A stretch of 64,000 bases of DNA from Acrocarpospora macrocephala. Its GTDB lineage: Bacteria; Actinomycetota; Actinomycetes; Streptosporangiales; Streptosporangiaceae. The notes beneath the pieces were generated by a model. That model saw nothing but the letters and a program-made list of their open reading frames with translations, did not search any database and had not been told where the DNA came from. The stretch covers positions 62,001 through 126,000 of the forward strand of contig NZ_BLAE01000032.1 in the NCBI RefSeq assembly GCF_009687865.1, read 5' to 3'. A program made the position numbers and the translations under genes. Positions 1-64,000 of the stretch are shown piece by piece; position 1 is the first letter of the stretch; the number at the start of each line of letters is the position of its first letter.

Positions 1-3000
1 CACGGCCCGATCCTCGTGGACAACAACGTCTTCATCGGCAACAGCGACATCCGCATGCTGGACGCCACCGGCGTCGTGTACGCCAACAACATGTTCATCG
101 ACAACGGCCGCTTCGCCGTGGACGGCGGCGGCCGGGACGCCTACTACTTCCAGCCGGGCACGATGAACGAGACCACCGCGCCCACCTCGGTCCAGAAGTT
201 CTTCTGGTACAACAACCTGGTCCAGGGCTCGACCCTGCCGAACGACGCGACCGGCAAGACGCACGTCAAGGAGGGCAACTCCACCGGCGTGCTGTCCGGC
301 GTCCAGGTCGCCGCGACCAACCGTGAGGTGAAGCTCGACTTCACCCTCGACGCCGCCGGCATCAGCGGCCTGACGCCGGTGACGAAGGCCAGGGTCGGGG
401 TCATCCCCCTCGCCGACGAGAGCATCGCCGCCGACGTCACCACCGACTTCTTCGGCAAGCCGTTCAGCGGGATGGCCGGACCCTTCGCCGAGGCGAAGAA
501 CGGCGCCAACTCCGTCACGCTGTGGCCCCCGGCGGGCCAGACCGTGCCAGAGCCCCCGGCTCCGCCGACCGACGTGCCGGTCAACCTGTCGCTGAACCCC
601 GCCGCGAAGGCCCTGGCCTCCTACGAGGACGGCAACCTGCTCGCCAAGAACGCGATCGACGGCAACGGCTCCTCGCGCTGGTCCAGCGACCACAGCAACG
701 ACCCGAACGCCTGGATCCACGTCGACCTCGGGGACGAGTACGACGTGTCCAAGGCCGTCCTGTCGTGGGAAGCGGCCTACGGCAAGGCGTACAAGATCCA
801 GATCTCGGGCGACGGCCAGCAGTGGGAAGACGTCTTCTCCACCACGACGGGCGGTGGCGGCGTCGAGACGGTGCAGATCCGCAAGAAGGCACGCTATGTC
901 CGCATGCAGGGCGTCCTTCCGCAGACGCAGTACGGGTACTCCCTGTACGAGTTCGAGATCTACGGCACCCCGGTGCAGCCAGAGGTGCCGGTCAATGTCG
1001 CGCTGAACCTGCCGCCGTCGGCGTACACGGCGTCGTCGCAGTCCAACGACGGCAGCGGCGAGACCAACAGCCAGCCGCAGAACGACCGCTCGGCGTTCCG
1101 CGCGTTCGACGGCAACACCGCCACGCGCTGGGGCTCGAACGGCGGCGACACCCAGTGGATCCAGGTCGACCTGGGCAAGGCCCACGTCCTGGACAAGGTC
1201 GTGCTCAACTGGGAGGCCGCGTACTCCTCGACGTACAAGATCCAGACGTCGGCGGACGGCAGCGCCTGGACCGACGTCCACTCCCACAATGACCCCACGC
1301 CGACCGGCGACCACATCGACGAAATCGTGCTCGATCCGCCGGTGGAAGGACGTTACGTCCGCATGCAGGGCACCAAGGCGGCGACCCAGTGGGGCCTGTC
1401 GCTCTGGGAGTTCGAGGTGTACGGCAAGGTCAAGCCGGCCGACACCGCCCCGACCTGGCCGGCGACGGCGCAGATCCAGGTGAGCGAGGTGACGGCCACG
1501 GGGGCGAAGGTCACCTGGCCCGCCGCGACCGACAACCAGGCGGTCACCGGTTACAAGGTCTACCTCGGCCAGGCGCTGAAGGACACGCTGGCAGCGGACG
1601 CGCGCACCTACGCCGTGACGGGACTGGCCACCGGCCGGACCTACACCGTGAAGGTGACGGCGCTCGACGCCAACGGCAACGAGAGCCAGGGCCTGACGAA
1701 GACCTTCACGACGCCCGGCAACCCGGCGACGAAGGCGCTGTCCACCACCTACCCGACCACCTACAACGACTGGGAGGAGGGCCTGCTCGCCGGTGACGGA
1801 AAGCAGGGCGTCATCGTCTTCGGCAACCCGCGGGACGAGACGGTCGTCTTCAACGACCGGGACTTCTTCATGGCGCGGTCGGAGAACCGCCCCCACCGGA
1901 CGTTCAACACCGTCAGCCAGGAGAACATCAAGAGGATCCGGGACCTGCTGATCGCCGGCAAGTACCAGGAGGCCAACCAGCTCGCCGCCGACGTGCAGGG
2001 ATACCAGGGCGGCGGCGAGGGCAGCAAGCACCCGGGCTTCAAGATGACCCTCCAGCTGCCGGCCAGCGGCGAGGTCACCAACTACGTCCGGTCCACCGAC
2101 TACTCGGCCGGCGTCGTCTCGGTGAACTGGACCGACGACAAGGGCGACTGGAAGCGCGACGCCTTCGTGTCGCAGACCGACGGCGTCACCGTCCAGCACC
2201 TGCCGGCCCCGGCCGGGCAGAAGCTCGACGTCAAGCTAGGCCTGTCCATCGACCCCGGCATGAACCTGCTCAACAAGGGCATGACGGCCGTCAACAACTC
2301 CACCACCGACTACCTCAACCTGCGGGTGAAGTACCCGAACGGCAGCTACAACGCCGGGTACGAGGGCGTCACGCGGATCGTCACGGACGGCGTCAAGACC
2401 ATGTCCGGCACCGACGTGCAGGTCACCGGCGCGACCTACGTGACGCTGCTGTCGCTGACCCAGCGCTACGACGGCACCTACGCGGGGGGAGTGCCCGCCG
2501 AGCAGGACTGGAACAAGCAGCTCCTGCAGGCGAAGCTGGCGGCGCTCTCCGGCGACTACCCGACGCTCCTGAACCGGCACGTGACCAAGCACAGCGAGAT
2601 GTTCAACCGGGTCTCCGTCGACTTCGGGGCCAGCCCCGAGGACCGCTCGAAGTCCAACGAGGAACTGCTCGCCCAGCAGAAGACCGCGACCACGCCGAAT
2701 CTGGCGCTGTTCGAGCGCATGTTCAACTCGGGCCGCTACCACCTGATCGGTTCGAGCAGCCCGACGGCCCCGCCCGACCTGCTCGGTAACTGGACCGGCG
2801 ACAGCAACGTCGGCTGGGACGGCTACTACCACCTGGACGCCAACCTCAACCTGCAGATCTCCGGCGGCAACATCGGCAACCTGCCCGAGGTCATGGCCGG
2901 CTACTGGTGGATCAACAAGGCGTGGCAGCAGGACTTCCGGACCAACGCCCAGAAGCTGCTCGGCACGCGCGGCATGCTGACGGGCGGCAACACGCCCAAC

Positions 3001-5412
3001 GGCGAAGGCCTCATCTCCAACATCAACTTCGACTACCCGTACCAGTACGTCACGGGCGGCGAGTCGTGGCTGCTCTACCCGTTCTGGGAGCACTACCAGA
3101 TCACGGGCGACAAGACGTTCCTGGAGCAGCAGTACTACCCGCTGATCCGCGACATGGGAGACTTCTACGAAGACTTCCTCGTCGAGAAGGACGCCAACGG
3201 CAAGTACGTCTTCGCCGGGTCCATCTCGCCGGAGAACCGTCCGGCCGGCGGCGTGCCGCTGTCCGTCAACTCGGTGTACGACATCGCCGGCGCCCGGTTC
3301 GCGCTGTCGACGCTGATCGAGACGAGCAAGGCGCTCGGCAAGGACCAGGACAAGATCGCGCTCTGGCAGGAGAAGCTCGACAACCTGCCGCCGTACCTGA
3401 TCAACAACGACGGCGCGCTGGCCGAGTGGGCCTGGCCCGACCTGGCGAACAAGAACGCCTACCAGCACCGGCACTCCAGCGGGCTGATGCCCGTCTGGCC
3501 GTACGGCGAGGTCACGCCGGAGAAGAACAAGCCGCTGTACGACGCGGCCAAGGTGTTCCTGCAGAAGAAGGACGGCGGCAGCTACGAGAACGCCGGCCAC
3601 GGCCTGCTGCACGGAGCGCTGATCGCCGCCAACCTGAACAACGCCGACTCCGTCAACGCGAAGCTGATGCGCTTCGCCAGGGACGACTACTACTACAGCA
3701 GCCTGTCGACGTCGCACTACAACAACAAGGGCGTGTTCGCCACCGACGTCGTCAACTCCGTGCCGACGATCATGATGGAGATGCTGGCCACGACCGACCC
3801 CGGCACGCTGGAACTGCTTCCCGCGCTGCCCAAGGGCCTGAAGAAGGGCTCCATCTCCGGCATGCTGGGCAAGAGCCGGTTCACCATCGACGACCTCGAC
3901 TGGGACATGGACACCCACAAGGTGAAGGTCACCTTGACGTCCGACATCGACCAGAACCTCACGCTGATCCAGCGCGACGGCATCGAGCAGATCACCGGCA
4001 GCGGCATCCAGATCGGAAACTCGCCGCTCGGCACCATCGCCCGCGTCCTTCCCCTGAAGAAGGACCAGACGGTCACGCTCGACCTGACCCTTCGCGACAC
4101 GAGCCGCGTCAACCTGGCTCTGAACAAGCCGGCGACCGCCTCCTCGCAGTCCAACGCCGACCAGGCCGCCGCCAAGGCGTTCGACGGCGACCCGGCCTCC
4201 CGCTGGAGCGCCAGTGAGAGCGCCGACAACTGGCTCCAGGTCGACCTGGGCGGCATCTACGCCCTCACCGAGGTCGACCTGCGGTGGGAGGCCTCCTACG
4301 CCAAGCGCTACAAGCTCCAGGTGTCGATCGACGGCACCACCTGGAAGGACGCTTTCACCCAGGCCAACTCCAGCGGCGGCACCGAGAAGATCCCGATGAA
4401 CGCGCTGGGCCGCCACGTGCGGATGCAGGGCGTGGAGAAGTCCGGCCAATGGGGCTACTCGCTCTACGAGATGGAGGTCTACGGCCAGCCCGCGCCGAAC
4501 ATCGCCCTCGGCAAGACGGCCACCGCGTCGTCGGCGTCCAACGCCCAGCAGACGGCCGCCGCCGCCTTCGACGGCGACAACACCACCCGCTGGAGCGCGA
4601 GCGAGTCGGCCACCAACTGGCTCCAGGTGGACCTGGGCGACACGTACACCGTCTACCAGGTCGCCATCGACTGGGAGGACTCTTACGCCAAGGGATACAA
4701 GGTGCAGACCTCTCCCGACGGCCAGACCTGGACCGACAAGTTCACCGAAACCGCCAGCAACGGCGGCACGGACCTCATCGACCTGAACGCCGACACCCGG
4801 TACATCCGGATGCAAGGCGTGGAGAAGTCCGGCCAGTGGGGCTACTCGATCTACGAGATGAAGGTCTACGGCGCCCTCCCTGACACCGCGACCACCATCC
4901 TGGTCTCCGGCGTCACGGACGGCACCGAGTACGGCGACAGCCAGGACCTCACCATCAGCTGGGAGGTCGTGGGCACCGGCGTCAAGACGGTGACCGGCAC
5001 CCTGGACGGCCAGCCGTTCACGTCCGGTTCGGTCCAGCCGCTCTACCTGCTGCCCCTGGGCGAGCACACGCTCAACGTCACCATCGAGACCCAGTCCGGC
5101 GGCCGGCTCGAGCAGCCGGTGAAGTTCACGACGGTCACCTCGACCGACGAGATCTCCGTCCTGATCGAACGCTTCAAGACCGCCGGCGAGCTCAGCGCCA
5201 CCGGCGCCGCGAAGCTCGAGGACAAGATCTCCAAGGTCATGGTGTCGGAGGACAAGGAGCGCGAGCGAGACAAGAAGAAGATCGTCAAGAAGCTGACGCG
5301 CTTCATCGAAGCGGTCAACGACCCGAAGATCGTCTTGAACCCGGTCGTCAAGGCGACGTTCCTGCGTGACGCCAACGCACTGATCGTGCAGAACGGCGGC
5401 ACGCCCATCTAA
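1..5412 (+). CDS. Secreted multidomain glycoside hydrolase, GH95-like with four CBM32 modules (5' truncated)
   Basis: The reading frame is open from base 1, so the N-terminus and any signal peptide lie outside the window. Residues here are counted from the GTG at 16. The order is: end of a right-handed beta-helix (about 1-170); discoidin/CBM32 modules at about 189-316 and 326-470 (each with DGN..TRW-type and RYVRMQG motifs); an FN3 domain (about 477-567); a GH95 alpha-fucosidase-like region (about 575-1365) with an NWTGD...DANLNLQI stretch resembling the family's conserved Asn-rich site; two more CBM32 (about 1365-1492 and 1495-1620); an Ig-like segment; and a charged helical C-terminus resembling a FIMAH domain (about 1712-1798). 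The role is probably extracellular cleavage of fucosylated or galactosylated polysaccharide. The CBM and FN3 calls are strong, GH95 is likely, and substrate is inference. Confidence 0.85.
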   Translation, partial: HGPILVDNNVFIGNSDIRMLDATGVVYANNMFIDNGRFAVDGGGRDAYYFQPGTMNETTAPTSVQKFFWYNNLVQGSTLPNDATGKTHVKEGNSTGVLSGVQVAATNREVKLDFTLDAAGISGLTPVTKARVGVIPLADESIAADVTTDFFGKPFSGMAGPFAEAKNGANSVTLWPPAGQTVPEPPAPPTDVPVNLSLNPAAKALASYEDGNLLAKNAIDGNGSSRWSSDHSNDPNAWIHVDLGDEYDVSKAVLSWEAAYGKAYKIQISGDGQQWEDVFSTTTGGGGVETVQIRKKARYVRMQGVLPQTQYGYSLYEFEIYGTPVQPEVPVNVALNLPPSAYTASSQSNDGSGETNSQPQNDRSAFRAFDGNTATRWGSNGGDTQWIQVDLGKAHVLDKVVLNWEAAYSSTYKIQTSADGSAWTDVHSHNDPTPTGDHIDEIVLDPPVEGRYVRMQGTKAATQWGLSLWEFEVYGKVKPADTAPTWPATAQIQVSEVTATGAKVTWPAATDNQAVTGYKVYLGQALKDTLAADARTYAVTGLATGRTYTVKVTALDANGNESQGLTKTFTTPGNPATKALSTTYPTTYNDWEEGLLAGDGKQGVIVFGNPRDETVVFNDRDFFMARSENRPHRTFNTVSQENIKRIRDLLIAGKYQEANQLAADVQGYQGGGEGSKHPGFKMTLQLPASGEVTNYVRSTDYSAGVVSVNWTDDKGDWKRDAFVSQTDGVTVQHLPAPAGQKLDVKLGLSIDPGMNLLNKGMTAVNNSTTDYLNLRVKYPNGSYNAGYEGVTRIVTDGVKTMSGTDVQVTGATYVTLLSLTQRYDGTYAGGVPAEQDWNKQLLQAKLAALSGDYPTLLNRHVTKHSEMFNRVSVDFGASPEDRSKSNEELLAQQKTATTPNLALFERMFNSGRYHLIGSSSPTAPPDLLGNWTGDSNVGWDGYYHLDANLNLQISGGNIGNLPEVMAGYWWINKAWQQDFRTNAQKLLGTRGMLTGGNTPNGEGLISNINFDYPYQYVTGGESWLLYPFWEHYQITGDKTFLEQQYYPLIRDMGDFYEDFLVEKDANGKYVFAGSISPENRPAGGVPLSVNSVYDIAGARFALSTLIETSKALGKDQDKIALWQEKLDNLPPYLINNDGALAEWAWPDLANKNAYQHRHSSGLMPVWPYGEVTPEKNKPLYDAAKVFLQKKDGGSYENAGHGLLHGALIAANLNNADSVNAKLMRFARDDYYYSSLSTSHYNNKGVFATDVVNSVPTIMMEMLATTDPGTLELLPALPKGLKKGSISGMLGKSRFTIDDLDWDMDTHKVKVTLTSDIDQNLTLIQRDGIEQITGSGIQIGNSPLGTIARVLPLKKDQTVTLDLTLRDTSRVNLALNKPATASSQSNADQAAAKAFDGDPASRWSASESADNWLQVDLGGIYALTEVDLRWEASYAKRYKLQVSIDGTTWKDAFTQANSSGGTEKIPMNALGRHVRMQGVEKSGQWGYSLYEMEVYGQPAPNIALGKTATASSASNAQQTAAAAFDGDNTTRWSASESATNWLQVDLGDTYTVYQVAIDWEDSYAKGYKVQTSPDGQTWTDKFTETASNGGTDLIDLNADTRYIRMQGVEKSGQWGYSIYEMKVYGALPDTATTILVSGVTDGTEYGDSQDLTISWEVVGTGVKTVTGTLDGQPFTSGSVQPLYLLPLGEHTLNVTIETQSGGRLEQPVKFTTVTSTDEISVLIERFKTAGELSATGAAKLEDKISKVMVSEDKERERDKKKIVKKLTRFIEAVNDPKIVLNPVVKATFLRDANALIVQNGGTPI

Positions 5413-5432
5413 ATCCGACCAGACACAAACAA

Positions 5433-5465
5433 GGGGGCACCTTCCTTGCGGGAGGTGCCCCTTTT
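5433..5465 (+). terminator. Rho-independent terminator of the GH95-like gene
   Basis: Eleven paired bases (GGGGCACCT then CC against GGAGGTGCCCC, with one bulged T) close a five-base loop and are followed by TTTT. It begins about 20 bases after the stop codon of the large enzyme gene. Confidence 0.85.
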
Positions 5466-5498
5466 GGCGGTCAACTGCGCGGTAGCGGCCGTCTGGGG

Positions 5499-6458
5499 CT
5501 AGTTCTGTTCGGATCGGAAGGTGCGTCGATGTGTCCCAGGGGTCACGCCGCGGCGCGCGGTGAAGTGGTGGCGCAGGGCGTCGGCGCTGCCGAAGCCGGC
5601 TCGCGCGGCCACCGCGTCCATGGGTAGGTCCGTACTTTCCAGGAGTTCCTCGGCACGTTGCAGCCGCTGGTCGAGGAGCCAGCGGAGCGGCGTGGTGCCG
5701 GTGGCCGCCTTGAACCGCCTGGCGAACGTGCGCGGTGATGTGAGCGCCCGGGCGGCCAGCGTCTCCACGGTCAACGGCCGGTCCAGGTGCGCCCGCATCC
5801 AGTCGATCAGGCCGGACAACTCGTAGCCGGTGGCGGCCGCGGGGACGGGCAGTTCGATGAACTGTGCCTGCCCGCCGGACCGGTGAGCTGGAACAACCAT
5901 GCGGCGGGCCAGTGCGTTGGCTGTGGCGGCGCCGTGCTCGCGGCGCACCACATGGAGGCAGGCGTCGATTCCGGCCGCGGCTCCGGCGCTGGTGAGGATC
6001 GGACCGTCCTCGACGTACAGGACGTCGCGGTCGACCCGGATCTCGGGATACCGCTCGGCCAGCCGGTCGGCGAACTGCCAGTGGGTCGCGGCTCGCCGAC
6101 CATCCAGCAGGCCAGCCACGGCCAGGGGGAACGCGCCGGTGCACACGGAGAGCACCTGGGCGCCGCGAGCGACGGCGCTTCGCAGCGCCTCGACGATCGC
6201 TGACGGCACTGACCGGTCCAGGTCCGGCCAGGCCGGAATGGTCACCAGGTCGGCGGACGCCATCCGATCCAGCCCGTGGTCGACCTGGATCGCGAAGCCC
6301 GCCGTGGTCTCCACGGCTCCCGGCCTTGGCGCGCACACCGCGAAGTCGTAGACCGGCAGCCGGTCGTCGGACCGATCGAGCCCGAACACCTGACACACCA
6401 CACCCAGCTCGAATGGTGCGGCGCTGTCGCCGACCAGGGCGACCACGTCGCGTATCAC
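5499..6458 (-). CDS. GlxA/FtrA-family transcriptional regulator (DJ-1/PfpI + AraC HTH)
   Basis: This 319-residue protein has an N-terminal DJ-1/PfpI-like domain (about 1-165) with the nucleophile-elbow cysteine C106 in SVCTGAF, followed by a C-terminal AraC-type double helix-turn-helix (about 215-315, including RTFARRFKAATG and GFGSADALRHHF). Proteins of this architecture are AraC-type transcription factors, not peptidases. It is transcribed convergently toward the GH95 terminator and divergently from the propeller gene at 6468, which is its most obvious target. The inducer is unknown. Confidence 0.9.
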   Translation of the reverse strand: MIRDVVALVGDSAAPFELGVVCQVFGLDRSDDRLPVYDFAVCAPRPGAVETTAGFAIQVDHGLDRMASADLVTIPAWPDLDRSVPSAIVEALRSAVARGAQVLSVCTGAFPLAVAGLLDGRRAATHWQFADRLAERYPEIRVDRDVLYVEDGPILTSAGAAAGIDACLHVVRREHGAATANALARRMVVPAHRSGGQAQFIELPVPAAATGYELSGLIDWMRAHLDRPLTVETLAARALTSPRTFARRFKAATGTTPLRWLLDQRLQRAEELLESTDLPMDAVAARAGFGSADALRHHFTARRGVTPGTHRRTFRSEQN

Positions 6459-6467
6459 ACCGCGATT

Positions 6468-7445
6468 GTGGCAGAAACTTCCCGCACCCTGTCAGTCCTG
6501 CCACTACTGGTCGATGCCCCGACCCGCCAAGCTCAGATCGTGGCAGCGGACAAATACGATTTCCCCCTCCCTGGAACCGGCCGCGCGGCAGTCGTCGTCC
6601 CGGCACCCGGTCCGGGGCCCCACCAGTGGGCGGGCGCACCGAGCGCTGCCCTCGACGTGGACGGGTCCATCGTCCTGGCGTACCGCGTCCGCAGCAGTAT
6701 CGACGGGGACTACAACGTCATCGCGCGCTCCGCCGACGGGGAGCGACTTGCCACGATCGGCGTGGTGACCAGGGACCGCCTCGGCGCCGCGATGGTCGAG
6801 CGTCCTGCTCTGGTACGCACCGACTCCGGCCATTGGCGGCTCTATGTCAGCTGCGCGACCCCCAACAGCCTGCACTGGTGGATCGGCGTTCTCGAGGCGT
6901 CCGAGCCAGAAGGACTGGCCGACGCGGAGATGCGCCGGGTGTTCGAGGGCGACGAGCGTACAACCGCAGTCAAAGATCCGGTGATCCGGTACGACGGCCG
7001 ACGCTGGCAGGCGTGGATCTGCTGCCACCCGCTGGACAAGCCAGGCGAGGAAGACCGTATGAGCACGGCATACGCCACGAGCGACGACGGGCTGACATGG
7101 AAGTGGCACGGCACCGTGCTGACCGGTCGCCCCGGCACCTGGGACGCACGCGGCGCACGCCTGTCCAGCATCCTGCCTGACGGCCGCGCCTGCTACGACG
7201 GACGAGCCTCCCAGGAGGAGAACTGGTTCGAGCGAACCGGCCTGGCCACTCCAGCCTCTGGCAACAGCACCACACCACTGCTGGTCCAGCTCGACGACTC
7301 CCCGGTCGTGGACGTCCGCTACCTCGACATCCTCCCCCTGCCCGCCGACGGCTACCGGATCTACTACGAGGCACGCCTACCCGACGAAAGCCACGAACTA
7401 CGAACCGAACTGATCCCACCCGGGCACGCCCTCGACTCCCCGTGA
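6468..7445 (+). CDS. Five-bladed beta-propeller glycosidase-like protein (GH43/GH62-like fold)
   Basis: A protein of about 325 residues without a signal peptide. Blade-like repeats include GAPSAALDVDGSIVLAYRVR, VERPALVRTDSGHWRLYVS, VKDPVIRYDGRRWQAWIC and STAYATSDDGLTWKW, as in predicted five-bladed propeller glycosidases. Those families normally use acidic residues at the propeller centre, such as the D in VKDPV, but I cannot assign the catalytic set. The start is uncertain: GTG 6468 lies only nine bases from the divergent regulator, and GTG 6540 is an alternative. Neither has a clear ribosome binding site. It is probably a cytoplasmic sugar-processing or sugar-sensing protein under the adjacent GlxA-type regulator. 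Confidence 0.6.
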   Translation: MAETSRTLSVLPLLVDAPTRQAQIVAADKYDFPLPGTGRAAVVVPAPGPGPHQWAGAPSAALDVDGSIVLAYRVRSSIDGDYNVIARSADGERLATIGVVTRDRLGAAMVERPALVRTDSGHWRLYVSCATPNSLHWWIGVLEASEPEGLADAEMRRVFEGDERTTAVKDPVIRYDGRRWQAWICCHPLDKPGEEDRMSTAYATSDDGLTWKWHGTVLTGRPGTWDARGARLSSILPDGRACYDGRASQEENWFERTGLATPASGNSTTPLLVQLDDSPVVDVRYLDILPLPADGYRIYYEARLPDESHELRTELIPPGHALDSP

Positions 7446-7516
7446 CTCTCGCTGTGACTGGCACATCTGTGGCACGGCGGCGATGCTGAGATAGCCCTCG
7501 CGTCCCTGCTCGTGCA

Positions 7517-8383
7517 TCACGGTCGTGGCGCCCAGGTGTTGACGTAGCGCTCCATCTCCTTGCGCATGAACCGGCAGGAGTCGGCGGCGCGGTCCTCCCA
7601 GGCGAACACGCAGGCGGTCATGATCCCGTCGAACCCGAGCCGGTCCAGCGTGCCGAAGAACGTGGGCCAGTCCACCTCACCCTGACCGATGTCCAGGTGC
7701 TGGTGGATACGGGCGGGCGAGCCGGGCGGGTTGATGATGTACCGCAGGCCCGACGAGGCCCGGTGATCGAAGGAGTCGGCGACGTGCAGGTGGGTCAGCA
7801 GCGGCCCGGCGTACTCCATGATCTCGGCCATGTTGCCGCCCTGGTGGAATGTGTGCGGGGCGCAGTAGAGAAACGACACCAACGAGCTGTTGATGCCGCG
7901 GACCATGTCGACCGCGGTGATCCCGTCCTCGATGAAGTCGTCTGGGTGCGGCTCCAGGCGCAGCCGCACGCCTTCACGCTCGAACACCGGCAGCAGCTCC
8001 TCCATCGACCGCCAGAACATGCCCTCGCTCCGGCTGGCCTGTTCGGGCCGACCGTTGAACTCGGAGTTCATCGCGTCGCACCCGAGGTCGACGGTTATTT
8101 CGATGGCCCGCTTCCAGTACCGCACCGCGGCGGCGCGCTCGTCCTCGTCCGGCCCGGACCAGCGGTATAACGGCAACACCGACGAGATCGAGACCCCGGC
8201 CGCCTGCAGCGCCTGCTTGAACGACGCCACGGTGTGCCGGTCAGCGCGCGGATGGGTGAAGAACGGTAAAAAATCCTCGCGGGGAGACAGCTCGATGTGC
8301 TCGTACCCCAGTTCGGCGACCCGCGCAGGCAACTCGGTCAGCGGCGTACGGCGGAGCATGTACGGATCCAGCGCGATCTTCAT
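7517..8383 (-). CDS. Sugar phosphate isomerase/epimerase (xylose isomerase-like TIM barrel)
   Basis: A 288-residue AP-endonuclease-2/xylose-isomerase-like TIM barrel. Metal-ligand type motifs are visible: MNSEFNGRP, RLRLEPHPDDF, YCAPHTFHQGG, LTHLHVADS and HQHLDIGQGEVDW. The ATG has a GGGAG ribosome binding site seven bases upstream. It is the last gene of the minus-strand sugar cluster, about 100 bases after the ABC ATPase. The family isomerises keto sugars or inositol derivatives; the exact substrate is unknown. Confidence 0.85.
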   Translation of the reverse strand: MKIALDPYMLRRTPLTELPARVAELGYEHIELSPREDFLPFFTHPRADRHTVASFKQALQAAGVSISSVLPLYRWSGPDEDERAAAVRYWKRAIEITVDLGCDAMNSEFNGRPEQASRSEGMFWRSMEELLPVFEREGVRLRLEPHPDDFIEDGITAVDMVRGINSSLVSFLYCAPHTFHQGGNMAEIMEYAGPLLTHLHVADSFDHRASSGLRYIINPPGSPARIHQHLDIGQGEVDWPTFFGTLDRLGFDGIMTACVFAWEDRAADSCRFMRKEMERYVNTWAPRP

Positions 8384-8488
8384 CGACGACTCCCTAGTGC
8401 GAGATGGGACAGTGGCCAGGATGTGTTGGGCACGCGGAGCAGGCTGAGCACGACCACGCCGAAGCGGCCGACGCTCGCCGCCCCTGGA

Positions 8489-9301
8489 CTAGGTGGTGTC
8501 ATGGTGAGCCTGCGCCTGCATCTCGGCGAGCTCGGCTTCAAGCGCTGCCATGGCTTCGCCACCGGCCATGAGGTCGGTGACCTGCTCTCGGGTCCGTTCG
8601 CCCTTGCGGAAGTCATCGGCCTTCTCGCCGCGGATCAGGACCGCGAAGTGGTCGCCGACGGAGATCGCGTGCAGGACGTTGTGGGTGACGAAGACCACCG
8701 CGATGCCCTTCTGCCGAGCTTGCATGATGATCCGTAGAACATGGGTGGCCTCCTTGACGCCGAGTGCGGCGGTCGGCTCGTCGAGGATGAGAACGCTGGC
8801 GCCGAAGTACACCCCTCGTGCGATGGCCAGGGCTTGGCGCTCGCCGCCGGAGAGGCTGCCTACCAGTCGCCGGCCGTCGGTGACGCCGGTGATGCCCAGT
8901 GACTGCATTTCACGAATGGCGATTTCACTGGCGAGCTTCTTGTCGAAGCGGCGCAGGGGCCCCCATCGTTTCGTCGGTTCGGCGCCGACGAAGAACGACC
9001 GGCCGACACTCATGAGCGGAAAAGTGCCGCCGAACTGGTGCACGGTCGCGATGCCGTAGGCGGATGCGTCACGGGGGCTGCTGAACCTGACGGGCTCGCC
9101 GTTGACTTCAATGGTCCCCGCGGTGGGGGCATGGACGCCGGAGAGGATCTTGATGAGGGTGGACTTTCCGGCACCGTTGTCGCCGAGCAGGCAGAGCACC
9201 TTCCCGGCCTCGACGTCGAGTGAGATGTTGAGCAGCGCATTGGTGCCCACGTAGGTCTTGGAGACGTTGGTGAGCCTCAGCAAGGGTGCGCCCACGGTCA
9301 T
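8489..9301 (-). CDS. Sugar ABC importer ATP-binding protein (single ABC domain)
   Basis: A 270-residue ATPase with Walker A LLGDNGAGKSTL, signature LSGGERQALAIARG, Walker B VLILDEPTAALG and the H-loop FVTHN. It carries one nucleotide-binding domain, as in FrcA-like proteins, whereas RbsA has two. Its ATG overlaps the permease stop codon by four bases, so the two are translationally coupled. It powers CUT2-type sugar import with the next two genes upstream. Confidence 0.92.
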   Translation of the reverse strand: MTVGAPLLRLTNVSKTYVGTNALLNISLDVEAGKVLCLLGDNGAGKSTLIKILSGVHAPTAGTIEVNGEPVRFSSPRDASAYGIATVHQFGGTFPLMSVGRSFFVGAEPTKRWGPLRRFDKKLASEIAIREMQSLGITGVTDGRRLVGSLSGGERQALAIARGVYFGASVLILDEPTAALGVKEATHVLRIIMQARQKGIAVVFVTHNVLHAISVGDHFAVLIRGEKADDFRKGERTREQVTDLMAGGEAMAALEAELAEMQAQAHHDTT

Positions 9302-10359
9302 GCCTTCCTCTGTGACCGAGGCCCGGAGGACAGCGCGAGCCTGCGGAAGGTGTTGTTCATCAGGACGGCGACCAGGAGCAGGATGCCCAGGATCAGGCTG
9401 GCCCAGTCGGAGTTCCAGCCGGTGTAGTAGATGCCCTGGTTGACGATTGCGAAGGTCAGGGTGCCCAGGATGACCCCGATCACAGATCCGTAGCCGCCGG
9501 TGAGCAGGACGCCGCCGATGACCACGGCGATGATGGAGTTGAAGACAAAGGACTGGCCGTTGGCGACCTGGGCGCCGTTGTACAGGATCGTCTGGATGAC
9601 CCCTACCAGCGCCGCGCCGAAGCCGCTGCCCACGTACAGGGCGATCTTGACCTTGTTGGTCGGAATTCCGGTGGCCCTCGCGCTCTCCTTGTCACCGCCC
9701 ACGGCGAAGATCCAGTTTCCGTAGCGCGTTTCCTGCAGCATCCAGGCGACGCAGCCGGCCACGGCGATCCACCAGAGGATCGCTACCTCGAACTGGCCGC
9801 TGATCAGCGTGCCGAACAGCGCCTTCGACGTCGGATCGGGCTTGAGGCCCACGCTGGTGGTACCGGTGATGACGCGTGACAGCCCCAGGGTCAGACCCGC
9901 CAGCGCGGCCAGGGTAGCCAGAGTGACCACGAATGACGGAACGTTGGTCCGCGTCACGATCAGTCCGTTGACCAGCCCGGTGGCCACGCCGATGGTCAAG
10001 GCCAGGAGGATGCCGAGGATCATCGGGCCGCCCCAGTGCCCGGACACGATGGCCAGCGTCATGGAGCTGGCCGCCAGCACCGAGCCGACGGACAGATCGA
10101 GCTCACCGGCGATCATGAGAAGGCCGACGGGGACCGCGATGATGCCCAGTTCCGCGGCCACGTTCAGCCAGCTGGCGGCACCGGCGGAGGAGAGGAACTC
10201 AGCGCCGCCGAAGATGGCGAAGAAGACGAAGACCCCCAGGGTCCCGATGAGGGCTCCCACCTCCGGGCGGCGGGTCATGTCGCGCAGCGAGCGCTCTGAT
10301 GACGAGCCGGGCGTTGACGCGGCTGCGACAGGTGCGGTGTCAGGACTCTGGACAGTCAT
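9298..10359 (-). CDS. Sugar ABC importer permease (RbsC/FrcC family)
   Basis: A 353-residue polytopic membrane protein with the branched-chain/ribose permease pattern: VPVGLLMIAGELDLSVGS near TM2-3, GLVNGLIVTRTNVPSFVVTLATL, and RYGNWIFAVGGDKESARATGI in the cytoplasmic loop. The start was set at ATG 10359 because GGAG lies five bases upstream; a start six codons earlier has no such site. It forms the membrane channel of the CUT2-type importer with the ATPase (9301) and the lipoprotein (11544). Confidence 0.92.
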   Translation of the reverse strand: MTVQSPDTAPVAAASTPGSSSERSLRDMTRRPEVGALIGTLGVFVFFAIFGGAEFLSSAGAASWLNVAAELGIIAVPVGLLMIAGELDLSVGSVLAASSMTLAIVSGHWGGPMILGILLALTIGVATGLVNGLIVTRTNVPSFVVTLATLAALAGLTLGLSRVITGTTSVGLKPDPTSKALFGTLISGQFEVAILWWIAVAGCVAWMLQETRYGNWIFAVGGDKESARATGIPTNKVKIALYVGSGFGAALVGVIQTILYNGAQVANGQSFVFNSIIAVVIGGVLLTGGYGSVIGVILGTLTFAIVNQGIYYTGWNSDWASLILGILLLVAVLMNNTFRRLALSSGPRSQRKA

Positions 10360-10455
10360 CACTCCTACCACTTTCACTGAGGTCGATGGCCGAGCCGATC
10401 CGGCGCGCGGCGGGTGGCAGGCCTGGAGTTCGCGGGCCCGCCACCCTCATGGCGT

Positions 10456-11544
10456 TCAGCGGACTCCGGCCTTCGCGCCCGCGAGGGCCTGGTCGACGTT
10501 GCCGGCGTTGATCACAGCCGGACCGGTGAGAAGCGGGCTCTGCGGCAGCAAGAGCCCGTAGGCGTTGTATGCGAACGCCTGTGACACCGCCAGGTAGCCC
10601 TGCATGTACGGCTGCTGGTCGATGCAGAACAGCTGCGTGCCCGCCTTGATCCGCTCGAGTTGGGTGTCGTCCATGTCGAAGGTGCCCAGCTTGACCCGGC
10701 TTGCGGCGTCGGCCTGCTCGATCGCGGCAGATGCGCTGTCAGCGTCCTGGGTACTGATGGTGACGATCCCGTCGATGCTGCTGTCCTTGAGCAGGGTGGC
10801 CTTGATCGCCTGGGTGATGGCGGTCGGGTTGCCGAAGCTGGAGGAGGGCAGCGGAAGCTGCGTGGACTTGCCGCTCACGGAGATGCCCTGGGAGATGCCC
10901 TCGCAGCGGGCTTCGGTGTTCACGGCGCCGGGCAGCGTGTTGACGCACAAGACGTTCTTGACCCCCTTCTGGGCGAAGAACTGCCCGCCGACCTTGCCGG
11001 CCAGGAGCTCGTCCGAGCCGGTATAGGTGAGCGCCCCGACCGTCTTCGCGGCGTCGGCGCCGCCCGAGTTGTACAGGAAGACAGGCACGCCGCTGTCGCT
11101 CACCGACTTGAAGGCCTCGTCCTGCGCGTCCGGCACCCAGTCGGCTCCGATCACCGCCGTGGCACCCTGGCTCTTCGCGGTGAGGATCAGTTTCGCGGCG
11201 TCTGGGCCGAGGTTGTCGTAGTTCTGCGGGCCGAGCCAGGTCACCTTGCCGCCGTTGGCCTGGACCACCTTGGCGGCGTCGTCCACGCCGCGCTTGACCT
11301 TCGACCAGAACGGGTCATCGGACTTGCCGCCGATCACGAAGATCGAGATCGTACCGCCGGCCGTGCTGGCCCCGGGGGCCGACGGCGCGGCCCCGGTCGT
11401 GCCACTCGAGCCACCGTTCGACGTCGCGCCGCTGGTGCAGGCGCTGAGGGCCAGCCCTGCCGAGGCGAGAAGGGCCAGAGCGGGCAACGTGACACTGCTC
11501 AGGCGGCGCCGTGCCAGGCGCCGCCGAATCTGCTTGCGTTCCAT
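10456..11544 (-). CDS. Sugar ABC importer substrate-binding lipoprotein (RbsB-like)
   Basis: A 362-residue lipoprotein. A basic N-terminus and hydrophobic segment end in the lipobox LSAC, followed by a Gly/Ser/Thr-rich linker. The body has the periplasmic-binding-protein-1 pattern: IFVIGGKSDDPFWSKVKRGVD, AVIGADWVPDAQ, VPVFLYNSGG, DGIVTISTQDADSA and LGTFDMDD. The ATG follows AAGGAG. It delivers substrate to the permease encoded next. The binding pocket resembles monosaccharide or polyol binders, but the ligand cannot be read from sequence. Confidence 0.9.
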   Translation of the reverse strand: MERKQIRRRLARRRLSSVTLPALALLASAGLALSACTSGATSNGGSSGTTGAAPSAPGASTAGGTISIFVIGGKSDDPFWSKVKRGVDDAAKVVQANGGKVTWLGPQNYDNLGPDAAKLILTAKSQGATAVIGADWVPDAQDEAFKSVSDSGVPVFLYNSGGADAAKTVGALTYTGSDELLAGKVGGQFFAQKGVKNVLCVNTLPGAVNTEARCEGISQGISVSGKSTQLPLPSSSFGNPTAITQAIKATLLKDSSIDGIVTISTQDADSASAAIEQADAASRVKLGTFDMDDTQLERIKAGTQLFCIDQQPYMQGYLAVSQAFAYNAYGLLLPQSPLLTGPAVINAGNVDQALAGAKAGVR

Positions 11545-11723
11545 AGGGGGTGCTCCTTCTGAGGGCGGGTATCTGAGCCGCTGCGCCGCGGGCCGCTCTG
11601 GGCGATGGTGTTTCGCCTGTGTGGCGAGGAAGGGGAATCGGCCTCACTCGGGTGTCGAGACCTTTTCGCTGTGGCCGGATATCGAGTCTTGGACCGCGAC
11701 CGGCCGCGTCAGGCTCCCGCGCC

Positions 11724-12716
11724 TTAGCGCCCGGCAGCCTCGAGTAGGGTCTTGGCGGCCGAACCCAAGCCTTCCAGCTGCCCGAGCTCCTGATCCTCGT
11801 GCTCGATGTTCACCGCCATGCCGGGGTCCACCTGCTCTAGGACCTGCAGGAAGCCTCGCCACCAGGTGACGTCGTGACCACGACCCACGGCGACGAAATC
11901 CCAGGAGGAGTCGGTGGGCCAGCGGCTGAGGATGTAGGGGCCGCCCAGGCTGACCGCTCCAGGCGCGTCGGGCCGGACGCGGTCGAACCGGTCGTCCAGC
12001 ACACCATTGATGCGGGCGGCGGCATTGATCCTGGTGTCCTTGGCCGCGGCGTTGTAGATCAGACCGCCCAGGTGGCCGACAGCCTCGATCGGGTCGATCC
12101 CCTGCCAGAACAGATGGGACGGATCGAGTTCGGCGCCCACGTGGGTGGCGTTGATCGACTCGACCAGCCGCAGCAACGTGGCCGGGTTGTACACGACATT
12201 GTGCGGGTGCATCTCGATGGCGATCTTGACGTCGAAGTGGGCCGCGCGCTCCTGGACGTTTCTCCAGAACGGAATCGCCACCTCGTTCCACTGGTAGTCC
12301 CGTACGTCGAGATACGCGCTGTCCCACGGCAACACGTTCCACGCGGGGTTGGTGCCCGTGGCGCTGGCGGCGGGGGTGCCGGACATGGCCACCACACGCG
12401 TGACACCCAGCAGCGCCGCCACCTCGATCGAGCGGATGAGATCGGCCGAGTGCTTGTCTCGCACGATCGCATTGGGGTGCAACGGGTTTCCGTTGCAGTT
12501 CAGCGCGGTGAGAGTGATCCCGTGGTCGGCGAAGATTCCCAGGTAGTCCTGCCTCGCCTGCTCACTGGCGAGGATGTCGCGTATCGGCAGATGCGGCTCG
12601 GGAATGAACCCACCGGAGTTGATCTCCGCGCTCTCCAGTCCGAACGCGGCGAGGATGGACAGGGCCTCAGGCAATGGTTTGTCGTGAAGGCACGCGGTGT
12701 ACGCACCGATCTTCAT
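11724..12716 (-). CDS. Sugar phosphate isomerase/epimerase (IolE/hydroxypyruvate-isomerase-like)
   Basis: A 330-residue TIM barrel with metal/substrate motifs SAEINSGGF, IAIEMHPHNVVY, GAELDPSHLFWQ, WDFVAVGRGHD and MAVNIEHED. Its ATG overlaps the stop of the upstream dehydrogenase (TGATG), so it is translationally coupled. A dehydrogenase followed by an isomerase is the usual order in inositol-like catabolism, in which Gfo/Idh/MocA oxidises a ring hydroxyl and the barrel enzyme processes the ketone. The exact sugar is unknown. Confidence 0.85.
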   Translation of the reverse strand: MKIGAYTACLHDKPLPEALSILAAFGLESAEINSGGFIPEPHLPIRDILASEQARQDYLGIFADHGITLTALNCNGNPLHPNAIVRDKHSADLIRSIEVAALLGVTRVVAMSGTPAASATGTNPAWNVLPWDSAYLDVRDYQWNEVAIPFWRNVQERAAHFDVKIAIEMHPHNVVYNPATLLRLVESINATHVGAELDPSHLFWQGIDPIEAVGHLGGLIYNAAAKDTRINAAARINGVLDDRFDRVRPDAPGAVSLGGPYILSRWPTDSSWDFVAVGRGHDVTWWRGFLQVLEQVDPGMAVNIEHEDQELGQLEGLGSAAKTLLEAAGR

Positions 12717-13948
12717 CAGGATCTCCTCACCACAGATGCAGCCGCAGGGTTTGGTGGATGTGGTTGGCCGCCGACGTTGACTTCGGCGCCACCGGACCTC
12801 GCGGACTCCGCGCTCGCCGCCAGAATTCGGAGATTGCGCAGGCCGTGCTCGAACGAAGGAACCCGAGGCAGCCGGTCAAGGCCTGCCACTTGCTCCAGGA
12901 ATGCCCGCGCCTGGAAGACGAACAGGTCGTTCTGTCCGTAACCGACTCCGGGAAAGTCCATCGGGAACCCACCGGTCACGTAAGGGTGCCTCGGTCCGAC
13001 CGGCACCGTGCGGTACCCAGCGGTCTCATCGGTCACCGCCCGGTCGAAGTAGGAGAACTCACCCGCCCGATCAAGGTCGAAGGTTGCGGCGGCGTGCTCG
13101 GCGAACAGTTCGAGCCCTAGGGCGTTGGCCATGCCGACCGCAACCCGGGAGGCCGAGATCGTGGCGGTGGCCCCGGAGGCAAAACAGGCCGAGAAGGTCA
13201 CGAGGTCCTCGTTCTCCACTGGCTCCATGACGTCACTCAGTTCGGCAGCCCCGTGGCCCACGGCAGCGCCGACCGGGCGTGCCCGCTCCGTGATGAAGGT
13301 GGACAGAACCGCGCCGCGCACGGATTCGATCGGGCCGCCCAAGAACTCAGCCAGATCCACAAGGTGGCTTCCGATGTCAGCCAGAGCACCGGATCCGGGG
13401 CCACCCTTGTAGCGCCAGCTCATCGGCCCGTTTGGATCACAGGCGTAGTCGCACCAATAATGGCCGTTGAAGTGCAGGATTCTGCCCATTTCCCCACGGT
13501 CGACGCGCTGCTTGATCGCGGCGAGCGCCGGTGAGCGCCGGTACGTGAAACCGACCCCCGTGTGCAGGTGCGGCGCGGCCGCAGCCGCGGCCACCATGGC
13601 CTTGGCGTCGGTGATCGTGGGTGCCAACGGTTTCTCGCACAGGACGTGTTTCCCGGCGGACAGCAGTCCCAGGACCACCTCCCGGTGAAGTTGGTTGGCT
13701 ACGACGACGCTGACCACGTCTACGTCCGGGGCCTCCGCGATAGCCTCCCAGGAGGATTCGGTCCGCGCGTAGCCGAACCTTCGCGCCGTCTGCTCGGCGA
13801 AGGTCTGGTTCACGTCCGCGATCGCGACGAGGTCGATCTGGGGTAGTCCGGCGTCGTAACAGGTCGTGGCGGAGCGGTACCCGGCCGCGTGGGACCGACC
13901 CGCCATGCCGGCGCCGATCACGGCGACCCCCAGGCGACCACTGTTCAT
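12716..13948 (-). CDS. Gfo/Idh/MocA-family NAD(P)-dependent dehydrogenase
   Basis: A 410-residue oxidoreductase. The N-terminal Rossmann fold shows VAVIGAGMAGRSHAAGY, the family signature CEKPLAPT contains the conserved EKP, and a C-terminal alpha/beta domain carries DIGSHLVDLAEF. ATG 13948 was chosen because AAGGAGT lies seven bases upstream; an earlier in-frame start lacks a site. It is the first gene of the minus-strand sugar operon and is separated from divergent lacI by a region containing a perfect palindrome. It probably oxidises inositol or a related sugar imported by the adjacent transporter. Confidence 0.9.
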   Translation of the reverse strand: MNSGRLGVAVIGAGMAGRSHAAGYRSATTCYDAGLPQIDLVAIADVNQTFAEQTARRFGYARTESSWEAIAEAPDVDVVSVVVANQLHREVVLGLLSAGKHVLCEKPLAPTITDAKAMVAAAAAAPHLHTGVGFTYRRSPALAAIKQRVDRGEMGRILHFNGHYWCDYACDPNGPMSWRYKGGPGSGALADIGSHLVDLAEFLGGPIESVRGAVLSTFITERARPVGAAVGHGAAELSDVMEPVENEDLVTFSACFASGATATISASRVAVGMANALGLELFAEHAAATFDLDRAGEFSYFDRAVTDETAGYRTVPVGPRHPYVTGGFPMDFPGVGYGQNDLFVFQARAFLEQVAGLDRLPRVPSFEHGLRNLRILAASAESARSGGAEVNVGGQPHPPNPAAASVVRRS

Positions 13949-14024
13949 CCAGCACTCCTTCAGCGACGTCAAAGAGAACGGAGAAACCGCTAAAACCGGA
14001 CAATTCATCTCAGAATCAACCGAG

Positions 14025-14038
14025 TTAAACCGGTTTAA
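14025..14038. promoter_or_regulatory. Probable LacI-family operator (TTAAACCGGTTTAA)
   Basis: This is a perfect 14-bp palindrome with a central CG, the typical form of a LacI/GalR operator. It lies between the divergent dehydrogenase (start 13948) and LacI-family gene (start 14116). A related half-site, TAAAACCGG, occurs about 30 bases nearer the dehydrogenase. Confidence 0.75.
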
Positions 14039-14115
14039 TAATGGGATGTAGCATGCGTCACGACGCCGTTGGTGTCAACGGCGTGTTTCGCATCTGTTAC
14101 TGAGCTGGAGCGGGG

Positions 14116-15141
14116 TTGACTAGCAAGGAGCAGCCACCGGAGCGCGGCACGCGCCGGCGCCCCACGATCCGTGACATAGCCGCCGAAGCGGGTGTCTCCA
14201 AAGGGCTGGTGTCGTTGATCCTAAACGGCAATCCCGGCCCGAGCGCGGAGACCACCGCCCGGGTGCTGGCCATCGCCGACCGGCTCGGCTACCGAACCGA
14301 TCGCACCGCCAGCCTTCTGGCCCGTCGCCGCTCCCGCATGCTGGGCATCACCGTGACGCCGAGCAACCCCTTCCACGCGGAGCTGGTCGAAGAGATCCAG
14401 CGAATCGCCGACCAGCGTGGCTACGAACTCGGACTTGGTGCTGTGACGCCGTCGCACGACGAACGGCAAGCGATCGAGACCCTGCTCGACTTCCGCTGCG
14501 AGGCCCTGTTCCTCCTTGGATCGGTGTTGCCGGCCAAGGAACTGGCTGAGCTAACCGCTGGAGTCCCCGTCGTCTCTATCGGCCGCTCCATCGATATGCC
14601 CGGATTCGATGTCGTCCGGACCGCCGAAGACGTGGGCATGGCCCTCCTCGTGGATCATCTCGTTGAGCTTGGCCATCGACGCATCACGCATGTCGATGGG
14701 GGAGACGGCTTCGTATCCGCCGAGCGGCGACACGCCTACGTGTCGGCTATACGCCGCCACGGGCTTTCTCCGGCGATCCTGCCCGGCGGGGAAACCGAAC
14801 GCGACGGCATCCTCGCCGCCGAAACACTCGACCTGTCGGGCGGCGTGACGGCCGTTGTCGCCTACAACGACCGTTGCGCCGTCGGTGTGCTCGACCACTT
14901 CGACCGTGCCCGGATCAACGTACCGAAACGGGTATCCGTCACAGGCTATGACAACAGCCTCTTGGCCCAACTGCACCGCATGAACCTCACCACCGTCAGC
15001 CAGGCACCGAAGGAACAGGCCCGGCTCGCTGTCGCCGCAGCAATCGAACGCCTGGACGGGGACCGGACTCAGGATCAGGAATTCGTGCTCGAACCACACC
15101 TCGTCGTACGCAGGAGCACGGCCAAGGTGCCGTCGCCATGA
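14116..15141 (+). CDS. LacI-family transcriptional regulator
   Basis: A 341-residue regulator. The N-terminal helix-turn-helix is TIRDIAAEAGVSKGLVSLIL (about 17-36), followed by the hinge (ADRLGYRTDRTASLLARRRS) and a periplasmic-binding-protein-like sensor domain ending LTTVSQAPKEQARLAVAA. The start is TTG preceded by GGAGCGGGG. It is divergent from the sugar operon, with a perfect palindrome between them, so it most likely represses that operon and itself until a pathway sugar binds. Confidence 0.9.
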   Translation: MTSKEQPPERGTRRRPTIRDIAAEAGVSKGLVSLILNGNPGPSAETTARVLAIADRLGYRTDRTASLLARRRSRMLGITVTPSNPFHAELVEEIQRIADQRGYELGLGAVTPSHDERQAIETLLDFRCEALFLLGSVLPAKELAELTAGVPVVSIGRSIDMPGFDVVRTAEDVGMALLVDHLVELGHRRITHVDGGDGFVSAERRHAYVSAIRRHGLSPAILPGGETERDGILAAETLDLSGGVTAVVAYNDRCAVGVLDHFDRARINVPKRVSVTGYDNSLLAQLHRMNLTTVSQAPKEQARLAVAAAIERLDGDRTQDQEFVLEPHLVVRRSTAKVPSP

Positions 15142-15231
15142 TCAGGGCAGGGCTACACCGGCCGACGAGGCGCGCCGACACCGGCGTCATCGAGACCGTC
15201 ACCCTGAACGGTCCACCGCCAGCACCGCTGA

Positions 15232-18200
15232 TCACGCACGCCCTGATCCGCAGGGCGGCCGGAATGGGACGCCGCGGACATGTTGCCGCCACTCGGCCTC
15301 CGTGATCAGATCGCCTGTTTCGGTGCAGATACGTGATGAGACGCGTGCCGGATCCACGTCCCACAGGCGCACGTCCCGGCCCGCGCTGGCGAGGACGGTC
15401 CCGTCGAAGCTGAAGGCCAATTCCGTGTAGCTCTCCCCGGCGCTGTTGATGATGACGTCGGTCTCCGGGCTCTCGGGATCGGCGACGTTCCACAGCCAGA
15501 GCTGTCCGGCTCCGGTTCCCACCGCGAGGGTCGTGTCCGTGGGATCGAAGGCGAGGGCGAAGATTCTCCCGCCGGGTCCGGTCAAGGGCTCGCCCAGGAG
15601 ACGCGGTTCGCGGGGTTCGGTCATGTCCCACAGCCGGACCGTCCCGGACGCGTTTCCCGTGGCGAGGACGGTTCCCCGCTGGTTGAAGGCCAGGGAGCGC
15701 ACATCGTCTCCCGGCGACGTGACGAGCTTGCCGAGCGACGCTGGGCGAAGCGGGTCCGCGATGTCCCAGAACGCCACGGTGCCGCCTTGCGTGGCGGCGG
15801 CGAGGGTGCGGCCATCGGGGCTGAACGCCACGACGAAGACGTTGCCCGCTTCGGGGCTCACTTTGCCGATCGGCTGTGTCGTACGGGCATCCCAGATATG
15901 TACGGAGCCATCCCGGCTTCCGGCCGCCAAGAGCCTCCCGTCGGGGCTGAACGTGACGCTCTCGACGAGGGCCGCGGGGCCGGTCAGGGAACCGCGGCGG
16001 ACGGGATGGCGCGGGTCGCCGATGTCCCACAGCACCACGGCGTTGCCCAGCCGCGTCCCGCCTGCCAGCGTGCGCCCGTCGGGGCTCACGGCCACCGTGC
16101 CGCCGATGCGGTCGTACGGCGCGGGGGCGGTGAGGACCGGGCTGACCGGAGTGGGACGGCGGTCGCGGACGTTCCACAGCCGGATGTCCCCGCCTGCGGC
16201 GGCCAGGACGTGCTCTCCTCGGCGGAAGACGACGTTGTCGATCGGATGATCCGTACGGGCGATCACCGGCTCGGGGACGTGCCACAGCCGGGCGACGCCG
16301 TCCGCGCCGTTGGTCGCCACGAAGCGGTCGCGGAACGCGACGGCCGTGACGGGCTCCGGATGCGGCAGCGAGGTCACCACCTGGGCCGTGGCCACGTCCC
16401 AGATCCGGGCCGTGTTGTCCGCGCTGCCCACGCCGAGCAGACGGCCGTCGGAGCTGAAGCCGAGCACGTTGATCCACACGCTGACCGTGGCGACCAGCGG
16501 CTTGCCGACGGGCTGGGGCTCGGCCGGGTCCGTGGTGTCCCACAGCCGGACGGCGCCGTCGTTGCCACCCACGGCGACCAGTTTGGAGTGGTAGGCGACG
16601 GCGTTGACCCGGCTCGGGAGGGCCAGGGCGGGCCCGGCGGGGCGGGCCCGAGCCGGATCGCCGACGTCCCACAGTTGCAGCGATCCGGCGGTCTCCGTGC
16701 CGTTGCCCGCCGCGAGCACCTGCCCGTCCGGGCGGAACGCGAGCGCGTTCACCGCTCCGTCCGGGCCGGTGAACGGGCCCCGCATCGTGGTGGAGCGCAG
16801 GTCCCACAGGTGGAGCGCGCCCTCCCCGCTGCCGATGGCGAGCATCCGCCCGTCGGGGCTGAAGTCCAGCGCGTACACGGTCTCGGCGGGGCCGGTCAGC
16901 GGCGCGCCCAGCGGTACGGGGTGGGCGGGGTCGGAAAGATCCCAGAGGCGTACGGATCGGTCCTCGCCGCCGGTGGCGAGGACGCGCCCGTCGGGGCTGA
17001 AGGCCACGGCGTAGACGGCACTCGAATGCCCGATCATCGGCGCGCCGATCCTGACCGGACGCCGCGGATTCGTCAGGTCCCACAGCAGGATGGTGCTGTC
17101 GGCTTCGGCGGCGCCGGCGGCGGCCAGCAGCCGCCCGGACGGGGACACCGTCACGGCCTGCAGCACGCGCGTGGGACGGACCACCCGGGTGACCTCGATC
17201 GAGCTGGTGAGCTCCATGATCCCGGAACGGGCCTCGATGGTCGGCGAGATCCGATAGGCGGCCAGGGCGAGCTGGGCCGCCAGCGCGGGATCGGTGTCGC
17301 GCAGCCGGCTGGCCGTCATCGCGACGTTCTGGGAGATCGCGACATCGCGCGCCCGGTCGGCCTCCGCCCGCTGCAGTTGCGAGTAGGCGGCCAGCCCTCC
17401 GGCGAGGACCGTCAGCGCCGCGAACGCCGCCAGCAGCCGGTAGAGGCGGCGGGTACGCTGACGGTGCTGCTGCTCGCTCGTGTCCAGGAACTCCAGTTCC
17501 AGCGGGTTGAGCTCGGCCTGGTGAGCCGGTTCCCTGGCCCATTCACGCGCCGCCTCCAGCCGCCCCCCTCGATAGAGGCCACCCGGGTCGCGCTCGCCCG
17601 CCTGCCACGACTGCGCCGCCTGAGTGAGCTGCCGGTGAACGCGCAGCCCGACCCGGTCCGCGTCGATCCAGGAGCGCAGCCGGGGCCAGGCGAGCAGGAG
17701 CGCCTCGTGGCTGATCTGGACCGTCGTGGCGTCCACGGTGAGCAGCCGTCGCTCGACGAACCGGTCGAGCACGGGCCCGAACTCGTCGGCCAGTTCGCTG
17801 CGCTCGACCCTGCGGCGGGTGTCGGCGATGTCTGTCCCGATGTGAGTCAGCCGCAGGAAGAGCCGCCTGGCCAGGTCCCGCTGGGCCTCGGTGAGTTCGG
17901 AGTAGACCGACTCGGCGGTGTGCGCCACCGCTCCCTGCAGGCCTCCGCTGGCCCGGTAGTGATCGACGGTCATCGTCCGGCCGTGGGAGTTCTCCCACGT
18001 ACACAGGAGGGTGTGGGAGAGCAGTGGAAGCGCGCCCGCCTCGTGCGGAGAGATCTCCCGGATGATCAGTTCGACCAGGCCGCCGTCCACGTCGAGCCGT
18101 GCGCGGCGGGCCGGCCCCTCGATGGCCTGCCGCAGCTCGGCCTCGCCCATGGGTCCGACGACGATCTGGTTGTGCTGCAAGGCCTCCGCGAGCTTCGGAT

Positions 18201-18981
18201 ACCGCAGGGCATGCGCGTAAAAATCCGCCCGCATCCCCACCACCACCGGCATCGTCTCCGCGAGCCCGCACAGCGCGTCGACGAACTCATGGGCGTCCTC
18301 CGTCGTGCCGGTGAAGATCTCCTCGAACTGATCGACGATCACCGTCAGCCCTGGTTCGCCCATCAGGCCGGATAACGCCTGAAGCGGGTACGCCCCGGGA
18401 GTCACCAGCACCCATTCCGGCAGCGCCGCGATCAACCCCGCGCGCAGCACCGACGACTTCCCGGATCCCGACGGGCCCACCACCATGGTCAGTCCGGCGT
18501 CCACCCGGTCCAGCAGGCGCCGGGTGAGATCATCCCGCCCGAAGAACCACTCGGCATGCTCCGGCTGGAAGGATTCCAGTCCGCGATAGGGCGCCATCTG
18601 ATCGGCCGGTCGGCGACCCGGCAGCCGCCGTACCCGCAGCAGCGCCTGCACCCAGCGGTCGAGGCCCTCTGCATCCGTCACCCCACAGGTGACAAGGACC
18701 TTCTCGAACTGGGACGCCTGCGAAGCGAGCGGCAGATTGGCCCCCCGGAACCACCCCCCGAGCGTCCCGTACGGCACGCCGACGGCCTTCCCGAGCTCCC
18801 GGATTGTTTTCCTGGCCGAGTTGCGCAGCAATGTCAGTTCACGAGCCAGATCCTCCCGGGTGACGACCCGATCGGGATCCGGACGTTGCCTGTCCTGGTC
18901 CAACGCGTCCGCCACCGCTGCCCCCAGTGTTCTCCGCCTCGAAAGGCAGCGTGAACGACCTGTGCGACCTTGTGCGGACAT
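15232..18981 (-). CDS. nSTAND1 NTPase with N-terminal HTH and 14 WD40 repeats
   Basis: A protein of about 1249 residues. Order: XRE-like helix-turn-helix (about 40-95, REDLARELTLLRNSARKT... VPYGTLGGWFRG); nSTAND1 NTPase with Walker A VGPSGSGKSS (168-177) and Walker B LTVIVDQFEEIF; one transmembrane segment near 530-550 (RLLAAFAALTVLAGGLAAY); then 14 WD40 blades, counted by terminal LWD/IWD-type motifs, enough for two seven-bladed propellers. ATG 18981 is preceded by AGGG at nine bases; TTG 18990 is possible. STAND proteins act as ligand-triggered switches in signalling or defence. Its trigger is unknown. It is divergent from a secreted peptidoglycan-binding protein. Confidence 0.9.
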   Translation of the reverse strand: MSAQGRTGRSRCLSRRRTLGAAVADALDQDRQRPDPDRVVTREDLARELTLLRNSARKTIRELGKAVGVPYGTLGGWFRGANLPLASQASQFEKVLVTCGVTDAEGLDRWVQALLRVRRLPGRRPADQMAPYRGLESFQPEHAEWFFGRDDLTRRLLDRVDAGLTMVVGPSGSGKSSVLRAGLIAALPEWVLVTPGAYPLQALSGLMGEPGLTVIVDQFEEIFTGTTEDAHEFVDALCGLAETMPVVVGMRADFYAHALRYPKLAEALQHNQIVVGPMGEAELRQAIEGPARRARLDVDGGLVELIIREISPHEAGALPLLSHTLLCTWENSHGRTMTVDHYRASGGLQGAVAHTAESVYSELTEAQRDLARRLFLRLTHIGTDIADTRRRVERSELADEFGPVLDRFVERRLLTVDATTVQISHEALLLAWPRLRSWIDADRVGLRVHRQLTQAAQSWQAGERDPGGLYRGGRLEAAREWAREPAHQAELNPLELEFLDTSEQQHRQRTRRLYRLLAAFAALTVLAGGLAAYSQLQRAEADRARDVAISQNVAMTASRLRDTDPALAAQLALAAYRISPTIEARSGIMELTSSIEVTRVVRPTRVLQAVTVSPSGRLLAAAGAAEADSTILLWDLTNPRRPVRIGAPMIGHSSAVYAVAFSPDGRVLATGGEDRSVRLWDLSDPAHPVPLGAPLTGPAETVYALDFSPDGRMLAIGSGEGALHLWDLRSTTMRGPFTGPDGAVNALAFRPDGQVLAAGNGTETAGSLQLWDVGDPARARPAGPALALPSRVNAVAYHSKLVAVGGNDGAVRLWDTTDPAEPQPVGKPLVATVSVWINVLGFSSDGRLLGVGSADNTARIWDVATAQVVTSLPHPEPVTAVAFRDRFVATNGADGVARLWHVPEPVIARTDHPIDNVVFRRGEHVLAAAGGDIRLWNVRDRRPTPVSPVLTAPAPYDRIGGTVAVSPDGRTLAGGTRLGNAVVLWDIGDPRHPVRRGSLTGPAALVESVTFSPDGRLLAAGSRDGSVHIWDARTTQPIGKVSPEAGNVFVVAFSPDGRTLAAATQGGTVAFWDIADPLRPASLGKLVTSPGDDVRSLAFNQRGTVLATGNASGTVRLWDMTEPREPRLLGEPLTGPGGRIFALAFDPTDTTLAVGTGAGQLWLWNVADPESPETDVIINSAGESYTELAFSFDGTVLASAGRDVRLWDVDPARVSSRICTETGDLITEAEWRQHVRGVPFRPPCGSGRA

Positions 18982-19107
18982 TTTCGACAACCCTGGTCAG
19001 CCACGCAACAGGTCTCCTTGACTGGCCCTTATCGCGGGGGCGATCCAACGGGGGACCGGGGTGATTGCCGCGCGGGGTCAGGTATTCGCGGCCAACGGAA
19101 GGTAACA

Positions 19108-19617
19108 ATGCGAAAATCGAGAAAACGGGGCATCAGCGTGCTGGTCACGCTGTTGTTGGCGCTGGCAGGGGCATTAGCGATCAGCTCGCCCGCCGCCGCC
19201 TGGGTTTACTGCAATTCGGTCAGCCTGGTGCAGGGCGGCTACGACGCCGAAACGGTCATTGTCTATCCGACCTACAACGACAACTCGACCAACTGCGACA
19301 TGCGGATCAACGAGCACGGCACCACCGGCCAGCGCGAGGCGATCAGCCAGCTCCAACACAACATCAACGTCTGCTACGGCCCGAACCGCTGGGACCAGGG
19401 AACCCCGCGCGTGACGAACCACCTCACCGTGGACGGCGAGTACGGCCCGCAGACCTACGCCGCCATAAAGGCCGTGCAGCGGCATCTGAATGACCCGGCC
19501 GTCCAGGTGGACGGCTACGCCGGCCCGCAGACCCGCTCCCGAATGCACCACCCCAGCGTCGAGGGCTACTGCATCATGCCGGCCACCGTCCCCTATCCCT
19601 CCATCGTTTCCCCCTGA
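19108..19617 (+). CDS. Secreted peptidoglycan-binding-domain protein
   Basis: A 169-residue protein with a Sec signal peptide (basic start, hydrophobic core, cleavage after about residue 31, SSPAAA). The mature part has a PG_binding_1-like domain, with DGEYGPQTYAAIKAVQRHL and VDGYAGPQTRSRMH matching its repeat signature, and four or more cysteines probably paired outside the cell. There is no catalytic domain. ATG 19108 follows GGAAGG. It probably associates with the cell wall. Confidence 0.85.
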   Translation: MRKSRKRGISVLVTLLLALAGALAISSPAAAWVYCNSVSLVQGGYDAETVIVYPTYNDNSTNCDMRINEHGTTGQREAISQLQHNINVCYGPNRWDQGTPRVTNHLTVDGEYGPQTYAAIKAVQRHLNDPAVQVDGYAGPQTRSRMHHPSVEGYCIMPATVPYPSIVSP

Positions 19618-19680
19618 TCAGCCTTCCCGGAAACCGGCGGGCTCATTAAGAAAGCAAATCCCACATCACCAGGAGCTTCC

Positions 19681-20055
19681 ATGCGAATGGCCAGAACGCT
19701 ATTCAAGTCAGCAATCGCCGTAGCAGCCCTCACCCTTCTCCTGCCAGGGCACGCACACGCCGAAGCGTACGACGAGGACACCTGCTACCTCGGCGCCGGC
19801 TCCACCACATGCACTACCCCCGCCGACGGCGTAGAGGCCCACAACTCCCAGCACTGGGTCCAGGTATACGGTGCCGCCGGCCACATCCTCGTCGTCCGAG
19901 ACAAGGATCCCGGCCACAACAACGCAATCGTCTACAGCGGCAACGGCCAAGGCAGCTGGGTCACCATCTACGGCCTCTACGGCGAAACCTACGTCCTATC
20001 CGCCGCCAACTACAGCGGCGTCCCCGGTTACGTCCGCATCCGCAATTACACCTGA
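19681..20055 (+). CDS. Small secreted protein of unknown function
   Basis: A 124-residue protein with a signal peptide ending HAHAEA (cleavage near residue 27). The mature part of about 97 residues has two cysteines (CYLGAGSTTC) and Gly/Tyr-rich beta-strand-like segments such as SWVTIYGLYGETYVLSA. AGGAG lies a few bases before the ATG. I recognise no family. It follows the peptidoglycan-binding gene by about 60 bases and may be co-transcribed with it. Confidence 0.75.
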   Translation: MRMARTLFKSAIAVAALTLLLPGHAHAEAYDEDTCYLGAGSTTCTTPADGVEAHNSQHWVQVYGAAGHILVVRDKDPGHNNAIVYSGNGQGSWVTIYGLYGETYVLSAANYSGVPGYVRIRNYT

Positions 20056-20136
20056 CACCAACGCGCCCGTTTGAGATAGCCGGGGCTTGAGTACGTCCTC
20101 CGGCCCTCCAACGCAGGTGCCCCACACCGCACAAAG

Positions 20137-20178
20137 CCGGCCCTGGCCGCCATCGAAACCGATCGGCGCCAGGGCCGG
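20137..20178 (+). terminator. Long stem-loop, probable terminator
   Basis: Perfect 11-bp arms CCGGCCCTGGC (20137-20147) and GCCAGGGCCGG (20168-20178) enclose further inner pairing (ATCG-AAAC-CGAT). There is no T-run. The position about 80 bases after the small secreted gene suits a GC-rich actinobacterial terminator. Confidence 0.65.
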
Positions 20179-20296
20179 ATCGGGTACGGCGCCACACAAG
20201 ATGGCGCACTTGTTGACGATCGCGCTCGGCGCGTGGACTCGATCCGCCGACAGTACCGACCTTGTCGTAATCACCTGCCGATGCTTAAGTGTTCGG

Positions 20297-20596
20297 GTGA
20301 GTCGCGAATCGGATATCGAACATGCTCAGGCGAAGACGGGCCCGGCAGGCGGCAGGAATTACATCAGGCTGGCTCTTGTCCTGGGCGCCGTCCCCCTTCT
20401 ACTCGCCAACTGGTTCATTGTTGGCATGATCCTAGGACACGACTGCGTCTCCCTATATGAGGGTGGCAATATAACGGAATGTGGTGGCGGGCTTTCGGAG
20501 GAAGAAGTGCTCGCAACATCGGGACTGGTCGCACTGGTGATACTCGTCATCCAGATAGGACTGATCGTCCGGGTGATCCGATCCGGCCCGCGGTGA
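20297..20596 (+). CDS. Small membrane protein of unknown function, two TM segments
   Basis: A 99-residue product from GTG 20297 with two hydrophobic helices (IRLALVLGAVPLLLANWFIVGMIL and TSGLVALVILVIQIGLIVRVI). The loop between them has two cysteines (DCVSLYEGGNITEC). The frame is open further upstream, but that part has non-genic composition. No strong ribosome binding site is visible, so start and even reality are uncertain. No family recognised. Confidence 0.45.
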   Translation: MSRESDIEHAQAKTGPAGGRNYIRLALVLGAVPLLLANWFIVGMILGHDCVSLYEGGNITECGGGLSEEEVLATSGLVALVILVIQIGLIVRVIRSGPR

Positions 20597-20653
20597 GAGG
20601 TTGCATGGCCGACGACGGCGCACCTTGGCCGGGCAATCGCTAAACGGCCGGAT

Positions 20654-21583
20654 TCACTGTCGATAAGTATTGCGGGTGTAGTCGAGGCTGAAGGTGCCCA
20701 GGTTGCCGAAGTACATCGCGGTCAGGTAGGCGGGATCCGTGGCGATGACGCCGGGCTGCAGGTCGCTGCCGTCGTTGAAGTCGTCCCAGGCCCACGGTGC
20801 GTGTGCGGCGTTGTCCGTGCCGTTGTCGCCGGCGAAGGTCCCCCAGGAGGCGTACGGCTGCGGGTCGTTGCGGCGCTCCCATAGGCCGCCGGGGCCGAAG
20901 ATGTCGACCAGTTGGTAGGCGACTGACCGGTCGTTGCCGCCGGAGGGCACCTCACCGCCGCCGCGGCTGGGGAAGTAGACGATGCCGTCGCCTCCGGGGA
21001 AGCTGCCGCCGTTCCATGCCTTGCAGCCGTGTCCCTTGGTCTCCTGGAAGCTCGTCGGGTGCTGCTCGCCGTCCCAGGGCTGCGTGATCAGCGTGGCGTC
21101 GATGTTCTCGCGTCCGTTGGTGAACGGGCTGCCCGCCGGCGTGTAGGAGTAGAAGTTGTCGTGGGACAGGGTGACCATGGCCTGGAGCGTGCCGTATGCG
21201 CTGCCATCCTTGTACACCGTGAGCAGTAGGCCTTCCATGTCGTTCTCGTGCGAACCGAGCAGCTTCCAGTCCCGGGCATGGAAGTAGCCGTAGATGATGA
21301 ACCAGTGCGTGCCGGTCTCCACCACCGAGTAGTAGACCGTGCCCACCAGGCGTGCGGCGTTCGCGTCAAGGTTGTCCCAGTTGTTGCGCGTGTTCCAGTC
21401 ACCGTCGTAATCGACGGACGCCAGATAATCGGCGATGTACTTGGAAGACGCACTGTCCTGATAGTGGATCGGCGCCCACCGATAGGCGAGGTCCGCATCA
21501 CTCGCCGCAGCATGTGCGGGCATCGGCGTCGCCGATAACAATAACGCCGTTGTGACCAGTCCCGCGATCCAGCGTCGTGCCAT
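20654..21583 (-). CDS. Secreted protein of unknown function
   Basis: A 309-residue protein with a clear signal peptide (MARRWIAGLVTTALLLSATPMPAHA, written in parts: basic MARRW, hydrophobic core, PAHA cleavage). The mature part is rich in Trp, Tyr and Asp (YRWAPIHYQD, VDYDGDWNTRNNWDN, THWFIIYGYFHARDW, HENDMEGLLLTVYKDG). The conserved-looking His/Asp/Glu residues could be a metal or active site, but no family can be named safely. ATG 21583 has GGAGGAAG at ideal distance. It is convergent with the small membrane gene. Confidence 0.7.
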   Translation of the reverse strand: MARRWIAGLVTTALLLSATPMPAHAAASDADLAYRWAPIHYQDSASSKYIADYLASVDYDGDWNTRNNWDNLDANAARLVGTVYYSVVETGTHWFIIYGYFHARDWKLLGSHENDMEGLLLTVYKDGSAYGTLQAMVTLSHDNFYSYTPAGSPFTNGRENIDATLITQPWDGEQHPTSFQETKGHGCKAWNGGSFPGGDGIVYFPSRGGGEVPSGGNDRSVAYQLVDIFGPGGLWERRNDPQPYASWGTFAGDNGTDNAAHAPWAWDDFNDGSDLQPGVIATDPAYLTAMYFGNLGTFSLDYTRNTYRQ

Positions 21584-22176
21584 GTCTTCCTCCTGTGGCT
21601 GGGGGGGGTTCCGGCGGAACGCTAATCGCGACTCCTGACCTCGGGAAGGTGCTGCCATCAGGCTTCATCTGGTAATAACCGGCTTGTCATCTGAATGTGG
21701 TGAAGATTGTCAAGGCCGGGCGCGAAATTCCGTGAACGAACTAGGCGAGTAAGTCCTGAGTTTGCTTTGAAGCGGACTTCGTGACGACAGACGACCGAGA
21801 TTGCCGACAAGCCGTGGACGGCCACCCAGTCACTCGCGGTCGGCAACGCATCTGGACGGCGCCGGTGCTGTTAGTTCATCCGTGCAGGTCGCAGGCATGA
21901 TCGGGTGTCCGCATGCGCCGAGCCAGGGATCACAGGCAGCTTCCGCGGGACGGTGATGCGTCGGCATGCCGTGCGAGGCGCGACCAAGACGTAGTCCCAG
22001 ACATGGTTCGCCGAATGCTCGGTCTGGGCGAGCAAACGCATGCTTGACGATCAGGGCGATACGCGATCTCTTAGGTGAAGCGGCTGGGCCTTGTGGAGAT
22101 CTTGACGCCATCGGCGCGGCATGTTGTGATCCAGGCATTCGTTATTTCATACTTGTTTAGTAGGAAATGAGGAGTT
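21584..22176. other. Intergenic region without a recognisable gene
   Basis: About 590 bases between divergent secreted-protein genes. Composition is less GC-rich than in the flanks. Short open frames exist on both strands but none has coding-like composition plus a ribosome binding site. It presumably holds the two promoters; an AT-richer patch (TTATTTCATACTTGTTTAG) lies just before the SGNH gene. Confidence 0.5.
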
Positions 22177-23430
22177 GTGAGGGTTCTCCGCCGTGCGGCC
22201 GCGATGGCCGCGCTTCTGCTGGGCGCGGTCGGCATCCAAGTCGTCCAGGGCGGAGCGGCCCAAGCGGCCCTGCCTACTGCGGCCGTCGCGCTCGGCGACA
22301 GCTTCATCAGCGGGGAGGGCGCGGGGGACTACCAGCCTGTCGTTGACGCCTCCGGGACGGCACAGGCCTTCCCCGGCTGGTCGGCGGCCAACAGTAACGC
22401 CTATTTCTGCCACCGGTCGGCGAACGCCTCGTTATTCAAGGCGTCACTCCCGGGCATCCAGGACCGCTTCAACCTCGCGTGCTCCGGCGGCCAGCCCGCC
22501 GACATCGCCAACCCCTCCAGCGCCCGCGCCAATGGTCGCTCCGTCGCCTCGCAACTCGACCAGCTACGCGCCGTCGCCCAGACCCACGACATCGACGTCG
22601 TCCTCATCGGCCTCGGCTCCAACAACACCCAGTTCACCTTCGGCGACGTGGCCACGCTGTGCGCCAACCGCTTCATCGCCGACGCCTGGACGGGCTGGTG
22701 GGAGTTCTGGGCCTACCTGAACGGCGAGGTGCCGCAGGAGCCCTGCACCGTCTCGGACCTGGCCACCGACGCCGAGGTCGCCGCCGCCACCACCGAGACC
22801 ACCGCCGCGCTGCGCCAGATCCTCGACACCCTCGCCCAGATCGACGCCGACGGCGCCCACCTTGTAGTCCTGCAGACCTACACCAACCCGCTGCCGCTCG
22901 ACGTCGCCCCGCAGTACCGGGACGAGGACGGCCGTACCGACACCCGAGACAAGTTCCGCGCTCTCGGCGCCGAGCGGTACGCCGCCGGCTGCCCGATCCA
23001 CCGCGCGAGCCTCGCCCCCGGGCACATGTTCTCCCAGAACCTCGGCTCCCTGGTCGAGAACGCCTACACCACGCTGGCGGCCGAGCGTCCGGCGGCCGAC
23101 CTGCGCGTGCTGGACGTCCAGAAGGCCTTCGACGGGGCCCGGCTCTGCGAGAACCCCGGCAGCCCGACAGGCGTACTCGCCACGCCGGTCCGGGTGCAGG
23201 ACGGGCCGTCCGGCACGTTCATCACCAGCCTGTCCGGCTGGGAAAAGATCGGCATCCAGCGGCTGGCGAACACCTGCGTCACCTACTTCCAGACCTGCCA
23301 GGAGTCGTGGCACCCCAACGCCGCGGGCCACACCGTCCTCGGCCAGTGCCTGACCGGCGCCCTCACCGCCGCGCCCCGCACGATCGTCACGTGCGCCCGT
23401 AACGCGAACGGCACGCTCACCTTCTCCTGA
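22177..23430 (+). CDS. Secreted SGNH/GDSL-family hydrolase
   Basis: A 417-residue protein with a signal peptide (cleavage near residue 31, AAQAAL). SGNH block I is GDSFISGEGAG with nucleophile S42, block III is IGLGSNNTQF, and block V is SWHPNAAGH with the catalytic His. Several cysteines suggest an extracellular, disulfide-bonded fold. GTG 22177 is preceded by GAGGAG at a short distance. It is probably a lipase or esterase; the substrate is unknown. Confidence 0.85.
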   Translation: MRVLRRAAAMAALLLGAVGIQVVQGGAAQAALPTAAVALGDSFISGEGAGDYQPVVDASGTAQAFPGWSAANSNAYFCHRSANASLFKASLPGIQDRFNLACSGGQPADIANPSSARANGRSVASQLDQLRAVAQTHDIDVVLIGLGSNNTQFTFGDVATLCANRFIADAWTGWWEFWAYLNGEVPQEPCTVSDLATDAEVAAATTETTAALRQILDTLAQIDADGAHLVVLQTYTNPLPLDVAPQYRDEDGRTDTRDKFRALGAERYAAGCPIHRASLAPGHMFSQNLGSLVENAYTTLAAERPAADLRVLDVQKAFDGARLCENPGSPTGVLATPVRVQDGPSGTFITSLSGWEKIGIQRLANTCVTYFQTCQESWHPNAAGHTVLGQCLTGALTAAPRTIVTCARNANGTLTFS

Positions 23431-23470
23431 CGCCCAGGCGGCGTCGGGTCATCGAGGTCGAGCGTGTCAG

Positions 23471-23953
23471 CTACTGGAGTCCGGCGCGGACGGACGTGAT
23501 GCGCTGGGTGTTGAAGCCGAGCCAGTGCATCCGGCCCACGTAGCGCGCGTGTTCGACCTTGAGGCAGCGGTCCATGATGACCGTCGCGCCGCCGTCCGCC
23601 GCGATCCGCGCGCCCTCCTCGTTGATCACGCCGAACTGGCACCAGAGGGCACCGGCGTGGATCGCCACGGTCTCCCGCGCGATCCCCGGCAGCGCGTCCG
23701 GCGCGCGGAAGACGTTCACGAGGTCCACTGGCACGGGTACGTCCAGCAGGCTCGCGTAGCACGTCTCTCCGAGGATCTGCTTCTCGCGGGGATTCACGGG
23801 GATCACGCGGTAGCCGTGCCGCTTGAGGTAGTAGCCGACGAAGTAGCTGGCTCGCAACTCGTTGTTCGACAGGCCCACGATCGCGATAGTCCTCGCGCTG
23901 TGGAGCACGCGTTGGATCGTCAACGGGTCCTGGTAGTGCCCGAGATCGGTCAT
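23471..23953 (-). CDS. CoA-binding domain protein (YccU family)
   Basis: A 160-residue single Rossmann domain: IAIVGLSNNELRASYFVGYYLKRHGYRVIPVNP, then FRAPDALPGI, GALWCQFGVINEEG and VIMDRCLKVEHAR, as in stand-alone CoA-binding proteins. Its ATG overlaps the metY stop by four bases, so it is the third gene of the met operon. The role is unknown; the family may use CoA or NAD. Confidence 0.88.
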   Translation of the reverse strand: MTDLGHYQDPLTIQRVLHSARTIAIVGLSNNELRASYFVGYYLKRHGYRVIPVNPREKQILGETCYASLLDVPVPVDLVNVFRAPDALPGIARETVAIHAGALWCQFGVINEEGARIAADGGATVIMDRCLKVEHARYVGRMHWLGFNTQRITSVRAGLQ

Positions 23954-25278
23954 CCGCTCGCCACCTCTTTCCCCACGTGGGCGAAACCCTGCTCCAGGTC
24001 CCAGATCAGATCATCGACGGACTCGGTGCCCACCGACAGCCGTACTGTCCCCGGCGCGATGCCGGCGGCCCGGAGTTCGTCGTCGTTCAGCTGGCGGTGC
24101 GTCGTGCTGGCGGGGTGGATGATCAGGCTCTTCGCGTCGCCGACGTTCGCCAGGTGGGACCAGAGCGTCACGCCGCGGATGAGGTCCTGCCCGCCGGCTC
24201 GGCCACCGGCGCAGTCGAACGAGAACACCGCGCCGGCACCAAGCGGCAGATACTTCTCCACGAGTGGCCGGTATCCGCTCGACGGCAGGCCGGGGTAGGT
24301 GACATTCGCCGCCAGCTCGTGCGACTCGACGAACGCCGCGACCGCCCGGGCGTTCTCGACGTGGCGTTCCATCCGCAGCGACAGCGTCTCGAGCCCTTGC
24401 AGGAACAAGAACGCGTTGAGCGGCGCGAGCGCCGCGCCGAGATCGCGCAGGGTCTCGGCGCGCAGCTTCATCAGATAGCCGTAGGTCCCGAACGTCTCGT
24501 GGAACTGCAGCCCGTGGTAGGCCGGCGACGGATCCGCGACCACGGGGAACCGCCCGTTGGACCAGTTGAACGTGCCGGCCTCGACGACGACCCCGCCGAT
24601 GCTCGTGCCGTGGCCGCCGATGAACTTGGTCGCCGAGTGGATCACGATGTCGGCGCCCCATTCGATCGGGCGGCACAGGTACGGCGTCGCGAACGTGTTG
24701 TCCACGATCAGCGGCAGCTCGTGCTCGTGCGCGATGGCCGCCACGGTCTCGATGTCCAGCACGTTCCCGGCAGGGTTGCCGATCGTCTCACCGAAGAAGG
24801 CCTTCGTGTTCGGGCGGACGGCTTTCCGCCATGCGTCCGGATCGTCGGGATCGACCCACGTCAGTTCGACGCTCATCTTGCGCAGCAGGTGCTTGAGCTG
24901 GTTCACCGTCCCGCCGTACAGCGCCGAGGACGAGACGACGTGGTCGCCCGGCTGCAGCAGCGTGAAGAGCGCGGCCGCCTGCGCGGCGATCCCGCTGGCG
25001 AACGCCACCGCGCCGCAGCCGCCCTCGAGGTTCGCCACGCGCTCCTCGAACACCGCGACGGTCGGGTTCATGATGCGCGAGTACGTGTTCCCGTACTCCT
25101 GCAGGTTGAAGTACGCCGCCGCCGATTCCGGGTCTTCGAACACGTAGCTGGTCGTCTGGAAGATCGGCACCGCACGTGCGCCCGTGTTCGGGTCGGGCCG
25201 TTGCCCGGCATGCAGCTGCCGTGTCTCGAATCCGAACGCGCGGGCTTCTTCGGCGCGGGGGAACTTGTCGGTCACCAA
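23950..25278 (-). CDS. metY: O-acetylhomoserine aminocarboxypropyltransferase (sulfhydrylase)
   Basis: A 442-residue Cys/Met metabolism PLP enzyme. The PLP lysine is in SATKFIGGHG. Other family motifs are FETRQLHAGQ near the N-terminus, SRIMNPT, EGGCGAVAFASGIAAQ, DNTFATPYLCRP and VRLSVGTESVDDLIWDLEQG. It converts O-acetylhomoserine and sulfide to homocysteine. It is encoded 16 bases after metX, which supplies its substrate, and is translationally coupled to the CoA-binding gene. Confidence 0.93.
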   Translation of the reverse strand: MVTDKFPRAEEARAFGFETRQLHAGQRPDPNTGARAVPIFQTTSYVFEDPESAAAYFNLQEYGNTYSRIMNPTVAVFEERVANLEGGCGAVAFASGIAAQAAALFTLLQPGDHVVSSSALYGGTVNQLKHLLRKMSVELTWVDPDDPDAWRKAVRPNTKAFFGETIGNPAGNVLDIETVAAIAHEHELPLIVDNTFATPYLCRPIEWGADIVIHSATKFIGGHGTSIGGVVVEAGTFNWSNGRFPVVADPSPAYHGLQFHETFGTYGYLMKLRAETLRDLGAALAPLNAFLFLQGLETLSLRMERHVENARAVAAFVESHELAANVTYPGLPSSGYRPLVEKYLPLGAGAVFSFDCAGGRAGGQDLIRGVTLWSHLANVGDAKSLIIHPASTTHRQLNDDELRAAGIAPGTVRLSVGTESVDDLIWDLEQGFAHVGKEVASG

Positions 25279-25294
25279 AACCTCTTCCTCGACG

Positions 25295-26518
25295 TCACTC
25301 GCCGGCCCTGCCCTCGGCCAGAAAGCGGCGGATAATGGGCGTCTGACGCGCTTCCTCGAGCAGGAAGCAGTCGTGCCCGTACGGCGCCTCGATCAGCTGG
25401 AACTCGACCGGCTTGCCGAGAGCGCGAAGTGCGTCTTCGATCTCCCTCGACGCGGACGGCGGGTACAGCCAGTCGGAGCTGAACGCGATCAGCAGCGTCC
25501 GCGCCGAGACGTGTTCGAGGGCCCGCGCGAGTGATCCGCCGCCGTGCTGCCGCGCGAGATCGAAATAGGTCAGCGCCCGTGACGTGAAGAGATAGGTGTT
25601 GGCGTCGAAGCGCTTGACGAACGAGTCGGCCTGGTGGCGCAGGTAGCTTTCGACCTCGAACTCCGGTTCGGTGATCGTGTGGCGGATGTCGTCGGCGAAC
25701 TGCAGCCGCCGGCCGAACCTGTCGCTCAGCGCCGGTGCGGACAGGTACGTGACGTGGCCCACCATCCGCGCCACGCCCATGCCGGCGTCGGGTGCGCGGC
25801 CGGTGCCGTAGTAGTGGCCGCCCTGCCAGGCGGGATCGCCCATGATGGCGTTACGCGCGATCGCGTTCCAGGCCACGCCCTGCGGGTGCAGGGCGTGCGT
25901 GCTGGCGATCGCCACGATGGCATCGACCTGATCAGGGAACAGGATCGCCCACTGCAACGCCTGCATCCCGCCGAGCGAGCCACCGGCCACCGCCGCGAGC
26001 CGCTCGATACCCAGGACGTCCAGGAACGCCCGCTCGGTGCGTACCATGTCCGCGACCGTGATGACGGGGAAGTCGGATCCGTACGGCCTGCCGGTCGCCG
26101 GGTCGATCGACGACGGCCCCGTCGTCCCGCTACAGCCGCCGAGCAGGTTCGTGGAGACGACGAAGTAGCGGTCGGTGTCGAACGCCTTGCCGGGGCCGAT
26201 CATCCCGTCCCACCAGCCGAGCCCGCTGCCGGCTGCGCCGTCGCGGTCCGCCGCCCCGAACCCGTCGCGAGTGCTGGCCTGAGGCGGCGTCTTCGCGAAG
26301 CCGGCCGCGTGGGCGTCGCCGCTGAGCGCATGGCACACCAGGATGACGTTGTCACGCGCGGGGGAGAGGGTGCCGTAGGTCTCGTACGCCACCCGGATCG
26401 GGTGCAGTGCCTGCCCGCAGTCCAGCCGCACTGGTTCCGGCAGGTCGAGGTACCGCGTTTCAACGCTGCCGACCGAGCCGGCGGGGAACGTCGAAGCCGG
26501 CACCATGGGGGGAAGCAT
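25295..26518 (-). CDS. metX: Homoserine O-acetyltransferase
   Basis: A 407-residue alpha/beta-hydrolase-fold acyltransferase. The nucleophile elbow is GGSLGGMQALQWA; the acid is in FSSDWLYPPS and the histidine in APYGHDCFLLE, completing the Ser-Asp-His triad. It acetylates homoserine with acetyl-CoA in methionine biosynthesis; substrate choice between acetyl- and succinyl-CoA is assigned by the metY partner. ATG 26518 lacks a ribosome binding site but sits a few bases after a candidate -10 (leaderless); ATG 26506 is the alternative. Confidence 0.92.
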   Translation of the reverse strand: MLPPMVPASTFPAGSVGSVETRYLDLPEPVRLDCGQALHPIRVAYETYGTLSPARDNVILVCHALSGDAHAAGFAKTPPQASTRDGFGAADRDGAAGSGLGWWDGMIGPGKAFDTDRYFVVSTNLLGGCSGTTGPSSIDPATGRPYGSDFPVITVADMVRTERAFLDVLGIERLAAVAGGSLGGMQALQWAILFPDQVDAIVAIASTHALHPQGVAWNAIARNAIMGDPAWQGGHYYGTGRAPDAGMGVARMVGHVTYLSAPALSDRFGRRLQFADDIRHTITEPEFEVESYLRHQADSFVKRFDANTYLFTSRALTYFDLARQHGGGSLARALEHVSARTLLIAFSSDWLYPPSASREIEDALRALGKPVEFQLIEAPYGHDCFLLEEARQTPIIRRFLAEGRAGE

Positions 26519-26571
26519 ACCTAGCCATAGCCCTCATGGCGACGATATTGTCAAGTATTCCGATGGGGAAT
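26519..26571 (-). promoter_or_regulatory. Candidate metX promoter with overlapping inverted repeat ATTCC-N5-GGAAT
   Basis: On the minus strand TTGACA (26554-26549) is followed 19 bases later by TATGGC (26529-26524), which would place the start point at or next to metX ATG 26518. The inverted repeat ATTCC (26557-26561)/GGAAT (26567-26571) abuts the -35 and may serve both metX and divergent osmC. The -10 match is weak. Confidence 0.4.
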
Positions 26572-26662
26572 GCAGAGAAGCCCTGACCCCGGATGGAACG
26601 GGATGGAACGCCCCTACTTGCGAAGGCCGATCCACCACCCCGCATGACGAAAGGGACATTAC

Positions 26663-27211
26663 ATGACCACGATCGACAACGGAGTCAACGTTCAGGCCCT
26701 GCTTGACGCACGTGAGGTGTTGAAGGGCGCACCTGAGGCGGCTCAGTTCACCTGGCGGGCCTCCGCCAAGTGGGAGAACGGCGTCCACAGCACCACGAGG
26801 ATCCAGAACTTCTTCGGCCTCGGGCAGGAGCACAGCCACAAGAGCGAAGCGGTGTTCACCGCCGACCACCCCGAGGTCTTCGCGGCGGAGGACAACGGCA
26901 TCACGCCGATCGAGTACCTCCTCGTCGGCCTGGCGAGCTGCCTGACGGCAGGCGTGGCGTCCGTCGCGCAGAACCGCGGCATCCAGCTGCGCTCGGTCGA
27001 GTCGACGGTCGAAGGCAACCACGACATTCGCGGGATCCTCGGCGCCGACAGCGACGTACGCAACGGCTTCAACGACATCAAGGTGACGTTCACGATCGAC
27101 GCGGACGCCTCGAAGGAGGACATCGAAGCGCTGGTGGCCCAGTCCCAGAAGCGCTCCGCCGTCTTCGACGCACTCACGAACCCCACGAACGTCAGCGTGG
27201 AAGTCGCCTGA
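26663..27211 (+). CDS. OsmC-family protein with a single cysteine
   Basis: A 182-residue OsmC/Ohr-superfamily protein: EYLLVGLASCLTAGVASVAQNRG contains C93, and the C-terminal KRSAVFDALTNPTNVSV matches the family end. C93 is the only cysteine, so the usual second catalytic cysteine is missing and classic thiol peroxidase chemistry is doubtful. It is divergent from metX and followed 13 bases later by a flavoprotein gene. Confidence 0.88.
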   Translation: MTTIDNGVNVQALLDAREVLKGAPEAAQFTWRASAKWENGVHSTTRIQNFFGLGQEHSHKSEAVFTADHPEVFAAEDNGITPIEYLLVGLASCLTAGVASVAQNRGIQLRSVESTVEGNHDIRGILGADSDVRNGFNDIKVTFTIDADASKEDIEALVAQSQKRSAVFDALTNPTNVSVEVA

Positions 27212-27224
27212 GGGAGACCGGACC

Positions 27225-28460
27225 ATCGAACGCACCACCACGGTCGTCATCGGCGCGGGGCACGCGGGCCTCGCCGCGAGCCACTTCCTCCACGACCGGT
27301 CGATCGACCACGTCGTGCTCGAGCGCGGCGAGGTGGCGAACTCCTGGCGCCGCGAACGCTGGGACTCCCTGCGGCTGCTCACTCCCAATTGGCAAAGCCG
27401 CCTCCCGGGCCATCGCTACGAAGGCCCGGACCCCGACGGCTACATGACGATGGGCGAAGTGATCGAGTTCATCGAGCGCTTCGCCACCGTCACGCGCGCT
27501 CCCGTCCGGACCAGCACGAACGTCACATCGGTACGGCGCACCGACGACGGATACCGCGTGACGACGAGCTGCGGCGAAATTCGCTGCCGGGCCGTGGTCA
27601 TCGCGAGCGGCGCCTGCAACCGGCCGGCGGTGCCGCAGTTCACCGCCGCGGTGCCGGCGTCCGTCGTGCAACTGACGCCGTTCGACTACCGCGGCCCCAG
27701 CTGGCTCCCCGACGGCGGCGTACTCGTCGTGGGAGCGTCGGCGACCGGCGTGCAGCTGGCAGCCGAGCTGAAGCGGTCGGGACGGCCGGTGATCCTCTCG
27801 GTAGGCGAGCATGTACGGCTGCCGCGCCTGTACCGCGGCCGCGATGTGCTGTGGTGGATGGACGCGTCGGGCGTATGGGACCAGCGCCACGACGAGGTCG
27901 ATGATCTGACGCGGGCCCGGCGGCTACCCTCGCCGCAGCTGGTCGGAACCCCCGAGCGCAGGACCCTCGATCTCAACGCGCTCGCCACGATGGGTGTCGA
28001 ACTGGTGGGCCGCTGGGCGGCGGTGCGTGACGGCAGTGCGCTGTTCTCCGGCGGCCTGCGTAACGTGTTCTCGCTCGCGGACCTCAAGATGCGGCGCCTG
28101 CTGGACACGTTCGACGAGTGGGCCCGGGCGCACGGCCGCGACGCCGAGGTCGATCCTCCCGAGCGCTTCGCGCCGACACAGGTACCCGAGTCGGCGCGAT
28201 GGCAACTCGATCTGCGAAGCGGCGAGATCCGCACGATCGTGTGGGCGACGGGATACCGGCCCGACTACGGGTGGCTCGACGTGCCCGTGGTCGACACGAA
28301 GGGCCAACTGCGCCACGAGGGCGGTGTGGTCGACAGCCCGGGCCTGTACGCGCTGGGGCTGCCCGTGCTGCGGCGGCGCAAGTCCACATTCATCCACGGC
28401 ATCGAGGACGACGCGCGCGAGGTGATCGATCACCTCACGCGCTACCTGGCCTTGTCATGA
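27225..28460 (+). CDS. FAD-dependent oxidoreductase (flavin monooxygenase-like), apparent ATC start
   Basis: About 411 residues with an FAD-binding VVIGAGHAGLA near the N-terminus, ERGEVANSWRRERWDSLRLLTPNW as in FMO/CzcO-like proteins, a second Rossmann motif VVGASATGVQLA for NAD(P), and VWATGYRPDYGWL. No ATG, GTG or TTG lies between the osmC stop and the essential GxGxxG. The best placed start is ATC 27225, eight bases after GGGAG. An in-frame GTG at 27315 would delete the FAD motif. It is probably co-expressed with osmC. Confidence 0.82.
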   Translation: MERTTTVVIGAGHAGLAASHFLHDRSIDHVVLERGEVANSWRRERWDSLRLLTPNWQSRLPGHRYEGPDPDGYMTMGEVIEFIERFATVTRAPVRTSTNVTSVRRTDDGYRVTTSCGEIRCRAVVIASGACNRPAVPQFTAAVPASVVQLTPFDYRGPSWLPDGGVLVVGASATGVQLAAELKRSGRPVILSVGEHVRLPRLYRGRDVLWWMDASGVWDQRHDEVDDLTRARRLPSPQLVGTPERRTLDLNALATMGVELVGRWAAVRDGSALFSGGLRNVFSLADLKMRRLLDTFDEWARAHGRDAEVDPPERFAPTQVPESARWQLDLRSGEIRTIVWATGYRPDYGWLDVPVVDTKGQLRHEGGVVDSPGLYALGLPVLRRRKSTFIHGIEDDAREVIDHLTRYLALS

Positions 28461-28499
28461 GGCCGGCCTTCAGGATCTGCGGCAGGCATAAAGATTGGT

Positions 28500-28524
28500 T
28501 TCACGGCTGTTGGTGAGCCGTGAA
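28500..28524 (+). terminator. Perfect 9-bp inverted repeat, possible terminator
   Basis: TTCACGGCT, a seven-base loop, then AGCCGTGAA, about 40 bases after the flavoprotein stop. There is no T-run, so it may be a weak terminator or a protein-binding site for the next gene. Confidence 0.45.
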
Positions 28525-28623
28525 CTGCGCGGAATCGTCCCCGCCTGATATGGCGGTAACGAGAACGACGAGATTCGGTGCTTCTGCTGTTCACGCAGGG
28601 TCCACGCGTTTACCGTTCGGCGC

Positions 28624-29634
28624 ATGGGACTGATCGAGGCCGGAGCCTGGGGTCTGGGTCGTGTGGCCGCGGCGGCGCGTCCGGGCCGTCCGTGGCTGCG
28701 GGTGAAAGCATCACCATGGTGGGCGCGGGTCCTGGTCGCCGCTGGCGCGCGGCGGGCGTCCACCTCCGACAGTATGGCCGTCACATACCCCGCCAATGCA
28801 CCGTCGGCGCTCACATCCGCAGCCGAAACGCCAGGCGAGTCCGATCCACCGGGGTCGTCGGCGGCGATGTTCGAGCTGCATGACGTCTGTATCTTCTACG
28901 GTGATGCCCAGGTCCTGCGTCGCGTGACAATGTCCATCAGCCGCAAGCAGATCACCGCGCTGATCGGGCTGTCGGGTTCCGGAAAATCCTCGCTCCTGCG
29001 TTCCCTGAACCGCATGAATGATGATGTTCCAGGTTTCCGGATCGAGGGTCGGATCGCCTACGAGCGTCAGGATCTCTACGCTGCCGAGGTCGACCCGCAG
29101 GAAGTCCGTCGCCGCATCGGAATGGTCTTCCAGCGGCCTAACCCGTTCCCGAAGTCGATTTACGACAATGTCGCCTTCGGGCCCCGCGTCAACGGCATGA
29201 CGGGCGGGATGGACGACATCGTCGAGAAGGCGCTGATCAAGGCGGCCCTCTGGGACGAGGTCAAGGACAGGCTCAAGGCCAGCGCACTTCTCTTGTCCGA
29301 TGGGCAGCAGCAGAGGTTGTGCATCGCCAGGGCCATCGCGATCGAACCCGAGGTGCTCCTCATGGACGAGCCATGTTCCGCCCTGGACCCGATCGCGACG
29401 GCCAAGATCGAGGATTTGATGCAGGAGCTCGCGCGCGACTACACCATCGTGATCGTCACCCACAACATGCAGCAGGCGGCCCGTGTTTCCGACTACACGG
29501 GGTTTCTTACCGTGGAAGTCGACCACGAGGGTCAACGGTATGGCCGTCTAGTGGAGTTGGATCGGACCACCCGTATTTTCACAAAGCCGAACGACAAGCG
29601 GACCGAGGACTACATCACCGGCCGTTTTGGCTGA
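28624..29634 (+). CDS. Orphan PstB-like ABC ATPase with altered signature motif
   Basis: Residues 82-336 align with phosphate-importer ATPases: Walker [10 protein letters not shown] (115-123), [33 protein letters not shown], Walker [14 protein letters not shown] and H-loop VTHNMQQA. The signature reads LSDGQQQR (224-231) instead of LSGGQQQR. No pstS, pstC, pstA or phoU gene is nearby. The first 80 residues are not PstB-like; ATG 28774 or ATG 28867 may be the true start, although TACCGT just upstream would make ATG 28624 leaderless. It may have been recruited to another complex or be an inefficient ATPase. Confidence 0.75.
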
Positions 29635-29706
29635 TCGTCTGGCGACAGCCAAGTATCCGTCTTGGGCGACACCCGCGCTTTGGCCAAAAACAACGAGATG
29701 GTGCCG

Positions 29707-30138
29707 TTACTCGGGTCCACCTAGCACTGCTGCCCTTGTCCGCCAGGCGTACCAGCCGCGACACAACACGTAGGACGCCACGAGGATGAGCACGAGGCCG
29801 AGGTCGACGAAAAGGGCCCTGCGCGCCTCAAGCACGTCGCCGACCACCACAGCGAAGACGACGAGTGCGGCCTTTTGGCCGAAGAGCAGCTCCCACACCC
29901 CCCAGTGCGTCCGCGGCGACAGGGCGAGCAGAGCGAACAGTCCCGCGACGACCAGGTAGGCGGACGTACGCCAGAACTCCACCCAGATCCGGTCGTCGGA
30001 CGCGGCGGCCACTTTCCAGCAGCCTTCGACGAACGCGCCGATGGAACCGACCGCCGCGAAGGCGAGCAGCCCCCGCCCGATCAGGTCCAGCCGTCTCGCG
30101 CTGCCACCGCCGGTGAGCGCGGCATCTTCAACTTTCAT
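29707..30138 (-). CDS. Four-TM membrane protein of unknown function
   Basis: A 143-residue protein with four hydrophobic segments (GRGLLAFAAVGSIGAFVEG, TSAYLVVAGLFALLALS, FGQKAALVVFAVVVGDVLEA, FVDLGLVLILVASYVLCRGW). ATG 30138 was chosen for the GGGAGG seven bases upstream. It is divergent from the multicopper oxidase, with a shared inverted repeat between them, which suggests co-regulation. No family is recognised. Confidence 0.75.
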   Translation of the reverse strand: MKVEDAALTGGGSARRLDLIGRGLLAFAAVGSIGAFVEGCWKVAAASDDRIWVEFWRTSAYLVVAGLFALLALSPRTHWGVWELLFGQKAALVVFAVVVGDVLEARRALFVDLGLVLILVASYVLCRGWYAWRTRAAVLGGPE

Positions 30139-30209
30139 AACAACCTCCCGCGTGCGATGAGGGCCAGGCTGCCAAGCTCGCACCGGCGCACGCACGCTCG
30201 CGTCGGCGA

Positions 30210-30251
30210 AAATCGCCTACGCGGCGACGACTGGTGTCACATAGGCGATTT
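30210..30251. promoter_or_regulatory. Inverted repeat in the divergent membrane protein/multicopper oxidase promoter
   Basis: Perfect 10-bp arms AAATCGCCTA (30210-30219) and TAGGCGATTT (30242-30251) are 22 bases apart, with further matches outside the arms. The repeat lies between the divergent starts at 30138 and 30294. It could be two half-sites for a regulator or a hairpin in the oxidase leader. Confidence 0.5.
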
Positions 30252-30293
30252 CTACCGACGCGATCACATGCGGTTCGGGATCACCCTGGTCTG

Positions 30294-32117
30294 GTGTTCG
30301 AGCCGCTCTTCCTCACAGACATGGTGTTCGCCGTGCTGGCGATGGTTGCCGCACTCGTCGTCGGCGGGCTCGCGTCCGGTGCCGTACGGCGGCTTCGCCG
30401 GTGGCTGTACATCACCGCGGCTCTGGTAGCAGCACGATTGCTCGTCGCCTGCCTGATCCTCACCGGTGGTATGGCGCTGGCCGACTCACGGCTGATCGTG
30501 CAAGTCCCGTTGACGGTTCTGCCGGTCGCCTGGGCGGTGTGGAAGCCTGGCCGGACGGCCGCTCATGTCAGTGCGGCCGGTGTGCTGTTGTCGGTCTTGT
30601 GGCTGTTGCTGCCGTTCGGTCCCCAAGACGCAGTGTTCGTGCTCGCCGGTTCCGTGGCGGCGTTGGCGGTGATCGCCGGGCTCTCCACAGCACTAGGCCG
30701 TTGGCGTCGATCGGGCTCGCGCGTCGCACGCATGCCTTGGCTGGCGGCGGCCTTCCTGCTGGTGCCCGCGGTCGTGCTGGTTCTGGGCAGCCAGGCGAAC
30801 GCCACTTCGGACGGGCACCACCACTCCGCGGCCGGTGACATCAGCGTCGATCAGCTCACCGGGCCGCGCGACCGGGCGCCCGACGTCCGGCTGACGCTGA
30901 CCGCGGCCCGGGGCGCCGTACGACTGGCCTCTGGCCACTCCGTTGACGCGCTCACGTTCAACGGCATATCCCCTGGCCCGGAGATCCGGGCGAAACAAGG
31001 TCAGCTCGTCGAGGTGACGCTCGTCAACACCGACGTCGAGGAAGGCGTGACCATTCACTGGCACGGCGTCGACGTGCCCAACGCGGAGGACGGTGTGCCT
31101 GGCGTGACGCAGAACGCGGTCCGGCCAGGCGAGCGGCACGTCTACCGGTTCGTACCGAACCGGCCGGGCACCTTCTGGTACCACACGCATCGCGACGCGT
31201 CGCGCACCGTGCAGCGAGGCCTGTTCGGGGCGCTGGTCATCGAGGACACGGACGCGTTCGACGGGGTCGAGCGCACGTTCTTCGCTCATCGGTGGCCCGG
31301 CGCCGACGGCCCGATCGCCGCCTTCGACCGGGGCGACCAACCCGTACGGCACGCCGTCAGCGCAGGCCGGAAGGTCCTGCTGAGGTTGATCAACAGTTCC
31401 GGGGAGCCGTACCGGATCCACGTCGGCGGCACCCGGTTCACCGTCGCGGCCATTGACGGCAACCCGATCCAGGGCGCCACACCGGTCAGTCCGGGAACCG
31501 ACCTCCTGCTGGCCGCGGGCGGGCGGTACGACATCACCTTCACGATGCCGGACGGCCCGGTGACCCTGGCCGTCGACTCCGCCGCACTCGCCTTCAGCCC
31601 CAGCGGCGCAGCGGATCCCGCCGGCCTGACCAGCGGCCCGCTGTTCGATCCGCTCACCTACGGCTCGGGCGCGGCGCCTGCCCCGGATGGCTACGACCGC
31701 ACTTTCGACCTCCGGCTGGACGACGGGCTGGGCTTCAGCCAGGGCCGGTTCAGCTACGTCAGCAGCCTGATCAACGGCCGCCTGTACCCGGCGGTGCCCA
31801 CCCTCGTGGTCGGCCAAGGGGACCGGGTGAAGGTACGCATCGCCAACCGCAGCCTCATCGATCACCCCATGCACCTGCACGGCCATCGCGTTCGCGTGCT
31901 TTCCCGCAACGGCGTGCCGGCCACCGGTGGCACCTGGTGGACCGACACCCTCAACGTGGCCCCGGGCGAGGTGTTCGAGATCGCGTTCACCGCGGACAAC
32001 CCCGGGATCTGGATGGATCACTGCCACAACTTCAAGCACGCCGCCGACGGCATGATCATGCACCTCGCCTACGTCGGCGTCGGTACGCCGTACTCGGCGG
32101 TTGATATGCCCGAATGA
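30294..32117 (+). CDS. Membrane-anchored multicopper oxidase
   Basis: About 607 residues. The N-terminal 160 residues hold several TM helices, then a second hydrophobic segment and cupredoxin domains. All four copper-site motifs are intact: HWHG (255-258), HTH (297-299), HPMHLHGH (524-531) and HCHNFKHAADGM (from 576, with the type-1 Cys and His). It oxidises a phenolic or metal substrate while reducing oxygen to water outside the membrane. Start GTG 30294 was preferred because earlier codons run through the inverted repeat; ATG 30321 is possible. The stop lies 25 bases before the LAL regulator. Confidence 0.9.
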   Translation: MFEPLFLTDMVFAVLAMVAALVVGGLASGAVRRLRRWLYITAALVAARLLVACLILTGGMALADSRLIVQVPLTVLPVAWAVWKPGRTAAHVSAAGVLLSVLWLLLPFGPQDAVFVLAGSVAALAVIAGLSTALGRWRRSGSRVARMPWLAAAFLLVPAVVLVLGSQANATSDGHHHSAAGDISVDQLTGPRDRAPDVRLTLTAARGAVRLASGHSVDALTFNGISPGPEIRAKQGQLVEVTLVNTDVEEGVTIHWHGVDVPNAEDGVPGVTQNAVRPGERHVYRFVPNRPGTFWYHTHRDASRTVQRGLFGALVIEDTDAFDGVERTFFAHRWPGADGPIAAFDRGDQPVRHAVSAGRKVLLRLINSSGEPYRIHVGGTRFTVAAIDGNPIQGATPVSPGTDLLLAAGGRYDITFTMPDGPVTLAVDSAALAFSPSGAADPAGLTSGPLFDPLTYGSGAAPAPDGYDRTFDLRLDDGLGFSQGRFSYVSSLINGRLYPAVPTLVVGQGDRVKVRIANRSLIDHPMHLHGHRVRVLSRNGVPATGGTWWTDTLNVAPGEVFEIAFTADNPGIWMDHCHNFKHAADGMIMHLAYVGVGTPYSAVDMPE

Positions 32118-32142
32118 TGGCGGCCCGCCTAACATACGCGGT

Positions 32143-34836
32143 ATGCGGACGTTGGCGCGCTTTCCCGGTCCACTCGTCGGCAGGCAGGACGAGATCCGGC
32201 GCATCGACGAGCTGATCGGCGCCGCGCGTGCGGGCCAGGGCGGGGTGCTGGTCCTGCGAGGTGAGGCGGGTATCGGCAAGAGCGCGCTGCTGGACCACGC
32301 CCGGCAGGCGGCGTCCGGGTTCCGGGTCATCCACGCGTCCGGGTCGGAGTTCGAGACGGAGTTGCCGTTCGCCGCCCTGCACCAGCTTTGTGTGCCGATG
32401 CTGGGGCATCTCGCCGAACTGCCCGCCCAGCGCCGCGAGGCCCTCCGAGTCGCATTTGGACTGGTCACGGGCACGCCGGATGTGTTCCGCATCGGTCTGG
32501 CGACCTTGGAGCTGCTGGCGTCCGCAGCCCGGAAACGACCGCTGTTGTGCGTGGTGGATGACGCCCAATGGCTGGATGCGGCTTCGTCGAAGGCGTTGAC
32601 CTTCCTCGCCCGGCGCGTCACCTCGGAACCTGTCGCCATGGTGTTCGCGGTCCGGCTGCCCGGTGCGGCCAGCGAACTGGACGAGCTGCCGGGCCTGGTC
32701 GTCGAGGGGTTGAGCGACGCCGACGCACGGGCGTTGCTGGCGGCGAAGAGCCATGTGACGCTCGACGAGCAGGTGCGTGACCGGATCATGGCCGAGGCAC
32801 GCGGAAACCCGTTGGCGCTGCTCGAACTGCCCAGAGCCGGCGGTTTCGCCCCGCCGGACACCTCTTCGGTGCCGACCCGGATCGAGCGCGGTTTCCAGGC
32901 TAGGCTGGCCGACCTGCCCGCCGGGGCGCGGCTGCTGCTGACCATCGCGAGCGCCGACCCGACCGGCGACCCCGCTCTGCTGTGGCCCGCCGCGCAACGA
33001 CTGGACATCGACGTGACGACGACCAGCGCGGCCGCGACCGCCACCGGGCTGGTCGAGTTCTCCACCCGCGTCCGCTTCTGCCACCCTCTGGCCCGGTCAG
33101 CGGTCTACCGGGCCGCGGCAGCGGGCCAGCGCCGTACGGCTCATCGAGTGCTGGCCGAGGTCACCGACCCGGTCGTGGACCCGGACCGGCGAGCCTGGCA
33201 TCGCGCCCAGGCCAGCACCGGTCCCGATGACGACGTCGCCGCCGAACTTGAGCGTTCCGCGTCCCGTGCCCAGTCGCGCGGGGGTGTGGTGGCCGCGGCG
33301 GCCTTCATCGAACGCGCGGCGGCGTTGTCGCTGGACGCCGCCAAGCGGATCGAGCGGACACTCGCGGCAGCGCAGGCCAAGCTCGACGCGGGCGCCACCG
33401 ACACGGCGGCGGAACTTCTCACGACCGTCGAGAACGCGGCACTGGACGATCTCCAGCACGCCAGGGTCGATCTGCTGCGGGGTCGGATCGCCTTCGTACG
33501 ACACAACGACGGCACCGGCCCGATGTTCATGCTGCGTGCCGCGCAGCGGCTTTCGGGACTGGACCCGGACTGGTCACGCGGCTGTTTCCTGGACGCGCTC
33601 GAGATGGGCCTGGTCGTCGGCCGGGCCAGCGGTGTGCTGGACATGGTCGTGGCCGCGGCACAGTCCGCGGCGCCGGCACCGCGCTCCCCGGACATCCTGG
33701 ACGCGCTGATTCTGCTGGCCACAGACGGACACCGGGCTGCGGTTCCCTTGATACGGAACGTTCTCGACGGCGACGGCAGCCCGATGTGGACTCGATGGCC
33801 CGCACTTGCCACGGTGCTCGCATCCGAATTGTGGGACCCGCACACCCACGCGGTGATCGTCGAGTGGCTGATGAAGACCGGTCGCGAGCTGGGCTCGCCG
33901 CTCGTGCTGCGCCTTGGCCTCGCCCAGGCGGCGTCCGGCGCCGCGCTGATCGGCGACTTCGGGCAGGCCATGGCGGCGATCGCCGAGGAGGAGGCGATCG
34001 CCGACGCGGTCGGCGGCCCCCCGCTGATGTATCACCGGCTGCACCTGGCCGCGATGCGTGGCCGCCGCCAGGAGGCGTTCGAGCTGTTCGAGACGGCCAC
34101 GACAGCGGCGACAGCGCGCGGCGCGGGGCAACTGATCGCCAACGTCCACTGGGCGGCAGCCGTGCTGAACAACGGCCTGGCCGACTACCCGGCCGCACTG
34201 ACCGCGGCCCGGCAGGCCACCGCCCACGGTGACCTCTTCCTCGCCGGAGCCTCCCTGCCCGAACTCGTGGAGGCGGCCGTCCGATGTGGCGAGCCCGCCG
34301 CCGCCGCCACCGCCCTGGAATCGTTGACCGAACGCACCGAAGCCAGCGGAACCGCCTCGGGCCTGGGCATCGCGGCGTACGCACGAGGGCTCGTGACCGG
34401 AGCCGAGGACCACTACCGGGAAGCCATCGAACACCTCGAGGAAAGCCCCCTGCTGCCCTATCGGGCCAGAGCCCATCTCCTGTACGGGGAATGGCTGCGG
34501 CGCGAAGGCCGCAGGCGGGATTGCCGCCGGCACCTGCGGACCGCCCACGAACTGCTGTCCGAGGCCGGGCTCGAGGCGTTCGCCCGGCGAGCCGCCGACG
34601 AACTGCGGGCCACCGGCGAAAAGGCCCGCAGCCGGTCGGGGCACACCTACGACCAGCTCACCATGCAGGAGGTGTCCATCGCCCGGCTGGTCGCCACCGG
34701 CGCGACGTCCAACGAGGTGGCCGCCCGGCTGTTCCTCAGCCCACGCACCGTCGACGCCCATCTGCGCAACATCTTCCGCAAGCTCGGCATCACCTCCCGC
34801 AGGCAGCTCAGAGACCAGCCCGACCTAGGCGTCTGA
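32143..34836 (+). CDS. LuxR-family LAL-type regulator (ATPase + TPR-like + LuxR HTH)
   Basis: About 897 residues. N-terminal AAA/NTPase with Walker A RGEAGIGKSALL (near 40-50) and Walker B LLCVVDDAQWLD; a long alpha-helical repeat middle (ALSLDAAKRIERTLAAAQAKLDAG and similar); C-terminal LuxR helix-turn-helix LTMQEVSIARLVATGATSNE ... RTVDAHLRNIFRKLGI. ATG 32143 precedes the first conserved block (PGPLVGRQDEI). LAL proteins are large activators, often of secondary metabolism or sugar use. It follows the oxidase closely and may be co-transcribed. Confidence 0.92.
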   Translation: MRTLARFPGPLVGRQDEIRRIDELIGAARAGQGGVLVLRGEAGIGKSALLDHARQAASGFRVIHASGSEFETELPFAALHQLCVPMLGHLAELPAQRREALRVAFGLVTGTPDVFRIGLATLELLASAARKRPLLCVVDDAQWLDAASSKALTFLARRVTSEPVAMVFAVRLPGAASELDELPGLVVEGLSDADARALLAAKSHVTLDEQVRDRIMAEARGNPLALLELPRAGGFAPPDTSSVPTRIERGFQARLADLPAGARLLLTIASADPTGDPALLWPAAQRLDIDVTTTSAAATATGLVEFSTRVRFCHPLARSAVYRAAAAGQRRTAHRVLAEVTDPVVDPDRRAWHRAQASTGPDDDVAAELERSASRAQSRGGVVAAAAFIERAAALSLDAAKRIERTLAAAQAKLDAGATDTAAELLTTVENAALDDLQHARVDLLRGRIAFVRHNDGTGPMFMLRAAQRLSGLDPDWSRGCFLDALEMGLVVGRASGVLDMVVAAAQSAAPAPRSPDILDALILLATDGHRAAVPLIRNVLDGDGSPMWTRWPALATVLASELWDPHTHAVIVEWLMKTGRELGSPLVLRLGLAQAASGAALIGDFGQAMAAIAEEEAIADAVGGPPLMYHRLHLAAMRGRRQEAFELFETATTAATARGAGQLIANVHWAAAVLNNGLADYPAALTAARQATAHGDLFLAGASLPELVEAAVRCGEPAAAATALESLTERTEASGTASGLGIAAYARGLVTGAEDHYREAIEHLEESPLLPYRARAHLLYGEWLRREGRRRDCRRHLRTAHELLSEAGLEAFARRAADELRATGEKARSRSGHTYDQLTMQEVSIARLVATGATSNEVAARLFLSPRTVDAHLRNIFRKLGITSRRQLRDQPDLGV

Positions 34837-34887
34837 CAGCTGGACGCGGGTCTCCCTGGGCGCCGCGCCGGTCTTCAAAATCTCCTC

Positions 34888-34921
34888 TTATCAGATTGTT
34901 CAACAATACTTATATTGAACA
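34888..34921 (+). promoter_or_regulatory. AT-rich promoter with palindrome TGTTCAA-N11-TTGAACA, leaderless SPFH start
   Basis: TTATCA (34888-34893), a 17-base spacer, then TATATT (34911-34916) would start transcription at about the ATG of the SPFH gene (34923). The palindrome at 34897-34921 (7-bp perfect arms plus partial inner symmetry) covers the spacer and -10, a repressor-like arrangement. The patch is strikingly AT-rich for this genome. Confidence 0.6.
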
Positions 34922-34922
34922 T

Positions 34923-35894
34923 ATGTCCAGATTATCGATCGGTGTAATACTTGCCGCCCTGACCGGGCTCATCGCGCTGATCACGTACACGACCGGGTTC
35001 ACCAGCACGGACGCGGGAGTCGTCGCCGTCATCCGCGACGGCGGCCCCCTGGATGAGAGCGGCATCCGCCAGGTCCTCAACCCGGCCACCGGACCCACCT
35101 GGACCGGGTTCTGGTCCACCGCGCACACCTACCCGGCCCAGCAGCGCATCTACACGATCACCTCAGACGCCAAACGGGCCACCACGCTCGGTGTGGACGA
35201 GGTCATCGTGCCCAGTGGCGACGGTGTCAACGTAGGCGTGGAGGGCACGTTCTACTTCACGCTCAACCTCGATCACGAGACCCTCAAAGCCTTCGACGAC
35301 CGGTACGGAACCCGCACCTACATCGCCGGCGACGACATGCTCTACGCCTGGGACGGCGACGAAGGCTGGAGCGCCTTCTTCGGCCAGGCGGTCCGCCCGG
35401 TCATCTACAACGCGCTGCGCGTGCAGATCGGGGCCCTGCGCTGCGAGGAACTGGTGCCCACCTGCGCCTTCCTCAACGGCGCCGACACCCCCGAGCCGAG
35501 CACCGGCCTGGCGAACCTGGCCCGGGTGCAGTCCGGGGTCAACGCCAGCCTGGAGCGGGAGATCCAGGCCATGCTGGGCGGGCCGTACCTGACCGGATTC
35601 CGGTTCAACCTGGTTCGGATCACCCTGCCCGCCGAGGTCCAGCAGAGCATCACCACCGCGCAGGGCGCGCAGGCGGGCATCCGCGAGGCCGAGGCCAGGG
35701 CCGAGCGGTCCGAGATCGACGGCCGGGCCCTGGTGACCAGCGCCGAGGCCGAGGCGGACGCCAACCGGGCCCGCCAGAAGGGCTACGAGGCCTGCCCCGC
35801 CTGCGTCGAGATCGACAAGATCAGGGCGCTGCCGGACGGCATCACGGTCTACGCCCCCGGCAATCCCGAGGGCGTGAACGCCACCGGCAAGTAG
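34923..35894 (+). CDS. SPFH/Band 7 (stomatin/prohibitin-like) membrane protein
   Basis: A 323-residue protein with one N-terminal TM anchor (IGVILAALTGLIALITYTTGF, residues about 6-26), an SPFH domain (DAGVVAVIRDGG ... VDEVIVPSGDGVNVGVEGTFYFTLN), and a C-terminal Ala/Glu/Arg-rich coiled coil (GAQAGIREAEARAERSEIDG ... AEAEADANRARQKG), as in flotillin/prohibitin families. A CPAC pair follows. It probably forms membrane-associated oligomers. A GntR-type regulator gene follows 41 bases later. Confidence 0.88.
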   Translation: MSRLSIGVILAALTGLIALITYTTGFTSTDAGVVAVIRDGGPLDESGIRQVLNPATGPTWTGFWSTAHTYPAQQRIYTITSDAKRATTLGVDEVIVPSGDGVNVGVEGTFYFTLNLDHETLKAFDDRYGTRTYIAGDDMLYAWDGDEGWSAFFGQAVRPVIYNALRVQIGALRCEELVPTCAFLNGADTPEPSTGLANLARVQSGVNASLEREIQAMLGGPYLTGFRFNLVRITLPAEVQQSITTAQGAQAGIREAEARAERSEIDGRALVTSAEAEADANRARQKGYEACPACVEIDKIRALPDGITVYAPGNPEGVNATGK

Positions 35895-35935
35895 GGATTC
35901 GACAATGAGGACGAACTAGTGATTTTCTGCTGACT

Positions 35936-36628
35936 GTGAGTGAACCAAGCTCCTCGGACGCGTACGAGGAGACCCGCCCGTTCCGGGTCCGCAGCAGTAC
36001 GGCCGAGTGGGCCGCGGCGATCCTGCGGCAGCGGGTCACCCAGGGTGGCCTGCTGCCCGGCAGCCGTCTGGTCGAGGACGAGCTGACCGCCGAGCTGGAG
36101 GTCTCCCGCAACACCCTGCGGGAGGCGTTCCGCCTGCTCGGCCACGAGCGGCTACTGGAACACAAGCTCAACCGGGGCGTCTACGTGCGCGTCCTGTCCC
36201 CGGCCGACGTCGCCGACATCTACCGGGTCCGGCGCATGATCGAGGGCTCCGCCGTCCGCCGGCCGGACCAGGACCCCATCGCCCTGACCGCCCTGCGGGA
36301 CGCGGTCGCCGACGCCGAGCGGGCCGCCGCCGCGAGTCGCTGGCTCGACGTCGGCACCGCCGACCTGCGCTACCACCAGATCATCGCCTCCCTCAACGGC
36401 AGCCAGCGGGTGAACGCGATGATGGCCCAGCTCCTGGCCGAACTCCGCCTGGTCTTCCACACCATGGACCCGCGCGCGCTGCACGCGCCCTTCCTGCCGC
36501 GCAACCGCGAACTGCTGACCCTGCTGGAGTCCGGCCGGACCGCCGAGGCCGAAGACCTGCTCGCGACCTACCTGGACGAGGCCGAACGCCTACTGCTCGC
36601 CGCGTACGCCCAGGCCAGAACCAGCTGA
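35936..36628 (+). CDS. GntR-family regulator, FCD-domain type
   Basis: A 230-residue regulator. The N-terminal winged helix is about residues 20-85 (LRQRVTQGGLLPGSRLVEDELTAELEVSRNTLREAFRLL, given here in overlapping parts: GSRLVEDELTAEL and VSRNTLREAF). The C-terminal all-helical FCD domain has RRMIEGSAVRR and a DLRYHQIIASL metal/ligand segment. GTG start. It follows the SPFH gene and is the natural candidate to bind the palindrome upstream of it. The 3' end overlaps the convergent esterase gene by 39 bases. Confidence 0.9.
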   Translation: MSEPSSSDAYEETRPFRVRSSTAEWAAAILRQRVTQGGLLPGSRLVEDELTAELEVSRNTLREAFRLLGHERLLEHKLNRGVYVRVLSPADVADIYRVRRMIEGSAVRRPDQDPIALTALRDAVADAERAAAASRWLDVGTADLRYHQIIASLNGSQRVNAMMAQLLAELRLVFHTMDPRALHAPFLPRNRELLTLLESGRTAEAEDLLATYLDEAERLLLAAYAQARTS

Positions 36629-37576
36629 GCGGAGTGACGCGGAGAGCGCGCGGGCCGCCTCCGCGCGGAAGCGCCGGCCGACCGGCAGGATCCTGGTGAA
36701 GGCCTGCATTCCGTGTGCGAGTCCCGGGTAGACGGTCAGCGTGACCGGTACGGCCGCCTCCCGGAGCCGGTCCGCGTAGCGGACGGCGTGGTCGACCACC
36801 ACGTCCAGCTCGTTGGCGAGGATGACGGTGGGAGGGAGGCCTTGCAGGCTCTCGGCCAGGAGCGGCGACACGAGAGGATCGTCCGGTCGTGCTCCCGAGC
36901 CGGCGTACCGGTCGAAGGTTTGCCGCGCCTGGTCGACCATGACGTGATACCAGGAAGGTGCGTCCGCCGGCGCTTGTGGTGGTGCGGTGATGTCCAGGAC
37001 GGGGATCTCCAGCAGCTGCAGCGCGATCGCCGGGCCGTCCTCGTCGCGGGCGCGCAGGGCCACGGCGGCCGCGAGGTTGGCACCTGAGCTGGTGCCGCCG
37101 ACGGCGATCAGGGACGGATCGACACCGAGGTGGCCGGCGTGCTCCACCGTCCACGTGAACGCGGTGTAGCAGTCGCGCAGGTTGGCGGGGAACGGGTGCT
37201 CGGGGATCAGGCGGTAGGCCACGCTGATGACGACGGCGTCGGCGAGCTTGGCCAGGTGGGCGCAGTGCGAGTGGGATGTCTCGAGCGAACCTTGCCACCA
37301 GCCTCCGCCGTGGAAGTACACGAGCGCCGCCCGTGCCTTGTCCGGGCCGCCGGGCCGGTACACGCGAGCTTCGATATCGCCGCCTTCGCCGGTGCGGGGA
37401 ATGCGGAGGGTGGTGACGGTCACATCGACCGGTGGTTTCTGAACCAGGCGGCCGTATGCGGCTTCCGCGGATTTGGCCGGTCGCTCGGTGGCGGACGGAC
37501 GCGACAGTCTGGTCAGGCGTCTGGTGACGGCCGGGATGACAAGGCGGAGGACTGGGTGAAGTCTCATCGTTGACAC
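36590..37576 (-). CDS. Alpha/beta hydrolase, hormone-sensitive-lipase-like esterase
   Basis: A 328-residue protein with the oxyanion-hole motif HGGGW (89-93), nucleophile elbow GGTSSGAN (S164), acid D in ANELDVVVDHAV and catalytic His in GLAHGMQAF, all typical of family IV esterases. No signal peptide is seen. It is the last gene of the minus-strand GH1-FGE-PadR-sulfatase-MFS run, nine bases after the MFS stop. It may remove acyl groups from the imported compound. Confidence 0.88.
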   Translation of the reverse strand: MSTMRLHPVLRLVIPAVTRRLTRLSRPSATERPAKSAEAAYGRLVQKPPVDVTVTTLRIPRTGEGGDIEARVYRPGGPDKARAALVYFHGGGWWQGSLETSHSHCAHLAKLADAVVISVAYRLIPEHPFPANLRDCYTAFTWTVEHAGHLGVDPSLIAVGGTSSGANLAAAVALRARDEDGPAIALQLLEIPVLDITAPPQAPADAPSWYHVMVDQARQTFDRYAGSGARPDDPLVSPLLAESLQGLPPTVILANELDVVVDHAVRYADRLREAAVPVTLTVYPGLAHGMQAFTRILPVGRRFRAEAARALSASLRSAGSGLGVRGEQ

Positions 37577-37585
37577 GTCCTTGCG

Positions 37586-38821
37586 CTAGTCGATGGTCTT
37601 CATGGCCTGGACGGCTATGGCCGAGAGAACGGCCGCGACGGACGCCGCGACGAAGATGCCGGCGTAGCCGGTGGCGGTGACGATGAGCCCCGCGATGCCG
37701 GGGGCCAGCACATGCGGGAGGCTGTTGGCGACGTTGAGCACGGCCAGATCCCTGGCGGTGTTGGCGCGTTCGGGCAGGATATCGGCCATCAGCGCCTGGT
37801 CGACGGCAAGGTAGGTGCCGAACGCCAGGCCGGCGAGACCGAAGAACGCATAGAACGAGGGCAGCTGGTCGCTCCACGCGGGCGGCAGGACGGCGGCGGC
37901 GAGCAGGACAGACGAGCCGACGACGAGGGGTTTGCGGCGGCCCATGCGGTCGGACCAGCCACCGGAAAGCGCCACGCATACGGCGGCTCCCACGGCGAAG
38001 ACCAGGGTGAGCGATGCGAAGACGCGTCCGGTGTGTTCAGCCGCGACGTGGAAGTAATCGGTGAGCACGTACAGGTGGTACGAAAGGATCAGGTAGAAGG
38101 CGAGCAGGAAGAGGAATCGGCCGGCGAAGGCACGCCAGAAGTCGGCGTCTGTCGGCAATTTGAAGGCCGCCCGGATCGAGGGAGGCGCGTGCGGCCGAAC
38201 GCCGGGACGGCTGGAGGGCAATGTGCTGACCGTGAGGATGGCGACGAGCGCGGTGAGCCACGGAAGGACGACCAGTCCCCGGGCGGGCAGGGTGAGGAAC
38301 GACGCGGCGGCGAAGCCTCCGAGTGTCTGCCCGAGCAGCAGTCCGAGGCCGGCCAGACCTGAGGCGCGACCGTAGCGGGCCCGGTCCACGAGGTCGGGTA
38401 CGAGGGCGAACAGCGCCCCGTGCATGGCGCTTTGCCCGAGGTGATAGAGGGCGTACAGCATCAGGATGGCCGGCGTGTAGGTGACGAGACCGACCGCGCT
38501 CAGCGACGCGGCGGCGAGCAGCCCGCCACCGAGGATCCAGGGCTTGCGCTGGCCGAACCTGCTGCGGGTGCGGTCGGACAGGATGCCGGAGACGACCATG
38601 CCGAGGCTCGCGCATGCGGCGCCGACAGTGGACAGCAGGCCGTAGAAGGCGATCTTCCGTGCTGGGTCGATCTCGGCGACCAGCGCCTGCAGCAGGGTCG
38701 CCCCGGCCACCGAGGGCACGGCCCAGCCGAGGTTCGCGATCAGGAGGAGGGCCCCGACGTTGCCCGCCGACGAGGCCGGTGCGGTGGCAATCCTGTCGTC
38801 AGGGTCTTCGACGTGTCTCAC
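37586..38821 (-). CDS. MFS transporter
   Basis: A 411-residue, 12-TM-type transporter. Family loops are SGILSDRTRSRFGQRKPWILGG between TM2 and TM3 and LSGGWSDRMGRRKPLVVGSS in the second half. The GTG at 38821 overlaps the sulfatase stop (GTGA), which fixes the start and shows coupling. Resemblance to GPH/sugar-cation symporters (RKPWILGG, LYHLGQSAMHGALFALVPDLV) suggests uptake of a glycoside, here presumably the sulfatase or GH1 substrate. Confidence 0.88.
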   Translation of the reverse strand: MRHVEDPDDRIATAPASSAGNVGALLLIANLGWAVPSVAGATLLQALVAEIDPARKIAFYGLLSTVGAACASLGMVVSGILSDRTRSRFGQRKPWILGGGLLAAASLSAVGLVTYTPAILMLYALYHLGQSAMHGALFALVPDLVDRARYGRASGLAGLGLLLGQTLGGFAAASFLTLPARGLVVLPWLTALVAILTVSTLPSSRPGVRPHAPPSIRAAFKLPTDADFWRAFAGRFLFLLAFYLILSYHLYVLTDYFHVAAEHTGRVFASLTLVFAVGAAVCVALSGGWSDRMGRRKPLVVGSSVLLAAAVLPPAWSDQLPSFYAFFGLAGLAFGTYLAVDQALMADILPERANTARDLAVLNVANSLPHVLAPGIAGLIVTATGYAGIFVAASVAAVLSAIAVQAMKTID

Positions 38822-40365
38822 CGGCGGCGGTCCATGACGTGCCGCAGGACGAGTTCCTCGGTCCGCGGTGCGATCTGAGCGTGCCAGGAGACGGGGACCG
38901 TCGAGGCGGGTCTCCGCAGTCGCTGCTCGAGATGGTCGGCCAGATGGGCGCGGCCGGTGTCGCGCAGGTGGGCGATGTACCGCGTGGGGTCGTTGTAGTG
39001 GATGGGCCCGACCTGCAATGTCGTTTGCATGGGGTCGGGCAGGCTGCCGGGAGCGCCCGCGTAGGTGTGCCACCATTCCTGCAGGTGATTGCGCATCGCG
39101 GCGGCGAGGTCCGGCTCGTCGGCCAGGACGTCTTGGGTGAGGTGCGGGTCCTTGGCGACATGGAAGAGTTGTTCCGGCTCGGCGCGGAAACAGCCGGGGT
39201 GGTAGGTGCGGATGTAGAGGTGGTCTCGCGTGCGGACCGCGCGCTGATAGGTATGCGCGCCGTGGCCGAGGACGAGGTACGGGCGTGAGGGGTGTTCCGC
39301 ACCGCGTACCGCGTCCGCGAAGGACGTGCCCTGCCAGCCGGTGGGCGTCGGGAGTGAGAGCAGCTCGCACAGCGTCGGGGCCAGGTCGATGTTGTACAGC
39401 AGGGCATCGCAGCGGCGGCGCTCCGCCGGGAGGTCGTCGGTCACGCCCGGCCAATAGATCACCAGCGGCAGGCGTTGGGTCGGTTCGTTGGCCAGTCCGT
39501 GCTCGGCGTAGGAGCCGTTCTCGCCGAGCGATTCGCCGTGATCGGCGCTGACGATGACGGCCGTCTCCTCGGCGATGCCGAGCTCGTCGAGCAGCGCCAG
39601 CAGCTGGCCGAAGTGATGGTCCCAATACATGATCGAGCCGTCGAAGCCGTTGACGAGGTGCTCGAAGTCGGCGCGGTCGCGGATCGCCTCCGGCATGTTG
39701 GCATTGGGGCTGCCCTGCGGGAAGACGCTGTAGTGCAGGTCGAGGGCGCTGCGCGGGCCGTAGATCTCGGCGTGGCCGGTGATGGTCTCCGCGTCCGGCC
39801 AGTGCGGGGCAGGACCGGAATCGGCGGCCTTCTGGGTCCATTCCGCTGGTTGCAGGTAGGGGGTGTGCGGTTCCCAGTACGTCACGTGCAGGTACCAGTT
39901 GTCCTCGTGCGCGTGGCGCCGGATCCAGTCCATGGCGGTGGCGTTGACGTCGTGCGCCTGCTCGTCGTTGAGTTCTCCGGTGGCCCGGATGGACTCGCGG
40001 AAGTTGCCCAGGAAGTGATAGGCGCGGTGCCGCTCCGCGAACATGGAGACGGCCGCCGTGTACACACCATGCCGCTGCAGGTGCTGCCCCAGCAGCGGAC
40101 GGTCGGGCTCGGTGCCGTGGCCCGGATCGAGCCGGAAACGGGCGGCCTCCCCGAAGTGGCCGATGACTCCGTTGGTGATGCCGAACTGACCCGAGGTGAG
40201 CGCGGTGCGTGAGGGCAGGCACGGCGAGTCGGAGCAGTAGTAGCGGTCGAAGACGACGCCGCGTTCGGCCAGCTGCTGCAGGCGCGGGGTGGTGGGCCGG
40301 TGATATCCGTAGGGTTGGGTGTGATCGGCACGTAGAGTATCGACATCCACGTAGATGATTCGCAT
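38818..40365 (-). CDS. Type I sulfatase (formylglycine-dependent, Cys-type)
   Basis: A 515-residue arylsulfatase-fold enzyme. The modification motif is C49-LPSR53 within SDSPCLPSRTALTSGQ; C49 becomes formylglycine. Metal ligands are suggested by the N-terminal DVDTLRADH and by VSADHGESLGE. There is no signal peptide, so it should act in the cytoplasm on an imported sulfate ester. The ATG lies one base after the PadR stop. A dedicated FGE gene sits two genes upstream, which supports a functional Cys-type sulfatase. Confidence 0.92.
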   Translation of the reverse strand: MRIIYVDVDTLRADHTQPYGYHRPTTPRLQQLAERGVVFDRYYCSDSPCLPSRTALTSGQFGITNGVIGHFGEAARFRLDPGHGTEPDRPLLGQHLQRHGVYTAAVSMFAERHRAYHFLGNFRESIRATGELNDEQAHDVNATAMDWIRRHAHEDNWYLHVTYWEPHTPYLQPAEWTQKAADSGPAPHWPDAETITGHAEIYGPRSALDLHYSVFPQGSPNANMPEAIRDRADFEHLVNGFDGSIMYWDHHFGQLLALLDELGIAEETAVIVSADHGESLGENGSYAEHGLANEPTQRLPLVIYWPGVTDDLPAERRRCDALLYNIDLAPTLCELLSLPTPTGWQGTSFADAVRGAEHPSRPYLVLGHGAHTYQRAVRTRDHLYIRTYHPGCFRAEPEQLFHVAKDPHLTQDVLADEPDLAAAMRNHLQEWWHTYAGAPGSLPDPMQTTLQVGPIHYNDPTRYIAHLRDTGRAHLADHLEQRLRRPASTVPVSWHAQIAPRTEELVLRHVMDRRR

Positions 40366-40366
40366 G

Positions 40367-40951
40367 TCAGCGGGGTCCTCGCGTTGGGGTGATGCCGTCA
40401 GCGATCTCGAGGCGCGCCAGCGTGAGCTCGAGCCAGGCGATGTAGGCGGCCGTCGAGGCGTAACCGCGCTCGTGCGCGGTCCAGTGCAGTTCCCGGGCCC
40501 ATGCCTCGTCCACCCCGGACACGGGCTCGAACGGGGTCTGGGCGAAGTCCAGCCAGTCCTGGTTGGACGCCTGCGCTCGGCGGTAGTCGAGCTCGGTTCG
40601 CAGCAGCGCGATGGCGATGTCGCGGCCTAGAGCTCCACCGATGACGAACCGCACCATGAAGTCGGGATCCATGGGCCGGGGCGACGGCTCGTACGGAGAA
40701 CGCGCCCAGGCCACGAGCTCCTGCTGGCCGATATCGGTCAGTCGGTAGAGCTTGGCATCCGGCTTCCCCTCGCGGGGATCGACCTGGAACTCGACCCAGC
40801 CTCGGTCGACGAGTTTCGCGAGGGTCCGGTAGATCTGCGGCAGTTGTACGCCGTACCCCACGTACTGACCTTTGCCCTCCATCCATTTCCGCATGTCGTA
40901 GCCGGAGAATGGACGGAGTCCGAGCAAACCGAGAATGACGTATTCGAGCAA
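40367..40951 (-). CDS. PadR-family transcriptional regulator
   Basis: A 194-residue protein. The N-terminal PadR winged helix (LEYVILGLLGLRPFSGYDM, PQIYRTLAKLVDRGWVEFQ, KLYRLTDIGQQELVAWA) is followed by a C-terminal helical Vir_act_alpha_C-like dimerisation domain. The start is TTG 40951 after AAGGGA. It lies inside the operon between FGE and sulfatase, 75 bases after FGE. The likely role is substrate-responsive repression of the surrounding genes. Confidence 0.9.
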   Translation of the reverse strand: MLEYVILGLLGLRPFSGYDMRKWMEGKGQYVGYGVQLPQIYRTLAKLVDRGWVEFQVDPREGKPDAKLYRLTDIGQQELVAWARSPYEPSPRPMDPDFMVRFVIGGALGRDIAIALLRTELDYRRAQASNQDWLDFAQTPFEPVSGVDEAWARELHWTAHERGYASTAAYIAWLELTLARLEIADGITPTRGPR

Positions 40952-41026
40952 CTTTGTTGTTCCCTTGCATGTACTGGAGATGGCCGGTCGCTAGGTCGTG
41001 CGTTGGCCAGCCTCGAAGCGAGCGGG

Positions 41027-41986
41027 TCACGTGGCGGGTAGCGGCGATGCCCGCACGACGCGGAACCCGCAATTGCCTGAGGAGGATTCGGGAGTGTTCC
41101 GTGAGCGCGCCGCCACCCGATACCGGTGGCAGTACGAGCGGTGACACAGGTAGGAGCCACCTCTGGTGACCCGCGCGCTGCCGGAGAGCGGGCCACGGGG
41201 GTCATGGAGTGGAGAGCGTTGGTAATAGGAGGCGGAGAACCAGTCCGCGCACCACTCCCAGACGTTGCCGGTCATTTCGTATAGGCCGAAGTCGTTGGGC
41301 GGAAACGACCGAACCGGCGCGGTGGTGAGAAATCCATCGCTCAAGGTGTTGTGTGTGGGGAACTCGCCGTGCCAGATGTTGCAGAGGTCCGTTCCCTCGG
41401 GCGTGAGTTCCTGCCCCCACGGGAACCGGCGTCCCTGATGGCCGCCACGCGCCGCGTATTCCCACTCGGCCTCCGTAGGCAGGCGCGCGCCGGCCCACTC
41501 GCAGTAGGCCACCGCATCCCGCCAGGAGACGTGCACGACTGGGTGGTCGGGCACGTCGGTCCAGTGCGAGTTCCGGCCGGCGGGGTGACGCCAGTCGGCG
41601 CGCCGTACATTGAGCCACCAGGCGGCGCCCGCGGCCGCGCCCAGGACGTCGCGTGCCGGCGCACGAAGCGCGGAGTGGAAGACGGCGGACGAGCCGTACC
41701 GCTCGGCTTCGGTTCGATACCCGGTCGCCCCGGCGAAGACGGCGAATTCCTGATTGGTCACCGTGGTCGAGCCGATCGTGAAGCCGCTGACCGTGACGCG
41801 GTGCACTGGCCGCTCCCCGTCGGACGGGTAGCCTTCCGCGAAGGCGTCGCCCATGGCGAAGTCTCCGCCTGGTAGATCGACGTAACCGTGCCTCGACCCG
41901 CTGCGTTGCTCAGACAATGTGGCCATACGCGGTGCCGGCGAGGACAGCGTTTCGCTTTCCCGCTCTGGATTGCAGCAGCTGCTCAT
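41027..41986 (-). CDS. Formylglycine-generating enzyme (SUMF1 family)
   Basis: A 319-residue sulfatase-maturation enzyme. The catalytic pair is C281 and C286 in RGGSYLCHRSYCHRYRVAARS-type context (segment 276-295), matching the copper-binding cysteines of aerobic FGE. Other family motifs are DLPGGDFAMGD, PVVHVSWRDAVAYCEW, RLPTEAEWEYAARGG and MTGNVWEWCADWF. It oxidises the Cys of CxPxR motifs to formylglycine. ATG 41986 overlaps the GH1 stop (ATGA), so it is translated with GH1. Its likely client is the sulfatase two genes downstream. Confidence 0.93.
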   Translation of the reverse strand: MSSCCNPERESETLSSPAPRMATLSEQRSGSRHGYVDLPGGDFAMGDAFAEGYPSDGERPVHRVTVSGFTIGSTTVTNQEFAVFAGATGYRTEAERYGSSAVFHSALRAPARDVLGAAAGAAWWLNVRRADWRHPAGRNSHWTDVPDHPVVHVSWRDAVAYCEWAGARLPTEAEWEYAARGGHQGRRFPWGQELTPEGTDLCNIWHGEFPTHNTLSDGFLTTAPVRSFPPNDFGLYEMTGNVWEWCADWFSASYYQRSPLHDPRGPLSGSARVTRGGSYLCHRSYCHRYRVAARSRNTPESSSGNCGFRVVRASPLPAT

Positions 41987-43176
41987 CGTTGGCTCGGCTC
42001 CAGGGATGGGATGAGCCCCGACGTGCCGACCCTGCCCAGCCACGCCAACGACGGTTTCGGTGATCTCACAAAGGTGCCGCGGTCGACAGAGACAAGGCCG
42101 AACGTCGGACCCCAGCTACCCCACTCGTAGTTGTCGAGCAGGCTCCAATGGAAGTAGCCCCGAACGTCGATCCCGTCATCCAGCGCCGCCGCCAGCGCGG
42201 TCAACGCTCCATGGGTGTAAGCGATGCGTTGACCGTCGTCGCCGGTCGCCACGCCGTTCTCGGTGACGATGACAGGAACAGCTCCCACGACGCGGGCCGC
42301 CTCCCGCACCGCTCCGCCCAAGGCCGCGGGATAGTACTCCCAGCCGGTTTGCGTGCGCTGTGCCGACGAACCGGGTGCGGCCGGTCGCACGACATCTCCG
42401 TCCAGTACGAGACGGATCCGGGTGTACGCCTGCACTCCGACCCAGTCGTCATCGCGCGACTCCTGGAGAAAGCGAGTCTGGCGCGGATACAGGTACGCGG
42501 CGGCTGCCGCGACTGCCGGGAGATCCGGCTGATAGTCCTGAACTGAAACGGACCAGCCGACTCGGACCTCGGGGAGTGCCGCCCGCAGCACGTGCCGGGC
42601 CTGGCGATGCGCGGAGGCGAGCCCTTGCGCGAGGGCCTCCTCCGGCTCGGGAAGGCCCTCGGCAAGCCCACCTTGGGCGAGGAGCCGGGGGAAGGCTGCC
42701 ACCACGTTCGGTTCGTTGATCGTTCCCACGTGCTCGACGCCTTCGAGGATCCCGGCCACCTGAGCCACGTAGCGGGCGAAGAGATCCGGTGCCGCCGGAT
42801 CGGCCCAGCCGGTGAACCACGCGGGACAGGTGAAGTGGTGGAGGGTCACCAATGGACGCAGACCACGGTGGAGTGCTCCCTCGATCATGTGCCGGTAATG
42901 CTCCAGAGCCTCCCCCGAGAACACGCCCGGTTCTGGTTCGATGCGCGCCCACTCGATGCTGAAGCGGTAGTCGCGCAGGCCCACGTCGGCTGCCAGATCC
43001 ATGTCCTCGCCCCACCGATGGAAGCTGTCCACGGCTTGCCCGCTGGGTTCTTCGCAGAAGGAACCCGGCATGTTTTCCAGGGCCCACCAGTCGCTGTTCT
43101 CGTTAGCCCCCTCCGTCTGATGCGCCGACGTGGCGGCGCCCCACAGGAAGCCAGGCGGCAGCGGGATCCGATGCAT
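41983..43176 (-). CDS. Glycoside hydrolase family 1 (beta-glycosidase)
   Basis: A 397-residue TIM-barrel enzyme with acid/base E155 in TINEPN, nucleophile E306 in VTENG, FLWGAATSAHQTEG near the N-terminus and YFHWSLLDNYEWGSWGPTFGL near the end. It is somewhat shorter than typical GH1 (about 450). No signal peptide. ATG 43176 was chosen over GTG 43182 because GAGGAG lies six bases upstream. It heads the run with FGE and sulfatase, suggesting hydrolysis of a desulfated or sulfated glycoside. Confidence 0.92.
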   Translation of the reverse strand: MHRIPLPPGFLWGAATSAHQTEGANENSDWWALENMPGSFCEEPSGQAVDSFHRWGEDMDLAADVGLRDYRFSIEWARIEPEPGVFSGEALEHYRHMIEGALHRGLRPLVTLHHFTCPAWFTGWADPAAPDLFARYVAQVAGILEGVEHVGTINEPNVVAAFPRLLAQGGLAEGLPEPEEALAQGLASAHRQARHVLRAALPEVRVGWSVSVQDYQPDLPAVAAAAAYLYPRQTRFLQESRDDDWVGVQAYTRIRLVLDGDVVRPAAPGSSAQRTQTGWEYYPAALGGAVREAARVVGAVPVIVTENGVATGDDGQRIAYTHGALTALAAALDDGIDVRGYFHWSLLDNYEWGSWGPTFGLVSVDRGTFVRSPKPSLAWLGRVGTSGLIPSLEPSQR

Positions 43177-43688
43177 CGTCACTCCTCGGTGTCACGTCCA
43201 CGCGATCGCCGGCCGACGTGGGTCCCTGAAGCTCAGGACCTGATCGGGGCAAGACCACGCCACGGTCCAATGCCGTTGCGCAGTTCGGTGATCGCGCTAC
43301 CTCACGCCGCGCGGTGTCGGATTGCTCCCGCGCAGGGTTAATATGTGTGTAACACCATATGCATGTCAACGTCAATATGTGGAGTGCTGCGCAACACCGC
43401 TGTTAAGAACGCATGATCCGGGCTCGCGCTCCACAGGCATATATATGCGTAGGAATCTATGGTCCTGGACTTGAGGGGGTGCCGGTTGGTCTGCTTGCAG
43501 GGCTGCGGCGACACATGGGACTGGGACCTCCCGCCGCTCGAGGGCGTCGGCGGCTGGCCGCATCTCGTCTTCCACGACAGCAGAGACCCAGCCAGCCGTG
43601 ACCAAGCCGCTATGTGCCGGCACGATGGAATCGGCCGTTGGGCATCGAATCAGCCGCGACCGTTACCGGCTTTCGGTGAGGTGGGACG
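43177..43688. other. Intergenic region upstream of GH1; promoter and palindromes only
   Basis: No gene is supported in these 510 bases. On the minus strand TTGACA (43369-43364) is followed 17 bases later by ACATAT (43346-43341), a candidate GH1-operon promoter. The spacer holds the small palindrome GTGTTACAC. Further out is the 12-bp perfect palindrome GCATATATATGC (43437-43448). The octamer AATATGTG occurs twice (43339 and 43374). Confidence 0.5.
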
Positions 43689-45332
43689 TCACGAGGTGGT
43701 CGAGGGCTTGTGGCGGTGTGGCATGGTCGGGTGGATGCCGTGCACCATGAAGGCCATCTGGATGAGCGTCATCAATTCTTCCGCGCTTTTGACCGTCTGG
43801 TCCGTCTTGTCCCACCTGTCGTCCGCGAATCGCAACGCCGTGGCGATGGCCATGGCGCGGGACTGGGTGAAGCTGAGCCCGGCGAACTCGGGTGCGAAGT
43901 CCAGCGCGTCCTCGGCCCAGGAGACGGCGGGCATCAGCTCGGAGTAGAACGGTGTGATCGTCTCGTCGACGTCCCCAGGCTCGATCATGGTGTAGATCAT
44001 GGTCGCGAGCTGGTCGCCGACGTAGTCGCTCGTGTCCTCCTGGACCGGGCCGACGTCGTAGTAGACGACGAGCTTGTCGTTCTTCACATCCTCCAGAGGC
44101 AGGGCCACGGTGGAGAGGAACACCTTGACCTCCTTGAAGTACCTTTCGACGCTCTTGTCGTTGAACAGCGGCAGGAGCCCTTGCACGATCTTGATGCCCG
44201 CCCGCTGATTGGCGACGTTCACGATGAGACGCCGTTGCCGTTGCTCCTGGGTAGCGCGGAAGCCCGGATACCGGGCATTCGAGAAGGAGACATAGTCCCC
44301 GGTCTTCAACGCCTCCCGAATATCGGTGCCATTCAGCGCCATGAGCTGGTTGACGACGTTGTACGTCCCAGGACCAGCGCCCGCGATGAGCTGGAAGATC
44401 TCCGCTTCCGTGATCGCCTTGTCCAGGTAGCCGAGTGCGCTGAAGCCCAGCCTGCGGTAGATGTCCTGTTGCAGTGTCCTCGTGTCGGTGGCGAGTATGC
44501 CCTCGACGAACAGGTCGTTGTAGAGAGCCTGGACGAACGCCATGTCGCGGGCCGCGTTCAAGCGATAGCGGGTCTCGTCCTGCCGGTCCATGTCCTCCGG
44601 CCGGTTTCCGCGTCTCTTCGTTAAGGCCAGCCTCTGTGATCTCCCACTGGGGGATCTCGTCCGCTGCGACGGGCCGCCCTCATCACGGGTCGTCAGCCTG
44701 CTCGGCCGCTCCGGCCCGCTGACGTCGGACTCCTCGAAGCGCTGGACCTTCTCCCGCCGCAGCTTGCGCTCTCGGATGGCAGGGGACGATTCGGCCGGCC
44801 TGATTCCTAGCCTGCTGGGATTGTCCGAGGCGCTCGGAATCTGCGGCGCCGGCTTCTTCGACACCATCGGGGTGTTCGGCAGTTGGACCGGCAGTTTCTT
44901 CGATGGCGTCGTATTCAGCACCGGTTGCCGCGACGGCTTCAGGGTGAGCAGCGGCTCTTCGTCAGACGACGTGGTGGTGCTTTCCTCCGGATTCAGGAGT
45001 ATCGGCGCGTACCGCATCGGGAACTCGACAGGGCCGTCGGGGGTTTGCCGGAGCATTATGCGCGCCGGCCTCACCTTGCGCTCTCGACGGACGAGCTGAA
45101 GAGGTTGCGGACTCGTACGCTGCGAATCGGGCTCCTGGATCTGCAGGGCAGGGCGAGCGAAGGTGGGGGCCGTCCACTTCACCGGAGGCTTCGCCGTCGT
45201 GTTGACGATGATGGGCGACACGGTCGGCGTGGGGATGTCCTGACCTGGCGTACGGGTCGTGGAACCGCTCTCCTCCTCCGACCCGGATGTCGAGCCGGGC
45301 TTCTTCTTGGGTTTGAGTCGCCGATGGTGCAT
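43689..45332 (-). CDS. Large hypothetical protein with disordered N-terminus and possible HopA1-like domain
   Basis: A 547-residue protein. Residues 1 to about 235 are low-complexity (Pro, Ser, Thr, Arg, Lys) with repeated basic clusters and no signal peptide. Residues about 250-530 look folded: ARDMAFVQALYNDLFVEGI, TYNVVNQLMALNG, RLIVNVANQRAGIKIVQGLL, DKLVVYYDV and GLSFTQSRAMAIATALRF. The order of these blocks is reminiscent of the HopA1-like family found in actinobacteria (some with lanthipeptide genes), but the match is by eye only. A strong TAGGAGG precedes the ATG. No modification enzymes or secretion genes are adjacent. It could also be a polymorphic toxin-like protein. Confidence 0.6.
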   Translation of the reverse strand: MHHRRLKPKKKPGSTSGSEEESGSTTRTPGQDIPTPTVSPIIVNTTAKPPVKWTAPTFARPALQIQEPDSQRTSPQPLQLVRRERKVRPARIMLRQTPDGPVEFPMRYAPILLNPEESTTTSSDEEPLLTLKPSRQPVLNTTPSKKLPVQLPNTPMVSKKPAPQIPSASDNPSRLGIRPAESSPAIRERKLRREKVQRFEESDVSGPERPSRLTTRDEGGPSQRTRSPSGRSQRLALTKRRGNRPEDMDRQDETRYRLNAARDMAFVQALYNDLFVEGILATDTRTLQQDIYRRLGFSALGYLDKAITEAEIFQLIAGAGPGTYNVVNQLMALNGTDIREALKTGDYVSFSNARYPGFRATQEQRQRRLIVNVANQRAGIKIVQGLLPLFNDKSVERYFKEVKVFLSTVALPLEDVKNDKLVVYYDVGPVQEDTSDYVGDQLATMIYTMIEPGDVDETITPFYSELMPAVSWAEDALDFAPEFAGLSFTQSRAMAIATALRFADDRWDKTDQTVKSAEELMTLIQMAFMVHGIHPTMPHRHKPSTTS

Positions 45333-45458
45333 GGCCGCCTCCTAGCGGGCGCGGTGCGAGTGCCGGGACCCCCGAAGCGGCCGAATCATGATCGCCGATC
45401 GGGTGAAGGCGGGCCACCCACCGGAAGGGTGACATTGGCATCTCCCCATAAGAACGAA

Positions 45459-45487
45459 TTGGCGCGAGCCGCCCATACCAGTACCTT
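45459..45487 (+). promoter_or_regulatory. Candidate promoter for leaderless ltrA-like gene
   Basis: TTGGCG (45459-45464), a 17-base spacer and TACCTT (45482-45487) place the start point at or next to ATG 45495. No ribosome binding site precedes that ATG, consistent with leaderless translation. Confidence 0.4.
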
Positions 45488-45494
45488 GCGGGTC

Positions 45495-46688
45495 ATGCCT
45501 GAGCAGGAGGTTCCGGAGCGGCATGCCAGCTGGCTTGAGCTGTTCTTCGATCTGATCATCGTGGTCGCGGTCGCCCAGCTGGCGCACGTGCTCCACCCCA
45601 GCCCCGGCCACCCGATCGGGCTCTCCGACGCGGGCCTGTTCATCGTGCTCTACTACGCGGTGTGGAGCGTTTGGACCAGCTTCACCCTCTACGCCAACGT
45701 GGCCGGGGAGCGCACCCGCCGCCAGTCCATGCTGATCGCCATGTTCGGCATCGCGGTGATGGCCGCCGCCATCCCGGAAGCCGCCGGGGACCGGGCGCGC
45801 GTGTTCGCCATCGCGTACGTGGCCTGCCGGGTGCTCGCCACCCGCACCTGGAGCCGGACCGGCACCTTCCTCGGCGCCTGGCCCGCCGCCCAGTACGGCG
45901 CGGGCCTCACCCCCTGGCTGATCTCGATCTGGGTGCCGGCGCCCGGCCGGTACTGGCTCTGGGGCTTCGGCGTGGCGGCCGACATCGTCATCTCGTGCCT
46001 GCAGAGCCGTGACCCCGAGCAGAAGCTGGCCGAACTGCGCGACGAGGCCCACCGCCAGCGGGTGCGCGCCTCCATGCGCGGCCGGGTGCCCCGGCGGATC
46101 GTGCTCCCGGCCGGGGCCCGGCTCAACATCCCGCACCTGGGGGAGCGGCTGGGGCTGTTCGTGATCATCGTGCTCGGCGAGGCCGTCATGCAGGTCGTGG
46201 TGGCGGCCGGGGAGATCGGCTGGACGCCCGCCTTCAGCGTCGCCGCGCTGGCCGGGTTCGGCCTGCTGGTCTGCCTGTGGTGGCTCACCCTGGAGTACGG
46301 CGCCGCCGCGGTGCCCGGGTTCGGCGGCTTGCAGGCCCGGATCACGCTGCCCGCCCACTTCGCGATGACCGCCGGAGTCGCGGCCACCGCCGCCGGGCTG
46401 GGCGCCCTGGCCGAGCACGCCGACGGCCACCTCGCCACCGCCGTACGGTGGACCCTCTGCGGCGGGATGACCGCCTACTTCCTGACCTCCGCCGTGCTGG
46501 GCGCCGCCGCCCGGGCCCCGCTGCGCTGGCTGCTCGGCTGGGCCCTGCCCGCCGTCCTGGTTCCCGTGCTGCTGGCGGTCTTCGGGGGCGGGCTGGCGGC
46601 CTGGTGGATCGTGGTGGGCCTGCTCGCTGTGGCGTACTGGCAGGTGAACTACCCCACGGTGATGCGCAGGCTCGGCCGGCCAGAGTAA
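45495..46688 (+). CDS. Low-temperature-requirement A (LtrA) family membrane protein
   Basis: A 397-residue polytopic membrane protein starting PEQEVPERHASWLELFFDLI, with the LtrA hallmark ELFFDLIIVVAVAQLAHVL and the second block HLGERLGLFVIIVLGEAV. About 10-12 TM segments follow. The function of the family is unknown. It is divergent from the HopA1-like gene and convergent with GNAT, 12 bases from its stop. Confidence 0.9.
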   Translation: MPEQEVPERHASWLELFFDLIIVVAVAQLAHVLHPSPGHPIGLSDAGLFIVLYYAVWSVWTSFTLYANVAGERTRRQSMLIAMFGIAVMAAAIPEAAGDRARVFAIAYVACRVLATRTWSRTGTFLGAWPAAQYGAGLTPWLISIWVPAPGRYWLWGFGVAADIVISCLQSRDPEQKLAELRDEAHRQRVRASMRGRVPRRIVLPAGARLNIPHLGERLGLFVIIVLGEAVMQVVVAAGEIGWTPAFSVAALAGFGLLVCLWWLTLEYGAAAVPGFGGLQARITLPAHFAMTAGVAATAAGLGALAEHADGHLATAVRWTLCGGMTAYFLTSAVLGAAARAPLRWLLGWALPAVLVPVLLAVFGGGLAAWWIVVGLLAVAYWQVNYPTVMRRLGRPE

Positions 46689-46700
46689 TGCCGTACCTCG

Positions 46701-47249
46701 TCAGGCGTCGAGGTCGCGGAGCCCGACGGCGTCGTGCCGCCAGAACGGCTCGGAGTAGACCAGCGTCCCGGTCATCCACGGCTCGTACGCCGGAAACCTG
46801 ATCACCTGGAAAGCGGCGTCGGGGATGCGCAGGGACGGCTTGCGGAAGCCCAACTCGGCCCCCGGGGCGAATCCAAAACGGGAGTAGTAGCTCGGGTCGC
46901 CTTCCAAGAAGAGGAGCGGGATCTCCCCTCGGCCGAGAGCCGCGAGCCCAGCGCGGACCAGGGCCGAGCCGATGCCCAGCCGCTGGCGCTCGGGCAGCAC
47001 GCCCAGCGGGCTGAGCACCCGCACATCAACCAGCCGCCGCGGGGCGTCAAGCAGGCTCCGAGTGAACGCGACATGCCCCACGACCTGTCCGGCGTCCTCG
47101 GCCACAAGGGCGAACCCCCCGCCGGAGCGGATCCCATCGCGCAGGGTCTCGACCAGATCGGCCACGACTCCACCATGGTCACCGAACGCACGCAGATGAA
47201 CATCACGCACAGCGTCCACGTCGCCCAACCGCTCTTCTCGAACCTCCAC
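46701..47249 (-). CDS. GNAT-family N-acetyltransferase
   Basis: A 182-residue protein with GNAT motif A (GVLPERQRLGIGSALVRAGL, acetyl-CoA pyrophosphate loop) and motif B (LFLEGDPSYYSRFGF), preceded by GGGFALVAEDAGQVVGHVAF. The overall form matches YhbS-like acetyltransferases. The substrate is unknown. It borders the accessory region that starts at the tRNA-Gly remnant. Confidence 0.9.
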   Translation of the reverse strand: MEVREERLGDVDAVRDVHLRAFGDHGGVVADLVETLRDGIRSGGGFALVAEDAGQVVGHVAFTRSLLDAPRRLVDVRVLSPLGVLPERQRLGIGSALVRAGLAALGRGEIPLLFLEGDPSYYSRFGFAPGAELGFRKPSLRIPDAAFQVIRFPAYEPWMTGTLVYSEPFWRHDAVGLRDLDA

Positions 47250-47376
47250 ACCCGGAGGCTAATCGGTCTGTTCCACCACCGGCATCTGCTTTTACTGGTG
47301 TCGACACCGAGACGTGGAACTCGCGGATGCCGTGCAGCAGCCTCGGGGCCAACACCCTGACCTGGTCCTTCATCAT

Positions 47377-47399
47377 GAGCGGGTGACGGGAATCGAACC
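47377..47399 (-). other. 3' fragment of tRNA-Gly, probable attachment-site remnant
   Basis: Read on the minus strand, GGTTCGATTCCCGTCACCCG followed by CTC matches the T-arm and 3' acceptor strand of bacterial tRNA-Gly. The sequence 5' of it (47400 onward) has no anticodon arm or D arm. Such 3'-end duplicates are typical att cores left by tyrosine recombinases. Confidence 0.65.
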
Positions 47400-47476
47400 G
47401 GACCGGTAATAGGGTTCTCACCTGCGGGTTTGTCTTTTCGGCTGGTCGTGGCAACCAGGTTGAGCTGGGCTTTGCG

Positions 47477-47889
47477 GTGGCTGTCCTGCTGGGGGTCGCG
47501 GGCGCGGCTGCCTACGTCTCCTACCACCACTTCTATGGTCTTGCGATCGCTCTGGGTGAGCGGCACGACATGGCCATCCTGTATCCGGCGATGTCTGACG
47601 GCGTGATCGTCATGGCTTCGCTGGTGATGGTCTATTGCTCGCGTCGTCGGCTTCGCGTGCCGGTGCTGGCGTGGGTGGCGCTCGCTCTGGGCGGCGCGGT
47701 GACGCTGGCGGCGAATGTGGCGCACGGCTGGTCCGGCGGGCTCGGATCGCGGCTGGTCAGTGCCCTGGCACCGCTGGCTTTCGCGGGAGCGTACGAGCTA
47801 CTGATGTGGATCGTTCGCAACAATCGGCGACCATCGGACGAGGTCGAGGCGCAGGAGCAGCCAGGGTTGTCCGGACGCCCCGCGCACCC
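47477..47889 (+). pseudogene. Truncated DUF2637 membrane protein gene (integrative-element type)
   Basis: The product begins in the first membrane helix (AVLLGVAGAAAYVSYHHFYG), continues with the DUF2637 pattern DMAILYPAMSDGVIVMASLVM, VLAWVALALGGAVTLAANVAHG and ALAPLAFAGAYELLMWIVRNN, then changes to unrelated sequence near 47860. The frame upstream of GTG 47477 runs into the tRNA-Gly fragment without another start codon. DUF2637 genes are common on actinomycete integrative and conjugative elements. Both ends look trimmed, so I treat it as a remnant. Confidence 0.65.
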
Positions 47890-47919
47890 GGCCTCCCTGC
47901 GCGCCCACGCAGGGAGGCC
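47890..47919 (-). terminator. Strong 12-bp hairpin terminating the LLM operon
   Basis: A perfect 12-bp stem, GGCCTCCCTGCG (47890-47901) and CGCAGGGAGGCC (47908-47919), with a six-base loop. It lies 29 bases after the stop of the last LLM monooxygenase gene. No T-run, as is common in actinobacteria. Confidence 0.75.
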
Positions 47920-47947
47920 GTTGCCGCTTGCCAGTAGTGGAGCAGGA

Positions 47948-49108
47948 TCACTCTGGCACGCGACGGGCGGGTCGTGGCAGGCCGAGGTTCTCGCGCAGAG
48001 TGGCGCCCGCATACGCGGTGCGGAAACGGCCACGCCGCTGCAGTTCAGGGACCACGAGGCGGGTGAACGCCGCCACCGGCCCCTGCAGGTAGGGGAACCC
48101 CACGGCGAACCCGTCGGCGGCGTCGCCGTCGAGCCAGTCCTCGATGATGTCGGCGATGTCGGCGGCCGTGCCGGCGAGGATGCCGTGCTGTTGGCGTTCT
48201 GCTGGATGCAGCAGAGCCGTGAACTCGCGAAGCTGCGCCTCGGCCTCGGCGCGTGTGTCTGCCACGAGCACCGAGGGGAACACAGCGAGCACGACGAGCG
48301 TGTCGGGATCGCGCCCGTGCGCCGCGGCGCGACGGCGGACGTCCTCGCGGGCCTCCCGCGCGTGCCAGCCACCACCGGACGCGAGCGCCAGGTCGGCCTC
48401 GCGCGCCGTGAGCTCCCGACCCGCCTCGCTCATCCCGGCTTGCAGGATAATCGGGTGCCCCTGCGGCGGACGGGCGATGTCGAGCGAGCCGGACACCCGG
48501 AAGCGCCTGCCTCGGTGGTCGAGCGGCTGGACCCGCACGGGGTCGAACACCTGCCCCTTTTCGCGGTCGTGGACGAACGCGTCGTCGTCGAAGCTGTCCC
48601 ACAGGCCCTTGACGACGTCGACGAACTCCGCGGCGACGTCGTAGCGCTCAGGGGCGCGCAGCAGTTGGGCGTCCAGCCCGAAATTCCGCGCCTCTGTCTC
48701 GAAGCGCGAGGTGACGACGTTCCAGCCGGCCCGGCCGCCGGAGAGATGATCGAGGGATGCCAGGAGCCGTGCGAGCGAGTAGGGCTGGGTGAGGCTCGTC
48801 GAAGCGGTGGTGATGAGACCGATGTGTCTGGTCGCCGATGCGATCGCCGAGAGGAGTAGCGTCGGGTCGAGCGACTCGTTCACCATCGAGTCGTGCTGGT
48901 GCGCTTCGGCGGGGCCGGGCATGGTCCCGGTGGTTTCGGAGAGGAACAGTGCGTCGAAGAGGCCGCGCTCCAACTCCTGTACGACCTCGATGAACGCCTT
49001 CACGTCGGTGGCCGGCCGGGCCGGGGTGTTCGGATGCCGCCATCCGCGCAGGTGCGAGCCGGTCGAGTGGGTGATCGCGACAAGGCGCGCTTGCTTCTTC
49101 GCGCTCAC
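47948..49108 (-). CDS. LLM-class flavin-dependent monooxygenase (NtaA/SnaA/DszA type), copy 1
   Basis: A 386-residue bacterial-luciferase-like TIM barrel: GLFDALFLSETTGTMPG, LSAIASATRHIGLITTASTS, ARLLASLDHLSGGRAGWNVV, GHPIILQAGMSEAGRELTAREADL. The SGGRAGWN segment is typical of the NtaA/SnaA/DszA subgroup, which uses reduced FMN from a separate reductase. GTG 49108 overlaps the preceding LLM stop (GTGA) and has GAGAGGAG upstream. It is the last gene of the ABC/LLM operon. The subgroup oxidises nitrilotriacetate- or organosulfur-type compounds; substrate here is unknown. Confidence 0.9.
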   Translation of the reverse strand: MSAKKQARLVAITHSTGSHLRGWRHPNTPARPATDVKAFIEVVQELERGLFDALFLSETTGTMPGPAEAHQHDSMVNESLDPTLLLSAIASATRHIGLITTASTSLTQPYSLARLLASLDHLSGGRAGWNVVTSRFETEARNFGLDAQLLRAPERYDVAAEFVDVVKGLWDSFDDDAFVHDREKGQVFDPVRVQPLDHRGRRFRVSGSLDIARPPQGHPIILQAGMSEAGRELTAREADLALASGGGWHAREAREDVRRRAAAHGRDPDTLVVLAVFPSVLVADTRAEAEAQLREFTALLHPAERQQHGILAGTAADIADIIEDWLDGDAADGFAVGFPYLQGPVAAFTRLVVPELQRRGRFRTAYAGATLRENLGLPRPARRVPE

Positions 49109-50274
49109 GCGACACTCCTCTCCGGTCGGGAAAGGCCAAGGAAGTCGCGGAGTGTCGCGCCCTCCGGCGGGGCGAAGAGGCCGCGCCGAGCGAGGATCGG
49201 CAGGACCTCGTCGAGGAAGGGGTCGGCGTCGGCGGGGATCAGCGGGAACCGCACGGTGAACCCGTCGGCGGCGCCCGCCTCGTGCCACTCGGCGATCCGG
49301 TCGGCGACCTGCTCGGGCGTGCCGACAACGAACAGCCCACCGGTGCCGTCCGGTACGACCGGGCGCGGCGTGGCGTCGCGGAGCAGGTCCCGCAGTTCGT
49401 CGCGTCGCGTCGTCGCCTCGCCCTCGGTCGAGGCGACGATGGGGCTGAGCCCCGGCCACACCTGGACGCTTCCCGATGCCCGGCCGACGGCTACGAGCGC
49501 GTCGTCGAGCCGTGCCCGGTAGGCGTGCGCGTCGTCGATCGACCGGGCGGCGGTTAGCACGACGTCGGCCTGACGGCCGGCGAACGCAATCTCGGTTGGA
49601 GTTGCGGCGGCGTGGAAGACGACGGGATGCCCCTGCGTCGGCCGCGACACGTTCAGGGGGCCAGCGACCCGGAAGTGCTTGCCCACGTGGTTGAGAGGGC
49701 GACGCCCTCGGGGGGTGAAGTACAGCCCGGTCCGCTTGTCGGCCACGATCGCATCGTCGGCGTAGCTGTCCCACAGCTCCCGCACGATCTGCAGGAACTC
49801 CTCGGCGCGCTCGTAGCGCTCCTCGTGCACGTCGTGCTCGTCTCGAACGAAGCCGCCGGCCTCCCGCGGCACGACGCTCGTGTCAACGTTCCACCCTGCC
49901 CGGCCGCCGGAGATGTGGTCAAGGCTCGCGAGGCGGCGGGCGACGTGGAACGGCTCGTTGAAGCTCGTCGTCGCCGTGGCCACGAGTCCGATCCGGTCGG
50001 TGCGCGTGGCGAGGGCTGACAGGAGCGTCAGCGGCTCGAACGAGTTCGCCTGTGTCGTACGGCTGAGCGAGTCGAGGTGCTCGTCCCGAACCGCCGCATC
50101 GTCGGCGACGAACAGGGCGGAGAACCCGGCCTCCTCGATTCGTCGAGCGTACGCGGCGACGGCGGCCAGGTTGAGTTCCGCGTCCGGTTGCGCCGAGGGA
50201 TGCCGCCACGCGGCGAGGTGCCCGCCGGGCGGGAGGGCGAGCGACGAGAACCGCAGCTTGCGCGGGGCGGTCAT
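49105..50274 (-). CDS. LLM-class flavin-dependent monooxygenase (NtaA/SnaA/DszA type), copy 2
   Basis: A 389-residue paralogue of the next gene: GFSALFVADDAAV, LSALATRTDRIGLVATATTSF, ARRLASLDHISGGRAGWNVD, GHPVVFHAAATPTEIAFAGRQADV. The ATG has GGAGG eight bases upstream, and that site lies inside the micro-ORF whose stop overlaps this ATG (ATGA). It needs FMNH2 from a reductase; none is encoded in this operon, but one survives at 56575-57084. Confidence 0.9.
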   Translation of the reverse strand: MTAPRKLRFSSLALPPGGHLAAWRHPSAQPDAELNLAAVAAYARRIEEAGFSALFVADDAAVRDEHLDSLSRTTQANSFEPLTLLSALATRTDRIGLVATATTSFNEPFHVARRLASLDHISGGRAGWNVDTSVVPREAGGFVRDEHDVHEERYERAEEFLQIVRELWDSYADDAIVADKRTGLYFTPRGRRPLNHVGKHFRVAGPLNVSRPTQGHPVVFHAAATPTEIAFAGRQADVVLTAARSIDDAHAYRARLDDALVAVGRASGSVQVWPGLSPIVASTEGEATTRRDELRDLLRDATPRPVVPDGTGGLFVVGTPEQVADRIAEWHEAGAADGFTVRFPLIPADADPFLDEVLPILARRGLFAPPEGATLRDFLGLSRPERSVA

Positions 50275-50357
50275 GCGAAATCCTCCATATCGCGCTTGTA
50301 GCCGGATGCGGACGCGCTCCGCCTCGCCAGTGGTGCGGCGTCTGTGGCGGGTGTCAT
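50271..50357 (-). CDS. 28-codon micro-ORF coupled on both sides by ATGA overlaps
   Basis: It is too short for usual gene calling. Its ATG (50357-50355) overlaps the stop of the ABC ATPase gene and its TGA overlaps the ATG of LLM copy 2, both as ATGA. GGGAGG lies about nine bases before the ATG, which is a good ribosome binding site inside the ATPase gene end. The peptide begins MTPATDAAPLARRSASAS, continues GYKRDMEDFA, and has no TM segment or cysteine. It may be a small partner protein or simply a device carrying ribosomes from the ATPase to the LLM start. Confidence 0.6.
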   Translation of the reverse strand: MTPATDAAPLARRSASASGYKRDMEDFA

Positions 50358-52117
50358 AGCTGGTTTCCTCCCGTGTAGGTGAGCGCTGGGTCGTGCTGGT
50401 CAGTGTTTGCGGAGGCGGGCGACGGTGACCGGTCCGGGGCGATGCTGTCCAGGAGCGAGCGGGTGTACGGGTGCCGGGGAGCGGTGAGCACCTCGGTCAC
50501 GGTCCCGTGCTCGACGACGGTGCCGTCCTTCATGACGAGCACGCGGTCGCAGACCTCATGGATCACGCCGAGGTCGTGGGAGATGAACAGCAGTGCCACC
50601 CCCAGCTCGTGGCGCAGCTGCGCGAGCAGGGCGAGGATCCGGGCCTGCACGGACACGTCCAGAGCGGACACCGGCTCGTCGCAGACAAGCACCTCCGGTC
50701 GCGGGGCGATCGCCCGGGCAATCGCGACACGCTGGCGCTGGCCGCCGGAGAGCTCACGACCACGCCGGTGCAGCACATCATCGTCGAGCCCGACGCGGCG
50801 AAGCAGCGCGGTGACCTCGGCCCGGGCCTTGATCGCGCCGCGACGGCCGGGTTGTCCGAGGGCTTCGGCGATGATGCGCTCGACGGTGAACCGTGGATCG
50901 AACGCGCTCAGCGGATCCTGGGAGATCAGCTGGATCCGGTGACGCTCGGATTGGCGTTCACGCTCTCGCAGCCCGCTCCACGCGGCCCCGTCGAGGCGCA
51001 CCTCGCCGTGATCGGGGGCGAGCATGGCCATCGCGATCTGCGCGGTCGTGCTCTTGCCCGAGCCGGATTCGCCGACGATTCCGAGGGCCTCTCCGGCATG
51101 CAGACCGAAGGTGACGCCGTCGACGGCCTGCCGCCATGTGCCGTCCGGCGACCGGAAGCGCTTGGAGACGGCATCGAGCTCAAGAATGGTCCGTCCGATC
51201 GGGTGGGAACGTCCCGGTCTGCTCGGGTCCGCGCGTGACGGCGCGACCGGACGTGTCGGCGAGTCCCGGGGAGACGTGTCCACGTCCGCTGCGGCGCGGA
51301 AGATTCGTCCCGGTGCGCCGAACGTGGGCACCGCGGCGAGCAACTCGCGCGTGTAGGGGTGTGCTGGCCGCAGCAGGATGTCGTCCGGGGTGCCCTGCTC
51401 GACGATCACGCCCGCGGCCATCACCGCGATTCGATCGGCCAGGCGCGCCACCACGGACAGGTCGTGGCTGATCAACAGTATGGCCGTGCCTGCGTCGCGC
51501 ATGTCCGAGAGCAGATCGAGGACCTGCCGCTGGACGGTCGCGTCCAGGGCCGTGGTCGGCTCATCGGCGATCACCAGCGACGGGGATGCCGCGATGGCCG
51601 AGGCGATCAGCGCTCGTTGCCGCAGCCCTCCGGACAGTTCGTGTGGATACTGCCGGGCGCGCACCCGCGGATCGGGGATCCCGACGCCCTGCAGCAGCGA
51701 GATCACCCGCTCGTCGCGATCTCGGCGGCTGCCCAGCTCATGCACGACCAAGGGCTCTGCGACCTCGTCGCCCACCAGGCGGAGGGGGTCCAGTGAGGTC
51801 AGCGCGTCTTGCAGGACGAAGCCGACGCGGGCGCCGCGCAACCTCCGCCAGTCGCGCTCGGCGAACCCCAGGAGCTGCTCGCCGGCGAAGGTCAACTCCT
51901 CGGCATCGACGGTCGCACGACTGCCTGTCAGGCCCAGCACGGCGCGGGCCGTGGCGCTCTTTCCCGAGCCCGACTCGCCGACCAGGGCGAGGCACTCGCC
52001 CGCTCCGAGGGCCAAGTCGATGCCACGCACCGCGGCCACCACCCCGTGCCGCGGCGTGGTGAAGCTGACGGTGAGATTCTTCGCGGTCAACAGCGGTGCC
52101 GATCCATTCTCGCTCAC
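50354..52117 (-). CDS. Peptide-type ABC importer ATPase, DppD-DppF fusion
   Basis: A 587-residue protein with two complete ABC domains. Domain 1 has Walker A LVGESGSGKSATA, signature LSGGLRQRALIAS and VIADEPTTALD. Domain 2 has IVGESGSGKSTTA, LSGGQRQRVAIARA and VCDEPVSALD. Each is followed by the HPYTR motif of oligopeptide-type ATPases (HPYTRELL, HPYTRSLL). A Pro/Arg/Ser-rich linker joins them. GTG 52117 overlaps the permease stop (GTGA). It drives import of the ligand bound by the SBP at 55576. Confidence 0.93.
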   Translation of the reverse strand: MSENGSAPLLTAKNLTVSFTTPRHGVVAAVRGIDLALGAGECLALVGESGSGKSATARAVLGLTGSRATVDAEELTFAGEQLLGFAERDWRRLRGARVGFVLQDALTSLDPLRLVGDEVAEPLVVHELGSRRDRDERVISLLQGVGIPDPRVRARQYPHELSGGLRQRALIASAIAASPSLVIADEPTTALDATVQRQVLDLLSDMRDAGTAILLISHDLSVVARLADRIAVMAAGVIVEQGTPDDILLRPAHPYTRELLAAVPTFGAPGRIFRAAADVDTSPRDSPTRPVAPSRADPSRPGRSHPIGRTILELDAVSKRFRSPDGTWRQAVDGVTFGLHAGEALGIVGESGSGKSTTAQIAMAMLAPDHGEVRLDGAAWSGLRERERQSERHRIQLISQDPLSAFDPRFTVERIIAEALGQPGRRGAIKARAEVTALLRRVGLDDDVLHRRGRELSGGQRQRVAIARAIAPRPEVLVCDEPVSALDVSVQARILALLAQLRHELGVALLFISHDLGVIHEVCDRVLVMKDGTVVEHGTVTEVLTAPRHPYTRSLLDSIAPDRSPSPASANTDQHDPALTYTGGNQL

Positions 52118-53004
52118 CGGGCATCCCTTCCTTCGAATCGGAGCTGCAGTGCCCGACCGACGGTGGCGATGCTGAGCACGGTGAGCGTGATCGCCAGTCC
52201 CGGGTAGACCCCGAGCAAGGGGGCCCGCTGCAAGTAGCCGCGCGCCTCGGCGAGCATGAGCCCCCACTCCGGTGCCGGCGGCTGCGGCCCGAGCCCGAGG
52301 AAACTCAGCGAGGCGCCTACGATGATCGTCTGGCCGAGGGTCATGGTCGCGTACACGAACAGCGGCGGCAGCACGTTGGGCACGATGTGGCGGAGGATCA
52401 CCGCGCGTGCCGGCAGTCCGAGGGAGACCGCGGCGGCGACATAGCCGGTGTTCTTGACCACCAGCGTCTGCCCCCGCACCAGTCGCGCGAACCCCGGGGC
52501 GATCCCCACGGCGACGGCCAGGGCGGCGTTCCGCTCGCCGGCGCCGAAGATGGCGATGACCAGGAGAACCATCAGCATGCTCGGGACCGACATGAACACG
52601 TCCGCCGATCGCATCGCGACCTCGTCGACCACCCGCCCGGACAAGCCCGCGGTCAACCCCCACACCAGTCCCGCGAGGAATCCGAGCCCGGTGGCGGTCA
52701 GCCCGAGCAGGAGCGAGATGCGGGCACCGTAAATCAGGCGGGAGAGCGTGTCGCGTCCCAGCCGGTCGGTGCCCAGCAGGTGCTCGGGGCTGGCGCCCTG
52801 CAGTGTGGCCGACAGATCGGTGACATCGGGGACGTGAACGCTGAGCAGGCCCGGCCAGGCCGCGGCCACGCCCACCAACAGCAGGAATACGCTCGCGCAC
52901 AGCAGCCCGCCCCGGCGCGCCCACTGTCCGGGCGCCGATCGCGGCGCGGCGGGGGTCGGTGGACACTCCGTACGGGAGGCTGTGGCCGGAAGCCGCGCGG
53001 TCAT
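52114..53004 (-). CDS. Peptide-type ABC importer permease (DppC-like)
   Basis: A 296-residue protein with an extended cytoplasmic N-terminus and the DppC pattern: EHLLGTDRLGRDTLSRLIYG, then the EAA loop region AAAVSLGLPARAVILRHIVPN and GASLSFLGLGPQPPAPEWG. ATG 53004 overlaps the DppB stop (ATGA). It forms the membrane channel with the next permease. Confidence 0.92.
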   Translation of the reverse strand: MTARLPATASRTECPPTPAAPRSAPGQWARRGGLLCASVFLLLVGVAAAWPGLLSVHVPDVTDLSATLQGASPEHLLGTDRLGRDTLSRLIYGARISLLLGLTATGLGFLAGLVWGLTAGLSGRVVDEVAMRSADVFMSVPSMLMVLLVIAIFGAGERNAALAVAVGIAPGFARLVRGQTLVVKNTGYVAAAVSLGLPARAVILRHIVPNVLPPLFVYATMTLGQTIIVGASLSFLGLGPQPPAPEWGLMLAEARGYLQRAPLLGVYPGLAITLTVLSIATVGRALQLRFEGRDAR

Positions 53005-53954
53005 GGCGTCGTCTCCCGCAGCCGAGGGTCCACGACCCGGTACAACGCGTCCACGATCACGTTGACGACCACGAACACCACGGCGGAGAGGATCACGACA
53101 CCGGCGACGACAGGGAAGTCGCGGCTGGTGACAGCGGTGACCAGCAACTGGCCGATGCCCGCCCGGGCGAATACGGTCTCCACGATCACAACGCCGCCCA
53201 GCAGCTCCGCCAGCGACCATCCCGACAGGGTGAGCACGGGGATCAGCGAGTGCCGCGCGACGTGACGCCACCGCAGTCGGCCGTGCGTGGCACCCCGGCT
53301 GAGCACCGTCGTCGCGAACGGCTGTTCCAAGGCACGCTCCAGCCCGTCCCGCATCACCTGGGCGAGTGCCGCGGCGATCGGCAGGGCCAGAGTCACCCAC
53401 GGCAGGACCAGCGAGGCGATCCCGTCGTTCCCGATGGCCGGGAAGATCCGCAGCTCGAACGAGAACACCGTCAGAGCGAGGATGCCCACCCATGCGCTTG
53501 GCGTGGAGAGGAGCACGAGCTCGACGGTCGAGGTGACGGCGCGCCCGCGAGGGCGCGCCGCGGTGGAGGTGGCGAGCACGACCGCCAGGACGAAGCCCAG
53601 CACCGCCGCGCCCAGCGCGAGAACCACCGTGGACCCCAGCTGCGACCAGATCAGCTCCGCCACCGGCGCGCCCCGCTGATAGGAGGTCCCCAGATCACCA
53701 TGGATCAGCCGGGCCAGGAAGTCGCCGTACTGCGCGATCAGGGGACGGTCCAGCCCGTACTCCCGGGTGATCGCCGCCAACACCTCGGGTGTGGCGCCGC
53801 CGAGGGATCCGCCGCCGACGATCAGCGTCGCCTTGTCGCCCGGCAGTAGTTGCATGCCGATGAACGTCACCGTCGCCGCGCCCCAGACCACGACGATCCC
53901 GAGCAATCCTCGGCGAATCCACCATCTGGCCTGCGGCGTTGTGCGCTCATTCAC
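53001..53954 (-). CDS. Peptide-type ABC importer permease (DppB-like)
   Basis: A 317-residue permease: first TM GLLGIVVVWGAATVTFIGMQLLPGD, then YGLDRPLIAQYGDFLARLIHGDLGTSY, and the EAA loop TTVLSRGATHGRLRWRHVARHSLIP followed by LLGGVVIVETVFARAGIGQLL. GTG 53954 overlaps the SBP stop (GTGA). It is typical of the first permease of Dpp/Opp/Nik systems. Confidence 0.92.
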   Translation of the reverse strand: MNERTTPQARWWIRRGLLGIVVVWGAATVTFIGMQLLPGDKATLIVGGGSLGGATPEVLAAITREYGLDRPLIAQYGDFLARLIHGDLGTSYQRGAPVAELIWSQLGSTVVLALGAAVLGFVLAVVLATSTAARPRGRAVTSTVELVLLSTPSAWVGILALTVFSFELRIFPAIGNDGIASLVLPWVTLALPIAAALAQVMRDGLERALEQPFATTVLSRGATHGRLRWRHVARHSLIPVLTLSGWSLAELLGGVVIVETVFARAGIGQLLVTAVTSRDFPVVAGVVILSAVVFVVVNVIVDALYRVVDPRLRETTP

Positions 53955-55576
53955 TCGCTCAGCCACGCGTCGTACAGCAGCGGCTGGGCTGTCGCACCGA
54001 AAGTCACGCCGTGCAGTGCATCGGAGGCGCCGAGGATGTACTGGTAGACGAAGATCGGCAGCACATGGGCGTCGGCCAGCACCTTCTTCTGGACCTGCGC
54101 GTAGCTCTTGTCCGCGACATCCTGATCGTTCGTGGTCAGGCCCGCGTCGAGCCACTGATCCAGCTCGTCCGAGTTGACGCGGGAGAGGTTCCAGCCTCCG
54201 ACGGCGTAGCTTCGCTCGGAGTTGAAGGCGTCCCGCAGGACGTCCGGATCGGACCGGCTGATGTTGCCGTCCATGATGTCGTAGTCGCCGCTTTCCAGTC
54301 GCGAGATCACCGTGGCGACGTCGACGTTGGGACGCGTGATCTTGATCCCGACCTTCTTGGCGTCGGCCTGGACGGCCTCGGGGACTATCGTGTTCGCACC
54401 GAGGTATGAGGGCCAGACCAGCTCCAACTCCTGCCCGTCCTTGGTCCGGTAGCCATCGGCGTTGGTCTCGGTCCAGCCGGCCTCCTCCAGCAGGTGGACC
54501 GCTTTGTCAGGGTCGTAGCCCTGCAAGGAATTGGCTGCGGAGGCGTCGTAGCTGGCCGTCGCCGGGCCGAGCACATTGGTCGCGACCTCGTAGGTCCCGA
54601 AATACACGTTCTTCACGATCGCCGGGACGTCGGTCGCGGCCTGGAGCGCCTGTCGGATCCGCAGACCGCTCGTGAGTCCGCGCGAGGAGTTGAAGAAGAG
54701 GCTGTAGTTGACGCCCGGCACCGACGCCGTCAACACCTGGAATCCGGCCGTTGAGGTCAGCGTCTCCACGTCGGCGGCGGGGACGGCCGCGATCGCCTGC
54801 GCTTCCCCGTTGGTCAGCGCCCCGTACCGGGTCGCGTCCTCGGTGACCAGGTCGAAGCGCAACTGTTCCAGGTAGGCGGGACCCTCGTGTGCCGCGCCGG
54901 TCGGCGGGGAGCTGTAATCCGGATTGCGATCCAGCACCAGCATCTTCTGCTGGTCCCAGGACACGTACGAGAACGGCCCCGTGCCGACCGGCTTATAGTC
55001 CGCGGCAGGCAGCGCCAGCTGCGCGGGACTCTGGATTGCAAGCTCAGTCCCCGACAGCGTCTCGAGAAAAGGCCGGAACGGCTGCGACAGCGTCACCTCG
55101 ACGGTCAGGTCGTCGATCACCCTCGAGTGGTCGTAGATTCCGAGAAGTATGGTGTTCTGCGACTTGGTCTCAGGATCGACGATGTGATCAAGGGCCGCCT
55201 TCACCGCCTCGGCTGTAAACGGGGTCCCGTCATGGAACTTGACCCCGTCTTTCAGCTCGAACGTGTAGACCGTCCCGTCCTCCGAGATGGTCCAGGAGGT
55301 GGCAAGCCACGGCTTGAACGTGCCCGGCTCGGTCTGCACCACGAGCGAGTCGAAGATGTTCCGGGTCATCAGCGCCGTCGCGTTACCTGGGCTCACCGCC
55401 GGGTCGAGGGTGATCGTGGCCTGGTTGATCAGATAGGTCAGCGTGCCGCCCTTGACAGGCTCCCCGTCCGTCGGCTCCGTCCCTGGCGAGGAGGTACAGG
55501 CCGCCAACGGCGCAATGAGGGCGACTCCCACTGCAGCCGAGGCCGCTATCTGGCGAACACTCCGGTGTCGGAACAC
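53951..55576 (-). CDS. ABC substrate-binding lipoprotein, SBP family 5
   Basis: About 541 residues. Signal peptide and lipobox LIAPLAAC (Cys near residue 24), then the SBP_bac_5 fold: GGTLTYLINQATITLDP, LATSWTISEDGTVYTFELKDGVKFHDGTPF, KPVGTGPFSYVSWDQQKMLVLDRNPDY. GTG 55576 was chosen because it is conserved, with GAGGAG ten bases upstream, in the duplicated copy at 57494; a GTG nine bases earlier is GCG there. It captures the operon's substrate outside the cell. Confidence 0.92.
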   Translation of the reverse strand: MFRHRSVRQIAASAAVGVALIAPLAACTSSPGTEPTDGEPVKGGTLTYLINQATITLDPAVSPGNATALMTRNIFDSLVVQTEPGTFKPWLATSWTISEDGTVYTFELKDGVKFHDGTPFTAEAVKAALDHIVDPETKSQNTILLGIYDHSRVIDDLTVEVTLSQPFRPFLETLSGTELAIQSPAQLALPAADYKPVGTGPFSYVSWDQQKMLVLDRNPDYSSPPTGAAHEGPAYLEQLRFDLVTEDATRYGALTNGEAQAIAAVPAADVETLTSTAGFQVLTASVPGVNYSLFFNSSRGLTSGLRIRQALQAATDVPAIVKNVYFGTYEVATNVLGPATASYDASAANSLQGYDPDKAVHLLEEAGWTETNADGYRTKDGQELELVWPSYLGANTIVPEAVQADAKKVGIKITRPNVDVATVISRLESGDYDIMDGNISRSDPDVLRDAFNSERSYAVGGWNLSRVNSDELDQWLDAGLTTNDQDVADKSYAQVQKKVLADAHVLPIFVYQYILGASDALHGVTFGATAQPLLYDAWLSE

Positions 55577-55683
55577 GGACCACACACTCCTCTGTTCGGG
55601 GCGACGGGCACGACGAGGCCGCCGCCGACGGCGCGACCTTCACCCGTGAGCGGGTCGATCGTCCGATGGCACAGCCCCATAAT

Positions 55684-55720
55684 GGGGACTATCCCCACAT
55701 ATTAGGTGGGGATAGTCCCC
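55684..55720. promoter_or_regulatory. Double TetR operator: perfect 15-bp inverted repeat
   Basis: Arms GGGGACTATCCCCAC (55684-55698) and GTGGGGATAGTCCCC (55706-55720) flank seven bases. Each arm itself contains the smaller palindrome GGGGA-N3-TCCCC, so two dimers could bind. It lies between the divergent SBP (55576) and TetR (55794) starts. Confidence 0.75.
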
Positions 55721-55732
55721 ACATATCGAGCC

Positions 55733-55756
55733 GTCCACATTGTGGACAGGTAGACT
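55733..55756 (+). promoter_or_regulatory. Palindrome GTCCACATTGTGGAC and -10 TAGACT before tetR
   Basis: A perfect palindrome of seven-base arms (55733-55747) is followed by TAGACT (55751-55756), a fair -10 about 40 bases before the TetR ATG. Both elements are kept in the duplicate copy, with one mismatch in the palindrome. Confidence 0.5.
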
Positions 55757-55793
55757 GCCGGGGACCCAACGGGCCGCGTGACACGGAGACGTC

Positions 55794-56366
55794 ATGACCA
55801 CCAAGACGGCGGTAACGCGTCCGCGCCGTGCCGACGCGCGCCGCAACCGCGAACGCTTGGTCGCCGCGGCCGCCACGGTGTTCGCCGAGGAGGGCGCGAA
55901 TGCACCGCTCGACAAGATCGCCCGCGCCGCCGGCATCGGCAACGCCACGATGTACCGCCACTTCCCCACACGGGAAGCGCTACTAGAGGCAGTCCTGCAC
56001 GACGTCTACCGTGAACTGATCGCTCTAGCCGAACAGCTCTCCACCGTGACGCCCGCGATCGACGCGGTCGACCGATGGCTACGAGCCTTCATCAACTACT
56101 CGCAGACCTACCTCGATCTGCCCGAGCCGATCATCGCCGCCGCGTACGACGAGACCTCCGCGCTGTACGCCTCGTGCAAGGCAATGCGTTCCGTGGCCAC
56201 TCGCCTGATCGGGCGGGCGCAGGAGGACGGCACGCTACGCGCCGACATCGACATCCTCGACCTGTGCGCGCAGGCGAGCGGGATCGCCTGGGCCACGCAG
56301 CGATCACCGGACAGGGAGCAGGTCACGCGGATGCTCGCCATGCTGATCAACGGGCTCCGCGCGTAG
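55794..56366 (+). CDS. TetR-family transcriptional regulator
   Basis: A 190-residue regulator. The N-terminal helix-turn-helix is NRERLVAAAATVFAEEGANA plus IARAAGIGNATMYRHFPTRE (about 18-60); the C-terminal helical domain resembles TetR_C SbtR-like proteins (YRELIALAEQLS, IIAAAYDETSALYASC). It is divergent from the ABC/LLM operon and separated from it by repeated GGGGA-N3-TCCCC palindromes, so it is very probably that operon's repressor. Confidence 0.9.
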   Translation: MTTKTAVTRPRRADARRNRERLVAAAATVFAEEGANAPLDKIARAAGIGNATMYRHFPTREALLEAVLHDVYRELIALAEQLSTVTPAIDAVDRWLRAFINYSQTYLDLPEPIIAAAYDETSALYASCKAMRSVATRLIGRAQEDGTLRADIDILDLCAQASGIAWATQRSPDREQVTRMLAMLINGLRA

Positions 56367-56574
56367 AGACACCCCCGCAGGTGGCGAGCGCGACACACGA
56401 CGGATCGTCCGCGCCGATGCCGACGGACAGGCCGTTCGGGTAGCTATCGCTGCACCCCTTCCGCCGACATCCCCGTCGATCACCCTGTCGCCAACACGAC
56501 TGCCGTAGAACCAACGCACGCGTGCGGCCCGCCTTCGAAGCCGCGGCCCCGGGATCGTGCTGCGAGCCCGTGGC

Positions 56575-57084
56575 TCAGCTCCTCCTGTGTGATCCGAAGG
56601 TGCGTTGCCAGTAGGTCAGCGGAGCCTCCTCAGTGGCATCCGCCGCGTTGACCGCACCAAGCACCAACGTGTGGTCGCCGGCGATCACGAACCGCGTGAC
56701 CGAGACCGCTACCCACGCCTGCCGCTCAGACAAGGCCGGCGCACCGTCTTCAATCGTCCACGCCACGCCCTCGAATCTGCGCACGCCCTTCTGCGCGAAG
56801 CGGCGAGCGATCTGATCTTGATGCGACGCCAGGACATTGATCCCCAACGTCGACCCGACGCGGAGCCTCGACAGCAGATCGGACTTGCTGTCGAGGGATA
56901 CCAGCATCATCGGCGGCGTCATGGACAAGGACATGAACGCGCTCACGGTCGTCCCGTGCGCGTCTCCTTCGGTGAGCACGGTGACGACCGAGACCGCCGC
57001 AGCGACGTTGGCCATCGCCGCGCGGAACGACTCCTCGAGGGCCTCGTCGCAACACCCTGACGCTGCGGAGCAAACGGGCCTCAT
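56575..57084 (-). CDS. Flavin reductase (HpaC/flavin-reductase-like domain)
   Basis: A 169-residue FMN-binding split-barrel reductase: AAAVSVVTVLTEGDAHGTTVSAFMSLSMTPPMMLVSLD, shown in parts (GTTVSAFMSLSMTPP is the hallmark), then LGINVLASHQDQIARRFA and the end GDHTLVLGAVNAADATEEAPLTYWQ. ATG 57084 overlaps the stop of the LLM remnant (ATGA), as in an original LLM-reductase operon. It makes reduced FMN for LLM monooxygenases. It survives intact next to a wrecked partner and may now serve the two LLM enzymes at 47948-50274. Its own transcription may come from the duplicated promoter region. Confidence 0.88.
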   Translation of the reverse strand: MRPVCSAASGCCDEALEESFRAAMANVAAAVSVVTVLTEGDAHGTTVSAFMSLSMTPPMMLVSLDSKSDLLSRLRVGSTLGINVLASHQDQIARRFAQKGVRRFEGVAWTIEDGAPALSERQAWVAVSVTRFVIAGDHTLVLGAVNAADATEEAPLTYWQRTFGSHRRS

Positions 57085-57494
57085 CCTCGCTTGGCCCATT
57101 CGGCGGCAATGAGCTCGTACGACCGCACTCGGGCGGCGTGATCGTGAGTAACGGTGGTGATTGCGATCTCACTGGCGTCCGTTGCGTCGCGAAGTCGCTC
57201 GAGTTGGTCCGCGACCGTGACCGGTGAACCAACGGATTGAGTTCTCACGCGGTCGGTCACCAGGGCGCGAGCATCTTCAGTCCAAGCGAAGGCCACGATC
57301 TCCTCGGCCGTGGGGAACGGAATAGCGCCCTCGCCGCGACGGATGCTTCGAACCCAGGCAGGGTAGCCCGCCACGAGCTCGCGGGCCTCTTCGTCGGTTT
57401 CGGCCACGACCGCATCGACCGACACCGCGACGTAGGGTTCAGGAAGTTCTGCAGCCGAGGCCGCTATCTGCTGAATACTCCGGTGTCGGAACAC
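57081..57494 (-). pseudogene. Chimeric remnant: SBP signal start fused to LLM monooxygenase C-terminus
   Basis: The first residues from GTG 57494 (VFRHRSIQQIAASAA) nearly equal the SBP start at 55576 (VFRHRSVRQIAASAA). The frame then switches to the C-terminal part of an LLM monooxygenase (YVAVSVDAVVAETDEEAREL, QSVGSPVTVADQLERLRDAT, ITTVTHDHAARVRSYELIA). Everything between the SBP start and the LLM end is missing, which implies an internal deletion in a paralogous operon. The fused frame stays open, so a 137-residue secreted fragment could be made, but enzymatic function is impossible. Confidence 0.85.
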
Positions 57495-57692
57495 GGACCA
57501 CGCACTCCTCTGTTTGGGCGACAGGCAGGACAAGGCCGCCGCCGGCGGCGCGACCTTCACCCGCGAGTGGATCGATCGTCCGATGGCGCTACCTCATAAC
57601 CGGGACTACCCCCACATACTAAACGGGGATAGTCCCCGTTTAATGGGAAGTCCACATTATGGACAGATAGACTGCCTGGCACCCAACGGGGC
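57449..57692. repeat. Duplicated regulatory region, copy B
   Basis: Diverged copy of 55531-55770: it keeps the SBP start and ribosome binding site, a GGGGATAGTCCCC operator, GTCCACATTATGGAC and TAGACTGCC. The divergent TetR gene that should follow is absent. Confidence 0.85.
57620..57642. promoter_or_regulatory. TetR-type operator in copy B
   Basis: Perfect 10-bp arms TAAACGGGGA and TCCCCGTTTA flank TAG. The core GGGGATAGTCCCC is identical to the one at 55708-55720, so the intact TetR could still control the surviving flavin reductase. A degraded second site (GGGACTACCCCC) lies at 57602-57613. Confidence 0.65.
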
Positions 57693-57826
57693 GATGCCGG
57701 GGCTGGGCGGGGTCCAGTGGCGTCGTTCAGGAGTGCGGGTGCGAGGGCTGGCTGTCCGATGAAGTGCGCGCCGTGACGGCGGGCTGCCCGGAGCGTGCAG
57801 CACAGAGGAGCGGCAGGCGGGGTCGG

Positions 57827-60501
57827 TCAGTCCTCGACGCGCAGTCCAGCCACGGCACGGCGTAGGACGTGTGTGCCGGGCGGGAGCTGCTGAGCTTGGG
57901 TGCCGCCGAGGGGGTGGAACTGTGCCTGTGCCCCGGTCGGGACGGTGACCCGGAACTCGACCTCGTCGCCGTCACGCGTCCATGCGCTCAGTACCTCGCC
58001 GTAGGGGGTCCGGATGGTTGCCTGAGCGGATGTGAGTCCTCCGCCGATCGACGGTGTCACGCCGATGATGCGGTATCCGGGTTCGATGGGGGTGATGCCG
58101 GCGATGTGCTCAGTGAGGAAGCGAGCGACCGCTCCGAGGGCGAAGTGGTTGTGGCTCATCTTCGCCTTGCCGGAGCGAGTGTAGCCCTCCCATGTCTCCC
58201 AAACGGTGGTCGCGCCGCGGCTGACCTGGTAGAGCCACGAGGGGTTCGTGTCCTGCATGAGCAGCTTCCAGGCGACGTCCGCGCGTCCTTCCGTGACGAG
58301 CACGTCCAGCAGGAGCGGCGTCGACAGGAAGCCGGTGCCCAGGTGCCCGCCGGCGCGGTCGATCAGTGTCAGCAGACGTTCGAGGGCCGCCGCACGCTCG
58401 GTCGGGTCGACGAGGCCGAAAGCGAGGGCGCGCACGTAGTCGTCCTGCCGGTCGGTGCCGATGCGTCCGTCGGCGGCAAGGAACGCCGCACGCCACGCCT
58501 CGCGCGTGCGGTCCGCGAGCTCTCGGAACCGCCGCTCCTCCTCCGATCGTCCGAGACATCGGCTATCCGGGAGAGGGTTCGTGCGGAGCGCTCGAAGTAT
58601 GCCGTCGCGACGACGGCGCCGCGCCTTCGGCCGTCGATGGCCGACAGGAAGGGGTTCTCACCGGGGCGTAGCCACTCGCCGAACTGGAAGCCGGTGTCGA
58701 CGATGTACCGCTCGATCTCGGGGCGTCCGGTTCCCTTCCGGCGGCGGGCACGGCTGGAGGCGCCTGCGGCGCGCCTCTCGCAATGCTCGACCCAGGCGAC
58801 CATCGAGTCGTACTGGTCGCGCAGCACCTGCACGTCTCCGTAGTACCGGTACAGGGTCCACGGGATCAGGACGCTCGCGTCGCTCCATCCCGCGGCGGTA
58901 CCGGCTGACTTGAGCTGCCCGCGCGGGCCGCCCGAGAACGTCGAGAACGACGACGGGATGACGACGGGGATCGTGCCGTCCACCGCCTGTTCGAGAGCGA
59001 GGCTGCGCAGGTAGCGCCGCAGGTAGGACTGCGCGCCCACGTAGGCGGTGGCCGTCGGCGCGAACACCTGGATGTCCCCGGTCCACTCGGACCGTTCCCG
59101 CGTCGGGCCATCGGTGGAGGTGTCCATGAAGTTCGACCGCAGGGACCATCCGACGTTGCTCCACAGCTGGTTCAGCCGCGCGTCGGAGCTGTGGAACTGC
59201 CCGGTCTGCTCCAGATCGGAGGAGATCACGATCCCGCGCACGTCCTCAGACGCGAGGCCAGCGTCCAAGCCCTCGACGGACACGTAGCGGAAGCCGTGGA
59301 TCGTGAACCACGGCTGCCAGAACGCGTCATCACCGTCCAGGATTACGACATCACGCTGGTACCACCGGCCGACGGGGAAAGGGTGGATGTAATCGAGGTC
59401 GAGCTCACCGTCCGGGCGCTCGATCTCCGAGTGCGTCAGCCTCACCCGGGCGCCCGCCGGCCCGCGGAGCCGGATGCGCACGACCCCGGCGAAGTTCTGA
59501 CCGAAGTCGACGACCTGCTTGCCCGACGGCAGGCGCCGGATGCGCTGCGGCGCCAACTCGCCGACCTGCTGGACGCGTTCGACGCTCTCAGCGACGAGCG
59601 TTCGCGGCTCGGAGAGGACCTCGACGGGCCGGAATCGGGCGGGATGCTCTGCGGAGCGCAGCCAGTCGTCGTCTGGGATCCGCAGGTCGACGCGCTCGCC
59701 GGTCTTCGGGTCGGCGCTCGTGATGCGCCCGCCGGCGGCGCGCCATGTGCCGTCGCTGGCGGTCACCTGTGTCGTGCCGTCCGCCAGCTCCAGGTGCACC
59801 TGGAGGAGACCGGCGAGCCGGTCGCCGTACACCGCGCGGTGGTTCTCGAAGCCGAGCGAGCCCCGGAAACGGCCGTCGCCGAGCGCGAGGGCGACGACGT
59901 TCGCCCCACGGGCGAAGGCGCTGGTCACGTCGTAGGTCACGTACTCGACCTCGTGGTCGAACGGCGTCCAACGAGGCACCAGCGCCGTCCCGGTGATGTC
60001 GTGTCCGTTGACGAAGAGCCGATGCCATCCCAGCGACGACACGTACGCGCGGGCCCGGACGACGTCCGCGGGCAGCTGCGCCACCCCCCGCAGGTACATG
60101 GCCGCCGGGTCCTTCTCAGCGGGCCGGGCCGGGTCGGTCACCCACGCTGCCGACCAGTCCGACGTCTGCAGCAGACCCGTCTCGAAGCGCGCCGGCTCGC
60201 TCCACGGACCTGGCTCGTCGTGCGACGCTTCCCAGACGCGCACCCGCCATGTGTAAGCGGCACCGGACTCCAACTCGTCGCCACCGTACGACACGCCCGA
60301 ACGCTCGGCACCCTCGACTCGACCGGTCTCCCACACCCGCCGTCCCGTCGCGACGTCGGGCCCCTCGGTGACCTGCACTTCCCACGCCACCTGATCGGCG
60401 GCGACCGCGGGGAGGCGCCAGCCGAACTCGGGCGTGCGCGCATCCATGCCGAGCGGTGCGTGGCGGCCGTTCACGCGAAGGTCCATCGGTGATGCAGGCA
60501 T
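57827..60501 (-). pseudogene. Alpha-L-rhamnosidase (GH78), frameshifted
   Basis: A gene for about 890 residues. The N-terminal two thirds (LRVNGRHAPLGMDARTPEFGWRL; AYVSSLGWHRLFVNGHDI; GRWYQRDVVILDGDDAFWQPWFTIHGFRYVSVEG; STDGPTRERSEWTGDIQVFAPTA) match GH78. At about 58553-58558 the frame is lost; the other frame continues directly with EEERRFRELADRTREAWRAAFLAADG and the GH78 end (KMSHNHFALGAVARFLTEHIAGI, IRTPYGEVLSAW). One missing base (GTCTC for an expected GTCCTC) explains it. ATG 60501 has GGGAG upstream. It would release L-rhamnose; as read it gives two truncated products. Confidence 0.85.
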
Positions 60502-60517
60502 GAGACTCCCGTTCCTC

Positions 60518-60559
60518 GTCGAAAAGACCGACGCCAAAGTATTTCACTTTCGACAATAC
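60518..60559. promoter_or_regulatory. Nested inverted repeats between GH78 and MarR genes
   Basis: GTCGAAA (60518-60524) pairs with TTTCGAC (60548-60554), and GTATT (60539-60543) pairs with AATAC (60555-60559). They lie in the AT-richer divergent promoter and are candidate MarR binding sites. Confidence 0.4.
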
Positions 60560-60647
60560 ATGCGGGTGGAGCGCGTCGCCATCGCCGCTGCCGCCGCGCC
60601 TTTCCGGCCCGGCTAGGCTGATGGCTCGATCCTCGAAAGGAGGGCCC

Positions 60648-61175
60648 GTGCCCCGACCCGCGCGAGCGCGGCTCGCCTCCCCGACGGACGCCGAGCTCGG
60701 CCCTGTCCGGCCCGTAGAGCAGGGCACGCTCCTCGCCTCGCTGTCCACGATCATCCACTGGGCCGACAGCCACGAGGTGCGGGCGGAGATGATGCACGCC
60801 GCCGGATTCCCGATCCCCGACGTGACGCTCTTCCTTGTCGTGAACCATCTGGCGCATCGCGGGGCACTTCGGCCCACCGAGTTGGCCCGTATGCTCGGGA
60901 CAGGGCCATCCAACGTCACCAAGATCACCCATCGCCTGCACGAGGCGGGACTGGTACTGCGCACCGCCGATCCCGACGACGACCGCAGCGTGCTGATCGC
61001 GCTGTCCCCAGTCGGCCGTGTGATCGGCCGACGCATTCTCGACCACGTCGCAGACCGCGTCGACGCCATCGTCGACACGTGGCCCGCCGACGAGCGCGAG
61101 GCGCTGCGGCGCATGCTCGCCCGACTTGCCGATGCGGCCATCGCCGACGGGTACCGCCCCGCACCTCACGCCTGA
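60648..61175 (+). CDS. MarR-family transcriptional regulator
   Basis: A 175-residue winged-helix regulator: DVTLFLVVNHLAHRGALRPTELARMLGTGPSNVTKITHRLHEAGLV in segments, then RTADPDDDRSVLIALSPVGR, the MarR wing. GTG 60648 was chosen because AAAGGAGG is ideally placed; an earlier ATG (60621) lacks a site. It is divergent from the rhamnosidase gene and probably its repressor. Confidence 0.9.
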   Translation: MPRPARARLASPTDAELGPVRPVEQGTLLASLSTIIHWADSHEVRAEMMHAAGFPIPDVTLFLVVNHLAHRGALRPTELARMLGTGPSNVTKITHRLHEAGLVLRTADPDDDRSVLIALSPVGRVIGRRILDHVADRVDAIVDTWPADEREALRRMLARLADAAIADGYRPAPHA

Positions 61176-61224
61176 ACACAACCGAGGAGTTCCCCTGGCC
61201 CTGACGGTTGGCCCTGACGTTCGG

Positions 61225-61625
61225 CTACAGGGAGGCGATTTTCTCCAGCCCGCGCAACGCCTGCGCCACCACATCAGCTGGTGCGGCGTCCTCCTCGCGA
61301 ACCGCCCACCAGGCCAGTGCTCGCAGCATCGCCGCCTGGATGGCCGCGCCCGCGGCGACCGGCGTGATGGCGTCCTTCGGCTCGCCAAGCCGCCGCGCCA
61401 CATACGCCACGAGCTGCTCGCGCCACCGCTCGAACGTCTCCGACCGGCTCGCCTGCAGCTCCGGGACGGTCGCAATCAACCGCAGCCGAACACGCGTCAG
61501 CGCAAGGTCCTCGACCTGCTGGTCGAACACCGACATCACCACGGACCTGACCGCCTCGATGACCGACAGACGCTCGTCAGCTGTCTCGAAGGCCGCCCGC
61601 AGCGCCTCGAAGGAGCTCTCGATGC
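61225..61625 (-). pseudogene. TetR-family regulator, C-terminal remnant
   Basis: About 130 residues (FEALRAAFETADERLSVIEA, QQVEDLALTRVRLRLIATVPELQA, ETFERWREQLVAYVARRLGE, AGAAIQAAMLRALAWWAVRE) match the C-terminal ligand domain of TetR regulators. The DNA-binding N-terminus is missing. The frame stays open into the neighbouring fragment, but the similarity ends near 61625, exactly where the divergent SDR fragment begins. Confidence 0.75.
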
Positions 61626-61635
61626 CACCCCACAC

Positions 61636-62310
61636 GATGAAGACGCCGCCACCGCGGTCGCTGAGGACTTGCGGGCGCGATACTCCGTCAACGCAGTCGG
61701 CGCGCGGGTTGACGTCACCGACTCGGCGTCGGTCGCCGCGGGCGCCGACACCGCGGTCGCACAGCTCGGCGGTGTGGACATCTGGGTGAACAACGCCGGA
61801 ATCTTCCCCAGCGTCTCCCTCCTCGACATGCCGGACGAGGTATGGGAGCAGGTTTTCGCCGTCAACTCCCGCGGTGTCTTCCTGGGCGCCCGTGAGGCCG
61901 CCCGTAGGATGTCCGCCACCGGCAAGGGCGGGGTGATCGTCAACATCGTCTCGACCGCGGGGTTCAAGGCCACCGCGCCCGGACTTGCCGCCTACGTCGG
62001 CTCCAAGCACGCCGTCCGCGGCCTGACCAAGGAACTCGCCCTCGAGTTCGCGCCACTCGGCATCCGCGTGCTCGGCGTTGCACCCACCTACGTGCCCACC
62101 GAGGGCAACATCGCCGCCACACAGACCGCGCTCGAAGCGGCCGCCGCGGCCGGGGTTGATGTCACTCAGCTCGATGTCATGCAGCAGAGCATGATCGGAC
62201 GCATCGGAACCCCCGACGACATCGCCCGCGTCGCCCTTTTCGCCGCCAGCGACCTGTCCATCATCATGACCGACAGCACCCTGCTCGCCGACGCCGGCGA
62301 AACGATCTGA
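61636..62310 (+). pseudogene. Short-chain dehydrogenase (SDR), N-terminally truncated
   Basis: About 224 residues of a classical SDR: VDIWVNNAGIFPSVSLLDM (NNAG), IVNIVSTAGFKATAPGLAAYVGSKHA (catalytic S, Y and K in YVGSK) and the C-terminal IGTPDDIARVALFAASD. The NAD-binding TGxxxGIG segment is absent; recognisable sequence starts at DEDAATAVAEDLRARY. No start codon with a ribosome binding site is seen. It faces the truncated TetR, so one deletion probably removed both 5' ends and the promoter. Confidence 0.8.
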
Positions 62311-62603
62311 CCCGTGTTCGGCCCTGCGATGTCGCAGCCGGCCGCACCGTTCGGGATGGCCCGGCGCCTTCCGCATTCGTTCACGCCATCGACGCCAGAC
62401 GGCGGCAGGCAGAAGACGGCGTTGGCCAGCAGCGCCCCGGGCGATCTGGGCGCCGGTGTAGGCGGCACTTCCCCTAGGCGAGGCATTCAGATCCGCGATC
62501 ACCAACGTGGCCGTGGTGCCCGTGCCACCAGGCGGGCCACGGAGACCACCGAAGCGCGCGCCCGAGACCGCACGACGAACTCGGCGACAGCAAGTCCGCC
62601 GAT

Positions 62604-63026
62604 TTGCTGGCGACCTATGGGTCCGAGGTGCGGATGATCGAGGTCAAGTCGGCCGCTGGCAACGCGTCCGAGAAGCTCGTGGGAGCGCTGGAGCGGCACC
62701 TGTCGACCTGCCCGAGCCTACGCCCCCATCAGCCGGTCGGCGCAGGCGTGCTGGTGGTGAACCACCAGTACCGAAAGGACCCGCACGATCGTTCCGCGCA
62801 GGTGTACGAACGACGCGAGTTCGTTGACTCGCTCAAGGTCGTGGTGCTCAGCAGCCGAGATCTGTTCACCTGGTGGGCCGCAGGCGATTGGCCGGCGATC
62901 CGGAAGGCCGTGCTCGGCACGACTCCCGTGGCACCGCCCTCCGTTGCGGCCATGCCCCCATCACCGGGCCCGAAGGACCGTGCTACGTCCAGGAGGCTGC
63001 GCTGGCTCTGGAACCGTGGGGGTTAA
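62604..63026 (+). pseudogene. C-terminal fragment of a nuclease-like protein
   Basis: A possible product of up to 140 residues: VRMIEVKSAAGNASEKLVGALERHL (the E-V-K resembles the end of a PD-(D/E)xK nuclease core), GAGVLVVNHQYRKDPHDRSAQVY and LFTWWAAGDWPAIRKAVLG. It reads like the last domain of a larger protein, with no convincing start or upstream domain. The preceding 290 bases (62311-62603) hold nothing I can identify. Confidence 0.45.
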
Positions 63027-63095
63027 GACCACAGGTGCCCTTCTGGCGCAGAATTTGGGGTGCTGGTTCGGAGGCATCGCCCGCCGATGGCGTGC

Positions 63096-63350
63096 TCAGT
63101 AGTGGTAGCGGGCCTGAAGGATGATCAGTTCGTCGTCGCGTGGGAGGTAGACGAGCCGGTGTTCTTCGGTGATCCTTCGGGACCAGGCTCCCTGGAGGGC
63201 ATGTTTGAGCGGTTCGGGTTTGCCGATGCCTGCGTATGGGTCGCGAAGGGTGTCTTCGATAAGCCTGTTTATGCGTTTCAGGACCTGGCGGTCGGTGGTG
63301 AGCCAGGAGGTGTAGTCCTCCCAGGCTTCGGGGGTGAAGGAGAGCTTCAT
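63096..63350 (-). CDS. RelE-superfamily toxin, YoeB/Txe type
   Basis: An 84-residue protein matching YoeB throughout: FTPEAWEDYTSWLTTDRQVLKRINRLIED, in parts, then GIGKPEPLKHALQGAWSRRI, the catalytic-region EEHRLVYLPRDDELIILQARYHY with the C-terminal His-Tyr. YoeB toxins cleave mRNA at the ribosome. The ATG overlaps the antitoxin stop (ATGA). Confidence 0.92.
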   Translation of the reverse strand: MKLSFTPEAWEDYTSWLTTDRQVLKRINRLIEDTLRDPYAGIGKPEPLKHALQGAWSRRITEEHRLVYLPRDDELIILQARYHY

Positions 63351-63604
63351 GGTTGGTCGTCGGCGATGAGTTCGCGGATTTCGTGCCGGCCTTCCAGGGC
63401 GTGCTGGTAGGAGGCGATGAGCCTGCGCATGTTGGCCGGTGAGCGCAGGAGGTGCGCCGTCTCCTTCAGCGCTTCGTACTCGGCGGCGGGTACGAGGTAG
63501 GCGCGGTTGTGTTTGGAGACGATCTCCACGGCCAGGCTGTCCTCGTTCACCTCGTCGATGAGAGGGAACAGCCGGCGCCGGGCTTCGCTTGCAGTGATCG
63601 ACAT
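63347..63604 (-). CDS. Antitoxin, Phd/YefM family
   Basis: An 85-residue protein: MSITASEARRRLFPLIDEVNEDSLAVEIVSKHNRAYLVPAAEYEALKETAHLL, in parts, is the YefM DNA-binding and dimerisation domain, followed by a helical toxin-binding tail. ATG 63604 has GGTGGAGG upstream. It neutralises the downstream toxin and represses the pair's promoter. Confidence 0.92.
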   Translation of the reverse strand: MSITASEARRRLFPLIDEVNEDSLAVEIVSKHNRAYLVPAAEYEALKETAHLLRSPANMRRLIASYQHALEGRHEIRELIADDQP

Positions 63605-63620
63605 CAGAAACCTCCACCCA

Positions 63621-63643
63621 ATCTGGTACCAGATATCGTACCA
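63621..63643. promoter_or_regulatory. YefM-type operator: two GTAC-centred palindromes 12 bp apart
   Basis: The perfect palindrome ATCTGGTACCAGAT (63621-63634) and a second site TATCGTACCA (63634-63643) have GTAC centres 12 bp apart. That is the spacing described for YefM-YoeB autoregulatory operators. Confidence 0.65.
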
Positions 63644-63660
63644 CTCTGGTCGAGGGTGGG

Positions 63661-63930
63661 GTTGCCTGCTGTACATGGAGCAAAGCGCTCACGCGAGCCA
63701 AGCTCAGCGGCTTCCACTTTCACGATCTGCGGCATACAGGGAACACCTTCGCCTCGCAGTCCGGCGCGACGTTACGCGAGCTGATGAACCGCACGGGCCA
63801 CTCGACCACCCGGGCCGCACTGATCTACCAGCACACCGCGATGGAGTGGGATCGGGCCATCGCTGACGCGCTCGGGAAGCCCGCCGAGGAAGCGCTCAAG
63901 AAGCAAGATCCAAGTGGAACGGGCACGTAG
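63661..63930 (+). pseudogene. Tyrosine recombinase (integrase), C-terminal fragment
   Basis: From about 63697 the frame reads FHFHDLRHTGNTFASQSGAT, LRELMNRTGHSTTRAALIYQ, HTAMEWDRAIADAL and ends at TAG 63930. It contains the HxLRH box, the GHS box and the catalytic Tyr of phage-type integrases. The core-binding domain and first catalytic Arg are missing; upstream is the toxin-antitoxin promoter. It is a remnant of an integrative element. Confidence 0.8.
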
Positions 63931-64000
63931 TGGGCACGGAAGGTCGATTGGCGCTAGAAAAGATCAAGGCCTGGGTCGGGAATTATCCTCTGACCTGGGC

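What the first reader, a model, noticed from the sequence alone, without database searches (positions are those of the whole stretch)
55531..57692. Duplicated ABC/LLM operon with one copy collapsed to a chimeric gene
The regulatory region and SBP start of the intact operon recur at 57449-57692, but there the SBP signal segment runs directly into an LLM monooxygenase C-terminus at about 57450, then into an intact flavin reductase by ATGA. It shows a paralogous SBP...LLM-reductase operon reduced by one large in-frame deletion, leaving a possibly exported 137-residue hybrid.
Basis: partly seen in the sequence, partly recalled or inferred. Interest (0 to 1): 0.7.

Follow-up and report, generated by a model that had tools for sequence, protein, structure and literature searches.

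The report
Collapsed paralogue of a monooxygenase transport operon
A second, older version of a transport-and-oxidation operon has apparently lost its middle, leaving a start region fused to the tail of an enzyme and, behind it, an intact flavin reductase that may now work for the neighbouring complete operon.

Summary
Window 57449-57693 aligns with 55531-55776 (85% over 246 bp) and similarity stops sharply at CTGCAG. The frame then continues into the C-terminal two fifths of an MsnO8-family luciferase-like monooxygenase (LLM), then by ATGA into an intact flavin reductase. The hybrid frame has 137 residues from GTG 57494.

Copy B is not a copy of neighbouring operon A, which carries an NtaA/DmoA-type LLM and no reductase; B is an older paralogue. 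Four of 14 mapped relative loci have the substrate-binding protein (SBP) upstream and the MsnO8 LLM as last LLM gene, about 9 kb apart; one of 27 has a flavin reductase directly behind MsnO8. No relative unites all three. The rest of B's SBP was not found elsewhere in the own genome, so deletion fits best. Export is unlikely: most of the hydrophobic core and the lipobox are gone.

Most likely the hybrid is a non-enzymatic remnant, at most a translated leader, and the conserved reductase is the working product, behind a palindromic operator like A's. In a sister species a similar operator precedes another reductase-LLM operon. Transcription and binding are untested. A known process; modest interest.

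The parts
57596..57642 (-). Copy B operator region: site B1 57620-57642 (TAAACGGGG-ACTAT-CCCCGTTTA on the minus strand, 9 of 9 arm positions paired) and site B2 57596-57618 (3 of 9 paired)
57449..57693 (-). Copy B: regulatory region, leader and first codons of an SBP gene, 85% identical to 55531-55776
57081..57494 (-). Hybrid ORF, GTG start, 137 aa: 15 SBP residues fused at 57449-57454 to the C-terminal two fifths of an MsnO8-family LLM
56575..57084 (-). Intact flavin reductase (PF01613), start overlaps the hybrid's stop (ATGA)
55794..56366 (+). TetR-family regulator (TetR_N, TetR_C_43), divergent from operon A
55679..55725 (-). Operon A operator pair: A1 55703-55725 (8 of 9 arm positions paired), A2 55679-55701 (5 of 9)
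53951..55576 (-). Operon A family-5 SBP (PF00496), lipoprotein-like N-terminus, GTG start
53001..53957 (-). Operon A permease 1 (BPD_transp_1); 5' end approximate
52114..53034 (-). Operon A permease 2 (BPD_transp_1); 5' end approximate
50354..52102 (-). Operon A double ATPase (two ABC_tran stretches, oligo_HPY); 5' end approximate
49105..50274 (-). Operon A LLM1, NtaA/DmoA family (TIGR03860)
47948..49108 (-). Operon A LLM2, luciferase-like monooxygenase (PF00296; subfamily not scanned); 5' end approximate

Best explanation
57693-56575 is the remnant of a diverged paralogue (B) of the neighbouring ABC transporter/LLM operon. B probably once held an SBP, permeases, ATPase, LLMs, an MsnO8 LLM and a flavin reductase. 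A deletion of about 9 kb (size inferred from relatives), perhaps helped by a short match at the join (inferred), joined the first codons of the SBP gene to the last two fifths of the MsnO8 LLM gene. The hybrid lacks the first three fifths of the LLM and most of the export signal, so it should be neither a working monooxygenase nor an exported protein. Its open frame still leads ribosomes into the flavin reductase by the ATGA overlap. The likely working product is therefore the reductase, placed under the old SBP-type control region with a TetR-type palindromic operator; it could supply reduced flavin to the two LLMs of operon A, which has no reductase of its own. Shown: anatomy, breakpoint, operator sequence, conserved reductase, arrangements in relatives. 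Inferred: transcription, regulator binding, shared control with A, flavin supply.
For: (1) Alignment and sharp break. (2) The LLM part begins at TIGR03558 position 198 of 325. (3) Of 14 distinct MsnO8-LLM places mapped, 4 have the SBP upstream and the MsnO8 LLM as last LLM gene on one strand (G000:C11, G004:C94, G001:C17, G036:C40); from SBP match to MsnO8 C-terminal match is 9.0-9.2 kb. (4) Of 27 distinct places with the MsnO8 C-terminus, 1 (G102:C633) has a flavin reductase directly behind it: LLM-LLM-LLM-MsnO8-reductase. (5) By DNA search the own genome holds, besides A and the B stub, only partial SBP matches at 67-68%. (6) In sister species G004 operon A is 98.6% identical and is followed, after a mobile-element insertion, by a 91-bp ATPase tail (84%) of another paralogue and a TetR / flavin reductase-LLM-LLM cluster, so a paralogue of about B's divergence existed in the genus. 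(7) GGGGANTATCCCC occurs 3 times in G000 (two at A, one at B) and 3 times in G004 (two at A, one just upstream of its reductase-LLM-LLM operon), 0 in G001-G003. (8) B1 differs from A1 by 6 arm bases yet is a 9/9 palindrome; six random changes to A1 give that in 3e-5 of trials, and to B1 keep 8 or more pairs in 1.2e-3 (site chosen after seeing it). (9) The reductase departs from 2 of 42 conserved columns, its 23 relatives from 0-6; the LLM part from 12 of 59, its 26 relatives from 0-5. (10) 7 of 10 stretches around the reductase's nearest relatives in the class hold an LLM gene. (11) MsnO8 itself works with a separate flavin reductase, MsnO3 (PMC8093152, passages).
Against: No relative with SBP, MsnO8 and a following reductase together was found. 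26 of 27 places have no reductase directly behind MsnO8 (one of them, L031, is cut by a contig end), though 2 (L034, L035) have one upstream on the same strand; 2 of 14 places have MsnO8 before the SBP. The LLMs beside the reductase's nearest relatives (58-67%, another family, f28) are not of MsnO8 type (at most 27% matches), and no SBP, permease or TetR match lies there, so the reductase may have joined from elsewhere. The operator count is not itself above chance: the reversed control pattern gave 2 in G000; the place, not the number, is the argument, and A and B share it by descent. The LLM part keeps GC1/GC2 like its relatives; only GC3 is low (0.68 against 0.83-0.99), and the G004 paralogue cluster is low too (0.71-0.76), so GC3 is no sign of decay. 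The genome has 16 reductase-type matches. Site B2 has 3 of 9 arm positions paired against 5 in A2. No sigma-70-like promoter was seen in 55500-57850.
Confidence: 0.6

Rival explanations
1. Partial duplication: only the control region and first SBP codons were copied and landed in front of an already truncated, unrelated LLM-reductase pair (promoter capture without any B operon).
For: B holds nothing of A beyond control region and 15 codons; no complete B operon found; the reductase's nearest relatives do not lie beside SBP operons of this kind.
Against: B is 15% diverged while A is 98.6% identical between two species, and B1 changed with palindrome symmetry kept, pointing to long independent function; the fused parts match the two ends of a known operon layout.
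Confidence: 0.22
2. Dead remnant: hybrid and reductase are both unused, part of a decaying stretch.
For: The next gene (rhamnosidase 57827-60537) is split between two frames; a similar operon in another genus member (G002:C46) is broken, with frame change and a stop in its MsnO8 part; the hybrid's LLM part departs from 12 of 59 conserved columns.
Against: Reductase full length and conserved; hybrid frame open to the ATGA; B1 palindrome perfect.
Confidence: 0.15
3. The hybrid has its own selected function.
For: In-frame fusion, open frame of 137 codons, GC1/GC2 like true genes.
Against: 12 of 59 conserved LLM columns changed, three fifths of the enzyme missing, weak export signal, B region found in no other family genome searched.
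Confidence: 0.03

Closest known systems
MsnO8 LLM with flavin reductase MsnO3 (mensacarcin pathway, Streptomyces bottropensis; PMC8093152, passages)
   Same: Same LLM subfamily (TIGR03558) and a separate flavin reductase partner
   Different: Here only the last two fifths of the LLM remain, fused to SBP codons; the setting is a transporter operon, not a polyketide cluster
ssuEADCB-type two-component alkanesulfonate systems (recalled; papers seen as a search listing only)
   Same: ABC transporter, FMN-dependent LLM and flavin reductase serving one uptake-and-oxidation pathway
   Different: Family-5 SBP with oligopeptide-type ABC, NtaA/DmoA and MsnO8 LLMs, PF01613 reductase, TetR-type regulator; substrate unknown
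Gene fusions and pseudogenes left by deletions inside operons (general knowledge, recalled)
   Same: Parts of an upstream and a downstream gene joined, promoter kept, next gene intact
   Different: The join keeps the frame and the ATGA coupling, and one operator of the lost operon is still palindromic

Membership tests
MsnO8-family LLM (TIGR03558) | Match above the curated cut-off (166.95 bits) | tested here: not met
   82.3 bits, positions 198-324 of 325 only: a fragment of a member, not a member
Flavin reductase-like domain (PF01613) | Full domain above gathering score | tested here: met
   106.8 bits against 27, positions 1-150 of 153
Flavin reductase-like domain (PF01613) | NAD(P)H:flavin reductase activity | not testable with these tools
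   needs an assay
Lipoprotein or Sec-exported protein (the hybrid) | Hydrophobic core and cleavage site or lipobox | tested here: not met
   Best 15-residue hydropathy 1.19 against 2.20 for A's SBP; the stretch VGVALIAPLAAC of A is absent. No signal-peptide predictor was run
Operon under the TetR of 55794-56366 | Operator core shared with A | tested here: met
   GGGGANTATCCCC at A (2) and B (1), nowhere else in the 12.1 Mb assembly, reversed control 2; outer bases of B1 differ from A1
Operon under the TetR of 55794-56366 | Binding and regulation | not testable with these tools
   needs EMSA or transcript data
Duplicate of operon A | Same gene content | tested here: not met
   A carries an NtaA/DmoA LLM and no reductase; B an MsnO8 LLM fragment and a reductase

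The most novel reading that the evidence does not exclude
The collapse is adaptive rewiring: deletion of a redundant transporter and LLMs moved a flavin reductase under the operator type shared with the surviving operon, with the hybrid kept as a translated coupling leader, so one regulator now controls uptake, oxidation and flavin supply from two promoters.
Probability: 0.25. Interest if true: 0.5.

Novelty: new member of a known kind. Interest (0 to 1): 0.3.

Why it matters
It shows how a paralogous catabolic operon can shrink to a reductase gene behind an operator that stays palindromic, and gives a testable case of operon rewiring by deletion. It also warns annotators: the 137-residue frame could be named a luciferase-like monooxygenase although most of the enzyme is missing.

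Tried and rejected
Export of the hybrid: rejected, most of the hydrophobic core lost. GC3 as a sign of decay: dropped, because the G004 paralogue cluster has similarly low GC3 and GC1/GC2 are normal. Third own-genome match on contig C69: short and GC-rich, with only general ATPase matches beside it; set aside. Single operator matches in G021 (two), G026 and G030 and G038: no match to operon A's transporter genes, LLMs, TetR or the reductase beside them in the stretches searched (only SDR matches in L057 and L059); taken as chance, as the reversed control also gave scattered matches. The genome-contig scan with the reductase gave one relative, Agromyces, 52%, with no LLM or SBP match in its stretch. 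Own-genome search for other pieces of B covered the SBP and the ATPase (whose list was cut; own-genome rows shown other than A are at most 76%); the permeases of B were not searched for. Literature searches were few and do not show that the arrangement is unpublished. Rows left out of the column tests: matches under 50% identity or 110 residues (LLM) or under 42% or 140 residues (reductase), ones with stops, and duplicates.

Full report
Observation. The minus-strand control region and SBP start of operon A (55776-55531) recur at 57693-57449 with 85% identity. The match ends sharply at CTGCAG. The frame from GTG 57494 to the stop at 57081 (137 aa) then runs into the C-terminal part of an MsnO8-family LLM (TIGR03558 positions 198-324 of 325) and by ATGA into a complete PF01613 flavin reductase. 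The start codon chosen by the ORF finder for A (55585) is GCG in B; the likely shared start is three codons on.

What operon A is. A TetR regulator (55794-56366, +) is divergent from SBP, two permeases, a double ATPase, LLM1 of the NtaA/DmoA family and LLM2. I see no reductase gene in it. Between TetR and SBP lie two operators with the core GGGGACTATCCCC, facing each other.

What B was. Relatives show a layout from which the fusion can come. Of 14 distinct MsnO8-LLM places mapped, four carry the SBP upstream and the MsnO8 LLM as last LLM gene on one strand, 9.0-9.2 kb apart by match starts (in G004:C94 another same-strand gene follows MsnO8). Two have MsnO8 before the SBP. One (G002:C46) is itself broken: an SBP N-terminal match is followed within about 100 bases by what reads, by eye, like an LLM C-terminus, and its MsnO8 part has a frame change and a stop. 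One has only a weak SBP match on the other strand; six show no such SBP in the stretch fetched. Of 27 distinct places holding the MsnO8 C-terminus, one (G102:C633) has a flavin reductase directly behind MsnO8; two have one upstream on the same strand; one of the 27 is cut by a contig end. No relative unites SBP, MsnO8 and a following reductase. The nearest reductases (58-67%) are in another family of the class. Of the 10 stretches fetched around class relatives, 7 hold an LLM match of the LLM1/LLM2 kind; MsnO8-type matches there reach only 27%, and no SBP, permease or TetR match was seen.

Deletion or copy. By DNA search the rest of B's SBP is not elsewhere in the own genome: besides A and the B stub only partial matches at 67-68% (assembly 98.6% complete, 166 contigs). 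The permeases of B were not searched for, and the ATPase list was cut. In sister species G004 operon A is 98.6% identical over window 50122-56544; the match ends about 30 bases before the reductase gene, and the 683 bases left on that contig hold no reductase match. G004 has no reductase match at E <= 1e-27 at all. G004 also has, past a transposase/group II intron insertion in LLM1, a 91-bp ATPase tail (84%) of another paralogue, then a TetR of the same domain pair, a flavin reductase and two LLMs. So a paralogue of about B's divergence existed in the genus. I favour deletion inside a once complete B; one event or several cannot be told.

Is it alive? The reductase departs from 2 of 42 conserved columns (23 relatives: 0-6). 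The LLM part departs from 12 of 59 (26 relatives: 0-5) and has the longest terminal branch (0.387, next 0.306): relaxed constraint, or an odd lineage. Its GC1 and GC2 are normal and its low GC3 is shared by the G004 paralogue cluster, so GC3 is no evidence. The B1 operator differs from A1 at six arm bases, all in facing pairs, and is a perfect palindrome; 3e-5 of random trials from A1 reach that, and 1.2e-3 of trials from B1 keep 8 or more pairs (the site was picked after seeing it). B2 pairs at 3 of 9. GGGGANTATCCCC occurs in G000 only at A and B and in G004 only at A and before its reductase-LLM-LLM operon; the reversed control gave 2 in G000, so the number alone means little.

Mechanism. 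The hybrid lacks three fifths of the LLM and most of the hydrophobic core and the lipobox, so I read it as a remnant that serves at most as a translated leader. The reductase, behind a TetR-type operator, may feed the LLMs of A; MsnO8 and MsnO3 are a known LLM/reductase pair (PMC8093152, passages). Transcription, binding and flavin transfer are inferred. An assembly error at the join cannot be excluded without reads.

Verdict. Observation confirmed, interpretation partly supported, process known, interest modest.

Noticed in passing
window 57827-60537 (-): Alpha-L-rhamnosidase (Pfam rhamnosidase domains) split between two reading frames, with the change near 58435-58560: a frameshift or sequencing error.
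   Followed up: partly
L055 6803-10485 (G004:C24): In the sister species LLM1 of operon A is cut by a transposase/integrase element that appears to hold a group II intron reverse transcriptase/maturase.
   Followed up: partly
L068 7157-9510 (G002:C46): A second, separately broken SBP/LLM/MsnO8 operon in the same genus: such operons may lose their middles repeatedly.
   Followed up: partly
window 63096-63701 (-): YoeB-like toxin and Phd/YefM antitoxin pair (Pfam).
   Followed up: no
L037/L062 (G000:C11): Own genome carries two convergent oligopeptide-type ABC operons around a run of four LLM genes.
   Followed up: no
window 55733-55747 and 57650-57664: A further near-palindrome upstream of the operators, GTCCACATTGTGGAC in A, with one change in B (read by eye).
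   Followed up: no
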